Shown here piece after piece: positions 1 to 64,000 of a stretch of DNA of 64,000 nucleotides. Below the pieces are notes generated by a model. That model worked only from the letters and a program-made list of their open reading frames with translations. It did no database searches and had not been told where the DNA came from. Within the stretch, counting starts at the first letter, position 1, and every line of letters starts with the position of its first letter. The stretch comes from Pseudomonas tensinigenes. GTDB taxonomy: Bacteria > Pseudomonadota > Gammaproteobacteria > Pseudomonadales > Pseudomonadaceae. The position numbers and the translations under genes were made by a program. The DNA is taken from assembly GCF_014268445.2 (NCBI RefSeq), contig NZ_CP077089.1, positions 5,439,501 to 5,503,500 of the forward strand, read 5' to 3'.

Positions 1-1167
1 CTGCTGGTCAGCGATGCGCGCGGGATCATTTTCATCGCCAACCAACCCGGCTGGCGTTATCGCGCGTTGCGGCCGTTGAGCGCCAGCGACATGGCCGAGA
101 TCAAAGCCACGCGGCAGTACGACAAACAGTCGCTGCTGCCCTTGACCCACTTGTCGCTGCGCAGCTTCGATGACAACAGCGATCTGCGCCGCGTCGAAGG
201 CCCGCAAGGCACAGCGGATTATCTGTGGGAATCGCTGCCCCTGAGCGCCGAAGGCTGGACCCTGCACCTGCTGCGTCATCCGCAAGTGGCCTTCGAAGAC
301 CTGCGCAACGCCGGGCTGGCCGCCGCCGGGGTGTGGCTGGCGCTAGTGTTCCTGCTGCTGTTTCTCAACCAGCGCTGGCGCCTGTCGAAAATCCGTCAGC
401 GCAACCGTGAAGAACTTGAACAGTTGGTGGAAGAACGCACCCGCGACTTGCGCACTGCGCAGGACGGTCTGGTGCAATCAGCCAAACTCGCCGCGCTCGG
501 GCAGATGTCCGCTGCGCTGGCCCATGAAATCAATCAGCCGCTGACCGCTCAGCGCATGCAACTGGCGACCTTGCGTCTGCTGCTCGAGCATGGCCGCGTC
601 GACGATGCCTATAAAGCGTTGAAACCGGTCGACGAAATGCTCACGCGCATGGCTGCCCTCACCGGCCACCTCAAGACTTTCGCGCGCAAAAGCCCCAGCG
701 GCTTGCGCGAGCGGCTGGATCTGGCGACGGTGGTTGATCAATCCCTGCAGTTACTCGATGCACGGCTGCGCGACGAACAGGTCAGCCTGGTGCTGCACCT
801 GACCCGTCCGGCGTGGGTGCGCGGTGATGCGATTCGCCTGGAGCAGGTGCTGATCAACCTGCTGCGCAACGCCCTCGATGCGATGCAGGGCAAACCCTGC
901 AAACGTCTGGAAATCCGTCTGGAAGCCGATGAACAATTGTGGCGTCTGAACGTCAGCGACAATGGCGGCGGGATTGCCGAAGACCATTTGGGCCAGGTCT
1001 TTGATCCGTTCTTCACCACCAAACCGGTGGGCGACGGTCTGGGCCTGGGGTTGGCGGTATCCTTCGCTATCGTGCATGAATCCGGCGGTCGTCTGAGCGC
1101 CGAAAATGGCGACAGCGGCGCGGTGTTCAGCCTGACTTTGCCGATCGATCTGGAGGCACATATCTGA
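1..1167 (+). CDS. Sensor histidine kinase, DctB/MifS type (5' end outside window)
   Basis: The reading frame is open from the first base, so the N-terminal part of the sensor lies outside the window. What is visible is the end of a periplasmic sensing domain, a hydrophobic membrane segment near 310-370, a short linker, then a kinase core. The H-box reads ALAHEINQPL with its His at 523-525. It is followed by an N-box (NLLRNALDAM), a G1 box (DNGGGI), FDPFFTTK and a GLGLGL G2 box. This order is typical of DctB-family kinases that sense C4/C5-dicarboxylates. The stop codon overlaps the next gene's start (TGATG), so kinase and regulator are translationally coupled. Because a 2-oxoglutarate permease follows, a MifS-like role in alpha-ketoglutarate sensing is inferred. 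Confidence 0.88.
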   Translation: MLVSDARGIIFIANQPGWRYRALRPLSASDMAEIKATRQYDKQSLLPLTHLSLRSFDDNSDLRRVEGPQGTADYLWESLPLSAEGWTLHLLRHPQVAFEDLRNAGLAAAGVWLALVFLLLFLNQRWRLSKIRQRNREELEQLVEERTRDLRTAQDGLVQSAKLAALGQMSAALAHEINQPLTAQRMQLATLRLLLEHGRVDDAYKALKPVDEMLTRMAALTGHLKTFARKSPSGLRERLDLATVVDQSLQLLDARLRDEQVSLVLHLTRPAWVRGDAIRLEQVLINLLRNALDAMQGKPCKRLEIRLEADEQLWRLNVSDNGGGIAEDHLGQVFDPFFTTKPVGDGLGLGLAVSFAIVHESGGRLSAENGDSGAVFSLTLPIDLEAHI

Positions 1168-2495
1168 TGCTCAATTCGGTAATGGTGGTCGATGACGAAA
1201 GCAGCATTCGCAGCGCCGTCGAGCAGTGGCTGAGCCTGTCGGGGTTCGAGGTGCAGTTGTTCAGCCGCGCCGAAGAATGCCTCGCCGCCCTGCCCGCGCA
1301 CTTTGCCGGGGTGATCCTCAGCGACGTGCGCATGCCCGGCATGGGCGGCCTGGCATTGTTGGCCGAAGTGCAGAAACGCGATGCCGATCTGCCGGTGATT
1401 CTGCTCACCGGCCATGGCGACGTACCGATGGCCGTCGAGGCAATGCGCGACGGTGCCTACGACTTTCTGGAAAAACCGTTCAGCCCGGAAACCCTGCTCG
1501 GCAGCTTGCGCCGGGCGCTGGACAAACGCCGGCTGATTCTGGAAAACCGTGCGTTGCACGAGCAGGCCGACAACCGCGCAAAACTCGATGCGACGTTGCT
1601 CGGCGTGTCCCGTGGTTTGCAGACGTTGCGCCGGCAGGTGCTGGATCTGGCGACGCTGCCGGTCAACGTGTTGATCCGTGGTGAAACCGGCAGCGGCAAG
1701 GAATTGGTTGCGCGATGCCTGCATGATTTCGGTCCGCGCGCGGCCAAGCCATTTGTAGCACTGAACTGCGCGGCGATCCCTGAGCAGTTGTTCGAGGCCG
1801 AGTTGTTCGGCCACGAGAGCGGTGCATTTACCGGCGCTTCGGGCAAGCGCATCGGCAAGCTGGAATACGCCGACGGTGGCACGCTGTTTCTCGATGAAAT
1901 CGAAAGCATGCCGCTGGCCCAACAGGTGAAACTGCTGCGGGTGTTGCAGGAGCAGAAGCTTGAACGGCTGGGTTCGAACCAGAGCATTCGTGTCGATCTG
2001 CGGATTGTCGCGGCGACCAAACCGGATCTGCTCGACGAGGCTCGGGCCGGACGTTTTCGCGAGGATCTGGCCTATCGCCTCAACGTCGCCGAGCTGCGCT
2101 TGCCGCCGTTGCGCGATCGTCGCGAAGACATTCCGCTGCTGTTCGAAACCTTCGCCCAGAATGCCGCTGAACGCCTGGGGCGCACCTTTCCGCCCTTGAG
2201 TGGCGCGCAATTGAGTCATCTGCTCAGCCACGACTGGCCGGGCAACGTGCGCGAACTGGCGAACGTTGCCGAACGTCAAGTGCTGGGGCTGGATGAGCCG
2301 GCACCGGGGATTGATCCGGGGCAATCGCTGGCGGCGCAGCAGGAGGCGTTTGAGGCGCAGTGTTTGCGCGCGGCGCTGACCCGGCACAAGGGCGATGTGA
2401 AAGCGGTGCTGGAAGAGTTGCAACTACCGCGCCGTACGTTCAATGAAAAGCTGCAGCGGCATGGGTTGAGTCGGGAGATGTTTCTGGCTGAGTGA
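1167..2495 (+). CDS. Sigma-54-dependent response regulator, DctD/MifR type
   Basis: This 442-residue activator has an N-terminal receiver domain with phospho-acceptor Asp53 (ILSDVRMPG), a central AAA+ domain with Walker A GETGSGKE at 172-179 and the sigma-54 contact loop GAFTGA at 219-224, and a C-terminal Fis-type helix-turn-helix. That is the full NtrC/DctD architecture at normal length. It should couple phosphorylation by the upstream kinase to open-complex formation by sigma-54 polymerase. A matching -24/-12 promoter lies 300 bp downstream in front of the permease gene. Whether it is best named DctD or MifR cannot be settled from sequence alone; the alpha-ketoglutarate permease next door favours MifR. 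Confidence 0.93.
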   Translation: MLNSVMVVDDESSIRSAVEQWLSLSGFEVQLFSRAEECLAALPAHFAGVILSDVRMPGMGGLALLAEVQKRDADLPVILLTGHGDVPMAVEAMRDGAYDFLEKPFSPETLLGSLRRALDKRRLILENRALHEQADNRAKLDATLLGVSRGLQTLRRQVLDLATLPVNVLIRGETGSGKELVARCLHDFGPRAAKPFVALNCAAIPEQLFEAELFGHESGAFTGASGKRIGKLEYADGGTLFLDEIESMPLAQQVKLLRVLQEQKLERLGSNQSIRVDLRIVAATKPDLLDEARAGRFREDLAYRLNVAELRLPPLRDRREDIPLLFETFAQNAAERLGRTFPPLSGAQLSHLLSHDWPGNVRELANVAERQVLGLDEPAPGIDPGQSLAAQQEAFEAQCLRAALTRHKGDVKAVLEELQLPRRTFNEKLQRHGLSREMFLAE

Positions 2496-2532
2496 GGCAG
2501 GGTCGGGATTTTTTGGTGTGGCTGAAATCCAT

Positions 2533-2695
2533 CCCCCTCACCCCAGCCCTCTCCCCCAGGGGGGCGAGGGGGAAAGGGAGCCGATCTTCATGCTTTTCGA
2601 AACCTGAGTTCGACTCGATCTCTCAGGTCGGCGTAACTATCAAAAGCACCTCGATCAGTCCCCTCTCCCCCCGGGAGAGGGCTAGGGTGAGGGGC
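2533..2695. repeat. MITE-like inverted-repeat element (CCCCTCACCC class), copy 1
   Basis: The ends read as an inverted pair (CCCCTCACCCCAGCCCTCTC on the left, GAGAGGGCTAGGGTGAGGGG on the right) around about 110 bp of unique spacer. The interior is the reverse complement of the element at 12193-12352, sharing the AGTTCGACTC and GGGAGCCGATCTTC stretches. No ORF fits inside. The remaining intergenic sequence between 2496 and 2881 holds the sigma-54 promoter and nothing else recognised. Confidence 0.8.
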
Positions 2696-2803
2696 TTTTG
2701 ATCTTCGCCCCAATAAGCGGAAATCCGCTCATCAAACCAGATCCTTCGGCGATATCCCGCTCACCCAATCCCGCCACCCCCTCTAAACCGCCACTCCCCC
2801 CGT

Positions 2804-2819
2804 TGGCACACCTCCTGCT
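2804..2819 (+). promoter_or_regulatory. Sigma-54 (-24/-12) promoter of the permease gene
   Basis: TGGCAC-ACCTC-CTGCT matches the consensus TGGCAC-N5-TTGCW with the invariant GG and GC at exact spacing. It lies 62 bp before the permease ATG and just after a gene for a sigma-54 activator, so the regulator-promoter pairing is very likely. No upstream activator site was identified. Confidence 0.85.
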
Positions 2820-2881
2820 ATAGCCATCGCAGGCTGCGTTCCAACGCGCTCCACAAAAACAATTAAACGAAGGATCCTTCA

Positions 2882-4201
2882 ATGGATAACTCCAACGCCC
2901 TGCCACTTGGGTCGGCTGCCGTGCCCGCCAAAGAAAGAACCACCGCCAGCCGGATCAAATCGATCTTCAGCGGTTCCGTCGGCAACATGGTCGAGTGGTA
3001 CGACTGGTATGTGTATGCCGCCTTCTCCCTGTACTTCGCGAAAACCTTCTTCCCTGCCGGTTCCACCACCGCCCAACTGATGAACACCGCTGCGATTTTC
3101 GCCGTCGGCTTTCTGATGCGTCCGATCGGTGGCTGGCTGATGGGCATGTACGCCGACAAGGTCGGCCGTAAAAAAGCCCTGATGGCCTCGGTCTACCTGA
3201 TGTGCTTCGGCTCGCTGCTGATCGCCCTCAGCCCAAACTACGAAACCATCGGCATCGGCGCACCGATCCTGCTGGTGTTCGCCCGACTGCTGCAAGGCCT
3301 GTCGGTCGGTGGCGAATACGGCACCTCGGCGACCTATCTCTCGGAGATGGCGACCAAGGAACGTCGCGGCTTCTTCTCCAGCTTCCAGTACGTGACCCTG
3401 ATCTCCGGCCAGCTCATCGCCCTCGGCGTGCTGATCGTGCTGCAGAACGTGCTGACCACTGAACAGCTGTACGCGTGGGGCTGGCGTATCCCGTTCGCCA
3501 TCGGCGCGCTGTGTGCGGTCGTGGCGCTGTACCTGCGTCGCGGCATGGAAGAAACCGAGTCGTTCACCAAGAAAGAAAAGTCCAAGGAAAGCGCGATGCG
3601 CACCTTGATGCGCCACCCCAAAGAGCTGTTGACTGTGGTCGGCCTGACCATGGGCGGCACCCTGGCGTTCTACACCTACACCACCTACATGCAGAAGTAT
3701 CTGGTGAACACCGTCGGCATGAGCATCTCCGACTCGACCACCATTTCTGCCGCCACGCTGTTCCTGTTCATGTGCCTGCAACCGATCATCGGCGGCCTGT
3801 CGGACAAGATCGGTCGTCGTCCGATCCTGATCGCCTTCGGTGTACTCGGTACGATCTTCACCGTGCCGATCCTGATGACCCTGCACACCATCCAGACCTG
3901 GTGGGGCGCGTTCTTCCTGATCATGGCGGCGCTGATCATCGTCAGCGGCTACACCTCGATCAACGCCGTGGTGAAAGCCGAGCTGTTCCCGACTGAAATC
4001 CGCGCCCTGGGCGTTGGCCTGCCGTACGCACTGACCGTGTCGATCTTCGGCGGCACCGCTGAATACATCGCACTTTGGTTCAAGAGCATCGGCATGGAAA
4101 CCGGTTACTACTGGTATGTAACGGCGTGCATCGCGGTGTCGTTGCTGGTGTACATCACCATGAAAGACACCCAGAAGCACTCGCGCATCGTTACTGACTG
4201 A
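2882..4201 (+). CDS. kgtP: Alpha-ketoglutarate permease, MFS metabolite:H+ symporter family (KgtP/PcaT-like)
   Basis: The 439-residue protein has twelve predicted membrane helices. Motifs characteristic of KgtP are present: NMVEWYDWYVY in the first helix, GFLMRPIGGWLMG followed by the loop DKVGRKK, the stretch LLQGLSVGGEYGTSATYLSE, and SDKIGRR in the second half. Similarity to E. coli KgtP as remembered runs end to end. It should import 2-oxoglutarate with protons across the inner membrane. The start has AAGGA seven bases upstream. Transcription is expected from the -24/-12 promoter under the preceding two-component pair. A related dicarboxylate specificity is possible. Confidence 0.9.
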   Translation: MDNSNALPLGSAAVPAKERTTASRIKSIFSGSVGNMVEWYDWYVYAAFSLYFAKTFFPAGSTTAQLMNTAAIFAVGFLMRPIGGWLMGMYADKVGRKKALMASVYLMCFGSLLIALSPNYETIGIGAPILLVFARLLQGLSVGGEYGTSATYLSEMATKERRGFFSSFQYVTLISGQLIALGVLIVLQNVLTTEQLYAWGWRIPFAIGALCAVVALYLRRGMEETESFTKKEKSKESAMRTLMRHPKELLTVVGLTMGGTLAFYTYTTYMQKYLVNTVGMSISDSTTISAATLFLFMCLQPIIGGLSDKIGRRPILIAFGVLGTIFTVPILMTLHTIQTWWGAFFLIMAALIIVSGYTSINAVVKAELFPTEIRALGVGLPYALTVSIFGGTAEYIALWFKSIGMETGYYWYVTACIAVSLLVYITMKDTQKHSRIVTD

Positions 4202-4209
4202 TCGGCTGT

Positions 4210-4236
4210 TCACAGCCACTGCAACGGTGGCTGTGA
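4210..4236 (+). terminator. Hairpin downstream of permease
   Basis: TCACAGCCAC and GTGGCTGTGA form a perfect 10-bp stem with a 7-base loop, 9 bp after the stop codon. No U-tract follows, so termination would be weak or the hairpin may protect the 3' end. Confidence 0.45.
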
Positions 4237-4243
4237 TGGACTC

Positions 4244-4307
4244 TTCGCGAGCAGGCTCGCTCCCACATCTGGAATGCATTTCCCTGTGGGAGCAAGCCTG
4301 CTCGCGA
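4244..4307. repeat. REPIN (GTGGGAGC class), compact form
   Basis: Two inverted REP arms, TTCGCGAGCAGGCTCGCTCC and GGAGCAAGCCTGCTCGCGA, are separated by only about 18 bp, so this copy is in the opposite arm order from most others in the window. The rest of the 4202-4583 gap is AT-rich leader for the next gene, with a possible TTAACA-N16-TATTTT promoter at 4478-4505. Confidence 0.85.
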
Positions 4308-4583
4308 TTGGGGTCGCCGCGTTTCCCTGACCCGCATGAAAAATTCCTTACACACGCCGCAACGCGATTAATCGCTAATTAATGCTGGCGAAGCATTCTG
4401 CCCCTACCTGATCGATGACCTGCGCGGCGTTCGCTTCGACGACGCAAGCGATTTAAATCCGCCGCCCTTAACATCAAGTTAATCGATTGTTTTTAGCATT
4501 ATTTTGCGCTTTTCAATCAACTTAATTGGCGTAGCATTAAACGCATGCAAGACACACCCGCCAACAAATCTGGAGTAAAGAAC

Positions 4584-4916
4584 ATGAAAACCAAACTGAT
4601 CCTTGCCTTCGCCCTGTCCGTACTGGCTGCCAACACCTTCGCCGCCGACGGTTATGACCGCACTGGTTCCGCCGTTGCTGCTGATGGTTATGACCGCACC
4701 GGTTCTGCTGCTGTCGCTGAAGATGGCTATGACCGTACCGGCTCCGCGACCTTCGCTGAAGACGGCTACGACCGCACTGGCTCCGCGACTTTCGCTGAAG
4801 ATGGCTACGACCGCACTGGCTCCGCGACTTTCGCTGAAGATGGCTATGACCGCACTGGCTCCGCGACTTTCGCTGCCGACGGTTACGACCGCACTCAATC
4901 GGCTGCCATCAGCTAA
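4584..4916 (+). CDS. Small secreted protein of seven DGYDRTGSA tandem repeats, function unknown
   Basis: The 110-residue product starts at ATG 4584, preceded by GGAG (TGGAGTAAAGAAC). Residues 1-20 form a Sec signal peptide (MKTK, hydrophobic core, cleavage after NTFA). All 90 mature residues are repeats: one 12-mer then six 13-mers, consensus EDGYDRTGSATFA, ending in a divergent unit DGYDRTQSAAIS. Each unit carries three acidic residues, one Arg and one Tyr. No Cys, no lipobox and no membrane anchor are visible. The gene stands alone, with a UUCG-loop terminator 20 bp downstream and REPINs on both sides. I do not recognise a characterised family. A matrix, amyloid-like or protease-substrate role would be speculation. 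Confidence 0.85.
   Translation: MKTKLILAFALSVLAANTFAADGYDRTGSAVAADGYDRTGSAAVAEDGYDRTGSATFAEDGYDRTGSATFAEDGYDRTGSATFAEDGYDRTGSATFAADGYDRTQSAAIS
4644..4913 (+). repeat. 39-bp in-frame tandem repeat array (7 units)
   Basis: Units start at 4644 (36 bp), then 4680, 4719, 4758, 4797, 4836 and 4875 (39 bp each). Units 4-6 differ from one another at only one or two synonymous positions, while units 1, 2 and 7 are diverged. This indicates recent local expansion in the centre of the array. Confidence 0.93.
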
Positions 4917-4935
4917 CCCCTGCTGTAAAGCGCAC

Positions 4936-4955
4936 AGCCCGGCTTCGGCCGGGCT
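4936..4955 (+). terminator. Hairpin terminator with UUCG loop after repeat-protein gene
   Basis: AGCCCGGC-TTCG-GCCGGGCT is an 8-bp GC-rich stem with a stable tetraloop, followed by a short T-containing tail. It closes the single-gene unit. Confidence 0.75.
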
Positions 4956-5001
4956 TAGTCATTTCTGGGGGATGACAATTTCCTGAGTTCACATCAAACC
5001 C

Positions 5002-5090
5002 TGTGGGAGCGAGCCTGCTCGCGAAGACGTCGTGTCAGGCGATATCAATGCAACTGACCCGACGCTTTCGCGAGCAGGCTCGCTCCCACA
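5002..5090. repeat. REPIN (GTGGGAGC class)
   Basis: TGTGGGAGCGAGCCTGCTCG and the inverted arm CGAGCAGGCTCGCTCCCACA flank a roughly 40-bp spacer. It lies between the repeat-protein terminator and the flavin-reductase-like gene. Confidence 0.9.
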
Positions 5091-5192
5091 GGGGAATTTC
5101 ATAGCTTGGAATATCGGTGTCTGGCTGGAAATATGCGGGACGTCCTTGCACTATGGCTGCATCTAAAAAGCAGCCTCAGGAATTCACCCGCC

Positions 5193-5822
5193 ATGCCCGA
5201 TGACATCCATTTCTACGAACCCGCCAACGGCCACGGCCTGCCCCACGATCCGTTCAACGCCATCGTCGGCCCACGCCCGATCGGCTGGATTTCCTCACAG
5301 GATGCCAACGGCCAGTTGAACCTGGCGCCGTACAGTTTCTTCAACGCCTTCAACTACATCCCGCCGATCATTGGTTTTTCCAGCGTCGGGCGCAAAGACA
5401 GCCTGAACAACATCGAGCAGACCGGCGAATTCGTCTGGAACCTCGCCACCCGACCACTGGCCGAGCAGATGAATCAGAGCTGCGCGATGGTCGCGCCTGA
5501 GGTCAATGAATTCGAATTGGCGGGATTGACGACGGTCGCGTCAAAGGTGATTTCGGTGCCACGGGTCGCCGAAAGTCCGGTGTCCTTCGAGTGCAAGGTC
5601 ACGCAGATCATTCAGTTGCAGCGCGCCGATGGCGAAACCGTGCCGAGCTGGCTGATCCTCGGCGAAGTGGTCGCCGTGCACATCGCCAAATGGCTGTTGA
5701 AGGACGGCATCTACGACACCGCCGCGGCAGAACCGATTCTGCGCGGCGGCGGGCCGGCGGATTACTTCCAGCTGGGGCCTGAGGCCCTGTTCAAGATGTG
5801 GCGTCCGGGCGCCACCAAGTAA
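5193..5822 (+). CDS. Flavin reductase-like (DIM6/NTAB) family protein
   Basis: The 209-residue protein begins at ATG 5193; an in-frame upstream extension to 5106 crosses REPIN-flanking sequence and was not used. The split-barrel FMN-binding signature is visible near the N-terminus (FNAIVGPRPIGWISSQD, then NLAPYSFFNAFNYIPPIIGFSS), followed by KDSLNNIEQTGEFVWNLA. Such proteins bind FMN and reduce it or serve as small flavoprotein oxidoreductases. It is a single gene convergent with the next two minus-strand genes. The physiological substrate is not evident. Confidence 0.82.
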   Translation: MPDDIHFYEPANGHGLPHDPFNAIVGPRPIGWISSQDANGQLNLAPYSFFNAFNYIPPIIGFSSVGRKDSLNNIEQTGEFVWNLATRPLAEQMNQSCAMVAPEVNEFELAGLTTVASKVISVPRVAESPVSFECKVTQIIQLQRADGETVPSWLILGEVVAVHIAKWLLKDGIYDTAAAEPILRGGGPADYFQLGPEALFKMWRPGATK

Positions 5823-5826
5823 CGCG

Positions 5827-6069
5827 TTACCAGATCAACTCGGCGTCGTCAGTGACGCCCTTGAGGTTATCCAGCTCGTTGATGGCAGCCTCATCGGCGG
5901 CGATGGCGCCGGGGAAGACCTGATCATTCAGCAGTTTGTGAAAGCGTGGTGCACCGCCATCGACCAGGGCCTTGACCGCGATTGCCGCGTGATAGCCCTT
6001 GTTGCCACCCAACTCGACGGGGACGACTGCGGAAACTGCTTCGAAGTGTTCGAACTCTTTACGTGCCAT
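5827..6069 (-). CDS. Conserved-looking small protein of unknown function (80 aa)
   Basis: The short ORF begins MARKEFEHFEAVS and has typical Pseudomonas codon usage. It contains no signal peptide, Cys pair or membrane segment; the composition is acidic at the C-terminus (NLKGVTDDAELIW). It lies 43 bp downstream of the monooxygenase-like gene on the same strand and the two may be co-transcribed. I do not recognise its family. Support for its reality is good codon usage and tight fit between neighbours. Confidence 0.6.
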   Translation of the reverse strand: MARKEFEHFEAVSAVVPVELGGNKGYHAAIAVKALVDGGAPRFHKLLNDQVFPGAIAADEAAINELDNLKGVTDDAELIW

Positions 6070-6112
6070 GTCACATATCCCGGCTCAGACAAACAAGCCG
6101 GACATTAAACCC

Positions 6113-6466
6113 TCAACCGACGAGTTTGTGTACCGGCGCCGGGCATTGACCGAGGGCTTGCGCCGCCGACACGTCCTTGAAAGTGTGGAAGTCGAGGCTG
6201 TTGACCACCAGTTCCTGCACCAGCTCGGCGAAGATTTCCATCGACGGACTGTTGAAATAGTTAGTCATCATTTGCTGGCTGCTCCAGAACCCGGAGACCA
6301 GCCACAACTCGGGATCACACTGCGAATGCTGCAAGGCAAAGCTCAGGCAACCGGGGGCGGCGCGGGACGGCTCGATCAATGCGCTCAGGCGTACGCCGAG
6401 TTCCGCCGAACGCCCGGCGCGCGCTCGAACGAAGGCCATATGACTGACGGGAATCTGCTTGGACAT
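6113..6466 (-). CDS. Antibiotic biosynthesis monooxygenase (ABM)-domain protein
   Basis: The start chosen is ATG 6466 because GGGAGGG lies 7-8 bases upstream; an in-frame extension to 6523 has no such site. The 117-residue product shows the ABM ferredoxin-like fold pattern: a first strand (VSHMAFVRARAG), the helix SAELGVRLSALIEPSRAAPGC, then LSFALQHSQCDPELWLVSGFWSS. These small dimeric enzymes or quinol-type monooxygenases have varied substrates and none can be assigned here. It is divergent from the AraC-type regulator at 6864, which might control it. Confidence 0.78.
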   Translation of the reverse strand: MSKQIPVSHMAFVRARAGRSAELGVRLSALIEPSRAAPGCLSFALQHSQCDPELWLVSGFWSSQQMMTNYFNSPSMEIFAELVQELVVNSLDFHTFKDVSAAQALGQCPAPVHKLVG

Positions 6467-6651
6467 GTTCAACCCTCCCAGGGAGTCGCGTGGCAGCCGG
6501 GGGACGGGCTGCGACAGGATCAAAGGTTAAGGGCAGCACGCCGGCCGCCGTTAGTCGATTCCTGCCGCCGCGTTGCACAATCCTGCGAGACTGCACGCAG
6601 AACCTGTAACAACCTGTAAAACTGCGTCACACGGTTGTCATACGCGTTTTG

Positions 6652-6729
6652 TGTAGGAGCTGCCGAAGGCTGCGATCTTTTGATTTTGCCTTGAAGATCA
6701 ACAGATCGCAGCCTTCGGCAGCTCCTACA
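6652..6729. repeat. REP pair (TAGGAGCTGCCG class)
   Basis: TGTAGGAGCTGCCGAAGGCT and the inverted AGCCTTCGGCAGCTCCTACA flank a short spacer. It sits in the 6467-6863 divergent gap between the ABM gene and the AraC regulator. I see no further feature in that gap beyond presumed divergent promoters. Confidence 0.85.
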
Positions 6730-6863
6730 GGGTTGGATCGCGACAAGCGCGGGAACACCCCGGGGCAGAATCAGGCAAGCATTTCGCAGGATGTGTCTAC
6801 CGCTGGCGCTTGCACAAACATATGCTCTGCTCCATTCCACCTCCCCTGCCGAGGATGCCGTGC

Positions 6864-7793
6864 ATGACGTCATTCGATCGTTTTCAAGCCGAACCCAGCG
6901 CTGACATGGAAAAACAGCGCGCAGAACTGGCGGCGATCATCCGCCGCAACACCACCGACGATGGCAGCTACGAGACCGCCATCGGCTCGCTGTTCATGTC
7001 GCGCCACACCCAGTCCCATGACTTCGCGCCGGTGCTCGCGCAACCGGCGCTGTGCATCATGGCGCAGGGACGCAAAGAGGTGCGGCTGGCTGACGAGTAC
7101 TTCAATTACGACCCGCTGAATTATCTGGTGGTGTCGGTTTCGATGCCGCTGAGCGGGCGCGTGGTCAATGTCTCGCCGGAAGAACCGATCCTCGCCGTGC
7201 GCCTGGACATCGATCCGACAGAAATCACCGCACTGATTGCCGATGCCGGCCCGATGGGCGTGCCGACCCGGCCGACCGGGCGCGGTTTGTATGTCGAGAA
7301 GATCGACAGTTCGATGCTTGATGCCGTGCTGCGTCTGGCGCGTTTGCTCGATGCGCCGAAAGACATCGCCATGCTTGCGCCACTGATTCGCCGGGAGATT
7401 CTCTATCGCCTGCTGCGCAGTCCACAGGGGCATCGCTTGTATGAAATCGCGATTGCCAACAGTCAGAGCCATCGCATCAGTCAGGCGATCAAATGGCTCA
7501 ACGGCAACTTCGAGCAGCCGCTGCGCATTGATGATCTGGCCAAAGAAGTGAATTTGAGTGTGTCGACGTTGCATCACCGGTTTAAGGCGATGACGGCGAT
7601 GAGTCCGTTGCAGTATCAGAAGCAGTTGCGCTTGCAAGAGGCGCGGCGGTTGATGCTGGCGGAGGGGCTGGAGGCTTCGGCGGCGGGGTATCGGGTGGGG
7701 TATGAAAGTCCGTCGCAATTCAGCCGTGAGTACAGCCGGCTGTTTGGTGCGCCGCCGTTAAGGGATTTGGCGCGGTTGCGACTTTCGGTGTGA
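6864..7793 (+). CDS. AraC family transcriptional regulator (AraC_N type)
   Basis: The 309-residue product is taken from ATG 6864, nine bases after GAGG. An N-terminal sensor region (PALCIMAQGRKEVRLADEYF, then a stretch ending LSGRVV) is of the AraC-type N-terminal family. Two C-terminal helix-turn-helix motifs follow, ending in the signature region GYESPSQFSREYSRLFGAPP. It probably activates a nearby alcohol/aldehyde or redox gene; the divergent ABM/hypothetical pair is the closest candidate. No operator was identified. Confidence 0.88.
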   Translation: MTSFDRFQAEPSADMEKQRAELAAIIRRNTTDDGSYETAIGSLFMSRHTQSHDFAPVLAQPALCIMAQGRKEVRLADEYFNYDPLNYLVVSVSMPLSGRVVNVSPEEPILAVRLDIDPTEITALIADAGPMGVPTRPTGRGLYVEKIDSSMLDAVLRLARLLDAPKDIAMLAPLIRREILYRLLRSPQGHRLYEIAIANSQSHRISQAIKWLNGNFEQPLRIDDLAKEVNLSVSTLHHRFKAMTAMSPLQYQKQLRLQEARRLMLAEGLEASAAGYRVGYESPSQFSREYSRLFGAPPLRDLARLRLSV

Positions 7794-7801
7794 CCGTTAG
7801 A

Positions 7802-7980
7802 AGCCCCTCACCCTAACCCTCTCCCGGAGGGAGAGGGGACTGATTGGGGAATATTCAAGAGGCTCACCGACTTGAACGATTGGCTTTGAATCCATAATCG
7901 ACCGGATTTTTCAGGTCGATGGACAGCGCCAGACACCTCGGTCGGCCCCCTCTCCCTCCGGGAGAGGGCTGGGGTGAGGG
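7802..7980. repeat. MITE-like inverted-repeat element (CCCCTCACCC class), copy 2
   Basis: The left end AGCCCCTCACCCTAACCCTC and right end GAGAGGGCTGGGGTGAGGGT are inverted, with internal sub-palindromes (CTCTCCCGGAGGGAGAG and its counterpart). The length of about 180 bp matches the copies at 2533 and 12193. It fills the gap between convergent genes. Confidence 0.8.
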
Positions 7981-7987
7981 TCGGCTT

Positions 7988-9439
7988 TTACACCGCCCGG
8001 ATCACATGCTTGATCTCCTGAAACGCCGCCAACCCCCAAGGCCCCAGCTCGCGGCCAATACTGCTCTGCTTGTACCCGCCCCACGCCGCCTGCGGGAAAA
8101 TCACTTGCGGCGCATTGATCCACACCATCCCCGCCTGCAAGGCATTGGCCACGCGATCCGCCGCAGCAGCATCGCTCGTCACCACACTGGCTACCAAACC
8201 AAACGGCGTGTCATTGGCCAAGGCAATCGCCTGCGCTTCAGTGGTGAAACTGCGCACACACAGCACCGGTCCGAAAATCTCTTCACACCAGAGCGCGCTG
8301 TCCAGCGGCACGTCGGTGAACACGGTCGGCTGCAAGAAATAGCCGCGCGGCAGATCCGCCGGGCGATTGCCGCCGCAAAGCAAACGCGCCCCCGCGCTGA
8401 GCCCACGGTCGATGTGCCCAAGCACTCGCTGGTACTGCGCCTGATTGACCAGCGCACCCATTTCCACCTCCGCATCGAACGGATCGGCAACCCGAATCGC
8501 TTGCGCACGCTTGTGCAAACGGCGGAGGAATTCCTCTTCCAGCTCATCAGCCACCAGCACACGACTGGTCGCCGAACACATCTGCCCGGCGTTGAAAAAT
8601 GCGCCGCCACAGGCCAGCTCAACCGCCAGATCGAGATCTGCATCCGCCAACACCAGCAGCGAAGATTTGCCGCCCAACTCCAGGCTGACGCCCTTCACCG
8701 TTTCCGCCGCACGCTGCATCACTTGCACGCCGACCGCATTGCTGCCGGTGAAGGAAATTTTGCCGATACGCGGATCCGCCGCCAATGGTGCACCGACCGC
8801 CAGCCCAGTGCCGCAGACGAGGTTGAACACGCCGTTCGGCAGACCCGATTCAGCAATGATCGCCGCCAGCTCCAGCTCCGGCAGCGGTGTCACTTCCGAC
8901 GGTTTCAGCACCACGCAGCAACCCGCCGCCAACGCCGGTGCAAGCTTCCATGCCGTGGTGACCATGGGGAAATTCCACGGCACGATCAGCCCGACCACAC
9001 CGCACGGTTCGCGGCGCAGGCGTGCACTGAAATCATCGCTGGGCAGCGGCACGTTGCTGTCCTGTTTCGCGTCGAGGCCTTCGGCGAGTTCGGCGTAATA
9101 CTCGAAGGTTGCGATGACGTCATCGACGTCGATAGCCGCTTCGAACTGCGGTTTGCCGTTGTTGCTCGACTGCAGTTTCATCAAGTGCTCGCGACCGTTG
9201 CGCACACCATTGGCGATGTTGCGCAGGATTGCGCCGCGCTCGGCACCACTGGTTAGCGACCAGCTCTTGAAGGCTTCGCTGGCAGCAGCGACGGCTTGGT
9301 CGACGGCGTGCTCGTCTCCGCCATTGACCGTGGTCAGCAGCGCTTCGGTGGACGGGTTGATCACTCGCAGATGTTCGCGGCCGGCCGACCATTGGCCGTT
9401 GATGTAGAGACCGTCGAGTGTGGTCGGGAAACTGATCAT
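7988..9439 (-). CDS. NAD(P)-dependent aldehyde dehydrogenase
   Basis: The 483-residue protein starts at ATG 9439, overlapping the stop of the upstream decarboxylase gene as ATGA. ALDH signatures are present: VPWNFPMVTTAWKLAPALAA, ISFTGSNAVG at the cofactor site, VSLELGGKSS with the general-base Glu, and FFNAGQMCSATSR with the catalytic Cys. Being coupled to a 2-ketoarginine decarboxylase-like gene, it probably oxidises the product aldehyde (4-guanidinobutyraldehyde) to the acid. Other amino-aldehydes are possible. The pathway assignment is inference from context. Confidence 0.9.
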   Translation of the reverse strand: MISFPTTLDGLYINGQWSAGREHLRVINPSTEALLTTVNGGDEHAVDQAVAAASEAFKSWSLTSGAERGAILRNIANGVRNGREHLMKLQSSNNGKPQFEAAIDVDDVIATFEYYAELAEGLDAKQDSNVPLPSDDFSARLRREPCGVVGLIVPWNFPMVTTAWKLAPALAAGCCVVLKPSEVTPLPELELAAIIAESGLPNGVFNLVCGTGLAVGAPLAADPRIGKISFTGSNAVGVQVMQRAAETVKGVSLELGGKSSLLVLADADLDLAVELACGGAFFNAGQMCSATSRVLVADELEEEFLRRLHKRAQAIRVADPFDAEVEMGALVNQAQYQRVLGHIDRGLSAGARLLCGGNRPADLPRGYFLQPTVFTDVPLDSALWCEEIFGPVLCVRSFTTEAQAIALANDTPFGLVASVVTSDAAAADRVANALQAGMVWINAPQVIFPQAAWGGYKQSSIGRELGPWGLAAFQEIKHVIRAV

Positions 9440-11073
9440 TGCGCCACCGCCTGCATCCATTGGGTCTGATCGATCTCAATCAGGGTCGGACCCTGACGAT
9501 CGCTTGCACTACGCAACGCAGTGCGCAGTTGTTCGATGCTGCTGATGGCTTCAGCCGCGCAGCCAAGGCCCTTGGCCACAGCGACAAAATCCGGGGTGTA
9601 GATGTCCACGCCGACCGGCTCGATGGCGCGGTTGACCATGTATTTCTTGATCTCTTCGTAGCCCTGGTTATTCCACAACAGGACGATCACCGTCACCCGC
9701 GCTTCAACCGCGCTGGCCAGTTCCGGCAGGGTGAATTGCAGACCGCCGTCGCCGATCAGGCACACCACCGCAGGGCGCGCACCTTGGTCGAGTTGGCCAC
9801 CGAGCCAGGCACCAATCGCTGCCGGCAAGGCGTAACCGAGGGTGCCGTAACCGGTCGAGGCGTTGAACCAGCGGCGCGGATGATCCGGGTTGAACGTCAG
9901 ATTTCCGGTGTACACCGGTTGCGTCGAGTCGCCGACGAATACGGCGTTGGGCAACTCATCGAGTACGGTGTCGAGGAAACGGGTTTGCGCGAGGGTCGGT
10001 GCATCCCAGCTTGCGGCCAGTTCGGCGCGCAGTTTGTCGGCGCGGGCCTGGCCCCAATCGCTGCTGCGTTCGCCGAGTTTTTCCTGCGACAGAGAGTTAA
10101 GCAACGCTTGCGCGGCGTTGCGCGCGTCGGCGACCAATGCCAGGTGCGGCGGGTAGTTGCGCACGGTCTGATCGGCGTCGATATCGATGCGCAACAGTTT
10201 GCCGGGAATCTCGAAACCGCCGGCGAACGTGACGTCGTAATCGGTCTCGGCCAGCTCGGTACCGATGGCCAACACCACATCGGCATCGGCGACCAGCGCG
10301 CGGGTGGCAACCAGCGTCTGGGTCGAGCCGATCAGCAGCGGATGGTTGCCCGGCAGCATGCCTTTGGCATTGATCGTCAGCGCCACCGGTGCGTCGAGCA
10401 GTTCGGCGAGTCTGGTCAACTCGGGCGCTGCGTCGATGGCACCGCCACCGGCCAGAATCAGCGGACGTCTGGCTTCAGCCAGCAGCTCGCTCATGCGTTT
10501 GACGGCCGCTGGCGCAGCGCCGGCGCGGTCGATATTGACCGGCACACTGGCGAGCAATTCGTCGGCGTTTTCGACCAGCACGTCCAACGGGATTTCGATG
10601 TGTACCGGACGTGGACGACCGGCCTGAAACAAGGCAAAAGCACGCGCCAGCACCACCGGCAATTCAGCGGCGGACATCAAAGTGTGCGAGAACGCCGCAA
10701 CGCCTGCGACCAGTGCGCTCTGATTCGGCAATTCATGCAGCTTGCCGCGCCCACCGCCCAACTGACTGCGCGATTGCACACTGGAGATCACCAGCATCGG
10801 GATCGAATCGGCGTACGCCTGGCCCATGGCGGTGGTGATGTTGGTCATGCCCGGGCCGGTAATAATGAAGCACACGCCCGGTTTGCCAGCGGTGCGCGCG
10901 TAGCCGTCAGCCATGAAACCGGCGCCCTGCTCATGCCGAGGCGTGACGTGGCGAATGCTCGAACGCGCCAGCCCGCGATACAGCTCCACGGTGTGCACCC
11001 CGGGAATGCCGAACACCTGCTCGACCCCATAACCTTCGAGTAACTTGACCAGTACTTCGCCACACGTCGCCAT
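9436..11073 (-). CDS. ThDP-dependent decarboxylase, AruI-like (5-guanidino-2-oxopentanoate decarboxylase)
   Basis: The 545-residue protein begins at ATG 11073 with AAGAAGGG upstream. The three thiamine-enzyme domains are in order: an N-terminal pyrimidine-binding domain with GIPGVHTVELYRGL and the catalytic-Glu region PRHEQGAGFMADGYAR, a central Rossmann-like domain, and a C-terminal pyrophosphate-binding domain with GDGGLQFTLPELASA and the Mg-binding NNQGYEEI. The GIPGVHTVELYRG region is, as remembered, characteristic of the 2-ketoarginine decarboxylase group in arginine transamination. It forms a two-gene operon with the aldehyde dehydrogenase, divergent from a LysR regulator. Acetolactate synthase-like activity is less likely because no regulatory subunit is present. 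Confidence 0.83.
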   Translation of the reverse strand: MATCGEVLVKLLEGYGVEQVFGIPGVHTVELYRGLARSSIRHVTPRHEQGAGFMADGYARTAGKPGVCFIITGPGMTNITTAMGQAYADSIPMLVISSVQSRSQLGGGRGKLHELPNQSALVAGVAAFSHTLMSAAELPVVLARAFALFQAGRPRPVHIEIPLDVLVENADELLASVPVNIDRAGAAPAAVKRMSELLAEARRPLILAGGGAIDAAPELTRLAELLDAPVALTINAKGMLPGNHPLLIGSTQTLVATRALVADADVVLAIGTELAETDYDVTFAGGFEIPGKLLRIDIDADQTVRNYPPHLALVADARNAAQALLNSLSQEKLGERSSDWGQARADKLRAELAASWDAPTLAQTRFLDTVLDELPNAVFVGDSTQPVYTGNLTFNPDHPRRWFNASTGYGTLGYALPAAIGAWLGGQLDQGARPAVVCLIGDGGLQFTLPELASAVEARVTVIVLLWNNQGYEEIKKYMVNRAIEPVGVDIYTPDFVAVAKGLGCAAEAISSIEQLRTALRSASDRQGPTLIEIDQTQWMQAVAQ

Positions 11074-11112
11074 GTCGATTGCCCTTCTTGTTCGCTGAAG
11101 ACACCGAACCAA

Positions 11113-11202
11113 TGTGGGAGCGAGCCTGCTCGCGAAAGCGGTGTGTCAGGCAACGGAGATGTTGAATGTCAGACCGCATTCGCGAGCAGGCTCGCTCCCA
11201 CA
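11113..11202. repeat. REPIN (GTGGGAGC class)
   Basis: Inverted arms TGTGGGAGCGAGCCTGCTCG and CGAGCAGGCTCGCTCCCACA flank a roughly 45-bp spacer. It lies in the divergent promoter region between the decarboxylase and its presumed LysR regulator, an unusual place for an element normally found 3' of genes. Confidence 0.9.
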
Positions 11203-11301
11203 GGGTCCGTGGAATGGCTTCATTGGAACGGTCGGCAGGTAGCGGCAACAATCGATTAAAAGTCATACTAGCCATGTCCTCACGTCATACCTTGGATCCC
11301 C

Positions 11302-12183
11302 ATGAAACGCCTGCCTCCCCTGCCCGCTCTGCACACGTTTCTGATCACCGCGCAGTGCTGCAACTTCACCCGCGCCGCCGAGCAGTTGCACATCACCCAA
11401 GGCGCAGTGAGCCGGCAGATCGCCGGGCTGGAAGCGCATCTCGGTTATCCGCTGTTTATCCGTCTGGCCCGTGGCCTGGCGCTGACCGCCGAAGGACGTG
11501 AATGGCTACCGCGGGTGGAAAAAGTCTTCGGCCTGATCAGCGAGGCGACCGAGCAAATCGGCCTGCAGCGCGAAACCCTGCAACTCAAAGCGCCGAGCTG
11601 CGTGATGCGCTGGCTGCTGCCGCGCTTGCTGCAATGGCAGAAAGAACGCCCGGACCTGCCGGTAAAACTCACCGCCTCGCTACAACACGGCGTGGACTTC
11701 CAGCGGGAGCAATTCGATGCCGCGGTGATCTACGGCCCGCCCCCGGACAACTCGCCGGGCGCACTGCACTTGTTCGACGAGCAACTGACACCGGTCTGTT
11801 CAGCGGTTTTGCTTAAGGGCTCGCCAGCGCTGAATTCACCGGCAGATCTGCAACAGCATCTGCTGCTGCACCCCACTCACGATATTCAGGATTGGTCGGT
11901 GTGGTTGAACGCGGCTGAGCTGCGACTGAACAACCTCGGCAGCGGTCAGCATTTCGAAACGCTGGATCAGGCGATGTCGATGGCGTCGCATGGGACGGGA
12001 GTGGCGATCGGGGATTGGTCGTTGATTGGTGATGACTTGCGCGCCGGGCGGCTGGTGATGCCGTTTGAGTTGAAGGTGAAGACGGGGCTGGCGTATTACG
12101 TCGTCGTGCCTGCGGGAACCGAGCCTTCGCCGCAGTTGGAAGAACTGATGATCTGGCTGGTGGAGCAGGCGCATTTGCGGTGA
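11302..12183 (+). CDS. LysR family transcriptional regulator (GcvA-like)
   Basis: The 293-residue protein has an N-terminal winged helix-turn-helix (LHTFLITAQCCNFTRAAEQL, then HITQGAVSRQIAGLEAHLG) and a C-terminal effector-binding domain with the GcvA-type features LHLFDEQLTPVCS and ASHGTGVAIGD. It is transcribed divergently from the AruI-like decarboxylase/ALDH operon and is the natural candidate regulator of that operon. The effector is unknown. Confidence 0.9.
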   Translation: MKRLPPLPALHTFLITAQCCNFTRAAEQLHITQGAVSRQIAGLEAHLGYPLFIRLARGLALTAEGREWLPRVEKVFGLISEATEQIGLQRETLQLKAPSCVMRWLLPRLLQWQKERPDLPVKLTASLQHGVDFQREQFDAAVIYGPPPDNSPGALHLFDEQLTPVCSAVLLKGSPALNSPADLQQHLLLHPTHDIQDWSVWLNAAELRLNNLGSGQHFETLDQAMSMASHGTGVAIGDWSLIGDDLRAGRLVMPFELKVKTGLAYYVVVPAGTEPSPQLEELMIWLVEQAHLR

Positions 12184-12192
12184 GGCTTTTTT

Positions 12193-12352
12193 CCCTCACC
12201 CTAACCCTCTCCCAGAGGGAGAGGGGACTGACCGAGTTGTTTTGTCGAGCTACACCGACTTGAAATACCGAGTCGAACTCAGGACCTGAAAAGCTTGAAG
12301 ATCGGCTCCCTTTCCCCCTCGCCCCCTTGGGGGAGAGGGCTGGGGTGAGGGG
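12193..12352. repeat. MITE-like inverted-repeat element (CCCCTCACCC class), copy 3
   Basis: CCCTCACCCTAACCCTCTCC at the left and GAGAGGGCTGGGGTGAGGGG at the right bound about 160 bp. The interior (GAGTCGAACT, GAAGATCGGCTCCC) is the reverse complement of copy 1 at 2533-2695, so the same element is present in two orientations. Confidence 0.8.
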
Positions 12353-12394
12353 GAAAAGATCCAGAGCCAGACCAATCCCTCAGAAACGCCTCAA

Positions 12395-13009
12395 TCAGTA
12401 ACCAACAGTAAACCGCTGACGCGAATGCTTCGGCGCCTCCACTTCGTCGATCAACGCAATCGCGTAATCGGCAAAGGTAATCCAGCTACGCCCTTCAGCG
12501 CTCACCAGCAAGTGATCCTGGCCGACACGAAACTTGCCACTGCGCTCACCTTCAACAAACTCTGCCGACGGCGACAGAAAGGTCCAGTCCAGATCCTGCT
12601 CCTGACGCAACGCCTCAAGAAACGCCGCACCGGCACTGGCTTCAGCTTTGTACTCCGCCGGGAAACCCGCGCTGTCGATCACTCGCGTATCGTCCGGCAG
12701 CAACAGCGAACCGGCACCGCCCACCACCAACAGACGCTTCACCCCAGCCTGCTTCACCGGCCCGACAATCGCCGCCGCAGGCACGGTGGCGAAATGCGCA
12801 GCGGTGATCACCACATCGTGACCGGCTACCGCGTCTTGCAGCGCTGCGCCATCCAGCACATCGACATTCTTGCTGACCACACCGTTACGCGCGCCGATCT
12901 TCGAAGTGTCGCGGGCGATAGCGGTTACGCTATGGCCACGACGCAGGGCTTCTTCCAGCAGTTGGCTACCGGCACGGCCGGTGGCACCAATGATTGCGAT
13001 CTTGCTCAT
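12395..13009 (-). CDS. NAD(P)-binding oxidoreductase (atypical SDR, YwnB/NmrA-like)
   Basis: The 204-residue protein starts MSKIAIIGATGRAGSQLLEE, a Rossmann glycine motif (GATGRAG) typical of atypical short-chain dehydrogenases that bind NAD(P)H. GGAGAATGTC precedes the ATG. Lack of a clear YxxxK catalytic motif suggests a redox sensor or flavin/NAD(P)H-binding reductase. It is 45 bp upstream of the metallo-hydrolase gene's stop on the opposite side of the same operon direction, so both are likely co-transcribed from the 13934-14047 region and controlled by the divergent LysR regulator. Confidence 0.82.
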   Translation of the reverse strand: MSKIAIIGATGRAGSQLLEEALRRGHSVTAIARDTSKIGARNGVVSKNVDVLDGAALQDAVAGHDVVITAAHFATVPAAAIVGPVKQAGVKRLLVVGGAGSLLLPDDTRVIDSAGFPAEYKAEASAGAAFLEALRQEQDLDWTFLSPSAEFVEGERSGKFRVGQDHLLVSAEGRSWITFADYAIALIDEVEAPKHSRQRFTVGY

Positions 13010-13054
13010 GACATTCTCCAGTTGGCTTGAGAGTGCTGCGTTTTCAGATTCGGC

Positions 13055-13933
13055 TTACCACTGCATTTCGCCTTTGGCGACTTTCGCACTCAACTCCAGC
13101 GAGCTTTCCTCACCCAGTTTCGGGTAGCGTTTTTTCATCGCGGCGATCAGTGCGGCGGAGTCTTTGGCCTTGGCGGTTTCAGCGTCGAACGCCTTAATGT
13201 AGTCGGCGGTGAATTTCACGCTGGCCAGCGAACGGCTGCTGTTGCCGAGGTAATGCCCCGGCACCACGGTGTTCGGTTTGAGGGTTTCGATCGAGTGCAG
13301 GGTTTCCAGCCAGTCGGCGTGGGATTGCGCGGTCTGGGTGTCAGCCATCCACACATGGATGTTCTCGGCGACAACCACGCCACCGACCACGGCTTTGAGC
13401 GACGGAATCCACACAAAACTGCGATCCGGTTGTTTGCCGTCGAGGCCGACCACCTGCAATTTCTGCCCTTCGAGCATCAAGCTGTCGCCTTTGAGTACGC
13501 CCGGCACGATGGTTTTCGCTGGCACATCGGCGCCCATTTTCGGGCCCCAGAAAGCCAGTTTGCCGGCGACGGTTTTGTTGATGTGATCGACGGTCGGTTG
13601 CGAGGCGAGCACCTTGGCATCGGGGAACGCTTGGGTCAGGGTGTCGAGGCCGAAGTAGTAATCCGGGTCACCGTGGCTGATGTAGATGGTGGTCAGGTGC
13701 TTGCCGCTGGCGCGGATCTTTTCCACGACCTGTTCAGCCTGGGACTTGCCGAACTGCGCATCGACGAGGATCGCGTCTTTCTCACCGCTGACCAGCACCG
13801 AGGTCACCGGAAAAATCGCGTTGGTCCCCGGGTTGTAGACATCGAGGGTCAGGTTGGCAGCCGCTGCATGCGCGGCGAAACCCAGGGAAGCGGTGGCGAG
13901 CAGAACGCGTTTGAGTGTGGTGAAGCCGATCAT
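13055..13933 (-). CDS. Exported MBL-fold metallo-hydrolase
   Basis: The start is ATG 13933 (GGAGCAACAG upstream); a longer frame to 14122 would overlap the divergent regulator. The 292-residue product has a signal peptide ending around HAAAAN, then a metallo-beta-lactamase fold with LVDAQFGKSQAEQ and YISHGDPDYYFGLDTL. Here the usual HxHxDH metal motif reads SHGDPDYY, so one of the expected histidines is replaced by Tyr. VVPGHYLG supplies the later His. Related quinoprotein-relay or SoxH-like enzymes are exported. Substrate unknown; it is paired with the NAD(P)-binding protein. Confidence 0.83.
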   Translation of the reverse strand: MIGFTTLKRVLLATASLGFAAHAAAANLTLDVYNPGTNAIFPVTSVLVSGEKDAILVDAQFGKSQAEQVVEKIRASGKHLTTIYISHGDPDYYFGLDTLTQAFPDAKVLASQPTVDHINKTVAGKLAFWGPKMGADVPAKTIVPGVLKGDSLMLEGQKLQVVGLDGKQPDRSFVWIPSLKAVVGGVVVAENIHVWMADTQTAQSHADWLETLHSIETLKPNTVVPGHYLGNSSRSLASVKFTADYIKAFDAETAKAKDSAALIAAMKKRYPKLGEESSLELSAKVAKGEMQW

Positions 13934-14047
13934 CTGTTGCTCCGGTGTCCGAATGCCGTGCTTGGCGATGGGACAGAGCTTAGTTGCCTGACTCAGTACA
14001 AAAAATGCGATGCTTGAACATAGTTTGTTTCTGAAAGCGGGCAAATC

Positions 14048-14953
14048 ATGGATCGTCTCCAAGCAATGCGGGTGTTTGTGACAGTGGTGGATCTGGGCAG
14101 CCAGTCGGCGGCGGCCGATCATCTGGACCTGTCGCGGCCGGTGGTTTCACGTTATCTGGCGGAGCTGGAAGACTGGGTCGGCGCACGTCTGATGCACCGC
14201 ACCACACGCAAGTTGAGCCTGACCGCCGCCGGCAGTGAAATCCTGCCGCGTTGCCGGCAGATGATCGAACTGTCGACGGACATGCAGGCCGCCGTCAGCG
14301 AACCCCACGACGCCCCGCGCGGGCTACTGCGGATCAGCGTCAGTACCTCGTTTGGCCAGGCGCAATTGGCCGATGCGATGGCCGCTTACGTCAAACGCTA
14401 CCCCGGAGTCAGCATCGACCTGCAAATGCTCGATCGCACGGTGAATCTGGTGGATGAGCGTATCGATCTGGCGATTCGCACCAGTAACGATCTCGACCCC
14501 AACCTGATTGCCCGACGCCTGACCGTTTGTCGTTCGGTGGTCTGCGCCGCGCCGGCTTATCTAAAGGAGCAAGCGGCGCCGTTGCGGGTCGAGGAATTGA
14601 GTCGGCATAACTGCCTGACGCACTCGTATTTCGGCAAGAGCCTGTGGCATTTCGAGGAGGATGGCGAACCGGTCTCTGTGCCGGTACAGGGCAATATCAG
14701 CGCCAACGAGGCCAGCACGTTATTGCGCGCGACATTGGCGGGCGCCGGGGTGGCGATGCTGCCGACCTATCAGGCCGGGGTGCATATTCACAGCGGTGAA
14801 CTGGTGCGACTGCTGCCGCATGCGGAGCCGCGGCAGATGAGCATCTACGCGGTGTACGCCTCGCGCAAACACATGCCGGCGGCGTTGCGCAGCATGCTGG
14901 ATTTTCTGGTGCTCAGATTCCCGGAAAACCCCGAATGGGATATCGGCCTGTAA
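14048..14953 (+). CDS. LysR family transcriptional regulator (CrgA/DhcR-like)
   Basis: The 301-residue protein begins MDRLQAMRVFVTVVDLGSQS with the LysR winged helix (HLDLSRPVVSRYLAELEDWV) and a type-2 periplasmic-binding-protein effector domain (VNLVDERIDLAIRTSNDL). It is divergent from the metallo-hydrolase/oxidoreductase pair with only 114 bp between, so auto-regulation and control of that pair are likely. No clear T-N11-A operator was singled out. Confidence 0.9.
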   Translation: MDRLQAMRVFVTVVDLGSQSAAADHLDLSRPVVSRYLAELEDWVGARLMHRTTRKLSLTAAGSEILPRCRQMIELSTDMQAAVSEPHDAPRGLLRISVSTSFGQAQLADAMAAYVKRYPGVSIDLQMLDRTVNLVDERIDLAIRTSNDLDPNLIARRLTVCRSVVCAAPAYLKEQAAPLRVEELSRHNCLTHSYFGKSLWHFEEDGEPVSVPVQGNISANEASTLLRATLAGAGVAMLPTYQAGVHIHSGELVRLLPHAEPRQMSIYAVYASRKHMPAALRSMLDFLVLRFPENPEWDIGL

Positions 14954-14964
14954 ACCCATTTAAC

Positions 14965-15054
14965 TGTGGGAGCGAGCCTGCTCGCGAAAGCGGTGGGTCA
15001 GTCAACACTTGAGTCGAATGACAGGACGCTTTCGCGAGCAGGCTCGCTCCCACA
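14965..15054. repeat. REPIN (GTGGGAGC class)
   Basis: Two inverted arms flank the spacer AAAGCGGTGGGTCAGTCAAC, ending GAGTCGAATGACAGGACGC. The spacer is almost identical to that of the REPIN at 15376-15479, on the other side of a 58-codon gene. Confidence 0.92.
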
Positions 15055-15172
15055 GTGGCTATCGATATGCTGAATGGCCAGTTACAAGCTCAAGCGCACT
15101 CGCTGGCAACTCCCCGCCGCTGACCTATGCTGAAAGTAATACCGCAGGGTATGTCGTTCAGAGGTCAACGCC

Positions 15173-15349
15173 ATGAACATCAAAACAAGAAGGTACGTCG
15201 CGATTTTCATCACCTGCGCCGCCACGCTGGCGCTGTACGGCACCGCTGCCTGGCGGGTCGAGCAGTTGCGACAGTTGCCGCGCGAGTATGCGAGCTGCAA
15301 TTTCGAGCGCTGCATTCCGCACAATGCCACGCTGAATGCATTGCGCTGA
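15173..15349 (+). CDS. Small single-pass membrane/secreted protein (58 aa), unknown function
   Basis: ATG 15173 is preceded by GAGG with an 8-base spacing. The product starts MNIKTRRYVAIFITCAATLA, a basic N-terminus followed by one hydrophobic helix to about residue 27. A short periplasmic tail follows, containing two cysteines seven apart (YASCNFERCIPH). The tail could form a disulfide, or a single signal anchor may hold it. The gene is isolated between two nearly identical REPINs. No family recognised; conservation was not testable. Confidence 0.62.
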   Translation: MNIKTRRYVAIFITCAATLALYGTAAWRVEQLRQLPREYASCNFERCIPHNATLNALR

Positions 15350-15375
15350 ATCATCTGGGCTGGAATGCGATTCTG

Positions 15376-15479
15376 TGTGGGAGCGAGCCGGCTCCGGGCG
15401 GCGATCCGACGAAAGCGGTGGGTCAGTCAACATTTGAGTCGAATGACAGGACGCCTTCGCGAGCAGGCTCGCTCCCACA
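15376..15479. repeat. REPIN (GTGGGAGC class) with degenerate left arm
   Basis: The right arm CGAGCAGGCTCGCTCCCACA is canonical. The left arm reads TGTGGGAGCGAGCCGGCTCC, then an insertion-like GGGCGGCGATCC before rejoining the standard spacer. It is a damaged copy of the element at 14965. Confidence 0.85.
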
Positions 15480-15500
15480 AGGGTTTTGTGGTGTGAGTGG

Positions 15501-16385
15501 TTATTGCTCGGCCTTGAGGCTGTCGCGGAAAGCCTTTGGCGAGATTCCCACCCGGCGCCGGAACAGCCGCGTGAAGTTGGTCGGATCGGAAAACCCCAAC
15601 AACTCCGACATCTCGTAAATCGTCATGCTGGTGTACGTCAGCAAGCGCTTGGCCTCCAGTAACTGACGTTCATGCATGATCTGCAACGCCGGTTGCCCGG
15701 CCAGCTCACGGCACGTGCCGTTGAGGTGCGACACCGAAATCCCCAGGCGATGTGCCAGGTCTTCGACCTTGACGTGCTGGCGGTAAGTCTCCTCGACCAA
15801 CTGAATAAAGCCATTGAGATATTCGCGCTGACGTTGCGGCCGCTGACTGGCTTTATGGCGCACGATCGCCTGACGGCTGACCCAGACCATGATCACGCTG
15901 ACCAGCGAATGCATGAGCATTTCTCGCGCCGGTTGATGACCGTTGTATTCGGCCTGCAACGCCGAGAACAGGCTGTTGAGGTAATCGCCGTCGTTGCCTG
16001 CCGGGTAGTTTTCTGCGCTGGCCAGCGCGTGTACTGAATCGCCCAGTTGCGCCTGCAAGTGGTTGATCAGCGGTGTGGCGAGGGTAACGATGAACCCTTC
16101 GACGTCTTCGGAAAAACGAAAGCCGTGCACCGACAACGGTGGCAGCACTTGAATGGCCGGGGTGTCGAGTTGCGTGCGCTGCCCTTCGATCTCAAGCTCT
16201 GCCTGACCTTTGAAGACGAAGAGTAACTGGCACAAATCAGCATGGCGGTGGGGTTTGATTTCCCACTCGTGTTCGCGACTGCGGGAGGAAATGGTTTCAC
16301 AGTGCAGCAAGTCAGGGGTCGGCCAGTCCAGGCTTTCACCGTAGAGCTTGAACACTGGAATCGAAGGCAGCTCAGGCTTGTTCAT
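15501..16385 (-). CDS. pobR: AraC family regulator of p-hydroxybenzoate hydroxylase (PobR)
   Basis: The 294-residue protein starts at ATG 16385 (a GTG directly upstream is the alternative). It has a cupin-like N-terminal sensor domain (KPHRHADLCQLLFVFKGQAE) and a C-terminal AraC DNA-binding domain ending in LLGFSDPTNFTRLFRRRVGI. It is divergent from pobA, 177 bp apart, the standard arrangement in pseudomonads where PobR activates pobA with p-hydroxybenzoate. Its identity as PobR relies largely on this position. Confidence 0.87.
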   Translation of the reverse strand: MNKPELPSIPVFKLYGESLDWPTPDLLHCETISSRSREHEWEIKPHRHADLCQLLFVFKGQAELEIEGQRTQLDTPAIQVLPPLSVHGFRFSEDVEGFIVTLATPLINHLQAQLGDSVHALASAENYPAGNDGDYLNSLFSALQAEYNGHQPAREMLMHSLVSVIMVWVSRQAIVRHKASQRPQRQREYLNGFIQLVEETYRQHVKVEDLAHRLGISVSHLNGTCRELAGQPALQIMHERQLLEAKRLLTYTSMTIYEMSELLGFSDPTNFTRLFRRRVGISPKAFRDSLKAEQ

Positions 16386-16541
16386 CACTTCAATCCAGGC
16401 CTCGGGGTTGTGGGCGATAATCGCACCGATTGGCAGAATGTACAGGTATCGGCTCAGTTTTCACCTTCAATTGACAGACCCGCAAGGGAAAAATGCAAGC
16501 ACTCGATCCATAAAAATCATTCACCGGTCTTGGCCGCGTGA

Positions 16542-17756
<1,215 letters not shown>

Positions 17757-17835
17757 CCTGCTACCGACTTACACTGGCGAGCATCCCCGCTCGCCTGACG
17801 ATCTGCGGGACTCTCACTGCCCGCAGGTTTTGCCC

Positions 17836-19353
17836 GTGACCAATCTCAATCACCCCGAAACGCCCAAACCGGCCATTCGCAACGTGCTGGTGGCGCTGAT
17901 GATGGCGATCTTTCTCGGCGCGCTGGATCAAACCATCGTCGCCGTGTCGATGCCGGCCATCTCTGCGCAGTTCAAGGACGTCAGCCTGTTGGCCTGGGTG
18001 ATTTCCGGGTACATGGTCGCGATGACGGTGGCCGTGCCGATCTACGGCAAGCTCGGCGACTTGTACGGGCGGCGCAAACTGATGCTGTTCGGCATGGGCC
18101 TGTTCACCCTCGCCTCACTGTTTTGCGGCATGGCGCAAAGCATGGAGCAACTGGTGCTGGCGCGGATCCTTCAGGGCATCGGCGCTGGCGGGATGATCTC
18201 GGTAAGCCAGGCGATCATCGGCGACATCGTGCCGCCGCGTGAACGCGGGCGCTATCAGGGTTACTTCAGCAGCATGTACGCGGTGGCGAGTGTCGCCGGC
18301 CCGGTACTCGGCGGTTACATGACCGAATACCTGTCGTGGCGCTGGGTATTTCTGATCAACCTGCCGCTGGGCCTCGGTGCCTGGTGGGTGGCGCGGCGCA
18401 ACTTGCGCGGGCTGCCGATTCCGCAGCGCAAACCAGTCATCGACTACCTCGGTACGTTGTTGATGATCATCGGCCTCACTGCCCTGTTGCTGGGCATTAC
18501 TCAGGTTGGTCAGGGTCATTCGTGGCGCAGCGGTGAAGTGCTTGGCCTGTTCGCCTGTGCGGTGGTGGTACTGGCGGTGTTTGTCTGGCACGAGCGCCGG
18601 GCGCGGGAGCCGTTGCTGCCGATGCACCTGTTTGCCAACCGCAACGCGTTGCTGTGCTGGTGCACGATTTTCTTTACCAGTTTCCAGGCGATTTCGCTGA
18701 TTGTGCTGATGCCGCTGCGCTTTCAGACCGTGACCGGTGCCGGAGCTGACAGCGCCGCTTTGCACTTGTTGCCATTGGCGATGGGGCTGCCGATTGGTGC
18801 ATTTTTCGCCGGCCGGCGCACGTCGATCACCGGGCGTTACAAACCACAGATTCTGACCGGCGCTCTGCTGATGCCGATCGCGATTCTCGGTATGGCGTCC
18901 AGCCCGCCCGAGGCGACACTGGTCAGTGGTCTGTTCATGTTGCTCTGCGGTATTTCCAGCGGCATGCAGTTCCCGACTTCGCTGGTCGGCACACAGAATT
19001 CGGTGGAACAACGCGACATCGGCGTAGCGACCAGCACCACTAACCTGTTTCGCTCCCTCGGCGGTGCGGTGGGCGTGGCGTTGATGTCGGCGCTGTTGCT
19101 GGCGTTGTTGCAGGATTCGAGTTTCGCCCATCTGGCGAGCAGTTCGCTGATGAGCGAGGGCCATTCGGGCAACGTCCTGCTGGATGGTTTGAACGCCGCG
19201 CCGGGGGATGCGCAGAACGCCTTGCGGGCGGAATTGCTGGTGACATTCCGGCATTTGTTGTGGGTGAGTGCGGCGGTTTCGTTGCTCGGGTTGGCAGCGG
19301 CGATTGCGATGCCGAACAACCTGCTGCGCGGTCGCGAGCACGGCGCCAAATAA
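17836..19353 (+). CDS. MFS drug:H+ antiporter, DHA2/EmrB-QacA type (14 TM)
   Basis: The reading frame extends back into pobA, but the membrane protein begins at about GTG 17836. The first helix (VALMMAIFLGALDQTIVAVS) carries the DHA2 motif LDxTIVxVA, followed by KLGDLYGRRKLM (motif A) and RILQGIGAGGMISVSQ. Fourteen helices are expected from the 505-residue length. It should export hydrophobic compounds with proton antiport. Being 80 bp after pobA on the same strand, it could be co-transcribed and export aromatic acids, but that is speculative. No EmrA-type adaptor is adjacent. Confidence 0.88.
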   Translation: MTNLNHPETPKPAIRNVLVALMMAIFLGALDQTIVAVSMPAISAQFKDVSLLAWVISGYMVAMTVAVPIYGKLGDLYGRRKLMLFGMGLFTLASLFCGMAQSMEQLVLARILQGIGAGGMISVSQAIIGDIVPPRERGRYQGYFSSMYAVASVAGPVLGGYMTEYLSWRWVFLINLPLGLGAWWVARRNLRGLPIPQRKPVIDYLGTLLMIIGLTALLLGITQVGQGHSWRSGEVLGLFACAVVVLAVFVWHERRAREPLLPMHLFANRNALLCWCTIFFTSFQAISLIVLMPLRFQTVTGAGADSAALHLLPLAMGLPIGAFFAGRRTSITGRYKPQILTGALLMPIAILGMASSPPEATLVSGLFMLLCGISSGMQFPTSLVGTQNSVEQRDIGVATSTTNLFRSLGGAVGVALMSALLLALLQDSSFAHLASSSLMSEGHSGNVLLDGLNAAPGDAQNALRAELLVTFRHLLWVSAAVSLLGLAAAIAMPNNLLRGREHGAK

Positions 19354-19372
19354 CCGCAACACCACAAAACCC

Positions 19373-19462
19373 TGTGGGAGCGAGCCTGCTCGCGAAAGCG
19401 GTGTGTCATTCAAACAGGATGTTGGCTGAGACGACGCCTTCGCGAGCAGGCTCGCTCCCACA
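19373..19462. repeat. REPIN (GTGGGAGC class)
   Basis: Canonical inverted arms with a roughly 45-bp spacer, located between convergent genes 3' of the MFS transporter. Confidence 0.9.
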
Positions 19463-19479
19463 GGGGGACGGTATTTCAT

Positions 19480-20328
19480 TCAAGGGCTGTAGTAACCGAC
19501 GGCGACAAGGAAATGCCCGGCCTTCTTCAGGTAAGCATGTTTGTCCTCGACCTTGCCGGTCACCGGGTTTTTCCAGCGGTATTCATACTCGCCTTCATCC
19601 TGCTTGCCGATCAGCGCCAGAATCGGCTCGCCCACCGGTTTGCCATCCGGATCCTTGATCTTGCCAAAGTCGGTGTTGATCAAGCGCAGATTGGTGCCGT
19701 GGGCGACGTAGCGCTGGGTGTCCAGATCGACCACAAACACATACAAGTCGTCCTGCAAGTAGCCACCCTTGAGCGAGTTGATCGCCGTCAGCGTGCCCTT
19801 CTCGTCTTTGCCCAAATCAGTCGCCGCTTTCTCGAGCAATGCCTTGGCCTGCTCCGCCGAGGCTCGCGGCAAGTAATACCCAACCGCAAGAATTCGCTGG
19901 CCGATGCGTTGATAAAACACATGCTTACGCTCGACCTTGCCATCGGCCCAGTTCTGCCAACGGTACTCGGCCTGCTGGATGCCATTGCCTTCCGGCACTT
20001 TCAACGCGTCCTTGAAGGTTTTCTGCAAATCCGGGCCAAGCACTTCACTGACGTCACGACCGATCAACGCTGATGAAGGCCCGCCGCTGGCGAGCATCAC
20101 GCCCTTGGTATCGACCACGAACACGTAACGATCCTTGTCGACGAACTCGCCCTGACGACTGAACGCGGCGAACGCCTTGTCGCCGTTGTCGTGGTAGTAG
20201 GCCAGGGCTTTTTCCAGCAAGGCGATGGCGGCCTGACTGTCATCCTTGGCGGTAGTGGCGGCGCTGGCCTGGCTGAAACCGGCCAGTAACATCACGCCGA
20301 GCCAGGCCACTTTATGCAAAAAACCCAT
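19480..20328 (-). CDS. Periplasmic protein of two tandem single-Cache domains
   Basis: The 282-residue product has a signal peptide (cleavage near FSQASA) and then two homologous Cache modules. The first holds DRYVFVVDTKGVMLASG and ends EYRWQNWADGKVERKHVFYQ before RILAVGYYLP. The second holds DLYVFVVDLDTQRYVAHG and ends EYRWKNPVTGKVEDKHAYLK before FLVAVGYYSP. Cache domains bind small ligands extracellularly, usually fused to chemoreceptors or kinases, but no membrane or signalling domain follows here. It may be a solute-binding partner for a separate sensor. No partner gene is adjacent. Confidence 0.87.
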   Translation of the reverse strand: MGFLHKVAWLGVMLLAGFSQASAATTAKDDSQAAIALLEKALAYYHDNGDKAFAAFSRQGEFVDKDRYVFVVDTKGVMLASGGPSSALIGRDVSEVLGPDLQKTFKDALKVPEGNGIQQAEYRWQNWADGKVERKHVFYQRIGQRILAVGYYLPRASAEQAKALLEKAATDLGKDEKGTLTAINSLKGGYLQDDLYVFVVDLDTQRYVAHGTNLRLINTDFGKIKDPDGKPVGEPILALIGKQDEGEYEYRWKNPVTGKVEDKHAYLKKAGHFLVAVGYYSP

Positions 20329-20441
20329 AGCGCATCCCTCGTTCTTGTTGGTGTTTCAAGAGCGTAGACGGCTTGGGGTGATGTACGAGTATTCAGAATG
20401 ATGCAGGGGATTACAGAACCCCCTGCACTGATCAACAAAGC

Positions 20442-21296
20442 TTATGGGCGGGAATTGATCTGCTGCTGCAAATTCTGAATCTGCGCCTGAAGGGTGTTGA
20501 TGTTGCGGGTCATCTGCGCACGGAAGGCGTCGAACTCGGCGGTATTGCCGCCGCCCTGCGGTGTTGCCGGGCGGTTGTCCTGTTCGCTTTTGAGCACGAC
20601 GATTTCCTGCTCAAGACGATCGATCGCCGCGCTCGGGTTGCCCTGTTTCTTCAGTGCCGCGATATCGGCGCCGAGGCTTTTGAGCTGGGCGTCAAAGGCC
20701 TTCAACTGCGTGTCGACCTTGCTGGTGTCGGCCGGTGTGCTTTTCACGGTCGCCAGCTCAGCGCTCAAGGCTTTGACCTGTGCCTGCAACTGAGTGTTGG
20801 CGTTCTGCTGTTCGGTGGTCTGCGCGGTCATCTGTGCCAAGCGTTTGTCCAGATCGCTGGCCTGCCCCGCTACGCCTTGCTGCTGTTTGCTCTGATCGAG
20901 CAGCTTGCCTTCAAGCTGTTTGATTTGCAGCTTCAGAGCCTCGCTGTCACTGGTGACGTTGGACTGGCTGGCGACAACCTTGCCGGAAATGTCCTGCAAG
21001 CGCCCGGCGGCTTCTTCGCTGATCCGCGCAAAGCTTTCCTGGGTCGCGACCAGTTGTTGTTCCATCAGCGAGATCTGCTGGAAGCTCCACCAGGCGAGGC
21101 CGATGAAGGCGAAAAACAATGCGCCGACCAAGGCCCACAACGGCCCGGTGCTGGCTGCCTTGACCTTGACTACCGGCGGCGTGCGCGAGTGTACGGAGGT
21201 GCGGGCGGTGGTCGGAATGTCATCGTCGTCGAAGGCGTCGGCACGCAGGCTCGGGACATCATCGAAATCGTCGTGGGCATCATTACGCATGGACAT
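20442..21296 (-). CDS. Membrane-anchored coiled-coil protein, unknown function
   Basis: The 284-residue product has an acidic cytoplasmic N-terminus rich in Asp (DDFDD, FDDDDIP), one membrane helix (LWALVGALFFAFIGLAWWSF) around residues 52-72, then a long periplasmic coiled coil. Heptad-like Gln/Lys/Leu repeats run from about 75 to 280. AAGG precedes the ATG by eight bases. Such proteins often scaffold cell-envelope or division complexes. No enzymatic motif is visible. The neighbours (an epimerase upstream, the Cache protein downstream) give no strong hint. Confidence 0.78.
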   Translation of the reverse strand: MSMRNDAHDDFDDVPSLRADAFDDDDIPTTARTSVHSRTPPVVKVKAASTGPLWALVGALFFAFIGLAWWSFQQISLMEQQLVATQESFARISEEAAGRLQDISGKVVASQSNVTSDSEALKLQIKQLEGKLLDQSKQQQGVAGQASDLDKRLAQMTAQTTEQQNANTQLQAQVKALSAELATVKSTPADTSKVDTQLKAFDAQLKSLGADIAALKKQGNPSAAIDRLEQEIVVLKSEQDNRPATPQGGGNTAEFDAFRAQMTRNINTLQAQIQNLQQQINSRP

Positions 21297-21412
21297 TGAG
21301 GCAACCTTTGTGAAACGCGGTGATGGCTAAATGCTGCGAAGTATAACCGCCGCAGCCGCAGGGATTGACCCCCAAGCGGCTACACGGTTCATTGCCGCCC
21401 GGCCGAATCGTT

Positions 21413-22405
21413 TCAACGGATGTCCTGAGCTTTCCACCACGCACAGAACTCATCCAGCGCCGACCACAGGCAGACTTTCGGATCGTAGTCGAGATAATGC
21501 CGGGCGCGGCTGATGTCGAGGGTGAAATTTTTGTTCATTACCTGCATGCCCAGACGCGACAGGGTTGGCTCCGGACGCCCCGGCCAGAGCTTGCACGCAC
21601 CCTCATTGAGCGCCGCGACGCTGTAGGCCAGCCCATACGAACGGTACTTGGTGACTTGCGGCACTTCCATTTTGCGCATCACGTAATTGACCACATCCCA
21701 CAGCGGCACCGGCGCGCCATTGCTGATGTTGTAGGCCTTGCCCAGCGCGGAGCCGGCGGCCAGCAAGCTGCTGAGCATCGCTTCGTTGAGATTCTGCACA
21801 CTGGTGAAGTCGACTTTGTTCAGGCCATTGCCGATGATCGCCAGCCGGCCCTTGCGCTGCATGTTGAGCAGACGCGGGAAGATGCTCATGTCGCCGGCGC
21901 CGGTGACGAAACGCGGGCGCAGGGCGATGGTCTCCAGGCCGAATTCCTGCGCACCGAAGACCTTTTGCTCGGCCAGATACTTGGTCGCGGCATAGTGATG
22001 CTTGAAGCGCTTGGGCACTTGCTCTTCGGTCAGGTTGAAATGATCGCGACCATCGAAATAGATCGATGGCGACGACAGATGCACCAAACGCCGGACGCGC
22101 TGTTTGAGACAGGCTTCGACAACGTTTTCGGTGACCTGCACGTTGCCCTGGTGGAAGTCCTGATAGCGTCCCCACAGTCCGACGGCGCCAGCGCAATGCA
22201 CCACCGCTTCGACGCCGGAACACAACTCGCGGACCAGATCGGGATCGGTCAGATCGCCGGGGACAAACTCGGCACCACGGCGCACCAGATGCTCGACGCT
22301 CTCGGCCCGGCGACCGTTGACCCGCACGTCCAGGCCCTGCTCCAGTGCGAAACGCGCAAAGCGTCCGCCAATGAAGCCGCTTGCGCCGGTGACCAGAATT
22401 TTCAT
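21413..22405 (-). CDS. NAD-dependent epimerase/dehydratase (extended SDR)
   Basis: The 330-residue protein starts MKILVTGASGFIGGRFARFA with the extended-SDR nucleotide motif (GASGFIG). The acid motif is VVHCAGAVG, and the active-site Tyr-Lys pair is in HYAATKYLAE. GGAGC sits six bases before ATG 22405. It probably acts on a nucleotide sugar or on a sterol/3-beta-hydroxysteroid-like substrate; the LSSPSIYFDGRDH stretch is typical of 3-beta-HSD-like bacterial proteins. The exact substrate cannot be given. Confidence 0.85.
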   Translation of the reverse strand: MKILVTGASGFIGGRFARFALEQGLDVRVNGRRAESVEHLVRRGAEFVPGDLTDPDLVRELCSGVEAVVHCAGAVGLWGRYQDFHQGNVQVTENVVEACLKQRVRRLVHLSSPSIYFDGRDHFNLTEEQVPKRFKHHYAATKYLAEQKVFGAQEFGLETIALRPRFVTGAGDMSIFPRLLNMQRKGRLAIIGNGLNKVDFTSVQNLNEAMLSSLLAAGSALGKAYNISNGAPVPLWDVVNYVMRKMEVPQVTKYRSYGLAYSVAALNEGACKLWPGRPEPTLSRLGMQVMNKNFTLDISRARHYLDYDPKVCLWSALDEFCAWWKAQDIR

Positions 22406-22425
22406 GCAAAGCTCCAATGAAACCA

Positions 22426-22500
22426 GCTGCGAGCTTCAAGCTTCGAGCTGCAAGATTAAAACAGTGTGCAAGCGCTTTAACTTGCCGCTTGCAGCTTGAC
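22426..22500. repeat. Imperfect palindrome (GAGCTTCAAGC / GCTTGCAGC type)
   Basis: GCGAGCTTCAAGCTTCGAGC and ACTTGCCGCTTGCAGCTTGA form overlapping imperfect inverted repeats between the epimerase start and the end of argP. It is a repeat type common in pseudomonad intergenic regions; it may also serve as argP's terminator. Confidence 0.6.
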
Positions 22501-22502
22501 GC

Positions 22503-23402
22503 TCATGGCTGCTTCCAGGGCACCAGCCATTGCGCCGATGAACGCAGCAATTGCTCGGTCAGCAAGCCCAGCAGCTGACCGCCATTGCGCCAATGATGCC
22601 AGTACAACGGCACGTCGATCGGTTTATCTGGCAACAGTTCGCGCAAAAACCCGCGTTGCAGTTGGTCGCGCACTTGCAGTTCCGGCACCAGCCCCCAGCC
22701 CAATCCGGCTTCGGTCAGGCGGATAAAGCCTTCCGAGGACGGGCACAAATGGTGTTCGAATCCACCGTCGACGCCCAACGAGGCGAGATAGCGATGCTGG
22801 AGAAAGTCGTCCGGGCCGAACACCAGCGCCGGGGTGCGCGGCAATTGTTCGGCACGCACGCCGTCGGGGAAATGCCGCTCGATAAACGCCGGGCTGGCCA
22901 GCGCGCGATACCGCATCGCCCCGAGCAACACACTGCGCGCGCCGGCCACCGGCCGTTCGCTGGCGCAAAGGCACGCGGCGACTTCACCGGCGCGCATGCG
23001 TTTGAGGCCGACGGTCTGGTCTTCGACAATCAGATCGAGCAGCAAATGTTGTTCGGCACAGAAGTCGCCAACCGCTTCGGCCCACCATGTGGCGAGGCTG
23101 TCGGCATTAAGGGCGATGCGCAAACGTTCCGGCAAACCCTCCTCGTCCAGCGCGGGCACAAGGGTTTGCAGGTCACGCTCAAGCAGACGCACCTGCTGCA
23201 CATGGTTGAGCAGACGCCGGCCGATTTCGGTCGGCGACGGTGGCGTGCCGCGAATCAACACCGGCTGACCGACCCGAGCTTCAAGCAATTTGATCCGTTG
23301 CGAGATCGCCGATTGCGACAAGCCCAGTACCTGCGCGGCCCGTTCGAATCCGGCCTGCTCGACCACGGCGGCCAGAGCAGAAAGCAATTTGTAGTCGAAC
23401 AT
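22503..23402 (-). CDS. argP: LysR-type regulator ArgP (IciA) of lysine/arginine export
   Basis: The 299-residue protein begins MFDYKLLSALAAVVEQAGFE with the ArgP-specific helix-turn-helix region ERAAQVLGLSQSAISQRIKL and RIALNADSLATWW in the effector domain. It is divergent from an ACT-domain gene and a LysE exporter, the arrangement expected for ArgP activating amino-acid export in response to arginine/lysine. The older name iciA is used for the P. aeruginosa counterpart, which as remembered is also followed by lysE, sodB and bifA. Confidence 0.9.
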   Translation of the reverse strand: MFDYKLLSALAAVVEQAGFERAAQVLGLSQSAISQRIKLLEARVGQPVLIRGTPPSPTEIGRRLLNHVQQVRLLERDLQTLVPALDEEGLPERLRIALNADSLATWWAEAVGDFCAEQHLLLDLIVEDQTVGLKRMRAGEVAACLCASERPVAGARSVLLGAMRYRALASPAFIERHFPDGVRAEQLPRTPALVFGPDDFLQHRYLASLGVDGGFEHHLCPSSEGFIRLTEAGLGWGLVPELQVRDQLQRGFLRELLPDKPIDVPLYWHHWRNGGQLLGLLTEQLLRSSAQWLVPWKQP

Positions 23403-23498
23403 CAGTTTTCCTAATGAGCGATCAGCACTATTGGTTTTTCTTATACAGGTTTCGCCCGGAGAATAGCCAGCAAGCACTCTTTATCAAGGAACACTTCC

Positions 23499-23900
23499 AT
23501 GGCTGGCGAAACTTCTCTCTCGACTTTATTGCGCAGCATGAGCCCGCAACTCAACGCCGGCGAATACGTGTTCTGCACCCTGCGCGACGGAATGCTTCCA
23601 AGCGGTCTGGAGATTGTCGGCAGCTTCCGCGAACAGGAAGGTTTGACGGTGATTCTTGAACGTTCCCACGCCGAACAGGCTGGTTTGAGCTTCGACTATG
23701 TCGCCGCGTGGATCACCCTCAACGTGCATTCGGCACTGGAAGCCGTTGGCCTCACCGCCGCCTTCGCCACGGCATTGGGCCAGGCCGGGATCAGTTGCAA
23801 CGTAATCGCCGGTTATTACCACGACCATTTGTTTGTCGGCCAGACCGACGCCGAACGCGCCATGCAAGTGCTGCGCGATCTCGCAGCCAACGCGGAGTAA
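23499..23900 (+). CDS. ACT domain-containing protein (133 aa)
   Basis: The product has an N-terminal region (ETSLSTLLRSMSPQLNAGEY) followed by an ACT-like fold, VAAWITLNVHSALEAVGLTA, then ISCNVIAGYYHDHLFVGQTD. ACT domains bind amino acids. It lies between argP and the LysE exporter, 5 bp from the latter, so it is plausibly an amino-acid-sensing accessory to export. The reaction, if any, is unknown. Confidence 0.83.
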   Translation: MAGETSLSTLLRSMSPQLNAGEYVFCTLRDGMLPSGLEIVGSFREQEGLTVILERSHAEQAGLSFDYVAAWITLNVHSALEAVGLTAAFATALGQAGISCNVIAGYYHDHLFVGQTDAERAMQVLRDLAANAE

Positions 23901-23905
23901 ATCTT

Positions 23906-24508
23906 ATGTGGCAAAGCTATGTGAACGGCCTGCTGGTGGCGTTCGGACTGATCATGGCGATTGGTACGCAGAACGCTTTTGTATTGGCGCAAAGCCTGCG
24001 GCGTGAACATCATCTGCCGGTGGCGGCATTGTGCGTGGTCTGCGATGCGCTGCTGGTCGCCGCCGGGGTATTCGGGCTGGCGACGATTCTGGCGCAGAAC
24101 CCAACATTGCTGGCCATTGCCCGTTGGGGCGGCGCGACGTTTCTGATCTGGTACGGCAGCCAGGCGCTGCGCCGGGCCTGTTCGAAACAGAGCATGGGTC
24201 AAGGCGAAAACCAGACGGTGCGCTCGTTGCGGGCGGTGATGCTCAGTGCGTTGGCGGTGACGCTGCTCAACCCGCATGTTTATCTGGATACGGTGTTGTT
24301 GATCGGCTCGCTCGGTGCGCAGCAATCGGTACCGGGGGCTTATGTGGTTGGTGCTGCGAGTGCTTCGCTGTTGTGGTTTTTCACGCTTGCGCTGGGTGCG
24401 GCATGGCTGGCGCCGTGGCTGGCACGTCCGAGTACCTGGCGGATTCTCGATCTGGTGGTGGCGCTGATGATGTTTACCGTGGCTGGGCAATTAATTTTCG
24501 CCAGCTGA
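23906..24508 (+). CDS. LysE/ArgO family amino-acid exporter
   Basis: The 200-residue protein has six hydrophobic segments. The LysE family motif GTQNAFVLAQ is in the first helix and LTLLNPHVYLDTV (here VTLLNPHVYLDTVLLIG) in the middle. It should export lysine or arginine across the inner membrane and would be induced through the divergent ArgP. It follows the ACT gene after 5 bp, so the two form one operon. Confidence 0.92.
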   Translation: MWQSYVNGLLVAFGLIMAIGTQNAFVLAQSLRREHHLPVAALCVVCDALLVAAGVFGLATILAQNPTLLAIARWGGATFLIWYGSQALRRACSKQSMGQGENQTVRSLRAVMLSALAVTLLNPHVYLDTVLLIGSLGAQQSVPGAYVVGAASASLLWFFTLALGAAWLAPWLARPSTWRILDLVVALMMFTVAGQLIFAS

Positions 24509-24554
24509 TTTATTCCAAACGGCTCTGGAACCTCTATCCCACACAGTTGTTGCG

Positions 24555-24583
24555 TGGTTATGGCGCAACCCCGGTGCTATGAT
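24555..24583 (+). promoter_or_regulatory. Extended -10 promoter of sodB
   Basis: TGCTATGAT at 24575-24583 is an extended -10 element (TGN plus TATGAT). The -35 at the correct 17-bp spacing, TGGTTA, is weak. It is located about 100 bp before the sodB ATG. Confidence 0.5.
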
Positions 24584-24684
24584 CGAAACCCTGCGCCGCA
24601 AAGAGTAAAAACTCGCCGGTGCATTTCTGGCCGCCCGTGATCGGCCTTGCGCTCACCGCAACAGACCTGATTAGGAGAATCATC

Positions 24685-25281
24685 ATGGCTTTCGAATTGC
24701 CGCCGCTGCCTTACGCACACGATGCCCTGCAGCCGCACATTTCCAAGGAAACCCTGGAATACCACCACGACAAGCACCACAATACCTATGTCGTGAACCT
24801 GAACAACCTGGTGCCAGGCACCGAGTTCGAAGGCAAGACCCTGGAAGAAATCGTCAAGACTTCCTCGGGCGGTATCTTCAACAACGCCGCTCAGGTCTGG
24901 AACCACACCTTCTACTGGAACTGCCTGGCGCCAAACGCCGGCGGTCAACCAACCGGCGCGCTGGCTGAAGCCATCAACGCAGCCTTCGGTTCGTTCGACA
25001 AGTTCAAGGAAGAGTTCAGCAAAACCTCGATCGGCACCTTCGGTTCCGGCTGGGGCTGGCTGGTGAAAAAGGCTGACGGTTCCCTGGCCCTGGCCAGCAC
25101 CATCGGCGCCGGCAACCCGCTGACCAGCGGCGACACCCCGCTGCTGACCTGCGACGTCTGGGAACACGCTTACTACATCGACTACCGCAACGTTCGTCCG
25201 AAGTATGTCGAAGCGTTCTGGAACCTGGTCAACTGGAAGTTCGTTGCTGAGCAGTTCGAAGGCAAAACCTTCACCGCTTAA
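24685..25281 (+). CDS. sodB: Iron superoxide dismutase
   Basis: The 198-residue protein shows all metal ligands of Fe/Mn-SOD: His in [13 protein letters not shown], His in [13 protein letters not shown], and Asp/His in [12 protein letters not shown]. The residue pattern FGSGWGWLV with Gln-containing [10 protein letters not shown] points to the Fe type. It dismutates superoxide in the cytoplasm. AGGAG precedes the ATG and a strong terminator follows, so it is a single-gene unit. Fe-SOD is normally repressed post-transcriptionally under iron starvation in pseudomonads by small RNAs; no such site was verified here. Confidence 0.97.
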
Positions 25282-25295
25282 GCTGCGCGCCAGTC

Positions 25296-25325
25296 AAAAA
25301 ACCCGGCTTCGGCCGGGTTTTTTTT
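25296..25325 (+). terminator. Rho-independent terminator of sodB
   Basis: AAAACCCGGC-TTCG-GCCGGGTTTT stem with a UUCG loop and a run of eight or more T. Beyond it, the 25282-25709 gap contains the palindrome at 25349 and an unannotated leader for the next gene. Confidence 0.93.
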
Positions 25326-25348
25326 GCCCGGACAAAACCCCGGACGAT

Positions 25349-25450
25349 GATCGTTCCCACGCTCCGCGTGGGCATGAAGCCCGTGACGCTCCGCGTCACT
25401 GGACGCAGAGCGTCCCTAGAGGCATTCCCACGCGGAGCGTGGGAACGATC
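25349..25450. repeat. 102-bp inverted repeat (GTTCCCACGCTCCGCGTGGG type)
   Basis: GATCGTTCCCACGCTCCGCG at the left is the inverse of CGCGGAGCGTGGGAACGATC at the right. The centre holds another nested palindrome (GTGACGCTCCGCGTCACT). It is a single copy in the window and resembles another known class of pseudomonad intergenic element. Confidence 0.8.
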
Positions 25451-25709
25451 AAAGACAGTAAGCTCAGGCTGCTTGCCGCAATGCCACAGCGGGCTACCAT
25501 CAAAAAGACGAAAAAATGCTGCGAACCGCTCAAGTTGAGAGCCGAAACTACCGACACAGTACAAATAGGGCTAATACTCCAAAACGCAGCATTTCGGGCG
25601 AGACCACGGGCAAATCAACCCCGGTCTGATTGTCCCTTTGACTGCCAACACGGGATTGCCAATACTCATGGCAACTTGACGCTACCCGCACGGAACAAGG
25701 AATAACCCT

Positions 25710-27761
25710 TTGAAGCTGGAACTCAAGAACAGCTTGTCGGTGAAGTTGCTCCGGGTCGTGCTCCTGTCGGCATTGATCGTCGGCGTAGTCTTGAGCTGCG
25801 CGCAGATTGTTTTCGATGCCTACAAAACCCGTCAGGCGGTTGCTGGCGACGCCGAACGCATCCTCGACATGTTCCGCGACCCGTCGACCCAGGCCGTTTA
25901 CAGCCTGGACCGGGAGATGGGCATGCAGGTGATCGAAGGCCTGTTCCAGGACGATGCCGTGCGTCAGGCCTCCATCGGCCATCCCAACGAAGCCATGCTC
26001 GCGCAGAAATCCCGCGACCTGCAGCAGTCCAACAGCCGCTGGCTGACCGACCTGATCCTCGGCCAGGAGCGCACCTTCACCACGCAACTGGTGGGGCGTG
26101 GGCCGTACAGCGAGTATTACGGCGATTTGAGTATCACCCTCGACACCGCCACTTATGGCGAAGGGTTTATCGTCAGCTCGGTGATCATCTTCATTTCCGG
26201 GGTTCTGCGCGCACTGGCCATGGGGCTGGTGCTGTATCTGGTCTATCACTGGCTGCTGACCAAGCCGCTGTCGCGGATCATCGAGCACCTCACCGAGATC
26301 AATCCGGATCGCCCCAGCGAGCACAAGATTCCGCAGCTCAAGGGCCACGAAAAAAACGAACTGGGCATCTGGATCAGCACCGCCAACCAGTTACTCGAGT
26401 CAATCGAACGCAACACTCACCTGCGCCACGAAGCGGAAAACAGCCTGCTGCGCATGGCCCAATACGACTTCCTCACCGGCCTGCCGAATCGCCAGCAATT
26501 GCAGCAGCAACTGGACAAGATTCTGGTCGACGCCGGCAAGCTGCAACGGCGGGTCGCGGTGTTGTGCGTGGGGCTGGATGATTTCAAAGGCATCAACGAG
26601 CAGTTCAGCTACCAGACCGGCGATCAATTGTTGCTGGCCCTGGCCGACCGCCTGCGTGCCCACAGCGGCCGCTTAGGCGCCCTCGCCCGCCTGGGTGGCG
26701 ATCAGTTCGCCCTGGTACAGGCCGACATCGAACAGCCTTATGAAGCAGCGGAACTTGCGCAAAGCATCCTCGATGACCTGGAAGCGGCGTTTGCCCTCGA
26801 CCATCAGGAAATCCGCCTGCGCGCGACCATCGGCATCACTCTGTTCCCGGAGGACGGCGACAGCACCGAGAAGCTGTTGCAGAAGGCCGAGCAGACCATG
26901 ACACTGGCCAAGACCCGCTCGCGCAACCGCTATCAGTTCTACATCGCCAGCGTCGACAGCGAGATGCGTCGCCGCCGCGAACTGGAAAAAGACCTGCGCG
27001 ATGCCTTGCTGCGCGATCAGTTCTATCTCGTCTATCAACCGCAGATCAGCTACCGCGATCACCGCGTGGTCGGCGTCGAGGCGTTGATTCGCTGGCAGCA
27101 TCCGGAACACGGTCTGGTGCCGCCGGACCTGTTCATTCCGCTGGCCGAGCAGAACGGCACGATCATCGCCATCGGCGAATGGGTACTCGATCAGGCCTGC
27201 AAGCAATTGCGCGAATGGCACGATCAGGGTTTCGCCGACCTGCGCATGGCGGTCAATCTGTCCACCGTGCAACTGCACCACGCCGAGCTACCGCGCGTGG
27301 TCAATAACCTGCTGCAGATGTACCGCCTGCCACCGCGCAGCCTGGAACTGGAAGTCACCGAAACCGGCCTGATGGAAGACATCAGCACCGCCGCCCAGCA
27401 CTTGCTGAGTCTGCGTCGTTCCGGCGCACTGATCGCCATCGACGACTTCGGCACTGGCTATTCATCGCTGAGTTATCTGAAAAGCCTGCCGCTGGACAAG
27501 ATCAAGATCGACAAGAGCTTCGTGCAGGATCTGCTCGATGACGACGACGATGCGACCATCGTTCGCGCGATCATTCAACTGGGCAAGAGCCTCGGCATGC
27601 AGGTGATCGCCGAGGGCGTGGAAACCGCCGAACAGGAAAGCTACATCATTTCCGAAGGCTGCCACGAAGGTCAGGGCTATCACTACAGCAAGCCGTTGCC
27701 GGCGCGCGAGCTGGGCGCTTATCTCAAGCAGGCGCAACGCACTAATGCGGCCATTCTCTAA
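25710..27761 (+). CDS. bifA: c-di-GMP phosphodiesterase BifA, degenerate GGDEF plus EAL
   Basis: Translation starts at TTG 25710 with AAGG nine bases upstream (683 residues). Two membrane helices bracket a periplasmic region: the first near residues 15-35, the second near 155-180. HAMP-like sequence follows, then a GGDEF domain and an EAL domain. The GGDEF motif is GGDQF (residues 329-333), as in P. aeruginosa BifA, so cyclase activity is unlikely. The EAL motif is intact (E457-A-L) and the other catalytic residues are present: NLS, EVTETGL, DDFGTGYSS, KIDKSF, EGVET, QGYHYSKPL. Phosphodiesterase activity should lower c-di-GMP and promote swarming. Synteny with sodB supports the name. Confidence 0.92.
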   Translation: MKLELKNSLSVKLLRVVLLSALIVGVVLSCAQIVFDAYKTRQAVAGDAERILDMFRDPSTQAVYSLDREMGMQVIEGLFQDDAVRQASIGHPNEAMLAQKSRDLQQSNSRWLTDLILGQERTFTTQLVGRGPYSEYYGDLSITLDTATYGEGFIVSSVIIFISGVLRALAMGLVLYLVYHWLLTKPLSRIIEHLTEINPDRPSEHKIPQLKGHEKNELGIWISTANQLLESIERNTHLRHEAENSLLRMAQYDFLTGLPNRQQLQQQLDKILVDAGKLQRRVAVLCVGLDDFKGINEQFSYQTGDQLLLALADRLRAHSGRLGALARLGGDQFALVQADIEQPYEAAELAQSILDDLEAAFALDHQEIRLRATIGITLFPEDGDSTEKLLQKAEQTMTLAKTRSRNRYQFYIASVDSEMRRRRELEKDLRDALLRDQFYLVYQPQISYRDHRVVGVEALIRWQHPEHGLVPPDLFIPLAEQNGTIIAIGEWVLDQACKQLREWHDQGFADLRMAVNLSTVQLHHAELPRVVNNLLQMYRLPPRSLELEVTETGLMEDISTAAQHLLSLRRSGALIAIDDFGTGYSSLSYLKSLPLDKIKIDKSFVQDLLDDDDDATIVRAIIQLGKSLGMQVIAEGVETAEQESYIISEGCHEGQGYHYSKPLPARELGAYLKQAQRTNAAIL

Positions 27762-27764
27762 AAG

Positions 27765-27850
27765 ATCAAAAGATCGCAGCCTGCGGCAGCTCCTACATTT
27801 GGAATGCGTTCCCCCTGTAGGAGCTGCCGCAGGCTGCGATCTTTTGATCT
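27765..27850. repeat. REP pair (TAGGAGCTGCCG class)
   Basis: AAGATCGCAGCCTGCGGCAG and CTGCCGCAGGCTGCGATCTT are perfect inverted arms around TCCTACATTTGG and its partner, four bases after the bifA stop. The long stem could also act as bifA's terminator. Confidence 0.88.
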
Positions 27851-27887
27851 GCGTAAATAAGAAATATTTCCAGCCACAACCCTTTAC

Positions 27888-27914
27888 ACATAATGCGAAA
27901 GATTTGCATTATGT
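27888..27914 (+). promoter_or_regulatory. Perfect inverted repeat, probable Fur-type operator of icmP
   Basis: ACATAATGC-N9-GCATTATGT is a perfect 9-bp inverted repeat. Its core AATGCGAAAGATTTGCATT (27892-27910) has the size, AT-richness and symmetry of a Fur box, with about half of the consensus positions matched. It is located 60-85 bp before the icmP start. Confidence 0.5.
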
Positions 27915-27972
27915 CGCAGTTTTGCGCACCCCCAGCGCGAGTCCACTCAACTATCGAAGCAGGATGTTCGCC

Positions 27973-29319
27973 ATGATTCGTATGCCTCTGGCTACCGCCA
28001 GTCTGCTGGCCATCGCTATTTCCCTCGCCGGTTGCGGCGAAGGCAAAGACAAGGCTGCCGCTCCGGCCGCACCGACGCCAGCCGCCAGCACCACCGCTCC
28101 AGCGGCTGCGCCTGCCGCTGCCGGTAAAGTCGACGAAGCCGCCGCCAAGGCTGTGGTCGCGCACTATGCCGACATGGTCTTCGCCGTCTACAGCGATGCC
28201 GAATCCACCGCGAAAACCCTGCAGACCGCCGTCGACGCCTTCCTCGCCAAGCCGAACGCCGACACCCTGAAAGCCGCCAAGGCTGCTTGGGTCGCCGCGC
28301 GCGTTCCGTACCTGCAGAGTGAAGTGTTCCGCTTCGGCAACACCATCATCGACGATTGGGAAGGTCAGGTTAACGCCTGGCCGCTGGACGAAGGTCTGAT
28401 CGACTACGTCGACAAATCCTACGAGCACGCACTGGGTAACCCGGGTGCCACCGCCAACATCATCGCCAACACCGAAGTTCAGGTCGGCGAAGACAAGGTC
28501 GACGTCAAAGACATCACCCCGGAAAAACTCGCCAGCCTCAACGAGCTGGGCGGTTCCGAAGCCAACGTCGCCACCGGCTACCACGCCATCGAATTCCTGC
28601 TCTGGGGCCAGGATCTGAACGGCACCGGCCCTGGCGCTGGCAACCGTCCTGCCTCCGACTACCTGGAAGGCGCCGGCGCTACCGGCGGTCACAATGATCG
28701 TCGTCGTGCCTACCTGAAGTCCGTGACCCAACTGCTGGTCAGCGACCTCGAAGAAATGGTCGGCAACTGGAAGCCGAACGTGGCTGACAACTATCGCGCC
28801 ACCCTGGAAGCCGAGCCGGGCGAAACCGGTCTGCGCAAAATGCTCTTCGGCATGGGCAGCCTGTCCTTGGGCGAACTGGCGGGCGAGCGCATGAAGGTTT
28901 CCCTCGAAGCCAACTCCCCTGAAGACGAGCAGGATTGCTTCAGCGACAACACGCACAACTCGCACTTCTACGATGCCAAAGGCATTCGTAACGTTTACCT
29001 GGGCGAGTACACCCGTGTTGACGGCACCAAAATGACCGGCGCCAGCCTGTCGTCGCTGGTGGCCAAGGCTGATCCGGCTGCCGACACCGCACTGAAAGCC
29101 GATCTGGCCGCTACCGAAGCGAAGATCCAGGTCATGGTTGATCACGCCAACAAGGGTGAGCACTACGACCAGCTGATCGCTGCCGGCAACACCGCTGGCA
29201 ACCAGATCGTTCGCGACGCCATCGCCTCGCTGGTCAAGCAGACCGGTTCGATTGAAGCCGCTGCCGGCAAACTGGGCATCAGCGACCTGAACCCGGACAA
29301 CGCTGATCACGAGTTCTGA
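27973..29319 (+). CDS. icmP: Imelysin-family (peptidase M75) lipoprotein, IcmP-like
   Basis: The start is ATG 27973, with GCAGGA eight bases before; the frame upstream is not used. The 448-residue product has a lipoprotein signal with lipobox LAGC (Cys21 or so), then an Ala/Pro-rich linker and an imelysin domain. The conserved GxHxxE motif is present as GYHAIEFLLWGQD. IcmP of P. aeruginosa is an insulin-cleaving outer-membrane metalloprotein; related proteins take part in iron acquisition. A second, divergent imelysin lies at 31093. Iron regulation is suggested by the inverted repeat upstream. Confidence 0.9.
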   Translation: MIRMPLATASLLAIAISLAGCGEGKDKAAAPAAPTPAASTTAPAAAPAAAGKVDEAAAKAVVAHYADMVFAVYSDAESTAKTLQTAVDAFLAKPNADTLKAAKAAWVAARVPYLQSEVFRFGNTIIDDWEGQVNAWPLDEGLIDYVDKSYEHALGNPGATANIIANTEVQVGEDKVDVKDITPEKLASLNELGGSEANVATGYHAIEFLLWGQDLNGTGPGAGNRPASDYLEGAGATGGHNDRRRAYLKSVTQLLVSDLEEMVGNWKPNVADNYRATLEAEPGETGLRKMLFGMGSLSLGELAGERMKVSLEANSPEDEQDCFSDNTHNSHFYDAKGIRNVYLGEYTRVDGTKMTGASLSSLVAKADPAADTALKADLAATEAKIQVMVDHANKGEHYDQLIAAGNTAGNQIVRDAIASLVKQTGSIEAAAGKLGISDLNPDNADHEF

Positions 29320-29340
29320 TCAACCGCGTCTGCGTCAAAA

Positions 29341-29365
29341 AAGGCGACCTTCGGGTCGCCTTTTT
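29341..29365 (+). terminator. Rho-independent terminator of icmP
   Basis: GGCGACC-TTCG-GGTCGCC stem with a UUCG loop, flanked by A6 and T5, separates icmP from the following three-gene operon. Confidence 0.93.
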
Positions 29366-29429
29366 CATGCCTGCCAAACACAACCCCCTGCTTCAGGGTG
29401 TATCCAATATCAAGTGCGCCACCCATCCC

Positions 29430-29519
29430 TGTGGGAGCGAGCCTGCTCGCGAAGGCTATATCGGCCGCCACATTTTCAGCGCGTCGGACACCGCTTTCGC
29501 GAGCAGGCTCGCTCCCACA
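29430..29519. repeat. REPIN (GTGGGAGC class)
   Basis: Canonical inverted arms. It lies in the 29320-29637 gap, which otherwise contains the icmP terminator and a probable promoter. Confidence 0.9.
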
Positions 29520-29561
29520 GGGTTTCCATGGGGTTCAAGGCTTGCGCCATATCAAGCAAAC

Positions 29562-29601
29562 GATAATTCCTCTTATTCAAACCCCCTCGCCCTGTTAGAC
29601 T
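29562..29601 (+). promoter_or_regulatory. Possible promoter with weak Fur-like overlap for the di-haem/imelysin operon
   Basis: TTATTC (29573-29578), a 17-bp spacer and TAGACT (29596-29601) form a plausible sigma-70 promoter. GATAATTCCTCTTATTC (29562-29578), overlapping the -35, agrees with about ten of the nineteen Fur consensus positions. Neither call is strong alone. Confidence 0.33.
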
Positions 29602-29637
29602 TTGCGCCTTTGTTTTCGCCCGTCCGCAGGATGTCTG

Positions 29638-31065
29638 ATGCCCTCGCTGCCTCTTCGCTTGTCCGCACTGTTGCTGGCCCTGGGCCTGAGTGCCTGCGAT
29701 GACGCCCCGCGCTTCACCAAGGCCGAGCCTGGTGAAGCACGTTCGGGCGGTGCGGCGACCGTGCGCAAGACCGATCAGAATGCATTCTCCCTGCCCTCGG
29801 CCAACCTGCCGCCGTCGCGGCGGGTGGATTTCAGCGTCGGCAACAGCTTCTTCCGCAGCCCTTGGGTGATTGCGCCGTCGACCACCACCGCCCGCGATGG
29901 TCTCGGCCCGTTGTTCAACACCAACGCCTGTCAGGGCTGCCACATCAAGGACGGTCGCGGTCATCCGCCGCCACCGGATGCGCCTAACGCGGTGTCAATG
30001 CTCGTGCGCCTGTCGATTCCCAACACGCCGGAATTCGCCAAAGTCATCGAGCAAGTCGGCGTGGTGCCGGAGCCGGTCTATGGCGGCCAGTTCCAGGACA
30101 TGGCGGTGCCCGGTGTCGTACCGGAAGGCAAAGTCCGCGTTGACTACACGCCAGTGCCGATTCGTTTCAAGGACGGCACCGAAGTCGAATTGCGCAAACC
30201 TGTCTTGCAGATCACGCAACTGGGCTACGGCCCGATGCACCCGGACACGCGTTTTTCCGCACGCGTCGCGCCGCCGATGATTGGTCTGGGCCTGCTCGAA
30301 GCGATCCCCGAAGAGGCGATCCTCGCCAACGCCGCCGCGCAAGCCAAAGACAACAAAGGCATCAATGGCCGCCCCAATCAGGTCTGGGATGACGCGTTGC
30401 AAAAAACCGTCATGGGCAGATTTGGCTGGAAAGCCGGACAACCGAACCTCAATCAACAAAATGTTCATGCGTTTTCTGGTGATATGGGCCTCACGACCAG
30501 CCTGCGTCCCTTCGATGACTGCACCGACGCGCAAACCGCCTGCAAACAAGCGCCAATCGGTAATGGCCCGGACGGCGAGCCGGAAGTCAGCGACAACATC
30601 CTGCGTCTGGTGTTGTTCTACAGCCGCAACCTCGCTGTGCCGGCACGTCGTGGCGTTAACGATGCCGACGTCATCGCCGGCAAGAACCTGTTTTTCCAGG
30701 CCGGCTGCGATTCCTGCCACACGCCGAAATACACCACCGCCGCCAACGCCGCCGAACCTGAACTGGCCAATCAAGTGATTCGCCCGTACAGCGATCTGCT
30801 GCTGCACGATATGGGCGACGGCCTGGCCGACAACCGCACGGAATTCCAGGCCTCCGGCCGCGACTGGCGCACGCCGCCGTTGTGGGGAATCGGCCTGACG
30901 CAAGCGGTCAGTGGCCACACCCAGTTTTTGCATGATGGCCGTGCGCGCAATCTGCTCGAAGCGGTGCTCTGGCACGGCGGCGAAGCGCAAGCCGCACAGC
31001 AACAGGTTTTGTCTTTCAATGCCGAGCAGCGCGCTGCGTTGCTGGCGTTTCTGAACTCACTTTAA
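29638..31065 (+). CDS. Di-haem c-type oxidoreductase lipoprotein
   Basis: The 475-residue product has a lipoprotein signal with lipobox LSAC (MPSLPLRLSALLLALGLSAC). Two covalent haem motifs are present: CQGCH in TNACQGCHIKDGRG and CDSCH in AGCDSCHTPKYTT. This is the two-haem thiol-oxidoreductase-like family, distantly related to cytochrome c peroxidase/MauG. It is the first of three genes apparently co-transcribed (27-bp gap to the next). A periplasmic redox role tied to metal uptake is inferred from the imelysin partner. Confidence 0.88.
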   Translation: MPSLPLRLSALLLALGLSACDDAPRFTKAEPGEARSGGAATVRKTDQNAFSLPSANLPPSRRVDFSVGNSFFRSPWVIAPSTTTARDGLGPLFNTNACQGCHIKDGRGHPPPPDAPNAVSMLVRLSIPNTPEFAKVIEQVGVVPEPVYGGQFQDMAVPGVVPEGKVRVDYTPVPIRFKDGTEVELRKPVLQITQLGYGPMHPDTRFSARVAPPMIGLGLLEAIPEEAILANAAAQAKDNKGINGRPNQVWDDALQKTVMGRFGWKAGQPNLNQQNVHAFSGDMGLTTSLRPFDDCTDAQTACKQAPIGNGPDGEPEVSDNILRLVLFYSRNLAVPARRGVNDADVIAGKNLFFQAGCDSCHTPKYTTAANAAEPELANQVIRPYSDLLLHDMGDGLADNRTEFQASGRDWRTPPLWGIGLTQAVSGHTQFLHDGRARNLLEAVLWHGGEAQAAQQQVLSFNAEQRAALLAFLNSL

Positions 31066-31092
31066 ACACTGATAAAGAATCGGGAGCCCGAC

Positions 31093-32157
31093 ATGTTCCG
31101 TCCCAAGCTACTGTTCACCAGCCTTGCTGCGCTCGCCCTCGGCGCCTGCTCGCCGCAGGATCCGCAAGCGGTCACCTCGGCGGCCATCGCCAAATCGGTG
31201 ATCCTGCCGACCTACACCCGTTGGGTCGAAGCCGACAAGCAACTGGCGGTCAGTGCCCTCGCCTACTGCCAGGGCAAAGAAACCCTGGAGACCGCCCGCG
31301 CCGACTTCCTCCACGCGCAGAAAGCCTGGGCCGAGCTGCAACCGCTGCTGATCGGCCCGCTGGCCGAGGGCAACCGCTCGTGGCAGGTGCAGTTCTGGCC
31401 GGACAAGAAGAACCTCGTCGGCCGTCAGGTCGAGCAGTTGGTAGTCGCGCAGCCGCAGATCGATGCAGCCGCGCTGGCCAAATCGAGCGTGGTCGTGCAA
31501 GGCCTGTCGGCTTACGAATACATCCTGTTCGATGCCAAGCCTGACGTCGCCAACGCCGAGCAGAAAGCCAAGTATTGCCCACTGTTGATCGCCATCGGCG
31601 AGCGTCAGAAGCAACTGGCGGAAGAGATTCTGCAGGGCTGGAACAACACCGACGGCATGCTCGCGCAGATGAGCAAGTTCCCTAACCAGCGTTACGCCGA
31701 CTCCCACGAAGCGATCGCCGATCTGCTGCGTGTGCAAGTCACCGCACTGGACACCCTGAAGAAAAAACTCGGCACGCCAATGGGCCGCCAGAGCAAAGGC
31801 GTGCCACAGCCGTTCCAGGCCGACGCATGGCGCAGCCAGTCGTCCCTGACCGCGCTGGAAGCCAGCCTCGCCGCTGCCAAAACCGTGTGGGAAGGCGTCG
31901 ACAACAAAGGCCTGCGCGGTCTGTTGCCCGCTGAGCAAAAGCCACTGGCCGACAAGATCGATGCCGCTTATGCCGCGTCGCTGAAACTGTTCGACAGCAC
32001 CCAGCGCTCGCTCGGCGAAATGCTCGAAGACGACGCCGGTCGTCAGCAACTCAACGACATCTACGACAGCCTCAACGTCGTCCATCGCCTGCACGAAGGC
32101 GAACTGGCCAAGGCGCTGGGCATTCAACTGGGCTTCAACGCCAACGACGGTGACTGA
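31093..32157 (+). CDS. Imelysin-like lipoprotein with substituted HxxE motif
   Basis: The 354-residue lipoprotein (lipobox LGAC, signal MFRPKLLFTSLAALALGAC) has the imelysin fold: YTRWVEADKQ and KAWAELQP in the first helical half, LYDSLNVVHRLHEGELAK (as IYDSLNVVHRLHE) at the end. The position of the family motif GxHxxE reads GLSAYEY, so His is replaced by Ser while Glu is kept. It may bind metal differently or act as a non-enzymatic receptor partner of the di-haem protein. The stop codon overlaps a possible upstream start of the next gene. Confidence 0.86.
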   Translation: MFRPKLLFTSLAALALGACSPQDPQAVTSAAIAKSVILPTYTRWVEADKQLAVSALAYCQGKETLETARADFLHAQKAWAELQPLLIGPLAEGNRSWQVQFWPDKKNLVGRQVEQLVVAQPQIDAAALAKSSVVVQGLSAYEYILFDAKPDVANAEQKAKYCPLLIAIGERQKQLAEEILQGWNNTDGMLAQMSKFPNQRYADSHEAIADLLRVQVTALDTLKKKLGTPMGRQSKGVPQPFQADAWRSQSSLTALEASLAAAKTVWEGVDNKGLRGLLPAEQKPLADKIDAAYAASLKLFDSTQRSLGEMLEDDAGRQQLNDIYDSLNVVHRLHEGELAKALGIQLGFNANDGD

Positions 32158-32171
32158 TGAGGGCAAGTGCC

Positions 32172-33272
32172 ATGCTGCGACGTCAGGTTCTGACTTTAGG
32201 TAGTGCACTGCTGGGAGCAGTGACGCTGGGCGGCTGGACGCTGTTCAAACGCAAGGATCAGAGCCCGCTGTTGCTGTCGGCGCGCGACGACACCGACGGC
32301 AAGCACTACGCCGTCGGCTATCGTCTGGATGGCACGCGGGTGTTCGCCACCGAAGTCGGCCAGCGTTGCCACGACATCATCAATCACCCGACGCAGCCGA
32401 TTGCGCTGTTTGTCGCACGTCGCCCGGGCACCGAAAGCTACCTGATCGACCTGCGCGACGGTAAGTTGCTGCAGACGGTGACGTCGCAGCCGAACCGGCA
32501 CTTCTACGGCCACGCCGTGGTGCACAAGGACGGCGAGTACCTGTACGCCACCGAGAACGACACCACCGATCCCGGCCGTGGTTTGCTCGGCGTGTACAAG
32601 TTCGAAGGCGCGCGGCTGCTGCACACCGGCGAGATTTCTACCCACGGCCTCGGCCCGCATCAAGTGTCGTGGATGCCCGACGGCGAGACGCTGGTGGTGG
32701 CCAATGGCGGGATTCGTACCGAGGCGGAAAGCCGCGTCGACATGAACCTCAACGCCATGGAGCCAAGTCTGGTGCTGATGCAGCGCGACGGTACGTTGTT
32801 GAGCAAGGAAACCCTCGCCCAGCAGATGAACAGCGTGCGCCATCTGGGCATCGCCAGCGATGGCACCATCGTTGCCGGTCAGCAATTCATGGGCGCCTCG
32901 CATGAGCGTTCGGAACTGTTGGCGATCAAGCGTCCGGGTCAGCCGTTCGTGGCCTTCCCGGTGCCGGAGCATCAGTTGCAGTCGATGGGGCATTACACCG
33001 CCAGCGTTGCCGTGCACAGCGACTTGCGTCTGGTCGCCCTGACGGCGCCGCGTGGCAACCGCTTCTTTATCTGGGATCTGGACAGCGGCGAAGTGCGCCT
33101 CGATGCACCATTGCCTGATTGCGCTGGTGTCGGTGCGGTGAAGGACGGTTTTGTCGTGACCTCCGGGCAAGGACGTTGCCGGTACTACGATTGCCGTCAG
33201 GATGAACTGCTGGCCAAGCCGCTGGAATTGCCGGCGGGGCTCTGGGACAACCATCTTCAGTTGATGGCGTAA
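32172..33272 (+). CDS. DUF1513 family periplasmic protein (putative beta-propeller)
   Basis: ATG 32172 was chosen because TGAGGGC lies eight bases upstream; an ATG at 32157 overlaps the preceding stop and would add five residues. The 366-residue product starts MLRRQVLTLGSALLGAVTLG, a twin-arginine-like export signal. Repeated blade-like segments follow (SARDDTDGKHYAVGYRLDG, VHKDGEYLYATEND, PHQVSWMPDGETLVVANGG). DUF1513 proteins commonly accompany the di-haem/imelysin pair. Function unknown; a periplasmic metal-handling accessory is inferred. Confidence 0.85.
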   Translation: MLRRQVLTLGSALLGAVTLGGWTLFKRKDQSPLLLSARDDTDGKHYAVGYRLDGTRVFATEVGQRCHDIINHPTQPIALFVARRPGTESYLIDLRDGKLLQTVTSQPNRHFYGHAVVHKDGEYLYATENDTTDPGRGLLGVYKFEGARLLHTGEISTHGLGPHQVSWMPDGETLVVANGGIRTEAESRVDMNLNAMEPSLVLMQRDGTLLSKETLAQQMNSVRHLGIASDGTIVAGQQFMGASHERSELLAIKRPGQPFVAFPVPEHQLQSMGHYTASVAVHSDLRLVALTAPRGNRFFIWDLDSGEVRLDAPLPDCAGVGAVKDGFVVTSGQGRCRYYDCRQDELLAKPLELPAGLWDNHLQLMA

Positions 33273-33281
33273 AACAGCCTT

Positions 33282-33357
33282 AAAAGATCGCAGCCTGCGG
33301 CAGCTCCTACATTGGAATGCACTCCCCTGTAGGAGCTGCCGCAGGCTGCGATCTTTT
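33282..33357. repeat. REP pair (TAGGAGCTGCCG class)
   Basis: AAGATCGCAGCCTGCGGCAG and its inverse flank CTCCTACATTGG, ten bases after the DUF1513 stop, again positioned like a terminator. Confidence 0.88.
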
Positions 33358-33452
33358 TGCGCCCCCCTGTAAGAACTGCCAGTTGGAATCCCCCCTCCAC
33401 TCGGAGTAATGTGCCCGCCTGTCTCACCTGATTTATCCAAGGAACTGGAAAT

Positions 33453-34601
33453 ATGCTGCGTCGCCGCATGCTGATCATGTTGGGTGTTGTTTTGCTGATC
33501 GTCCTGGTGCTGGGCGGGTACAAAGCCTTTTCGATCTACACGATGATCCAGGGCTTTTCCAAGCCGAAACCGCCGATCAGCGTCGCCGTGGCCAACGCCA
33601 CCGAGCAACCGTGGCAGCTGCGCCTGCCCACCGTCGGCACGCTCAAGGCGCTGCAAGGCGTCGAGCTGAGCCTGGAAGTCGCCGGCACCGTCACCGAACT
33701 CAAGTTCGAATCCGGACAGAAGGTCAAGGCCGGGCAACCGCTACTGCAACTCGACAGCGCCGTCGAAACCGCATTGCTGGAAACCGCCAAAGCCGATCTG
33801 GGTCTGGCGCAACTGGACTTCGGCCGTGGCGCGCAACTGGTCGACAGCCGCGCGATCTCCAAAGGCGAGTACGACCGCCTCTCCGCCGTTCTGCAAAAGA
33901 ACAAGGCCACGGTCAATCAGCTCAACGCCTCGCTGGCAAAAAAACGCATCCTCGCGCCGTTCAGCGGCACCATCGGCATCCGTCAGGTCGACGTCGGCGA
34001 CTACCTCGCCAGCGGCAGTAAAATCGCCACGCTGCAGGACCTGAGCAGTCTCTACGCCGACTTCTATCTGCCCGAGCAATCGGTGCCGAAACTGGCCATC
34101 GGTCAACCGGTGCAAATCTCGGTCTCCGCTTACCCCGGGCAAAACTTCGCCGGCAAGATCAGCGCGATCAACCCGATCGTCGAAAGCACCACGCGCAACA
34201 TTCTGATTCGAGCCACCCTGGCCAACCCCGACGGCAAACTGCTGCCGGGCATGTTCACCAGCCTTGAAGTGCTGCTGCCCGACCCGCAGAAACATATCGT
34301 CGTGCCGGAAAGCGCGATCACCTACACCCTCTACGGCAACTCGATCTACGTGGTCGGGCAGAAGAAAGCCGAGGACGGCAGCGTCGAAAAGGATGACAAG
34401 GGCCAACCGGTGCTGATCGCCGAACGCCGCTTCATCGAAACCGGTGAACGCCGCGGTGGCCTGGTGATGATCAACAAGGGCGTGCAGAGCGGCGAACAAG
34501 TGGTGACGGCCGGCCAGATCAAACTGGACAACGGCGCCCACATTGCCATCAGCGACGACAAGACCCTCGGCGAGCAGAACAGTCCGCCCCGCGCCGACTG
34601 A
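33453..34601 (+). CDS. RND efflux periplasmic adaptor (MexV-like)
   Basis: The 382-residue protein has an N-terminal membrane anchor (MLIMLGVVLLIVLVLGGYKA), then the membrane-fusion fold: a lipoyl half (VAGTVTELKFESGQKVKAGQ), a coiled hairpin (GEYDRLSAVLQKNKATVNQL), the second lipoyl half (KKRILAPFSGTIGIRQVDVG), and the beta-barrel and MP domains. It connects the inner-membrane pump to an outer-membrane channel. The next gene, 13 bp downstream, is the pump. Synteny suggests the MexVW counterpart. No outer-membrane factor gene is adjacent, so it probably uses OprM or similar. Confidence 0.9.
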   Translation: MLRRRMLIMLGVVLLIVLVLGGYKAFSIYTMIQGFSKPKPPISVAVANATEQPWQLRLPTVGTLKALQGVELSLEVAGTVTELKFESGQKVKAGQPLLQLDSAVETALLETAKADLGLAQLDFGRGAQLVDSRAISKGEYDRLSAVLQKNKATVNQLNASLAKKRILAPFSGTIGIRQVDVGDYLASGSKIATLQDLSSLYADFYLPEQSVPKLAIGQPVQISVSAYPGQNFAGKISAINPIVESTTRNILIRATLANPDGKLLPGMFTSLEVLLPDPQKHIVVPESAITYTLYGNSIYVVGQKKAEDGSVEKDDKGQPVLIAERRFIETGERRGGLVMINKGVQSGEQVVTAGQIKLDNGAHIAISDDKTLGEQNSPPRAD

Positions 34602-34614
34602 TCAAGGAATCCCC

Positions 34615-37600
34615 ATGGCTTTTACTGATCCGTTCATCCGCCGCCCGGTGCTCGCCACCGTGGTCAGCCTGTTGATTGTGTTGCTCGGCTTTCAGGCCTG
34701 GAGCAAGTTGCCGCTGCGCCAATACCCGCAAATGGAAAACGCCCTGATCACGGTGACCACCGCCTACCCCGGGGCCAACGCCGAAACCATTCAGGGTTAC
34801 ATCACCCAGCCGATGCAGCAGAGTCTGGCCAGCGCCGAGGGCATCGACTACATGACCTCGGTCAGTCGGCAGAACTTCTCGGTGATCTCGATCTACGCAC
34901 GCATCGGCTCCAACACCGACCGTTTGTTCACCGAGTTGCTGGCCAAGGCCAACGAGGTGAAAAACAAATTGCCGCAGGACGCCGAAGACCCGGTGCTGAG
35001 CAAGGAATCGGCCGACGCCTCGGCGCTGATGTACATCAGCTTCTTCAGCAAGGACTTGAGCAACCCGCAGATCACCGATTACCTGTCCCGGGTGATCCAG
35101 CCAAAACTGGCAACCCTGCCGGGCATGGCCGAGGCGGAGATTCTCGGCAATCAGGTGTTCGCCATGCGCCTGTGGCTCGACCCGGTGAAACTCGCCGGTT
35201 TCGGCCTCAGCGCCGCCGACGTGACCAATGCGGTGCGCCAGTACAACTTCCTCTCCGCCGCCGGCGAAGTGAAAGGCGAGTACGTGGTCACCAGCATCAA
35301 CGCCAACACCGAACTGAAATCCGCTGAAGCCTTTGCGGCGATTCCGCTCAAGGTCAGTGGTGACAGCCGCGTGCTGCTCAGCGATGTCGCGCGGGTGGAA
35401 ATGGGTGCGGAAAACTACGACTCGATCAGCTCGTTCGGCGGCACGCCGTCGGTGTACATCGGCATCAAAGCCACACCCGGCGCCAACCCGCTGGATGTGA
35501 TCAAGGAAGTGCGCAAGCTGATGCCCGAGCTGGAAGCACAGCTACCGCCGAACCTGAAAAGCGAAATCGCCTACGACGCCACATTGTTCATTCAGGCTTC
35601 GATCGATGAAGTGGTGAAAACCCTGTTCGAAGCGGTGCTGATCGTGATTGTCGTGGTGTTTCTGTTCCTCGGCGCCCTGCGTTCGGTGGTGATCCCGGTG
35701 GTGACCATTCCGCTGTCGATGATCGGCGTGATGTTCTTCATGCAGATGATGGGCTACTCGATGAATCTGCTGACGCTGCTGGCGATGGTGCTGGCCATCG
35801 GTCTGGTGGTGGACGATGCGATTGTCGTGGTGGAGAACATCCACCGGCACATCGAGGAAGGCAAAACGCCGTTTGATGCGGCGCTGGAAGGCGCACGGGA
35901 AATCGCCATGCCGGTGGTCTCGATGACCATCACCCTGGCGGCGGTGTACGCGCCGATCGGTTTCCTCACCGGGCTGACCGGGGCGCTGTTCAAGGAGTTT
36001 GCGCTGACCCTCGCTGGCGCCGTGGTAATTTCCGGGATCGTCGCCCTGACCCTGTCGCCGATGATGTGCGCATTTTTGCTGCGCCATGAGGAAAACCCCA
36101 GCGGCCTGGCACATCGGCTCGACCGTATCTTCGAAGGTCTCAAGCGCCGCTATCAGAGCATGCTGCACGGCACGCTGAACACGCGGCCGGTGGTGCTGGT
36201 GTTCGCGGTGATCGTGTTGTGCCTGATCCCGGTGTTCCTCAAGTTCACCAAATCGGAACTGGCCCCGGATGAAGACCAAGGCATCATTTTCATGATGGCC
36301 ACTGCGCCGCAGCCGACCAACCTTGATTACCTGAGCACCTACACCGACGAATTCATCAAGATCTTCAAGGAATTCCCGGAGTACTACTTCTCGTTCCAGA
36401 TCAACGGCTACAACGGTGTGCAGGCGGGGATCGGCGGCTTCCTGCTCAAGCCGTGGAACGAGCGCAGCCGCACGCAAATGCAGATCCTCCCGGAGGTGCA
36501 AGGCAAACTGGAAGGCATACCGGGCCTGCAGATTTTCGGCTTCAACCTGCCCTCCCTGCCCGGCACCGGTGAAGGCTTGCCGTTCGAGTTCGTGGTCAAC
36601 ACCGCCAACGACTATGAACTGCTGCTGCAAGTGGCTGAGCGGATCAAGAAACGTGCGATGGAGTCGGGCAAGTTCGCCTTCGTCGATCTTGATCTGGCGT
36701 TCGACAAACCCGAGGTGGTGGTCGATATCGACCGCGCCAAAGCGGCGCAGATGGGCGTGTCGATGCTCGATCTGGGCAGCACGCTGGCAACGCTGCTGGG
36801 CGAGGCGGAAATCAACCGCTTCACCATTGATGGGCGCAGCTACAAAGTGATTGCTCAGGTCGAACGGCCGTATCGCGATAACCCGGACTGGCTGAACAAC
36901 TACTACGTGAAAAACACTCAGGGCGAGTTATTGCCGCTGTCGACGCTGATCAAGGTCAGCGACCGCGCACGACCGCGCCAGCTCAATCAGTTCCAGCAAC
37001 TTAACGCCGCGAAGATTTCCGGTTTCCCGTTGGTGAGCATGGGCGAAGCCATCGACACCGTATTGCAGATTGCCCGCGAAGAAGCACCGGCCGGGTTTGC
37101 TTTCGACTATGGCGGCGCCTCACGCCAGTTTGTGCAGGAAGGCAGCGCGTTGTGGGTAACCTTCGCACTGGCGCTGGCGATTATCTTTCTGGTGCTGGCG
37201 GCGCAGTTCGAGAGCTTCCGCGATCCGCTGGTGATTCTGGTGACGGTGCCGTTGTCGATCTGCGGGGCGCTGATTCCGTTGTTCCTTGGCTGGTCGAGCA
37301 TGAACATCTACACCCAGGTCGGGCTGGTGACGCTGATCGGTCTGATCAGCAAGCACGGGATCCTGATCGTCGAGTTCGCTAACCAGTTGCGCAAGGACAA
37401 AGGCCTGACGGCGCGTGAAGCCGTTGAGGAAGCGGCGGCGATTCGCTTGCGGCCGGTGCTGATGACCACGGCGGCGATGGTGTTTGGCATGGTGCCGCTG
37501 ATTCTCGCCACGGGTGCCGGTGCGGTCAGCCGCTTTGATATCGGCATGGTGATTGCCACGGGGATGTCGATCGGCACGTTGTTTACCCTGTTTGTGCTGC

Positions 37601-37650
37601 CGTGTGTTTACACCCTGCTGGCGAAACCCGATCCCAAGCCAACCGCATAA
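34615..37650 (+). CDS. RND multidrug efflux transporter (MexW-like)
   Basis: The 1011-residue pump starts at ATG 34615. It has the HAE1 layout: TM1 (RRPVLATVVSLLIVLLGFQAW), large periplasmic loops, and the proton-relay Asp pair in GLVVDDAIVVVENIHRHIEE. A second-half helix set ends in ISKHGILIVEFANQL, and the C-terminal permease motif is RLRPVLMTTAAM. It exports amphiphilic drugs or dyes driven by protons. It is co-transcribed with the adaptor. Its exact substrates are unknown; MexW assignment rests on order relative to inaA and colRS. Confidence 0.92.
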   Translation: MAFTDPFIRRPVLATVVSLLIVLLGFQAWSKLPLRQYPQMENALITVTTAYPGANAETIQGYITQPMQQSLASAEGIDYMTSVSRQNFSVISIYARIGSNTDRLFTELLAKANEVKNKLPQDAEDPVLSKESADASALMYISFFSKDLSNPQITDYLSRVIQPKLATLPGMAEAEILGNQVFAMRLWLDPVKLAGFGLSAADVTNAVRQYNFLSAAGEVKGEYVVTSINANTELKSAEAFAAIPLKVSGDSRVLLSDVARVEMGAENYDSISSFGGTPSVYIGIKATPGANPLDVIKEVRKLMPELEAQLPPNLKSEIAYDATLFIQASIDEVVKTLFEAVLIVIVVVFLFLGALRSVVIPVVTIPLSMIGVMFFMQMMGYSMNLLTLLAMVLAIGLVVDDAIVVVENIHRHIEEGKTPFDAALEGAREIAMPVVSMTITLAAVYAPIGFLTGLTGALFKEFALTLAGAVVISGIVALTLSPMMCAFLLRHEENPSGLAHRLDRIFEGLKRRYQSMLHGTLNTRPVVLVFAVIVLCLIPVFLKFTKSELAPDEDQGIIFMMATAPQPTNLDYLSTYTDEFIKIFKEFPEYYFSFQINGYNGVQAGIGGFLLKPWNERSRTQMQILPEVQGKLEGIPGLQIFGFNLPSLPGTGEGLPFEFVVNTANDYELLLQVAERIKKRAMESGKFAFVDLDLAFDKPEVVVDIDRAKAAQMGVSMLDLGSTLATLLGEAEINRFTIDGRSYKVIAQVERPYRDNPDWLNNYYVKNTQGELLPLSTLIKVSDRARPRQLNQFQQLNAAKISGFPLVSMGEAIDTVLQIAREEAPAGFAFDYGGASRQFVQEGSALWVTFALALAIIFLVLAAQFESFRDPLVILVTVPLSICGALIPLFLGWSSMNIYTQVGLVTLIGLISKHGILIVEFANQLRKDKGLTAREAVEEAAAIRLRPVLMTTAAMVFGMVPLILATGAGAVSRFDIGMVIATGMSIGTLFTLFVLPCVYTLLAKPDPKPTA

Positions 37651-37653
37651 CCC

Positions 37654-37743
37654 TGTGGGAGCGAGCCTGCTCGCGAAGGCGGTGTGTCAGACACCATAAG
37701 TATTAACTGACAGACCGCTTTCGCGAGCAGGCTCGCTCCCACA
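37654..37743. repeat. REPIN (GTGGGAGC class)
   Basis: Canonical inverted arms with a TAAGTATTAACTGACAGACC-containing spacer, 3' of the RND pump. Confidence 0.9.
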
Positions 37744-37770
37744 GGGGGCCAGACCCGAATTCCTGGCATA

Positions 37771-37800
37771 AAAAAAGGCCTCGCATCTGCGAGGCCTTTT
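37771..37800. terminator. Bidirectional terminator between RND pump and inaA operon
   Basis: AAAAGGCCTCGC-ATCT-GCGAGGCCTTTT has A-rich and T-rich flanks on both sides, so it can end transcription from either direction. Confidence 0.9.
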
Positions 37801-37818
37801 ATGTGGGCTTCAATCGTT

Positions 37819-38046
37819 TCAACTTTGCGGCCTCATCCCTTGAGAGAGTCCGAACATGAACAACAACAGATCATGATCGGGTTGGGTCGCCACGGAGGCT
37901 TTCGCCACCCGTGGGACTGCGCAGTGGGCGTCGTCTACGGACGCGCCAACCACCTGCATGCGGGGCTGCTCCCAGGCAGCCACCGCCAATGACGCAACTG
38001 CCAAGGCTCCAACCAAAAACAAACCTCGTGCAATTTCTAGTTTCAT
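37819..38046 (-). CDS. Small secreted protein downstream of inaA (75 aa)
   Basis: ATG 38046 lies 2 bp after the inaA stop codon, so it is translationally coupled to it. The product begins MKLEIARGLFLVGALAVASLA, a signal peptide with cleavage near LAVAAW, leaving about 50 residues with a single Cys. It is the final gene of the ColR-linked operon. Function unknown; a comparable small protein follows inaA in P. aeruginosa as remembered. Confidence 0.7.
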   Translation of the reverse strand: MKLEIARGLFLVGALAVASLAVAAWEQPRMQVVGASVDDAHCAVPRVAKASVATQPDHDLLLFMFGLSQGMRPQS

Positions 38047-38048
38047 CG

Positions 38049-38765
38049 CTATAAACCTTTGATAGCGCTGCCAAACGCCGTCTCATAAAAGTAGACGAGT
38101 TTCTTCCAGTCCGCGTCGCGGAACGACGAGTGGCGGCGCAATTGCTTCATGTCATGGGAGGCAGCGCGATAGGCGGTCAGACGCTGGCGGCATTTCTCCA
38201 GATCGATCAAAGCGACCTCGACCTTGGCCGACTCGCCTTCACCGGTCACCCGCACAAACACGTGTTTGATGTAGATGCAGCTGTGCTGCCAACGGCCCTT
38301 GTGCATGCGCGCCAGGTTCTCGGCGAGGTCCTTGAGCACACGCTCATACACCCCGTCGCCACACTGATCGCGACCGCCGGCCGCCGCCAGCCAATGTTCC
38401 AGTTCCTGGAAACCGTCCAGCGATTTGGTGACCAGCAGTGCACGCCATTTGTGCTGCGGATCAGGCTGGGCGCCGCAGAAAACGATTTCCGGCACGCGCA
38501 CACCGAGCTTGCTCACGCCGGTCAGTGCGTCGAGTTCGCGCAATACGGTCGGACGGCCGAACGGATGCAACCAGCTGCGGTAGATATGTCCGGTCTGACG
38601 CTTGGCGTACAGCAGTTGTCCATCGCGCCCCACGACCCTTTGCACACCGCTTTCGCCACCGCGTCGAACATTGGGTTCTTCTACCCACTCGCCGCGCTGG
38701 TTCCAGTAATAGTCAAAGCGATCTTGCGAAGCGACTTCCGTTTCTGCTGCCAATTGCACTGCCAT
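38049..38765 (-). CDS. inaA: InaA-type lipopolysaccharide kinase family protein
   Basis: The 238-residue protein starts at ATG 38765 (AGGTAACAGG upstream); the longer frame to 38981 would run into the methyltransferase. It has the WaaP/Kdo-kinase-like fold: a P-loop-like region, YAKRQTGHIYRSWLHPFGRP, the catalytic-loop equivalent ARMHKGRWQHSCIYIKHVFV, and VALIDLEKCRQRLT as the DFG-like metal segment. It probably phosphorylates a lipid or LPS-core sugar at the cytoplasmic membrane face. It follows the methyltransferase after 4 bp and is likely in the ColR regulon. Confidence 0.88.
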   Translation of the reverse strand: MAVQLAAETEVASQDRFDYYWNQRGEWVEEPNVRRGGESGVQRVVGRDGQLLYAKRQTGHIYRSWLHPFGRPTVLRELDALTGVSKLGVRVPEIVFCGAQPDPQHKWRALLVTKSLDGFQELEHWLAAAGGRDQCGDGVYERVLKDLAENLARMHKGRWQHSCIYIKHVFVRVTGEGESAKVEVALIDLEKCRQRLTAYRAASHDMKQLRRHSSFRDADWKKLVYFYETAFGSAIKGL

Positions 38766-38769
38766 CCTG

Positions 38770-39438
38770 TTACCTCTTGCGTAATACGTAAACTCGCCAC
38801 ATGGCATAGAGCGGAATAAAGTCCAGTTGTTCCTGAATTCGAAAACCTGCCTCCTCGAACTCCTTTTCGACCGTAGCGGCCGGTAACACAAAGCGATTCT
38901 GATACTCGCGTTTGTCACGGTTGCGCTCGGCACGCTGGCGTTTCCAGGCCTTGAAATTGCCGTCGACCCACAGCGAAACAATCACACTGTCCCGGGTGAC
39001 ACGCTCGAACTCGCGCAGAATCGCCCGGCGGTGCTCGGCTTCACCGATGTGATGAAGCAGACGCATGCAGAAGATGCTGTCGACGGCGTTATCCGGCAAG
39101 GCAATGTCGAACGCAGATGTGTGCAAGGGTTGTACCCGTTTCACCACATCGGCCGGTTGCGCTTGCATGGCCGTCGTGATCATCGACTCGGAATTGTCCG
39201 CGCCGATGATCACCCGGTTGGCCTTTTCGCCCAGCAATGGCCAGAACCGCCCTGCACCGCAAGGCAGATCCAGCACCAGCCCCGGTTCGCCGACCAGCGC
39301 CAGCGCCTTGCGAGCCAGTTGTTCATCACGCCAGTGAGAGAGCCGACGTCCAAGGCTTTCCTTGTGCTTGCGCAGATATTTCTGCGCGTGCTGATCGTCG
39401 TACTTCTCGGAAAAATCGAGTTTGATCGGGCCGGCCAT
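38770..39438 (-). CDS. Class I SAM-dependent methyltransferase, ColR-regulated
   Basis: The 222-residue protein starts at ATG 39438 with AGGAG eight bases before; GTG 39441 is an alternative. Motif I of class I methyltransferases is VLDLPCGAGRFWPLL, and motif post-I is VIIGADNSESM. The gene is first in an operon with inaA and the small secreted protein, headed by a site matching the ColR consensus. In P. putida, as remembered, the equivalent gene pair is a primary ColR target. A phospholipid or envelope-lipid substrate is likely but not shown. Confidence 0.87.
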   Translation of the reverse strand: MAGPIKLDFSEKYDDQHAQKYLRKHKESLGRRLSHWRDEQLARKALALVGEPGLVLDLPCGAGRFWPLLGEKANRVIIGADNSESMITTAMQAQPADVVKRVQPLHTSAFDIALPDNAVDSIFCMRLLHHIGEAEHRRAILREFERVTRDSVIVSLWVDGNFKAWKRQRAERNRDKREYQNRFVLPAATVEKEFEEAGFRIQEQLDFIPLYAMWRVYVLRKR

Positions 39439-39507
39439 CACCAGGACTCCTGAATTGCTGATGGCACCACCTTAGGGAGCGGCGTGTCAGCGTCAGGTCA
39501 TCCATTT

Positions 39508-39523
39508 GTGAAAAAAATGTCAG
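39508..39523 (-). promoter_or_regulatory. ColR-binding site upstream of methyltransferase operon
   Basis: Reading on the minus strand the site ends TTTTTCAC and fits every defined position of the remembered consensus YYNASNNYTTTTTCAC. It lies 70-85 bp upstream of the methyltransferase ATG and points toward it. The gap also holds the colS 3' end. Confidence 0.75.
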
Positions 39524-39599
39524 GTAAACAGACAAATTATTACAGCGTTATACAGGATTCAGACAGGTTAGAGGGAGTAGCCTTGCGCCACCCCCTGCG

Positions 39600-40874
39600 T
39601 CAGATTTTGCCAAGATCCACTTCGAAGCGGCAGCCATTCGGTTCCATCGTGCTCAGACTGACGGTCCAGCCCTGGTTCTCGCAGATCCGCTGCACCAGCG
39701 ACAACCCCAGCCCCAGCCCTTCGCCGCGCTTTTCGCTGCCACGCACGAAAGGCTCGAACATGGCTTCGCGCTTTTCTTCCGGGATGCCGACGCCGGAGTC
39801 TTCGACCGCGAAGCCGTTGGCAGTTAGTGTCAGGCGAATGAAGCCTTTTTCGGTGTAATGCAGCGCGTTGCGCAACAGGTTGCCCATCACGGCACTCAAC
39901 AGGGTCGCGTTGTAGCGAATGTCTGATGGACTGCCCGGTTCGAAGACCAGTTTCAAGCCCTTGCTCTCGATCGGCCCGCGCCACAGACACAACAGATTTT
40001 CGGCGACTTGTGAGAGGTTTTGCTGAAGTGCCATGCCGGCATCTTCATGCTGGGCGCGCGCCAGCATCAGGAAGGTTTGCACCAACTCGCGCATTTCCTC
40101 ACTGGCGCGAGCAATACGCTCGACCTGGGAGCGACCACGCTGGTCGATCCCCGGGTTTTCCAGCAGCAGCTCGCAGGAACTGGCCAGCACCATCAGCGGC
40201 GTGCGCAATTCATGGCTGACGTCGCTGGTGAACAAACGCTCGCGTGTCAGCGCCTGACGCAGGCGCCCCAATGTGGCATCGAAGGCCACCGCCAGCTCAC
40301 CCACTTCGTCAGCCGCATAATCCGGTGCCAGCGGTGGTGCCAGCCCAAGTAACTGGTCGCGGTGGCGCACCTGCCGGGCCAAGCGCACCACCGGCGCCAT
40401 CACCTTGCGCGCGAGCACCCAGCCAAGGAACACCGCCAGAGCCAGGCTGAGCACGAACCCCACCAGCACCACGGCAAACAGGACACGCTCACGCTCTTCG
40501 AAATCGCTTTGATCCTGCAGCAATACGTAACGTCGACCGTCGACGATTTCGACCATCGCGTGATACGACAGCTGCTCGCGAAACACTTCATGGAAACCTG
40601 AATCGAGGTGGCGCAGATCCTTGGGCAACTCGAAATCGCCCGGTCCGCCGCTGAAATAGAACAACTGATCCGGCTCCGGACGGTGGCTCCAGTCCGAGAC
40701 GTTGTCCATCAGTAGCAGACGCTGCAAATCACCGCCCAGCCCCGCCGAAATCAGCTTTTCTTCGACAAGGTGCACGGTCGCGACGATGCCCATGGCAAAG
40801 GCACCGGCGACCAGGGCGCTCATCAAGGCGAAGGCGATGATGATCCGCTGGGAAAGGCTTTGCTTAAACTCCAT
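39600..40874 (-). CDS. colS: Sensor histidine kinase ColS
   Basis: The 424-residue kinase starts at ATG 40874, overlapping the colR stop by one base (TAATG). It has TM1 (IIIAFALMSALVAGAFAMGI), a periplasmic sensor of about 100 residues ending in the acidic FEERERV (an ExxE arrangement), then TM2 and HAMP. The H-box is FTSDVSHELRTPLMVLASSC, and the ATP-binding boxes are GNLLRNALHYT, VEDSGVGIPEEK and GLGLGLSLV. ColS senses excess Zn and Fe in P. putida through periplasmic Glu residues. It should phosphorylate ColR. Confidence 0.93.
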   Translation of the reverse strand: MEFKQSLSQRIIIAFALMSALVAGAFAMGIVATVHLVEEKLISAGLGGDLQRLLLMDNVSDWSHRPEPDQLFYFSGGPGDFELPKDLRHLDSGFHEVFREQLSYHAMVEIVDGRRYVLLQDQSDFEERERVLFAVVLVGFVLSLALAVFLGWVLARKVMAPVVRLARQVRHRDQLLGLAPPLAPDYAADEVGELAVAFDATLGRLRQALTRERLFTSDVSHELRTPLMVLASSCELLLENPGIDQRGRSQVERIARASEEMRELVQTFLMLARAQHEDAGMALQQNLSQVAENLLCLWRGPIESKGLKLVFEPGSPSDIRYNATLLSAVMGNLLRNALHYTEKGFIRLTLTANGFAVEDSGVGIPEEKREAMFEPFVRGSEKRGEGLGLGLSLVQRICENQGWTVSLSTMEPNGCRFEVDLGKI

Positions 40875-41545
40875 TACACATCGGCCAGCCGGTAACCCAC
40901 GCCGTGCACGGTGTGCAGCAATGGTTTGGTGAACGGTTTGTCGATCACCTGACGCAATTGGTGAACGTGACTGCGCAGGCTGTCGCTGTCCGGGCAATCA
41001 TCGCCCCACAGCGCTTCTTCGAGAATTTCCCGACGCAGGACGTGCGGGCTCTTCTGCATCAACACCGCCAGCAACTTGAGGCCGACCGGGTTGAGCTTGA
41101 GCAATTTACCGTCGCGGGTCACTTCCAGCGTGTCGAGGTCGTAGCTCAGATCGGCGACCTGCAGCGCCCGACGGCCACCACCCTGCGCACGGCGCATCAC
41201 CGCTTCGACCCGCGCAGCCAGCTCGGACAAGGCAAATGGCTTGATCAGATAATCATCAGCCCCGGACTTGAAACCCTGCAGACGATCGTCGAGCTGATCA
41301 CGAGCAGTGAGCATGATCACCGGCGTGTCGCGGCGGGCATCTTCACGCAGGCGCTTGCACAGGGTGTAGCCGTCGATGCCCGGCAACATGATGTCGAGCA
41401 CGATCAGGTCGTAATGCTCGGTGGCGGCCAGATGCAGGCCCGACAAACCGTCCTGGGCGCAATCGACGGTATAGCCTTTGAGGCCCAGATAATCGGCCAG
41501 ATTGGCCAGGATGTCGCGGTTGTCTTCGACCAACAGAATTCGCAT
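40874..41545 (-). CDS. colR: OmpR-family response regulator ColR
   Basis: The 223-residue regulator starts at ATG 41545 with GGAGGAGG seven bases upstream. The receiver has acidic pocket residues near the start (LLVEDNRD), phospho-acceptor Asp51 (LIVLDIMLPG) and Lys in LIKPFALSELAAR. The C-terminal winged helix has VHQLRQVIDKPF and TVHGVGYRL. ColR controls envelope-stability genes. Sites fitting its consensus flank this locus on both sides, so it regulates its neighbours. Confidence 0.94.
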   Translation of the reverse strand: MRILLVEDNRDILANLADYLGLKGYTVDCAQDGLSGLHLAATEHYDLIVLDIMLPGIDGYTLCKRLREDARRDTPVIMLTARDQLDDRLQGFKSGADDYLIKPFALSELAARVEAVMRRAQGGGRRALQVADLSYDLDTLEVTRDGKLLKLNPVGLKLLAVLMQKSPHVLRREILEEALWGDDCPDSDSLRSHVHQLRQVIDKPFTKPLLHTVHGVGYRLADV

Positions 41546-41662
41546 GGGCACCTCCTCCGTACGGGGTAACGGCCTACTTGGCCCGCGCAGCTTACGGCCA
41601 AGTGTGGCTCAGGGCTAGGCGTGTGTCGGGTTGTTTAGCGATAAAAATGCTCATTGCGCACG

Positions 41663-41678
41663 CCAACGTTTTTTTCAC
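41663..41678 (+). promoter_or_regulatory. ColR-binding site upstream of PAP2 gene
   Basis: CCAACGTTTTTTTCAC fits every defined position of the remembered consensus YYNASNNYTTTTTCAC. It lies about 90 bp before the PAP2 ATG, in the divergent region shared with colR, so it may also affect colR itself. Confidence 0.75.
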
Positions 41679-41766
41679 TTTCGGTTAACAAATCGGCGAC
41701 GCCCGCACGCGCAGACTCCGCGCGGTTGCGCTCCTCAGAACATACTTACCGACCAAGGAATTGCCC

Positions 41767-42510
41767 ATGGCGTCGACTTCTGCCCGTCCCGTTTCCAGGC
41801 CACTGAATTTCTGGTTGTGTCTGGGAATACCCGCCGTCGCGGCGGTCATTCTGGTACTGCTCGAATTGACCGAGCTGGACATGTATCTGGCCCGCCTGTT
41901 CTACGACCCGGTTGCCGGCGACTTTATCGGGCGGCACAGTTTTTTTCTTGAAGACATCCTTCACGATCGCGCCAAGCAGGTAGTGATCGCGTTCTCGGTG
42001 TTTGCCATCCTGGGCTTCATCGGCGCGTTTTTCCTCGACAGACTAAAACCGTTCAAGCGTGAGCTGGGCTGTCTGGTGCTGTCGCTGGGCCTGGCGACCT
42101 CGTTTGTCACTCCGGTCAAAGCCGTGACTGCGGTGCAATGCCCGTGGAGCCTGGAGCAATTCGGTGGCCATGAAACCTATAGCAAGTTGATGGAGCATCG
42201 CCCACAGACCGACAAGCCCGGGCGTTGCTGGCCGGGTGGTCATGCGGCGACGGGGTTTACTTTGTTTGCGTTGTTCTTTGTCCTGCGTGATCGCCGTCCG
42301 CGTCTGGCCAGACAGGCGTTTATCTTTGCCTTTGCATTGGGTTCGGTGTTCTCGATCAGCCGGATGATGCAGGGCGCACACTTCTTCTCGCACAACGTGT
42401 GGACGGCGATTTTCTGCTGGCTGATTTGTCTGGGGTCGTATTACTGGGTGCTGTATCGCCCGGCGGTGAAGGCCGAGGCCGTGGTCAAGGCACACCCCAT
42501 CAGCGCCTGA
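41767..42510 (+). CDS. PAP2-family phosphatase (PAP2_like_6 type), inner membrane
   Basis: The 247-residue protein starts at ATG 41767 (AAGGAATTGCCC before it). Six membrane helices are predicted. The three PAP2 motifs are variant: K-x6-CP (KAVTAVQCPW) instead of K-x6-RP, PGGHAATG instead of PSGH, and SRMMQGAHFFSHN with His where Asp is usual. These variants are shared by a recognised subfamily, as remembered. It should dephosphorylate a lipid phosphate, perhaps lipid A or undecaprenyl pyrophosphate. A ColR site upstream ties it to the ColRS envelope response. Confidence 0.88.
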   Translation: MASTSARPVSRPLNFWLCLGIPAVAAVILVLLELTELDMYLARLFYDPVAGDFIGRHSFFLEDILHDRAKQVVIAFSVFAILGFIGAFFLDRLKPFKRELGCLVLSLGLATSFVTPVKAVTAVQCPWSLEQFGGHETYSKLMEHRPQTDKPGRCWPGGHAATGFTLFALFFVLRDRRPRLARQAFIFAFALGSVFSISRMMQGAHFFSHNVWTAIFCWLICLGSYYWVLYRPAVKAEAVVKAHPISA

Positions 42511-42523
42511 ATATAGATCCCAT

Positions 42524-42613
42524 TGTGGGAGCGAGCCTGCTCGCGAATGCGCTGTGTCATTCAACATTAATGCTGGCTGATCCGCCCCCTTCGCGAGCAG
42601 GCTCGCTCCCACA
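42524..42613. repeat. REPIN (GTGGGAGC class)
   Basis: Canonical inverted arms between convergent PAP2 and groEL genes. Confidence 0.9.
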
Positions 42614-42646
42614 GGGGTTTGGGGGTGACGCTGATATTTGGGCAAT

Positions 42647-42680
42647 AAAAAACCCCGCTGACTTTCGCCAGCGGGGTTTT
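42647..42680 (-). terminator. Rho-independent terminator of groESL
   Basis: AAAACCCCGCTG and CAGCGGGGTTTT form a 12-bp stem; on the minus strand a T-run follows. It lies 23 bp after the groEL stop. Confidence 0.92.
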
Positions 42681-42702
42681 GCGTTACAGGGGTAAGGCTG
42701 GC

Positions 42703-44693
<1,991 letters not shown>

Positions 44694-44836
44694 TGTCGAT
44701 CTCTCCTAATTGTGGTTTTCATCGGCCGGTGTATTCCCGGCGGGTTTAACAAATCCGGCCTGCGCCGGTTGCGGATCGTCAAGCGAGCCGCGGAAGTCTG
44801 ACTGGCTCAAATGCCAGAAACCTTTCGGTGACCGAT

Positions 44837-44866
44837 ACATAAGGGCGCATAAGCTTATTACAAGGG
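44837..44866 (-). promoter_or_regulatory. Probable sigma-32 promoter of groESL
   Basis: On the minus strand, CCCTTGTAA, a 12-bp spacer and CCCTTATGT approximate the heat-shock consensus (CTTGAAA, 11-16 bp, CCCCATNT), with two or three mismatches. It is about 145 bp upstream of groES. No HrcA/CIRCE repeat was seen. Confidence 0.5.
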
Positions 44867-44919
44867 CGAGGCGAAAAATTTTTCACCGATATGTTGCACA
44901 AAAGCAGCCCATAAACGAA

Positions 44920-44941
44920 CACGGCACCCGAAGGTGCCGTG
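44920..44941 (-). terminator. Terminator hairpin of fxsA
   Basis: CACGGCACC-CGAA-GGTGCCGTG is a 9-bp stem with a GNRA-like loop. On the minus strand a moderately T-rich tail follows. It is 12 bp after the fxsA stop and upstream of the groES promoter. Confidence 0.75.
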
Positions 44942-44953
44942 TCGATGCAGATG

Positions 44954-45430
44954 TTACTTGGAGTCGCGGTGTTCGAACTCGCCTTCGATCACATCACCCT
45001 CACGGCCGAGCGGCTGGCGCGGTGCAGGACCGCCACGGGGTTGCAGGTCGTCGGCGAACGCACGCTGACGCATGGCCTGCTCTTCGGCGCGCTGGCGCAT
45101 TTTATTCGCCAGCAGACGACGCGTGAACGGCAGCAGCATGACCAGACCGACTACATCGCTGATGAAGCCAGGCAGGATCAACAGGCCACCGGCCAATGCC
45201 AGCATCAGCCCTTCAAGCATGGTTTGCGCAGGCAGTTCGCCACGGTTCAGGCTTTCACGGGCACGCAGGGCCGTAGCCAGACCGGCGACGCGCAGCACGA
45301 ACACGCCGAACATCGAGCCGAGAATGATCAGCAGCAGGGCCGGGAAAAACCCGATGGAACCTGCCACTTTGACGAATACGAACAGCTCCAGCACTGGAAA
45401 CAGCAGAAAGAGCAACAGAAAAGGGCGCAT
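44954..45430 (-). CDS. fxsA: FxsA family membrane protein
   Basis: The 158-residue protein starts at ATG 45430 (TTG 45433 is out-competed). It begins MRPFLLLFLLFPVLELFVFV, the first of two or three membrane helices, followed by IGFFPALLLIILGSMFGVFV and GLMLALAGGLLILPGFISDV, the FxsA signatures. The C-terminal tail is charged and cytoplasmic. Overexpressed E. coli FxsA relieves F-plasmid exclusion of phage T7; its normal role is unknown. Position upstream of groES is conserved in pseudomonads. Confidence 0.92.
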   Translation of the reverse strand: MRPFLLLFLLFPVLELFVFVKVAGSIGFFPALLLIILGSMFGVFVLRVAGLATALRARESLNRGELPAQTMLEGLMLALAGGLLILPGFISDVVGLVMLLPFTRRLLANKMRQRAEEQAMRQRAFADDLQPRGGPAPRQPLGREGDVIEGEFEHRDSK

Positions 45431-45495
45431 CAAAGTTTCCTCAACGCAAGAAATGCCTTGCAGTAAGCCTTAGATGACGTCGCCCTTTCGTGAAT

Positions 45496-46227
45496 TCAAG
45501 CGTCGACCACTGCATTTTTTGGCCAGACCTGTGCGTGAGCCAATGAAACCAAGGCTTCGCGCACTTGTGTCGGCGTATGACAAGGGGCTTGAAACGGCAA
45601 CCAGTACAGCGCCTGACCGATGCGCAGGTGCATGCCTTCGCTGTCGATCCCGGCCAGTTGCGCCGGCACGCTTTTCGGCAGACCGGCGAGGTCGACGTAG
45701 TGCGCGATGGCTTTGCCGTGGTCGGCGTTCATGTGCTCGACCATGCTGATTTCAGCCTTGCCAGCGAACGGATTGGCCAAGGTCAGTTGATCGACCCAGT
45801 GAATCGCGCCAAAACCGCCGATGTAGCGATGACGCACCGGGCTCAGTACCCAGAAATCGAAGTCGTGGGCCTTGTGATAGTTCTGCGAGTCAGGGAAATA
45901 GCGGTAATAACGCTCGGCCGCCGCTTCAATGCGGGCCGTGTCTTCGAGCTTTTGCGCCTCGGCCAGATAGGTCAGGCGACCAACGGCTTGCACGTCATCG
46001 GCCTCACGTTCGCCCACCAACATCGAGCATTTCGGGTCTTTTTGCAGGTTGTGGGTGTGCTGGGCAATACGGCTGATCAGGATCAGCGGCCGGCCCTGCT
46101 CGTCCAGGCAGTAAGGCACCACGGAGCCAAAGGGAAAACCGGGCATCGATTTGGAGTGGGTCGACAGCACTCCACGGTATTCCTTGAGAAGCAATTCTCG
46201 GGCATTCTTCGCCACTTCAACGCTCAA
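45496..46227 (-). CDS. HugZ-like haem-utilisation/PNPOx-fold protein with DUF2470 domain
   Basis: The 243-residue protein has an N-terminal split barrel of the pyridoxamine-phosphate-oxidase fold (GVLSTHSKSMPGFPFGSVVP, then SRIAQHTHNLQKDPKCSMLV). The C-terminal DUF2470 domain starts around ISMVEHMNADHGKAIAHYVD. This two-part arrangement matches the HugZ family of haem-degrading or haem-binding proteins. Actual haem-oxygenase activity cannot be decided. It is divergent from the SDR gene. Confidence 0.85.
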   Translation of the reverse strand: MSVEVAKNARELLLKEYRGVLSTHSKSMPGFPFGSVVPYCLDEQGRPLILISRIAQHTHNLQKDPKCSMLVGEREADDVQAVGRLTYLAEAQKLEDTARIEAAAERYYRYFPDSQNYHKAHDFDFWVLSPVRHRYIGGFGAIHWVDQLTLANPFAGKAEISMVEHMNADHGKAIAHYVDLAGLPKSVPAQLAGIDSEGMHLRIGQALYWLPFQAPCHTPTQVREALVSLAHAQVWPKNAVVDA

Positions 46228-46390
46228 TTTATGACTCCTTAAATAGAATCCGTCGAAAAAACGGACAGGCGCCGGGTATCAAGTCCCGGTCAGCCGGCGG
46301 GCAATTCTCATGTGCAACCCAGCCACGGCCGGTGCAGATCGGGAGTCGCTGAAAACAAAAACCACTCAGACCTGCTATCGGGGCATGCGA

Positions 46391-47149
46391 ATGCAACTCA
46401 ACGACAAAGTAATCATTATCACTGGCGGTTGCCAGGGTTTGGGCCGCTCGATGGCCGAGTATTTCGCCGGCAAAGGCGCGAAGCTGGCGCTGGTCGACCT
46501 CAATCAGGAAAAACTCGACGACGCGGTCGCGGCTTGCAAGGCCAAGGGCGTCGAGGCGCGCAGCTATCTGTGCAACGTCGCCAATGAAGAGCAGGTCGAG
46601 CACATGGTCGCTCAGGTTGCCGCCGACTTCGGTGCCATTCATGGCCTGATCAACAACGCCGGGATCCTCCGTGATGGCTTGCTGCTCAAGGTCAAGGACG
46701 GCGAGATGACCAAGATGAGCCTGGCACAGTGGCAGGCAGTGATCGACGTCAACCTGACCGGCGTGTTCCTCTGCACCCGTGAGGTGGCGGCAAAAATGGT
46801 CGAGCTGAAGAACAGCGGCGCGATCATCAACATCTCGTCGATCTCGCGTGCGGGCAACGTTGGCCAGACCAACTATTCGGCGGCCAAGGCCGGTGTTGCT
46901 GCGGCGACCGTGACTTGGGCCAAGGAACTGGCGCGTTATGGCATTCGTGTAGCGGGGATTGCACCGGGCTTCATCGAAACCGAGATGACCCTGGGCATGA
47001 AACCGGAAGCGCTGGAGAAGATGACCTCGGGGATTCCGCTCAAGCGCATGGGCAAGCCGGAAGAGATTGCGCACTCGGCGGCGTATATCTTCGAGAACGA
47101 CTATTACACCGGGCGGATTCTGGAGATGGATGGCGGGTTGCGCATCTAA
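46391..47149 (+). CDS. SDR family oxidoreductase (FabG-like)
   Basis: The 252-residue enzyme is taken from ATG 46391; ATG 46385 two codons earlier is possible and a longer frame to 46310 lacks a good ribosome site. The cofactor motif is [14 protein letters not shown], with NNAGIL, and the catalytic Tyr-Lys are in NYSAAKAG, preceded by Ser in ISSISR. It probably reduces a 3-oxoacyl or similar substrate with NAD(P)H in the cytoplasm. The product of the neighbouring HugZ-like gene suggests no joint function. Confidence 0.9.
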
Positions 47150-47168
47150 GCCACACCGCAAAACCAAA

Positions 47169-47258
47169 TGTGGGAGCGAGCCTGCTCGCGAATGCGGTGG
47201 ATCAGCCAACTAATGAGTTGAATGACACTCCGCTTTCGCGAGCAGGCTCGCTCCCACA
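47169..47258. repeat. REPIN (GTGGGAGC class)
   Basis: Canonical inverted arms between the convergent SDR and mrp genes. Confidence 0.9.
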
Positions 47259-47284
47259 GTTTTGCCCGGCGTTTACAGATAGAT

Positions 47285-48379
47285 TTAATCGTCGCTGATG
47301 GTGATATTCGGCATCGCCGGCGTCGCCGCTTCCTGCAACACGATCCGCGCGCCGACGTGGCGGGCCAGTTCCTGATAGACCATGGCAATCTGGCTGTCCG
47401 GCTCGGCGATCACCGTTGGCTTGCCGCCATCGGCCTGCTCGCGGATCAGCATTGACAGGGGCAGCGACGCCAGCAGCTCTACGCCGTATTGGGTCGCGAG
47501 TTTCTCACCACCGCCCTCGCCGAACAGATGCTCGGCATGCCCGCAGTTCGAGCAGATGTGCACGGCCATGTTTTCCACCACGCCCAACACCGGAATGTTG
47601 ACCTTGCGGAACATTTCCACGCCTTTGCGCGCATCCAGCAATGCCAGATCCTGCGGAGTGGTGACAATCACCGCGCCGGCCACCGGGACTTTTTGCGCCA
47701 ACGTCAGCTGAATGTCACCGGTGCCTGGCGGCATGTCGATGACCAGATAGTCCAGATCGCCCCATGCGGTTTGCGTGACCAGTTGCAGCAACGCGCCCGA
47801 GACCATCGGCCCGCGCCAGACCATCGGCGTGTTGTCGTCGGTCAGGAATGCCATCGACATGACTTCCACGCCGTGCGCCTTGAGCGGCACAAACCACTTC
47901 TGATCCTTGACCTCTGGGCGGGTGCGCTCGGGGATGCCGAACATGATGCCTTGGCTCGGGCCATAGATATCGGCGTCGAGAATGCCGACCTTGGCGCCTT
48001 CACGGGCCAGGGCCAGCGCGAGGTTGGCGGCGGTGGTCGACTTGCCCACACCGCCCTTGCCCGACGCCACGGCGACCACGTTCTTGACGTTGGCCAGCCC
48101 CGGGATCTGCGCCTGGGCTTTGTGCGCGGCGATGACTGTATTGATCTCTACTTTCGCGGCCGCGACACCGTCAAGGTTCTCGATGGCCAATTGCAGCATT
48201 TGCGCCCATCCGCTTTTGAACAGGCCGGCGGCATAACCGATTTCCAGCTGCACGGTGACGCGATCACCGACGATCTCGATGTGCTTCACGCAACCGGCGC
48301 TGACCGGATCCTGGTTCAGGTAAGGGTCGGTGTATTGGCTGAGGACGGCTTCCACCGCTGCGCGAGTGATGGCGCTCAT
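47285..48379 (-). CDS. apbC: Iron-sulfur cluster carrier protein ApbC/Mrp
   Basis: The 364-residue P-loop ATPase starts at ATG 48379. An N-terminal MIP18-like domain (residues 1-90, ending VEINTVIAAH) is followed by the deviant Walker A SGKGGVGKSTT. The conserved CxxC of the carrier is in VHICSNCGHAEHLFG. It binds and transfers a [4Fe-4S] cluster to apo-enzymes in the cytoplasm. It is divergent from metG, the usual Pseudomonas order. Confidence 0.95.
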   Translation of the reverse strand: MSAITRAAVEAVLSQYTDPYLNQDPVSAGCVKHIEIVGDRVTVQLEIGYAAGLFKSGWAQMLQLAIENLDGVAAAKVEINTVIAAHKAQAQIPGLANVKNVVAVASGKGGVGKSTTAANLALALAREGAKVGILDADIYGPSQGIMFGIPERTRPEVKDQKWFVPLKAHGVEVMSMAFLTDDNTPMVWRGPMVSGALLQLVTQTAWGDLDYLVIDMPPGTGDIQLTLAQKVPVAGAVIVTTPQDLALLDARKGVEMFRKVNIPVLGVVENMAVHICSNCGHAEHLFGEGGGEKLATQYGVELLASLPLSMLIREQADGGKPTVIAEPDSQIAMVYQELARHVGARIVLQEAATPAMPNITISDD

Positions 48380-48428
48380 GGGCAACTCCGATAACAAGAC
48401 TGGGAAAAGATGGCGGGTATCCTACCTG

Positions 48429-48500
48429 AAAAAGATCGCAGCCTTCGGCAGCTCCTACAGGGGATTATGTGTAGGAGCTGCCGAAGGCTGCGATCTTTTG
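48429..48500. repeat. REP pair (TAGGAGCTGCCG class)
   Basis: AAGATCGCAGCCTTCGGCAG and its inverse surround CTCCTACAGGGG. It lies between the divergent apbC and metG starts, so it sits within the promoter region and not 3' of a gene. Confidence 0.88.
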
Positions 48501-48604
48501 ATCTTTGCTGTTTCTCATCCAATGAAACAGGTGCACAGGGTGAAAAATATGCGCCAGCGCTTTATAGTGGCCGACCTCCGTTTCATCAAGTAGCGAAGCC
48601 CCAC

Positions 48605-50656
48605 ATGTCCGAACCACGCAAGATCCTCGTCACCAGCGCCCTGCCCTACGCCAACGGTTCGATTCACCTTGGCCATATGCTGGAATATATCCAGACCGAT
48701 ATGTGGGTGCGCTTCCAGAAGCATCGCGGCAATCAATGCATTTACGTCTGCGCCGACGACGCCCACGGTTCGGCGATCATGCTGCGCGCGGAAAAGGAAG
48801 GCATCACCCCGGAACAACTGATCGCCAATGTGCAGGCTGAACACAGCGCCGACTTTGCCGAGTTCCTGGTTGATTTCGACAACTTCCACTCCACTCACGC
48901 CGAAGAAAACCGTGAGCTGTCGAGCCAGATCTACATCAAGCTGCGTGACGCAGGGCACATCGCCCAACGCTCGATCACCCAGTATTTCGACCCGGAAAAG
49001 AAAATGTTCCTGGCCGACCGCTTCATCAAGGGCACCTGCCCGAAATGCGGCACTGAAGACCAGTACGGCGACAACTGCGAAAAATGCGGCGCGACCTACG
49101 CCCCGACCGACCTGAAGGATCCGAAGTCGGCTATCTCTGGTGCCACCCCGGTGCTCAAGGATTCCCAGCACTTCTTCTTCAAACTGCCAGACTTCCAGCA
49201 AATGCTGCAGACCTGGACCCGCAGCGGCACCCTGCAAGACGCCGTCGCCAACAAGATCGCCGAATGGCTGGACGCCGGCCTGCAACAGTGGGACATCTCC
49301 CGCGATGCGCCGTACTTCGGTTTCGAGATTCCGGGCGAGCCGGGCAAGTATTTCTACGTGTGGCTGGACGCGCCAATCGGCTACATGGCCAGCTTCAAGA
49401 ACCTCTGCGAGCGCACGCCGGAACTGGATTTCGACGCGTTCTGGGGCAAGGACTCCACGGCCGAGCTGTACCACTTCATCGGCAAGGACATCGTCAATTT
49501 CCACGCGCTGTTCTGGCCAGCGATGCTCGAAGGCGCAGGCTACCGCAAGCCGACCGGCATCAATGTGCACGGCTACCTGACCGTCAACGGCCAGAAGATG
49601 TCCAAATCGCGCGGCACCTTCATCAAGGCCCGAACGTATCTGGATCACCTGTCGCCGGAATACCTGCGCTACTACTACGCAGCCAAACTCGGTCGTGGCG
49701 TCGATGACCTCGACCTGAACCTCGAAGACTTCGTGCAGAAGGTCAACTCCGACCTGGTCGGCAAAGTGGTCAACATCGCCAGCCGTTGCGCCGGTTTCAT
49801 CCAGAAAGGTAACGCTGGCCTGCTGGTCGGCACCAATGCCGCGCCAGAACTGACCGAAGCGTTCCTCGCTGCCGCGCCAAGCATTGCCGATGCTTATGAA
49901 GCCCGCGACTTCGCCCGTGCCATGCGTGAAACCATGGCCCTCGCCGACCGCGCCAATGCCTGGATCGCCGACAAGGCGCCGTGGTCGTTGAACAAGCAGG
50001 AAGGCAAGCAGGATGAAGTCCAGGCGATCTGCGCCACCGCCATCAACCTGTTCCGCCAACTGGTGATCTTCCTCAAACCGGTGCTGCCGTTGCTGGCCGC
50101 CGATGCCGAGGCGTTCCTCAACGTCGCCCCGCTGACCTGGAACGACCACACCACCCTGCTGGCCAACCACCAGTTGAACGAATTCAAACCGTTGATGACC
50201 CGCATCGACCCGGTAAAAGTGCAAGCCATGAGCGACGCCTCGAAAGAAGACCTGACCGCCAGCCAGACCGACACCGGTGCTGCTGCGCCTGCCGGCAACG
50301 GCGAACTGGCCAAGGATCCGCTGTCGCCGGAAATCGACTTCGACGCTTTCGCCGCGATCGACCTGCGCGTCGCGCTGATCGTCAAGGCCGAACACGTTGA
50401 GGGCGCAGACAAGCTGCTGCGCCTGACTCTCGATATCGGTGACGAGCAACGCAACGTGTTCTCGGGCATCAAGAGCGCTTACCCGGATCCGTCCAAACTC
50501 GACGGTCGCCTGACCATGATGATCGCCAACCTCAAGCCACGGAAAATGAAGTTCGGTATCTCCGAAGGCATGGTGATGGCGGCCGGCCCTGGCGGTGAAG
50601 AAATCTACCTGCTGAGCCCGGACAGCGGCGCCAAGCCGGGTCAGCGCATCAAGTAA
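48605..50656 (+). CDS. metG: Methionyl-tRNA synthetase
   Basis: The 683-residue enzyme begins at ATG 48605. It has the class I HIGH motif as HLGH ([17 protein letters not shown]), a zinc knuckle ([21 protein letters not shown]) and the KMSKS loop KMSKSRG. A C-terminal OB-fold tRNA-binding domain ([20 protein letters not shown]) follows an Ala/Thr-rich linker. It charges Met-tRNA for translation. A terminator follows. Confidence 0.98.
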
Positions 50657-50673
50657 GCGACTGTTGCAGATCG

Positions 50674-50711
50674 ATCCCACCGGCGTGCCTCGCATGTCGG
50701 TGGGATTTTTC
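50674..50711 (+). terminator. Terminator of metG
   Basis: ATCCCACCG and CGGTGGGAT pair around GCGTGCCTCGCATGT, followed by T5, 17 bp after the metG stop. Confidence 0.88.
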
Positions 50712-50787
50712 ATATCTGGCCCACACACCGCGGCTGCCGGATAATGCCTAACCTTATGAGACACCCGCCCGTTTCACCGGCAGAACC

Positions 50788-51357
50788 ATGACCGAACTCG
50801 TGCTAACGCTTGTCAGTGCCGCGCTGCTCAACAACTTCGTGTTGCACTGGCCGCTGGGCGTCGATCCGCTGTTGGCGGGCAGTCGTCGCCAGGTGCATGC
50901 GCTGGGACTGGCGACGTTGTGCCTGATGCTGGTCGTCGGTGTACTCGGTTACGCGCTCTGGCATTGGCTGTTGGTGCCATTGCAACTGGAAGCCCTGCAC
51001 CTGTTCGTCTTCCTGCCGCTGAACGTGCTATTGATCGCACCGATCCTGAAACTGTTGGCGCACGGGCTGCCCGCTTGGCCATTCGACGGGTTGTGGGCGC
51101 TGTTGCTGGGCAATGCCGGCGTACTCGGGCTGGCACTGATCAATGTGCAAGACGATCAAGGCCTGTTGCACGCGACGGCTTTGAGCCTCGGTGCCGGGCT
51201 GGGCTTCTGGCTGGTACTGAGCCTGTTCCAGGATTTGCGTGAACGCACGGTCGATAACGATATTCCCCTGCCCTTCCGTGGCCTGCCGATCGATCTGATC
51301 GGCGCCGGACTGATCGCAGTGATTTTTCTCGGATTCAGTGGACTGATCAAAACATGA
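50788..51357 (+). CDS. RnfA-like membrane subunit lacking both cluster cysteines
   Basis: The 189-residue protein aligns end to end with E. coli RsxA ([12 protein letters not shown] for [30 protein letters not shown] near the C-terminus) and has six membrane helices. In RnfA/NqrE family members, Cys in LGLCP and TNCAVLG helps hold a [2Fe-2S] cluster in the membrane. Here they read LGVDP (Asp26) and GNAGVLG (Ala110), so both ligands are gone. It is first in an operon in which all junctions overlap. The substitution suggests a changed or lost electron-transfer step. Confidence 0.9.
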
Positions 51358-52562
51358 GTCTGATTCAACGCATCGATGCCCTTCTGCCGCAGACCCAATG
51401 CGGCAAGTGCGGCCATCCCGGATGCAAGCCGTACGCACAAGGCATCGCCGAGGGCGAGCCGATCAACAAGTGTCCGCCGGGCGGTGAAGAAACCATTGCG
51501 GCGCTGGCCGAGCTGTTGAAAGTGCCGGTGCTGGAACTCGATATCAGTCGCGGTTCGGCGCCGCCGCAGGTTGCCTATATCCGCGAAGCCGAATGCATCG
51601 GCTGCACCAAATGCATTCAGGCCTGTCCGATCGATGCCATCGTCGGCGCGGCAAAATTGATGCACACCGTGATCATCGATGAATGCACCGGCTGCGACCT
51701 GTGCGTCGCCCCATGCCCGGTGGATTGCATTGAAATGCACCCGCTGCCGCTCGGCACGCTGCCGGTGGTGGGAGGTCTGGCCTTCAATCTCGACGAGCAA
51801 CGCGCTCGCGCAGTTAAACGTGATCACGCACGTCAACGCTTTGAGCGACGTAATGACCGTCTTCAACGCGAAGAACAACAGAAACAGGCTGAGCGTGAAG
51901 CCCGAGCGAAACGGGCGGCGCAACCTGAAGTGTCCGCAACCGACCCGGTGCAGGCGGCGCTGGAACGGGTGCGTGCGCAAAAAGCGGCGACCGCAGATGC
52001 GGCGTTGAAGAAAGCCAAGATCGATGTGGCCATGAGCCGTGCACAATTGCACAAGTCGTTGAAAGCTTTTGGCCATCCGCCGACGTTCGAGCAACAGTCG
52101 CAACTGATCGTGCTGCAGCAGCAGTTCGAGGTCGCGGAACACGCTTTGGCAAAACTCGAAACCAGCGCCCCGCCGGCCCCGATCGTCACGGCGCCGGCGA
52201 AAGATGCTGATTTGAAACGGGCGAAGATCCAACTGGCCATGCGCCGCGCCGAACTGAAAAAAGCGCAGACCGCCGAAGCCGCGCCGGAGCAGATCGCTAC
52301 CCTGGAACAGGCTTTGCGCGATGCCGAGCAGGCTTTGCATGATGCTGAAGCGGCCAGCGAGCAGCCTTTGCCTGACCTGGTGCGAGTAGAAAAACGCCCT
52401 ATCGACAGCCACCTTCGCCAGTTGAAAACCGAATTGGCCTACGCTCGCGCTAATCTGAACAAACTCGAACGCCGCGCCGACACCCCGGCCGAAACTCTCG
52501 ACAAGGCCCGCGCCCGCCTGCAAGACGCCGAGCGCCAGGTGCAAGACCATGCCGCCCCTTGA
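51354..52562 (+). CDS. RnfB-like iron-sulfur protein without membrane anchor, with three-repeat C-terminal tail
   Basis: The 402-residue protein overlaps rnfA by 4 bp (ATGA). All RnfB iron-sulfur ligands are kept: C16, C19, C24 and C40 in the N-terminal domain, C81-x2-C84-x2-C87-x3-C91, and C111-x2-C114-x2-C117-x3-C121. The N-terminal membrane helix of normal RnfB is missing; the protein begins [13 protein letters not shown], right where the soluble part starts. From about residue 150 a basic, coiled tail begins. Residues 217-402 hold three repeats about 68 residues apart ([33 protein letters not shown]), resembling the tail of RnfC. No rnfC gene exists here. Confidence 0.88.
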
Positions 52563-53532
52563 GGCCCCGGACGATCGCCTGCAACAGGCGATGAAGCTGG
52601 TACTGCTGGCGACGTTGCCGGGGCTGCTGGCGCTGTTCTGGTTTTACGGTTGGGGCTTGTTGATCAATCTGATCCTGTCCGCCAGCACTGCGTTGGTGGT
52701 CGAGGCCGGTATTACCCGCCTGCGCCGGCAACCGTTGCGGCCCACCCTGAGCGACGGCAGCGCGCTGGTCAGTGCAACGCTGCTTGCCGCAGCCTTGCCG
52801 CCATATTGCCCTTGGTGGCTGACAGTGGTCGCGATCGCTTCGGGCCTGCTGTTTGGCAAACACCTGTACGGCGGCGTAGGCAAAAACCCGTTCAATCCGG
52901 CCATGCTCGGTTTTGCCCTGGCGATCGTGATGTTCTCGCAGCCGATGACGCAGTGGCCTGTCCACGGTATGAGTCTGCTCGACGCCGTCCAGCAGGTATT
53001 CAACCCACGGCAGGCGCCGGATGCCTGGGTTCAGGCCACGGCGCTGGACACCTTGCGCATCAACAAAAGCCTGACCATCGATGAACTCTTCGCCGCCAAC
53101 CCGGCCTTCGGGCAATTCGGCGGACATGGCGTGGAATGGGTGAATCTGGCGTTTCTGGTTGGCGGGCTGTTTTTGCTGCAACGGCGAGTGTTCGGCTGGC
53201 ACGCGCCGGTCGGTATGCTCGCCAGCCTGTTTCTGGTCAGTCTGCTGTGCTGGAATGGCTCAGGCTCCGACTCTCACGGCTCGCCAGTGTTCCACCTGCT
53301 GAGCGGCGCAACCATGCTCGGCGCATTTTTCATCATTACTGAACCGGTGTCCGGCGCCAAAAGCGCGCTCGCCCGCCTGCTTTTCGGTGTTGGCGTCGGG
53401 TTGCTGACTTATCTGATTCGTACGTGGGGTGGTTACCCGGACGGTGTTGCGTTTGCCGTATTGCTGATGAATCTCTGCGTACCGGCACTGGAACGCTTTG
53501 CCGTAAGCCGACAGGCACGGACGACGCCATGA
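52549..53532 (+). CDS. RnfD-like membrane subunit
   Basis: The 327-residue protein overlaps the previous gene by 14 bp. It has helical RnfD features: [35 protein letters not shown], and [20 protein letters not shown] near the end. The stretch [10 protein letters not shown] (Thr164) aligns with the region where RnfD carries covalent FMN on Thr, so the site is likely kept, though flanking residues differ. It normally partners RnfG and RnfA/E. Membrane, electron transfer. Confidence 0.87.
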
Positions 53533-54134
53533 ACCGATTGACGAGTGCACTCACCCTGCTGCTGTTGACCATTGTCGGCGCCGGTACGACGTATCTGGTG
53601 CAACGCAGCAATGCCCCGCAGATTGCCGCCGAGCAACGCCTGATCGACAGCCACAAACTGCTCGATGTGCTCGCAATCAATAGTTACGACAATCAACCGC
53701 TGGAGCAGCCGCTGGCATTGGCGGATATTGTCTTGCCCCATAGCACGCTGACCGGCGGCTATCGCGCGACCCAGGCTGGGCGACCGGTAGCTGTGTTGTT
53801 GCGTAGCCAGTCCCAAGGTTATGCGGGCACTATCGAGTTACTGATCGCCATTGATGCCCAGGGAAAACTGCTGGGTGTGAAGTCCCTCAAGCAAAATGAA
53901 ACTCCAGCGCTCGGCGGGCATTTGGGTGACTGGCCGAATGCCTGGCTTGGGACATTCACCGGCAAATCCAGTGATGAGCCGACGGATACCGGTTGGGCTT
54001 TGAAAAAGGATCAAGGCCAATTTGATCAGATAGCCGGGGCGACGATTACGTCCCGCGCGGCGATCAACGCGATCCATGACGCGTTGCGCTACTTCGATGC
54101 CCATCGAACGGTGCTGCTGGGGAGCGAACCATGA
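53529..54134 (+). CDS. RnfG-like flavoprotein subunit
   Basis: The 201-residue protein starts at ATG 53529, overlapping rnfD by 4 bp. It has a single N-terminal membrane anchor (LTSALTLLLLTIVGAGTTYL), then a periplasmic domain. The flavinylation motif AGATITS (Thr172) is intact. It carries FMN on the periplasmic side in typical Rnf complexes. Retention of this motif argues that the complex is not simply decaying. Confidence 0.88.
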   Translation: MNRLTSALTLLLLTIVGAGTTYLVQRSNAPQIAAEQRLIDSHKLLDVLAINSYDNQPLEQPLALADIVLPHSTLTGGYRATQAGRPVAVLLRSQSQGYAGTIELLIAIDAQGKLLGVKSLKQNETPALGGHLGDWPNAWLGTFTGKSSDEPTDTGWALKKDQGQFDQIAGATITSRAAINAIHDALRYFDAHRTVLLGSEP

Positions 54135-54712
54135 AGCGGATGGCAAAGCTGTCGAACTCATTGACGCTGGTAATCCTGCTGGGCACAACCAGCTCACTGG
54201 CGGGCGCGCTGGTAGCCGCTTTGATGTTCATCACTGTGGCCGGTGCATACGGCTTTTGTATGGCACCTTTGCGATGGCGTACGTCGGGGGCAAGGACATT
54301 GCTGGCGAGTTTGTTGCTCGCGGCTACGTTGACCAGTTGTGCGGAGATCTTCGCGCGACGCTGGTTCCTGCCATGGCACCATGCGTTTGGTCTTTACGCT
54401 GGCCTGATCGGGCTGCAGTGCGTGGTGCTGGAGCACCATGGATTTTTCCGCCAGACACTGACCGAGCGCCTCAGACTCAGCGCCGGATTTGGCGTTTTGA
54501 TGCTGATACTTGCCGGGTTACGAGAGCTCGCGGGCCGCGGAACCCTCGGTCAGGGCCTGTTCGAACACTGGCAAGGTCTGGTCTTATTCAGTGCCGGGTT
54601 GCATTTGGCAACCGTGGTTCCCGGCGCTTTGATTTCGTTGGGGCTGCTGCTCGCAGCTCGTCAGGCGTGGACCGGCTCGAACTCTATTTTCAAGGAAACG
54701 CATCGCCCATGA
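54131..54712 (+). CDS. RnfE-like membrane subunit with one of two cluster cysteines
   Basis: The 193-residue protein overlaps rnfG by 4 bp. Aligned with E. coli RsxE, LLGLCPLLA becomes LLGTTSSLA (Thr20), while the second Cys remains in GLQCVVLEHHGFF (Cys97). With RnfA's losses, only one of four expected [2Fe-2S] ligands survives across the A/E pair. Six hydrophobic segments are present. The nth start overlaps its stop. Confidence 0.83.
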   Translation: MKRMAKLSNSLTLVILLGTTSSLAGALVAALMFITVAGAYGFCMAPLRWRTSGARTLLASLLLAATLTSCAEIFARRWFLPWHHAFGLYAGLIGLQCVVLEHHGFFRQTLTERLRLSAGFGVLMLILAGLRELAGRGTLGQGLFEHWQGLVLFSAGLHLATVVPGALISLGLLLAARQAWTGSNSIFKETHRP

Positions 54713-55347
54713 ATGCCGCAAAACGTCTTGAGATTTTTCGTCGACTGCATGAGGACAACCCCGAGCCGAAAACCGAACTGGCCTATACCTCGCCGTTCGA
54801 ATTGCTGATTGCGGTAATTCTTTCAGCGCAATCGACCGACGTCGGTGTCAACAAAGCGACAGCGAAGCTGTTTCCGGTTGCCAACACGCCTTCAGCGATC
54901 CATGCACTGGGCGTCGAAGGGCTGTCCGAATACATCAAGACCATCGGCCTCTACAACAGCAAGGCCAAGAACGTCATCGAGACCTGCCGCTTGCTGGTCG
55001 AACGCCACGGCGGTGCAGTACCACAAACGCGTGAAGAGCTCGAAGCCTTGCCCGGCGTCGGTCGAAAAACTGCCAATGTGGTACTCAATACAGCTTTTCG
55101 CCAGTTGACCATGGCCGTCGATACGCACATCTTCCGCGTCAGCAACCGGACCGGCATCGCTCCCGGCAAGAACGTTGTCGAAGTGGAAAACAAGCTGATG
55201 AAGTTTGTACCCAGGCAATTCTTGCTCGACTCCCATCACTGGCTGATTCTCCACGGGCGCTATGTGTGTCTGGCCCGCAAGCCGCGGTGCGGTAGCTGCC
55301 GAATTGAAGACTTGTGCGAGTACAAACACAAAACATCGGACGATTGA
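54709..55347 (+). CDS. nth: Endonuclease III
   Basis: The 212-residue DNA glycosylase/AP lyase has the helix-hairpin-helix LPGVGRKTANVVL with catalytic Lys, the catalytic Asp in VDTHIFRVSNR, and a C-terminal [4Fe-4S] loop C-x6-C-x2-C-x5-C (CLARKPRCGSCRIEDLC). It excises oxidised pyrimidines. It starts ATGA-overlapped with the rnfE-like gene and so is translationally linked to it. Confidence 0.97.
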   Translation: MNAAKRLEIFRRLHEDNPEPKTELAYTSPFELLIAVILSAQSTDVGVNKATAKLFPVANTPSAIHALGVEGLSEYIKTIGLYNSKAKNVIETCRLLVERHGGAVPQTREELEALPGVGRKTANVVLNTAFRQLTMAVDTHIFRVSNRTGIAPGKNVVEVENKLMKFVPRQFLLDSHHWLILHGRYVCLARKPRCGSCRIEDLCEYKHKTSDD

Positions 55348-55453
55348 CCGGCTATTGGAATTATTGAATGGTCGATTGAAAAAATCTTTTTTACCCGACG
55401 CGGGAATGTCGATATAAGGAGCGCCAAAGGCAGTCTTAGTGTGGGAGTGATTT

Positions 55454-55627
55454 ATGAGTACTGACAAAGAGGAACTGGAACTGGATGACGACACCACGGA
55501 GGCAGGTGACACTGAACCGGCGGTTGAAGTTGCCAAGACCAATCTGAGCAAGCGCCGCACTATCGACAACCTGCTTGAGGAGCGCCGACTGCGAAAGCAA
55601 TTGGCCGAGTACGATTTTGATCTGTGA
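55454..55627 (+). CDS. PA3496-family small acidic protein (57 aa)
   Basis: ATG 55454 is preceded by GGGAG. The product starts MSTDKEELELDDDTTEAGDT, an acidic N-terminal half, then a basic helix KRRTIDNLLEERRLRKQLAE and YDFDL end. P. aeruginosa PA3496 follows nth in the same way and has this form, as remembered, and that family is annotated as a putative envelope integrity protein. A role cannot be read from sequence. Confidence 0.75.
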   Translation: MSTDKEELELDDDTTEAGDTEPAVEVAKTNLSKRRTIDNLLEERRLRKQLAEYDFDL

Positions 55628-55633
55628 AACTTG

Positions 55634-55659
55634 AAAGCCTCCCGAACCGGAGGCTTTTT
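55634..55659 (+). terminator. Terminator after the small acidic gene
   Basis: AAAGCCTCC-CGAACC-GGAGGCTTT with a following T-run, 6 bp after the stop. Confidence 0.92.
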
Positions 55660-55716
55660 ACTTTCTGCGACTCACTGAATTCGATCGGCCCATGACCCCG
55701 TCAGCGACTGAAAGAT

Positions 55717-56343
55717 TCAGACGAGCCCATTGCGCTGCGCCAACTCGATCAGATCTACCAGCGAGCGCGCATTGAGTTTCAGCAACAAGCGGGTCTTGTA
55801 AGTGCTCACGGTCTTGTTGCTCAGGAACATGCCATCGGCGATTTCCTTGTTCGTCTTGCCCCGCGCCAACTGCTGCAACACCATCATTTCGCGACCGGAA
55901 AGGCGATCCACCATATCGGCTTCACTGGCATTACCCAAACTGGTCCGCACTGTGTGGAGTGCCTGATTGGGAAAGTAACTGTATCCGGACAAAACCGCCT
56001 TGATCGCACTCAACAACTCGGTGAGATCCTGCTGTTTACAGACATAACCCGCCGCCCCTGATTGCATGCAGCGCATCGAAAAGTGCCCAGGGGCTTGCGA
56101 AGTCAACACCAGCACTTTAATAGGCATGGTTGTCGAAGTCAGGCGAGCAATAACCTCAAGCCCATCAAGTTTCGGTATTCCAATATCCAGAATGACTATA
56201 TCCGGCATTTGCTCGCGAGCAAGTTGTAATGCATCTACACCATTATCAGTTTCTGCAATGACTTCGTAGCCATGACGTTCCATCAGCATACGTACCGCGA
56301 GACGAATGACGGGGTGGTCATCCACGATCAGCACTTTATTCAT
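55717..56343 (-). CDS. NarL/FixJ-family response regulator
   Basis: The 208-residue regulator starts at ATG 56343. The receiver domain begins NKVLIVDDHPVIRLAVRMLM, with phospho-acceptor Asp in VILDIGIPKLDG and Lys-containing GAAGYVCKQQDL. The LuxR-type helix-turn-helix is LSGREMMVLQQLARGKTNKE then SNKTVSTYKTRLL. No cognate kinase is adjacent, so it is an orphan in this window. The target genes are unknown. Confidence 0.9.
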   Translation of the reverse strand: MNKVLIVDDHPVIRLAVRMLMERHGYEVIAETDNGVDALQLAREQMPDIVILDIGIPKLDGLEVIARLTSTTMPIKVLVLTSQAPGHFSMRCMQSGAAGYVCKQQDLTELLSAIKAVLSGYSYFPNQALHTVRTSLGNASEADMVDRLSGREMMVLQQLARGKTNKEIADGMFLSNKTVSTYKTRLLLKLNARSLVDLIELAQRNGLV

Positions 56344-56753
56344 GGGCAAGTCCAGTTTCGCTGTTCGAGTTTTTAGAACACGCACAATAGCCCAGTCACT
56401 TGCCCCTTAGTATGCCAAGCCTTTCACGGACTCGCATCGCAAGACATCCCCTACAGTGATTGAGGATTATTCCTACAAAAAATCATTGCCCTCCTAAATA
56501 TCCGACGACATACCGCTCTAGATACTGCGCAACCCGTCCGTTGCTGATTTGTAACCGCGTGCGCCTGCAAAGGCCGAAAAGCCTGCCAGAGCCTACGGTC
56601 ACTGCATTACAAGCGTACGAACCGGATCAATACCCGTCCCGCTAGTTAATAAACACTGAAACAAGATATTTACGGCCTTACAAAAACTTTTTGCTATAAA
56701 TACAAACTCCAATCAACCACCTTACTAACAACCAAACAAAACGACGCCATCAA
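56344..56753. other. AT-rich intergenic region without recognisable gene
   Basis: Base composition falls well below the flanks from about 56440 to 56753, continuing into the next gene. A 61-codon frame at 56460-56645 has no ribosome site and poor codon usage and is probably not coding. No terminator, RNA gene or operator could be named. The composition shift may mark an insertion boundary. Confidence 0.4.
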
Positions 56754-57500
56754 ATGAGAAAACCAAAACAAAAGAACAAGACCATGTTAAGGATAAAAAA
56801 CAAGATCAACAACCCAATGACAGTCATCGCAATATTCGCTGGACTCTCCGAGGCCTCGGCCGCTATTTCTCTACCCTTCCTCAATAATGAGGACCGGGCC
56901 GTATACGTGTGGTTCTTGATCAGTTTTCCGTTTTACTTGTTATTTCTTTTTTTTATAACGCTTAATTTCAACTACCGCTCCCTCTATTCGCCTTCCGACT
57001 TCGGCAAAGACGAGAGCTTTTTAAAAGCAATGGACAGTAATGATCATGACAACAAACGAAATACGTTAACGCAGGAACCAGGCACACTCGATACGTTTGA
57101 AATATCAAGCCACATCGTGCCCTGCGAGAGCGCGGCTGCACTGTGCAAGGATTCGTGCAAAATCCATAACGTCCCCGACCCTCCGCCACGCGTCGATACG
57201 AATCAAAACCTTACCGTTCAACACAATATTCGCTTACCCGCATCCATCAGCAACCTTCATATTGTTGATGCACGCAATATTGAGGCGTCGAGAGAGTTCG
57301 CCACGATTCTGGAAAAAATCCGAAATTCCGATAAAAATACCGACCGGGTCATCGTGTTTCTTTCCAATCATGTGTCAGATGCTTCACTGACTAAAAATGC
57401 ACTCCTGCAGATCAAGCACGCAAAGAAAGGTTCGAGCACAACACTTTGCATTGTTTACAACCTGTGCTCACAAGCGGTGACGCTGCTGGGTCGCAATTGA
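56754..57500 (+). CDS. Orphan two-helix membrane protein with low GC, unknown function
   Basis: The 248-residue frame begins MRKPKQKNKTMLRIKNKINN, or at the internal Met11 (ATG 56784). Neither has a good ribosome site. Two adjacent hydrophobic helices follow (TVIAIFAGLSEASAAISLPF and WFLISFPFYLLFLFFITLNF). The rest, residues 75-248, is soluble: a low-complexity Asp/Asn-rich linker, then a possible alpha/beta domain (NLHIVDARNIEASREFATIL, then DRVIVFLSNHVSDASL). Codon use and AT content differ from neighbours, suggesting horizontal acquisition. A terminator follows. No family recognised. Confidence 0.6.
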   Translation: MRKPKQKNKTMLRIKNKINNPMTVIAIFAGLSEASAAISLPFLNNEDRAVYVWFLISFPFYLLFLFFITLNFNYRSLYSPSDFGKDESFLKAMDSNDHDNKRNTLTQEPGTLDTFEISSHIVPCESAAALCKDSCKIHNVPDPPPRVDTNQNLTVQHNIRLPASISNLHIVDARNIEASREFATILEKIRNSDKNTDRVIVFLSNHVSDASLTKNALLQIKHAKKGSSTTLCIVYNLCSQAVTLLGRN

Positions 57501-57570
57501 ACAGTCTGTCCTCGCCGCACATGCAGCCAGGCACTGGCATCACTCGACAACAAACTGACAACGAACTTAA

Positions 57571-57611
57571 AAAAAGGGCGGCCTTGTCTCGAAGACAAGG
57601 CCGCCCTTTCA
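57571..57611. terminator. Strong bidirectional terminator
   Basis: AAAGGGCGGCCTTGTCT and AGACAAGGCCGCCCTTT form a 17-bp stem with a CGA loop, flanked by A-run and T-containing tail. It ends argG and the AT-rich orphan gene. Confidence 0.92.
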
Positions 57612-57633
57612 TTGCGCCTCAGCCTGAAAAATC

Positions 57634-58851
<1,218 letters not shown>

Positions 58852-58980
58852 GCCATCACTCCACGGGGTTCTACGGAAAGCCGAGGAGTCTACCGCTCAA
58901 ACGCGATAATTTACAGAGGCGCGACAGCTTAAGACGACAAAGCGACAGAATCTGTCGACAGCGCGACGATGACCGGCAGG

Positions 58981-59901
58981 TCAGGAAGTCGCTGCGGTGC
59001 TGGCTGGGGTGCTCGCCTGAGGCGCTGGAGCGGTGGTTGGCGCCACGCGTGCAAGCTTCACCGCAACCCGACGGTTCTTCGCCCGGTTGGCCGCATTGGT
59101 GTTCGGAACCAATGGGTATTGTTCACCGTGGAAACGTACTGTGATCTGCGATTCGGCGATGCCATTGGCCTTGAAGAAGTCGACCACTGCCAGCGCTCGG
59201 CGGCGCGACAGTTCGCGGTTGGTCAGACGATTACCGCTGTTGTCGGAATGGCCATCGAGTTCGATGTGATTGACCGTCGGATCGGCTTTCATGAATTCGA
59301 GCATCACTTGCAGCTTGGCCTTGGCGGCGACGTCGAGATCAACACCCTCGCCGGGGAAGCCGATCTGCGATTGCTTGATCTGGTCGAAATTCTGCGGCAG
59401 CAACTTCGCTACACAGGTCTGATAGTCGTTAAACGCCTTGCTGAATTTCACCGGCAATAAACGCACTTCCGAGACACGCCCATCGCCAGACGCGCGACGT
59501 ACAACCGGGCTGCGACCGTCCAGCAGACCGCTGATCAGACCACCGGCCTGGGATTGCGAACTGCTGAACAGCACGTTGCCACTGCCGAGCCGGACGTTGC
59601 CCAGATTGATGTCACCACGACCCGGCTGCCACGGTGCCGCCGCCGCCAGCAACGTCGCCGAACCACCGCCAAGCATGGCGTTGTAGGCATTCAGACGGAA
59701 GATCGCCTGTTCGCCGGCCTTGCGCACGAACTCACCCGAGCCGAAATCGGTGATCGGTTGGGTCAGACGACATTCGAACTTGTCGCCGGCGACCGTCCAC
59801 TCAATGTTCTCCAGACGGGTCTGGTACGTGAGCGCCATGGCCGGAAGGCTGGCAAACACACTGAGCAAGGCTAAATAACGCTGGCGCACGGGAGGCTCCA
59901 T
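58981..59901 (-). CDS. motY: Flagellar motor protein MotY (OmpA-family)
   Basis: The 306-residue protein starts at ATG 59901 (GTG 59916 possible). A signal peptide (VRQRYLALLSVFASLPAMAL) is followed by an N-terminal domain and a C-terminal OmpA-like peptidoglycan-binding domain with HIELDGHSDNSGNRLTNREL and NRRVAVKL. A Pro/Thr/Ala tail ends the protein. It stabilises the sodium/proton flagellar stator at the T-ring. Adjacent argG and pyrC fit the P. aeruginosa order. Confidence 0.92.
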   Translation of the reverse strand: MEPPVRQRYLALLSVFASLPAMALTYQTRLENIEWTVAGDKFECRLTQPITDFGSGEFVRKAGEQAIFRLNAYNAMLGGGSATLLAAAAPWQPGRGDINLGNVRLGSGNVLFSSSQSQAGGLISGLLDGRSPVVRRASGDGRVSEVRLLPVKFSKAFNDYQTCVAKLLPQNFDQIKQSQIGFPGEGVDLDVAAKAKLQVMLEFMKADPTVNHIELDGHSDNSGNRLTNRELSRRRALAVVDFFKANGIAESQITVRFHGEQYPLVPNTNAANRAKNRRVAVKLARVAPTTAPAPQASTPASTAATS

Positions 59902-60049
59902 TGGCTTCTGAAACACAAAGACCGATTCACACTATGTTTACGGCATACCTACGGGATATCGGAAGGTTCCCGCAAAACTTGATAGCGAGTGCCTGCAAGA
60001 GTCTTTTCCGGTAGCATTCGCCTCAGTTTGACCCGCCTGGAAGCCCCTC

Positions 60050-61096
60050 ATGTCCGACCGCCTGACCCTGCTGCGTCCCGACGACTGGCACATTCATCTT
60101 CGCGATGGTGCCGTGTTGACCAATACCGTTGCCGATGTTGCGCGCACTTTTGGTCGCGCCATCATCATGCCCAACCTGGTACCCCCGGTGCGCAACGCCG
60201 CTGAAGCCGACGGCTATCGCCAGCGGATTCTCGCTGCCCGCCCGGCCGGCAGTCGCTTTGAGCCGCTGATGGTGCTGTACCTCACCGACCGCACCCAGCC
60301 CGAAGAAATTCGTGAAGCCAAGGCCAGTGGTTTTGTCTACGCCGCCAAGCTGTACCCGGCCGGCGCGACCACCAACTCCGATTCCGGCGTGACCAGCATC
60401 GACAAGATTCTGCCGGCAATCGAAGCCATGGCCGAAGTCGGCATGCCGCTGTTGATCCACGGTGAAGTCACCCGTGGCGACGTCGACGTGTTCGACCGCG
60501 AAAAGATTTTCATCGATGAGCACATGCGTCGTGTCGTCGAGCGCTTCCCGACGCTGAAAGTGGTGTTCGAACACATCACCACCGGCGACGCCGTGCAGTT
60601 CGTCAACGAAGCTTCGGCCAACGTTGCCGCGACCATCACCGCGCATCACCTGCTCTACAACCGCAATCACATGCTGGTTGGCGGGATTCGGCCGCACTTC
60701 TATTGCCTGCCGATCCTCAAGCGCAATACGCACCAGGAAGCCCTGCTCGACGCCGCTACCAGTGGCAGCGCGAAGTTCTTCCTCGGCACCGATTCGGCGC
60801 CGCACGCCCAGCACGCCAAGGAAGCCGCTTGCGGTTGCGCCGGCTGCTACACCGCGTACGCCGCCATCGAGATGTACGCCGAAGCCTTCGAACAGCGTAA
60901 CGCGCTGGACAAACTCGAAGCCTTCGCCAGCCTCAACGGCCCGCGTTTCTACGGCCTGCCGGCGAACACCGATCGCATCACCCTGGTTCGTGAAGAATGG
61001 ACTGCCCCGACCAGCCTGCCGTTTGGCGAGCTGACCGTTATCCCGCTGCGCGCCGGTGAAAAACTGCGCTGGCGCCTGCTGGAGGAACACGCGTGA
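60050..61096 (+). CDS. pyrC: Dihydroorotase
   Basis: The 348-residue enzyme has the metal ligands HIHLRDG near the N-terminus, [14 protein letters not shown] containing the carboxylated Lys, and [20 protein letters not shown]. Later His residues are in [11 protein letters not shown] and [16 protein letters not shown]. It is the E. coli-type (class II) dihydroorotase in pyrimidine biosynthesis. The stop overlaps the rnt GTG start (GTGA). Confidence 0.97.
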
Positions 61097-61770
61097 GTGA
61101 AGACCATTTCGACGACGAACTGGACGGTCAAAGTGGTGGTGGCGGTTCCCGTCACCCGATGGCAGCACGCTTTCGCGGCTATCTGCCGGTAGTCGTCGAC
61201 GTAGAAACCGGTGGTTTCAACTCGGCCACCGATGCGTTGCTGGAGATTGCTGCGACCACCATCGCCATGGATGAAAAGGGCTTTGTTTACCCCGATCACA
61301 CCTACTTCTTCCGCGTTGAGCCGTTCGAAGGCGCCAACGTTGAAGCGGCAGCGCTGGAGTTCACCGGGATCAAGCTCGATCATCCACTGCGCATGGCGGT
61401 CAGCGAAGAAACCGCGCTGACTGACATTTTCCGAGGTATCCGCAAGGCGCTGAAGGCCAATGGCTGCAAGCGCGCGATTCTGGTCGGTCACAACAGCAGC
61501 TTCGACCTCGGCTTCCTCAACGCCGCAGTTGCGCGACTGGACATGAAGCGCAACCCGTTCCACCCGTTCTCCAGCTTCGACACCGCGACGCTGGCGGGTC
61601 TGGCCTACGGTCAAACCGTGCTGGCTAAAGCCTGCCAGGCTGCCGACATCGATTTCGACGGCCGTGAGGCGCACTCGGCGCGTTACGACACCGAGAAAAC
61701 CGCAGAGCTGTTCTGCGGCATCGTCAACCGCTGGAAACAGATGGGCGGCTGGGAAGACTTCGAAGACTGA
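61093..61770 (+). CDS. rnt: Ribonuclease T
   Basis: The 225-residue exonuclease starts at GTG 61093, overlapping pyrC by 4 bp. The DEDD motifs are [31 protein letters not shown] and [15 protein letters not shown]. It trims tRNA and other RNA 3' ends. The GTG start is supported by GGAGGAACAC upstream. Confidence 0.97.
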
Positions 61771-61798
61771 TTGATGGTCGTCGGGTAAATCCCGCGCA

Positions 61799-61830
61799 TA
61801 AAAAAACCGGCCACTTGGGCCGGTTTTTTT
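61799..61830. terminator. Bidirectional terminator between rnt and peroxiredoxin
   Basis: AAAAAACCGGCC-ACTTG-GGCCGGTTTTTT has A-run and T-run on either side, ending both convergent genes. Confidence 0.95.
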
Positions 61831-61848
61831 GTACCTCGACGTTGCGCC

Positions 61849-62451
61849 TTACAGGGCAGCAGCGTTCTCGGTCAGGTATGCAGCAACGCCTTCTGGCGAA
61901 GCGTTCATGCCTTTGTCGCCTTTTTTCCAGTTGGCAGGGCAGACTTCGCCGTGCTCTTCGTGGAATTGCAGAGCGTCGACCAGACGAATCAGCTCTTCCA
62001 TGTTACGGCCCAGCGGCAGGTCGTTGATGATCTGCGAACGGACAACGCCTTTGTCGTCGATCAGGAACGCGCCACGGAAAGCCACGCCGCCTTCGGATTC
62101 AACGTCGTAAGCCTTGGCGATGTCGTGCTTCATGTCGGCAGCCATGGTGTATTTCACCTGGCCGATGCCGCCATTGTTCACTGGAGTGTTGCGCCATGCG
62201 TTGTGAGTGAAGTGCGAGTCGATCGACACAGCGATCACTTCAACGTTGCGTGCCTTGAAGTCGGCCATGCGGTTGTCCAGAGCGATCAGCTCGGACGGGC
62301 AGACGAAGGTGAAGTCCAGTGGGTAGAAGAACACCAGGCCGTATTTGCCTTTGATGGCCGAGGACAGGGTGAAGCTGTCAACGATCTCGCCATTGCCGAG
62401 TACGGCCGGGACGGTGAAGTCAGGGGCTTGTTTGCCTACGAGTACGCTCAT
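61849..62451 (-). CDS. Typical 2-Cys peroxiredoxin (AhpC/TSA family)
   Basis: The 200-residue protein has the peroxidatic Cys in LDFTFVCPSELIAL and the resolving Cys in EEHGEVCPANWKKGD, the order of typical 2-Cys Prx. It detoxifies H2O2 and organic peroxides with a thioredoxin-like donor. A GGAG site precedes the start. It is in the bfd/bfr/grxD group as in P. aeruginosa. Confidence 0.95.
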   Translation of the reverse strand: MSVLVGKQAPDFTVPAVLGNGEIVDSFTLSSAIKGKYGLVFFYPLDFTFVCPSELIALDNRMADFKARNVEVIAVSIDSHFTHNAWRNTPVNNGGIGQVKYTMAADMKHDIAKAYDVESEGGVAFRGAFLIDDKGVVRSQIINDLPLGRNMEELIRLVDALQFHEEHGEVCPANWKKGDKGMNASPEGVAAYLTENAAAL

Positions 62452-62693
62452 TGATATCTCCTGGTGTAAAAACTTGAAGTTCAGGGTCCGCGCCAGCCTG
62501 CCATCCTCAGACGACAGCCCTGTGACACGAACCCCCTTCGCAAGGGCCGACCATCATACACTGCGAATTTGGCCTGTCCTTAACGGTTTTTTAAAGCAGG
62601 CGCAGAACGGCGCTGCATTTACGGGGCCAGGCAAATCGCCAGTAAATACCGTTCGTCAGTCATGGCTGTTAATCAGCTGAAGCCTTCCGAAAG

Positions 62694-62726
62694 CACTTTG
62701 ACAATCATTCTCGTTAACATTAAGAT
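62694..62726 (+). promoter_or_regulatory. bfd: Strong promoter of bfd with overlapping Fur-like site
   Basis: TTGACA (62698-62703), 17 bp, TAAGAT (62721-62726) is a near-consensus sigma-70 promoter. The sequence at 62694-62712 agrees with the Fur consensus at 13 of 19 positions, including AATCATTCTC. Fur binding would therefore block the promoter when iron is plentiful. The rest of the 62452-62765 gap holds the peroxiredoxin promoter region, with nothing else recognised. Confidence 0.75.
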
Positions 62727-62765
62727 CCATCGCAATTGAGTCACAACCAGCGACGGTTCTCACTT

Positions 62766-62984
62766 ATGTATGTTTGTCTCTGCACTGGCGTCACCGACGG
62801 ACAGATCCGCGAAGCGATCTATGAAGGTTGCTGCAGCTATAAAGAAGTTCGCCAGGCCACCGGCGTCGCCAGCCAATGCGGCAAATGTGCCTGCCTCGCC
62901 AAGGAAGTGGTCCGCGAAACCCTGACCAAGCTGCAAACCGCTCAGGCCGCGATCCCCTATCCGGTAGAATTTACTGCCGCGTAA
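62766..62984 (+). CDS. bfd: Bacterioferritin-associated ferredoxin Bfd
   Basis: The 72-residue protein begins MYVCLCTGVTDGQIREAIYE and has four [2Fe-2S] cysteines as C-x-C then C-x2-C (CLC and CGKC). Bfd reduces haem in BfrB to release stored iron. Its promoter is Fur-type. A terminator follows. Confidence 0.97.
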   Translation: MYVCLCTGVTDGQIREAIYEGCCSYKEVRQATGVASQCGKCACLAKEVVRETLTKLQTAQAAIPYPVEFTAA

Positions 62985-63002
62985 TAACACCCCATTTCAA
63001 AG

Positions 63003-63027
63003 AACCGGACTTATGTCCGGTTTTTTT
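63003..63027 (+). terminator. Terminator of bfd
   Basis: ACCGGAC-TTAT-GTCCGGT followed by T7, 18 bp after the bfd stop. Confidence 0.93.
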
Positions 63028-63185
63028 ATGCCTGTAAATCAATTGCTTAGGCTCCAGACGCGGAACACAAACATTCTTATTCCGATTAATTTTCATATAT
63101 TATTCAATAACTTAGGTTTGACACTTATAAGTACGAAGCTCAAACTCCGCCTTATATACAGCTATTACAGGGCAGGACTCCGATC

Positions 63186-63659
63186 ATGAAAGGCGACATT
63201 ACAGTCATCCAGCATCTCAACAAGATCCTTGCCAATGAGCTGGTCGCGATCAATCAGTACTTCCTGCATGCGCGCATGTACGAAGATTGGGGTCTGAACA
63301 AGCTCGGCAAACACGAATACAAAGAATCCATCGACGAGATGAAACACGCGGACAAGCTGATCAAGCGCATCCTGTTCCTCGAAGGCCTGCCAAACGTGCA
63401 GGACTTGGGCAAGCTGCACATCGGCGAGCACACCAAGGAAATGCTGGAGTGCGACCTGCGTATCGAGAAGACCGGCCACGCTGACCTGAAGACCGCGATC
63501 GCGCATTGCGAGACCGTCGGTGACTTCGGTAGCCGTGAACTGCTTGAAGACATTCTCGAATCCGAAGAAGAACATATCGACTGGCTGGAAACCCAACTGG
63601 GCCTGATCGATAAAGTCGGTCTTGAGAACTATCTGCAATCGCAGATGGGCGAAGAGTAA
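63186..63659 (+). CDS. bfr: Bacterioferritin (BfrB-type)
   Basis: The 157-residue protein begins [20 protein letters not shown], with ferroxidase-centre residues in [19 protein letters not shown] and [17 protein letters not shown]. The haem-ligand Met is in [15 protein letters not shown]. It stores iron as a 24-mer. An AT-rich leader of about 160 bp precedes it; it contains the palindrome ACTTATAAGT at 63123. Confidence 0.97.
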
Positions 63660-63685
63660 GTTAGCGCCCGCTAAACTCGAGACAC

Positions 63686-63724
63686 TAAAAAGCCCCGCCC
63701 TCTTTCGAGGCGCGGGGCTTTTTA
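63686..63724. terminator. Terminator between bfr and grxD
   Basis: AAAAGCCCCGCCC-TCTTTCGA-GGCGCGGGGCTTTT with flanking A and T runs, active in both directions. Confidence 0.92.
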
Positions 63725-63755
63725 TTGCCCGGATTGCGGTCAATACCGCAATCCC

Positions 63756-63844
63756 TGTGGGAGCCAGCCTGCTGGCGATAGCGTCATGTCAGCCGACAAC
63801 GTCGTCAGCGGCAGAAAGCATTCGCGAGCAGGCTCGCTCCCACA
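63756..63844. repeat. REPIN (variant left arm)
   Basis: The left arm TGTGGGAGCCAGCCTGCTGG carries compensatory GAGC to CAGC / GCTC to GCTG changes, while the right arm CGAGCAGGCTCGCTCCCACA is canonical. This is a paired base change that preserves the arm's own hairpin. Confidence 0.88.
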
Positions 63845-63852
63845 AAAGCTGA

Positions 63853-64000
63853 TCAGGCTTCGGACTTGTTCGCCGCTGCCGCTTCAACAGCCGACTTGAT
63901 GGTGGTTTGCAGCGAACCGTCTGCAGCCATCTCGGTCATGATGTCGCTACCGCCGACCAATTCACCGCCAACCCACAGTTGTGGGAAAGTCGGCCAGTTG
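63853..64000 (-). CDS. grxD: Monothiol glutaredoxin GrxD, C-terminal part (5' end outside window)
   Basis: The visible 49 codons read [20 protein letters not shown] and end in an Ala/Lys tail (AAAANKSEA). WPTFPQLW and [10 protein letters not shown] match the substrate-binding end of Grx4 proteins. The active-site CGFS lies beyond the window edge. It carries [2Fe-2S] clusters. Position next to bfr matches P. aeruginosa. Confidence 0.92.

Follow-up and report, generated by a model that had tools for sequence, protein, structure and literature searches.

The rnf operon of Pseudomonas tensinigenes, which lies in the 64,000-nucleotide stretch of DNA that we analyzed (the window), belongs to a form lacking rnfC (C-less) that we are about evenly inclined to regard as a lineage-wide, remodelled descendant of Rnf, in which the NADH/ferredoxin circuit has been dismantled, the flavin half has been kept, and two modules have become separable. 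Rnf is a well-known membrane electron pump. As read from sequence comparisons, RnfC has lost its NADH/FMN and ferredoxin parts, RnfB its anchor, and RnfA and RnfE three of the four ligands of their cluster, and RseC is gone; what stays are the predicted flavin sites in RnfG and RnfD and the flavin transferase ApbE, and RnfB and the RnfADGE set (ADGE) can each be found without the other.

The genes lie in the order rnfA-B-D-G-E-nth on the plus strand, with every frame open and junction overlaps of 4, 14, 4, 4, and 4 bp, exactly as the initial annotation had read them: rnfA (50788..51357; 189 aa), coding for a membrane subunit of the Rnf-Nqr type in which both cysteine ligands of the [2Fe-2S] cluster are missing; rnfB (51354..52562; 402 aa), for a three-cluster ferredoxin protein with no transmembrane anchor and with a fused RnfC tail; rnfD (52549..53532; 327 aa), for the best conserved of the membrane subunits; rnfG (53529..54134; 201 aa), for a protein with a hydrophobic N-terminal stretch and an FMN_bind domain; rnfE (54131..54712; 193 aa), for a very divergent Rnf-Nqr membrane subunit; and nth (54709..55347), for endonuclease III, which closes the overlapping run and adjoins the rnf locus across the genus. 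For the window, we rejected an assembly or frameshift artefact. The homologous core of RnfA, D, G, and E in one operon, a feature of Rnf membership, is present. Profile searches placed RnfB, RnfD, and RnfG each above at least one curated NCBIfam cut-off, the best NCBIfam match of RnfB (PRK06991) being under its own cut-off; RnfA (106 bits; cut-off 229) and RnfE (42 bits; cut-off 213) fell far below the cut-offs of their NCBIfam subfamilies, and both exceeded the threshold of the broad Rnf-Nqr model in Pfam. No rnfC above cut-off was found by profile search anywhere in the 6.62-Mb genome of the window (G000 in our genome sets), in keeping with the initial annotation of an operon lacking this gene. 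The best TIGR01945 match there (57 bits) is a 465-aa frame, also the genome's only Complex1_51K match, which we take to be NuoF. A scan of named genomes with RnfE returned a single locus, in Pseudomonas crudilactis (91% identical).

Of RnfC, only the tail remains in this genome, on RnfB; the NAD/FMN part and the two [4Fe-4S] parts are absent. The Fe-S part of RnfB (residues 1-145; 51354..51788, plus strand) starts directly where the canonical anchor ends and is followed by an extension of ~250 residues (~residues 148-402; 51795..52559, plus strand) that shares homology with the tail at the C-terminus of RnfC from canonical Pseudomonas operons (phmmer E-values as low as 1.6e-73). Tails matching that of RnfC at E<1e-10 were present in 86 of 89 C-less RnfB proteins and in 0/89 shuffled controls. 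With the tail of RnfC now part of RnfB, we rejected a clean deletion of rnfC; the earlier statement that the overlaps leave no space for rnfC is therefore right for the NADH/FMN and ferredoxin parts and wrong for the tail. An N-terminal transmembrane anchor was found in none of the 89 C-less RnfB proteins, in-frame upstream stretches included: the top 19-residue hydropathy in the first 60 residues was at most 1.31, compared with 2.74-3.14 in 16 canonical proteins, and over up to 60 in-frame upstream residues plus the first 20 of RnfB it was at most 1.04 in the same 89. The 4-bp rnfA/rnfB overlap is retained in 60 of 63 pairs. All twelve Fe-S cysteines that the initial annotation had named are kept, together with a thirteenth (13/13 columns in 58/58 rows).

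The membrane subunits have lost most of their cluster ligands. Three of the four cysteines of the RnfA/RnfE [2Fe-2S] cluster were missing in 70/70 C-less RnfA and 70/70 C-less RnfE rows, and their absence also shows against solved Rnf chains (8ahx, 9eri, 7zc6). The first position in RnfA is occupied by Asp26 (50863..50865, plus strand; LGVDPL here vs. LGLCPF in canonical RnfA) and the second by Ala110 (51115..51117, plus strand; LGNAGVLG vs. TTNCxVLG); both columns hold cysteine in 16/16 canonical and 0/70 C-less rows, with a cysteine within four columns in 0/70 and 1/70 C-less rows, respectively. The first position in RnfE is Val14 (54170..54172, plus strand; cysteine in 0/70 C-less rows), where canonical LCPLLG becomes LAPLIG or a similar motif in many C-less relatives, and the sole ligand kept is Cys97 (54419..54421, plus strand; 69/70 C-less rows). 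New RnfA invariants specific to the C-less rows are Gly40 and Trp141 (70/70 each) and Asp149 and Pro167 (69/70 each). Structures of RnfA and RnfE predicted with AlphaFold, from two sequences apiece, reached pLDDT of 46 and 50 and were too poor for use. Locus L114 (G034), with broken frames in several genes, was dropped from the ligand and flavin-site alignments; L113, whose rnfE frame was missed by the script yet is open on direct reading, from the RnfE rows; and L093 (G076), in which a contig end cuts the operon and rnfB is on another contig, from the RnfA and RnfB rows.

Both predicted flavin sites, on the other hand, are kept. Thr172 of RnfG (54042..54044, plus strand) lies within the AGAT motif as initially annotated (T in 69, S in 2 of 71 C-less rows), and the probable site in RnfD could be placed at Thr164 (53038..53040, plus strand), the residue aligned with the predicted flavinylation position (T in 70, S in 1 of 71). 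RnfD matches PF03116 over residues 9-322 of 327, with no NAD-binding PF00175 match listed; it is the one RnfD/NqrB match in G000, where neither a second NqrB homologue nor an NQR operon was found. The same genome yielded one FMN_bind protein (RnfG) and one ApbE; the gap beside apbE contained no small gene, all frames there being spurious or overlapping. Among the 119 genomes of the genus that we compared, ApbE occurs in 88/88 with ADGE (16 canonical, 72 C-less) and in 8/31 without it; for an FMN_bind protein the counts are 88/88 and 1/31. Over 8 supported independent contrasts ApbE follows ADGE in 5.1 on average and does the opposite in none, a borderline result (median p 0.06). Seven of the eight ADGE-less genomes that retain ApbE have no FMN_bind protein that we could find, so ApbE may have substrates besides the ADGE flavoproteins. 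An RnfC-family gene of another kind (372-567 bits) lies elsewhere in six C-less genomes (G021, G022, G057, G072, G093, G103), several of which also have a second ApbE, and their ApbE is therefore not evidence for ADGE alone; no such RnfC-family gene was found in the window genome.

The altered operon proved to be lineage-wide across the pseudomonads. The locus beside nth in the 119 genomes is rnfABCDGE in 16, ABDGE in 65, ADGE in 7, rnfB alone in 26, an rnfB remnant in 1, and nothing in 4, so that RnfB and ADGE each occur without the other; L144 (G065) was tallied as the remnant yet stands among the 90 RnfB alignment rows, and L122 and L123, second and different rnf-like loci of G022 and G060, were excluded from the tally. 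The C-less ADGE genomes number 72, with rnfB retained in 65 and not found anywhere in the genome in the seven with ADGE only. Stepwise loss states of the locus are seen, and the ADGE state changed at least 16 times on the tree, which indicates that the ADGE module is dispensable. Three C-less genomes (G028, G013, G054) are placed among genomes with rnfC in the MetG+Nth tree but group with the C-less set in the RnfD tree (support 93, not starred); this RnfD placement disfavors independent C-less origins inside the rnfC-bearing clade, and operon transfer, although not proven, would be the simpler reading of the two trees.

That the flavin-carrying half was kept while the NADH subunit, the cluster ligands, and the RnfB anchor were lost suggests a simpler electron relay. 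The explanation that we favor, with about even confidence, is that RnfADGE acts as a flavin-only relay and that RnfB with its RnfC tail is a soluble Fe-S protein apart from it. Somewhat less than even is our confidence in its boldest form, in which the pump became in pseudomonads an Fe-S-free relay of RnfADGE and ApbE between the membrane and a periplasmic partner while RnfB and its RnfC tail were freed as an independent protein. ApbE would put FMN onto RnfG and RnfD; electrons would move between the membrane-embedded flavins of RnfD, which may be fed by a cytoplasmic donor or by quinol, and the FMN that RnfG carries in the periplasm, and from there to or from a partner; RnfA and RnfE would be structural subunits, and RnfB with its tail would have a job of its own. 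Against this explanation count the retention of RnfE Cys97 in 69/70 rows, which a purely structural role leaves unexplained, and the weaker constraint on RnfA and RnfE, the dispensable ADGE, and the borderline ApbE contrasts. The retention of rnfB in 65 of the 72 C-less ADGE genomes also counts against it and speaks for a connection of some kind between the two modules. The same retention would fit a scheme that we consider unlikely, in which RnfB with its tail docks at the old site of RnfC and electrons of cytoplasmic ferredoxin run directly to the RnfD riboflavin and then to the covalent FMNs and the periplasm, bypassing the lost [2Fe-2S] path. The tail itself (86/89) points the same way, as do the long C-terminal RnfC helix that touches RnfB in A. 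vinelandii, according to an excerpt of PMC12174285, and two other gammaproteobacterial genomes (L185, L201) in which RnfB is fused to the RnfC ferredoxin domain and tail, minus the NADH/FMN domain. Such docking is, however, hard to reconcile with seven ADGE genomes without rnfB, with 26 that have rnfB and its tail but no ADGE, and with the absence of the RnfC ferredoxin clusters that published accounts make the bridge to the RnfD riboflavin.

We consider it improbable that the operon is what is left of an Rnf complex being slowly lost, of little or no present use. RnfA and RnfE are clearly less constrained than their canonical counterparts (median dN/dS ~0.15 vs. 0.01-0.04 for RnfA; 0.20, and 0.33 in one ADGE-only group, vs. 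0.04-0.08 for RnfE), and the repeated ADGE changes, the stepwise losses, the rnfB remnant of L144, and the broken frames of L114 would all suit decay; the L114 frames are broken also in metG and nth, so sequencing is perhaps the cause. Yet the highest single dN/dS in all our rnf comparisons was 0.34 and the medians in the window's group were 0.05-0.20, well below 1, and purifying selection of this kind upholds the earlier view of a maintained, altered complex rather than plain decay. Moreover, all expected genes were called open in 69 of the 72 C-less ADGE loci (the other three being the broken L114, the contig-cut L093, and L113), the 12 cluster cysteines of RnfB are intact in 58/58 rows, 125 columns of RnfD show at least 93% invariance (71 C-less rows), new RnfA invariants have arisen, and ApbE accompanies ADGE in 88/88 genomes. 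We give very little credence to the usual RnfB-A/E-G-D route, fed by ferredoxin or serving SoxR in place of NADH, as the initial annotation had proposed. The kept RnfB clusters and flavin sites agree with it, but along that route electrons depend on RnfB being anchored in the membrane and on the RnfA/E [2Fe-2S] cluster, and with the anchor and three of four ligands gone canonical feeding from ferredoxin, or a canonical SoxR link, is unsupported; the occurrence of RnfB and ADGE apart from each other also speaks against it. SoxR is encoded in G000 (C1:4769355, 226 bits) and in 67 of the 72 C-less ADGE genomes, which would suit that route, and also in 17/31 genomes without ADGE and only 4/16 with full Rnf; its contrasts with ADGE on the tree are not significant. 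RseC had no match in G000 and was found in 16/119 genomes, exactly those with rnfC at the locus, and in none of the 103 without. A SoxR reducer without NADH is thus disfavored by both the absence of RseC and the distribution of SoxR. The RseC pattern, the RnfC tail on RnfB, and the losses of anchor and ligands had all escaped the initial annotation.

The C-less form shares with canonical Rnf (RnfABCDGE; 16/119 genomes) the locus beside nth, homologous A, B, D, G, and E subunits, the covalent-flavin sites, and ApbE, and differs from it in having no catalytic parts of RnfC, no RnfB anchor, one of the four [2Fe-2S] ligands, an RnfC tail on RnfB, and no RseC. As outlined in part of PMC11729352, the SoxR-reducing system of E. 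coli consists of RsxABCDGE, RseC, and ApbE; the window genome likewise has homologues of RsxA, B, D, G, and E, ApbE, and SoxR, but neither RsxC nor RseC, and its RsxB-A/E path is broken. A reduced RnfD/RnfG pair has been proposed to carry electrons one way, toward the extracytosolic side, in NQR/RNF-like flavinylated systems (excerpts of PMC8238504 and PMC10979944), where two subunits are described, with RnfD fused to the NAD-binding PF00175 and lacking the flavin threonine; unlike these, the window RnfD has no PF00175 and keeps its threonine, with RnfA and RnfE still encoded in the operon. Na+-NQR, which is proposed to have arisen from Rnf through duplication of the operon and exchange of subunits (PMC4014512), sets a precedent for changing the input and output subunits around an Rnf core; it retains a four-cysteine cluster and gained NqrF, whereas the parts lost from the C-less operon have no replacement within it. 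The stand-alone RnfB/RsxB beside nth (26 genomes) is anchor-less with a basic tail, as is the window RnfB, which differs in still being inside an ADGE operon. Current Rnf/NQR models, as described in PMC12174285, make the RnfA/E (NqrE/D) [2Fe-2S] cluster central to electron transfer and to the ion-pumping conformational switch and regard strict conservation of the membrane cofactors as the rule. If the flavin-only relay is real, an Rnf core can work without this buried gate. A large natural family without most cluster ligands, the NADH subunit, and the RnfB anchor but with both covalent-flavin sites offers a ready-made test of RnfD and RnfG alone. Rnf/Rsx annotations in these genomes should accordingly not be taken to mean a ferredoxin:NAD pump or a SoxR reducer.

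A wider sample of the class (187 genomes) had rnfD over cut-off in 117 and rnfC in 111. The six genomes with rnfD and without rnfC were G000, G189, G201, G223, G241, and G291; the contig of G241 stops at rnfD and is uninformative on rnfC, G201 and G291 carry divergent rnfD-rnfG pairs, and G189 and G223 carry RnfB-RnfC fusions.

Reading frames in the window bore out the gene order of the initial annotation, rnfA, rnfB, rnfD, rnfG, rnfE and nth on the + strand, and its junction overlaps of 4, 14, 4, 4 and 4 bp, in that order. Upstream of this run is metG and, beyond metG, a divergent apbC. metG (window 48410-50656) codes for 748 aa from its first ATG and, since its product is about 680-710 aa in many relatives, the true start is probably downstream. 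RnfA and RnfE are strongly divergent: RnfA reaches 106 bits where its NCBIfam cut-off is 229, and RnfE 42 bits where it is 213; RnfD scores 357 bits (cut-off 207). A profile search of the P. tensinigenes genome (one contig of 6,621,778 bases; closest named relative found: Pseudomonas crudilactis) for a separate rnfC returned none over the curated cut-off, the best match being 57 bits to a 465-aa frame that also holds the sole Complex1_51K match of the genome. The lack of rnfC claimed in the initial annotation thus held for a gene over cut-off, but the C-terminal part of RnfC (the RnfC tail) persists on RnfB. In genus loci with a full rnfABCDGE beside nth (canonical), RnfB is ~190 aa, and RnfC, measured as maximal frames, is 749-1050 aa and has a long basic tail. 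In phmmer, the C-terminal extension of the window RnfB aligns with this tail as far as its end (lowest E 1.6e-73). Of 89 RnfB tails from genomes without rnfC at nth (C-less), 86 had a match below E 1e-10 among canonical RnfC tails, against 0/89 for shuffled tails. Clear homology begins ~20 residues past the last ferredoxin cysteines of RnfC. rnfC has thus lost its NADH/FMN and ferredoxin parts, and its tail has been joined to rnfB.

We searched 119 genus genomes (120 asked) for rnfC, rnfD, ApbE, nth, FMN_bind, SoxR and RseC, and read the nth-adjoining locus gene by gene in every one. rnfABCDGE was present beside nth in 16, rnfABDGE in 65, rnfADGE in 7, rnfB alone in 26, an rnfB remnant in 1 and none of these in 4. 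The 65 take in a locus with broken frames (L114), one with an open rnfE that the script had not called (L113) and one split over contigs with rnfB on another contig (L093); every expected gene was called as an open frame in 69 of the 72 C-less loci with rnfADGE. In the 7 rnfADGE genomes no rnfB was found elsewhere, the best matches (E 7.6e-7 to 1.7e-5) resembling other ferredoxin-type frames. rnfC was over cut-off in 22/119 genomes. In 16 of them it is the gene of the nth locus; the other six (G021, G022, G057, G072, G093 and G103) are C-less, and their match of 372-567 bits is to a different RnfC-family gene in another part of the genome. This second gene adjoins a distant RnfD homologue (L122 is its locus in G022). 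The comparison across pseudomonads proposed by the initial annotation therefore revealed that the C-less state is lineage-wide in the genus.

In the published Rnf route, according to excerpts of PMC12174285, electrons pass from RnfB to a [2Fe-2S] cluster on four RnfA/RnfE cysteines, and then to RnfG FMN, RnfD FMN and riboflavin, and RnfC. All four cysteines were present in 16/16 canonical rows (one aligned subunit sequence per locus). In C-less rows, RnfA had neither of its cluster cysteines (70/70) and RnfE lacked the first (70/70), and the fourth was retained in 69/70. RnfA sites were also placed by alignment to solved chains; the first falls in a gapped stretch in about ten short-RnfA rows, none of which has a cysteine within 4 columns. 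The fourth, window RnfE Cys97 (54419-54421), is the sole kept ligand, its three partners being gone; a second RnfE cysteine (alignment column 83) is likewise mostly retained. The Fe-S domain of C-less RnfB lies right at its start, with a peak 19-residue hydropathy over the first 60 aa of 1.31 in 89 sequences, compared to 2.74-3.14 in 16 canonical ones; no hydrophobic stretch was found in frame upstream (at most 1.04), and the 4-bp rnfA/rnfB overlap is retained in 60/63 pairs. RseC (RseC_MucC family) coincided exactly with rnfC at the nth locus, being found in those 16 genomes and in 0/103 others. Judged by these residues and domains, the canonical electron path is predicted to be cut in the C-less family.

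The flavin residue was T or S in 71/71 C-less rows for both RnfG and RnfD. RnfD had 125 columns that were at least 93% invariant over 71 rows, compared with 38 for RnfA and 12 for RnfE over 70 rows each. RnfA also has new invariant residues that canonical rows do not share: Gly40, Trp141 and Leu170 (70/70), and Asp149 and Pro167 (69/70). Pairwise Nei-Gojobori dN/dS, the test suggested for the five genes, revealed constraint, with medians over eight near relatives of the window of 0.15 (A), 0.05 (B), 0.115 (D), 0.117 (G) and 0.20 (E), and 0.017 for nth. Two small sets of canonical operons gave 0.009-0.038 (A), 0.02-0.03 (B), 0.05-0.06 (D), 0.06-0.14 (G) and 0.04-0.08 (E); no single rnf value exceeded 0.34, reached by RnfE in an rnfADGE-only group. 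Constraint on C-less operons is weaker than on canonical ones, most on A and E, yet clearly present.

ApbE was found in 88/88 genomes with rnfADGE (16 canonical, 72 C-less) versus 8/31 without; of 8 supported independent contrasts, a mean of 5.1 had ApbE changing together with rnfADGE and none had the two changing in opposite directions (median p 0.06). FMN_bind proteins were found in all 88 and in G001, a genome without rnfADGE that has NQR-like genes. Since the window's genome has RnfG as its only FMN_bind protein and a single ApbE, with a lipoprotein-like start, this ApbE most likely serves RnfG and RnfD. Its gene adjoins that of a 464-aa pyridine-nucleotide-disulphide oxidoreductase, away from rnf (L203, C1:4697000-4707500). 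Seven genomes (G006, G051, G056, G065, G066, G086 and G094) retain ApbE with neither rnfADGE nor an FMN_bind protein found, suggesting another substrate or a recent loss. Plain decay of the C-less operon is unlikely because of the selection evidence, the ApbE evidence and the new RnfA invariants.

RnfB with the tail persists without rnfADGE in 26 genomes (25/26 tails at E<1e-10; L128, L130-L134, L136-L143, L145-L151 and L153-L157), rnfADGE occurs without RnfB in 7, and ApbE tracks rnfADGE, not RnfB, being missing from 19/26 rnfB-only genomes. On this evidence we interpret the operon as a single run of genes holding two modules, of which one is a soluble iron-sulfur protein (RnfB with the RnfC tail) and the other a membrane flavin module (RnfADGE with ApbE). 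The latter would most likely work as a putative flavin-only relay between RnfD membrane flavins and RnfG periplasmic FMN; quinol as its electron donor is our guess. The main rival to the two-module reading is that RnfB took the place of RnfC at RnfD, although the rnfADGE genomes without rnfB speak against this as a general rule.

No prior description of a C-less Rnf arrangement was found in open-licence PMC papers. The nearest published relatives, in the portions of PMC8238504, PMC10979944, PMC12174285, PMC4014512 and PMC11729352 compared, are two-subunit NQR/RNF-like systems, which differ in being without RnfA/E and the RnfD flavin site. In our class sample, 6 of the 117 genomes with rnfD over cut-off were without rnfC over cut-off. 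Genomes of two other gammaproteobacterial families, G189 (L185:3085-4053) and G223 (L201), each carry a single gene in which an anchored RnfB continues in frame into the two-cluster ferredoxin domain of RnfC and then its tail, the NADH/FMN domain being absent, a less radical form than the C-less RnfB of the genus. G189 retains all four RnfA/E cysteines; G223 retains those of RnfE, its rnfA being outside the stretch read.

The fewest changes on the MetG+Nth tree were 16 for rnfADGE, 13 for ApbE, 4 for rnfB and 3 for rnfC. In the RnfD tree, a branch with support 93 (not starred) separates the C-less rows from the rest. In the MetG+Nth tree, three genomes with C-less operons (G028, G054 and G013; L108, L112 and L113) fall within the rnfC-bearing genomes, but their RnfD groups with C-less RnfD, which looks like operon transfer.
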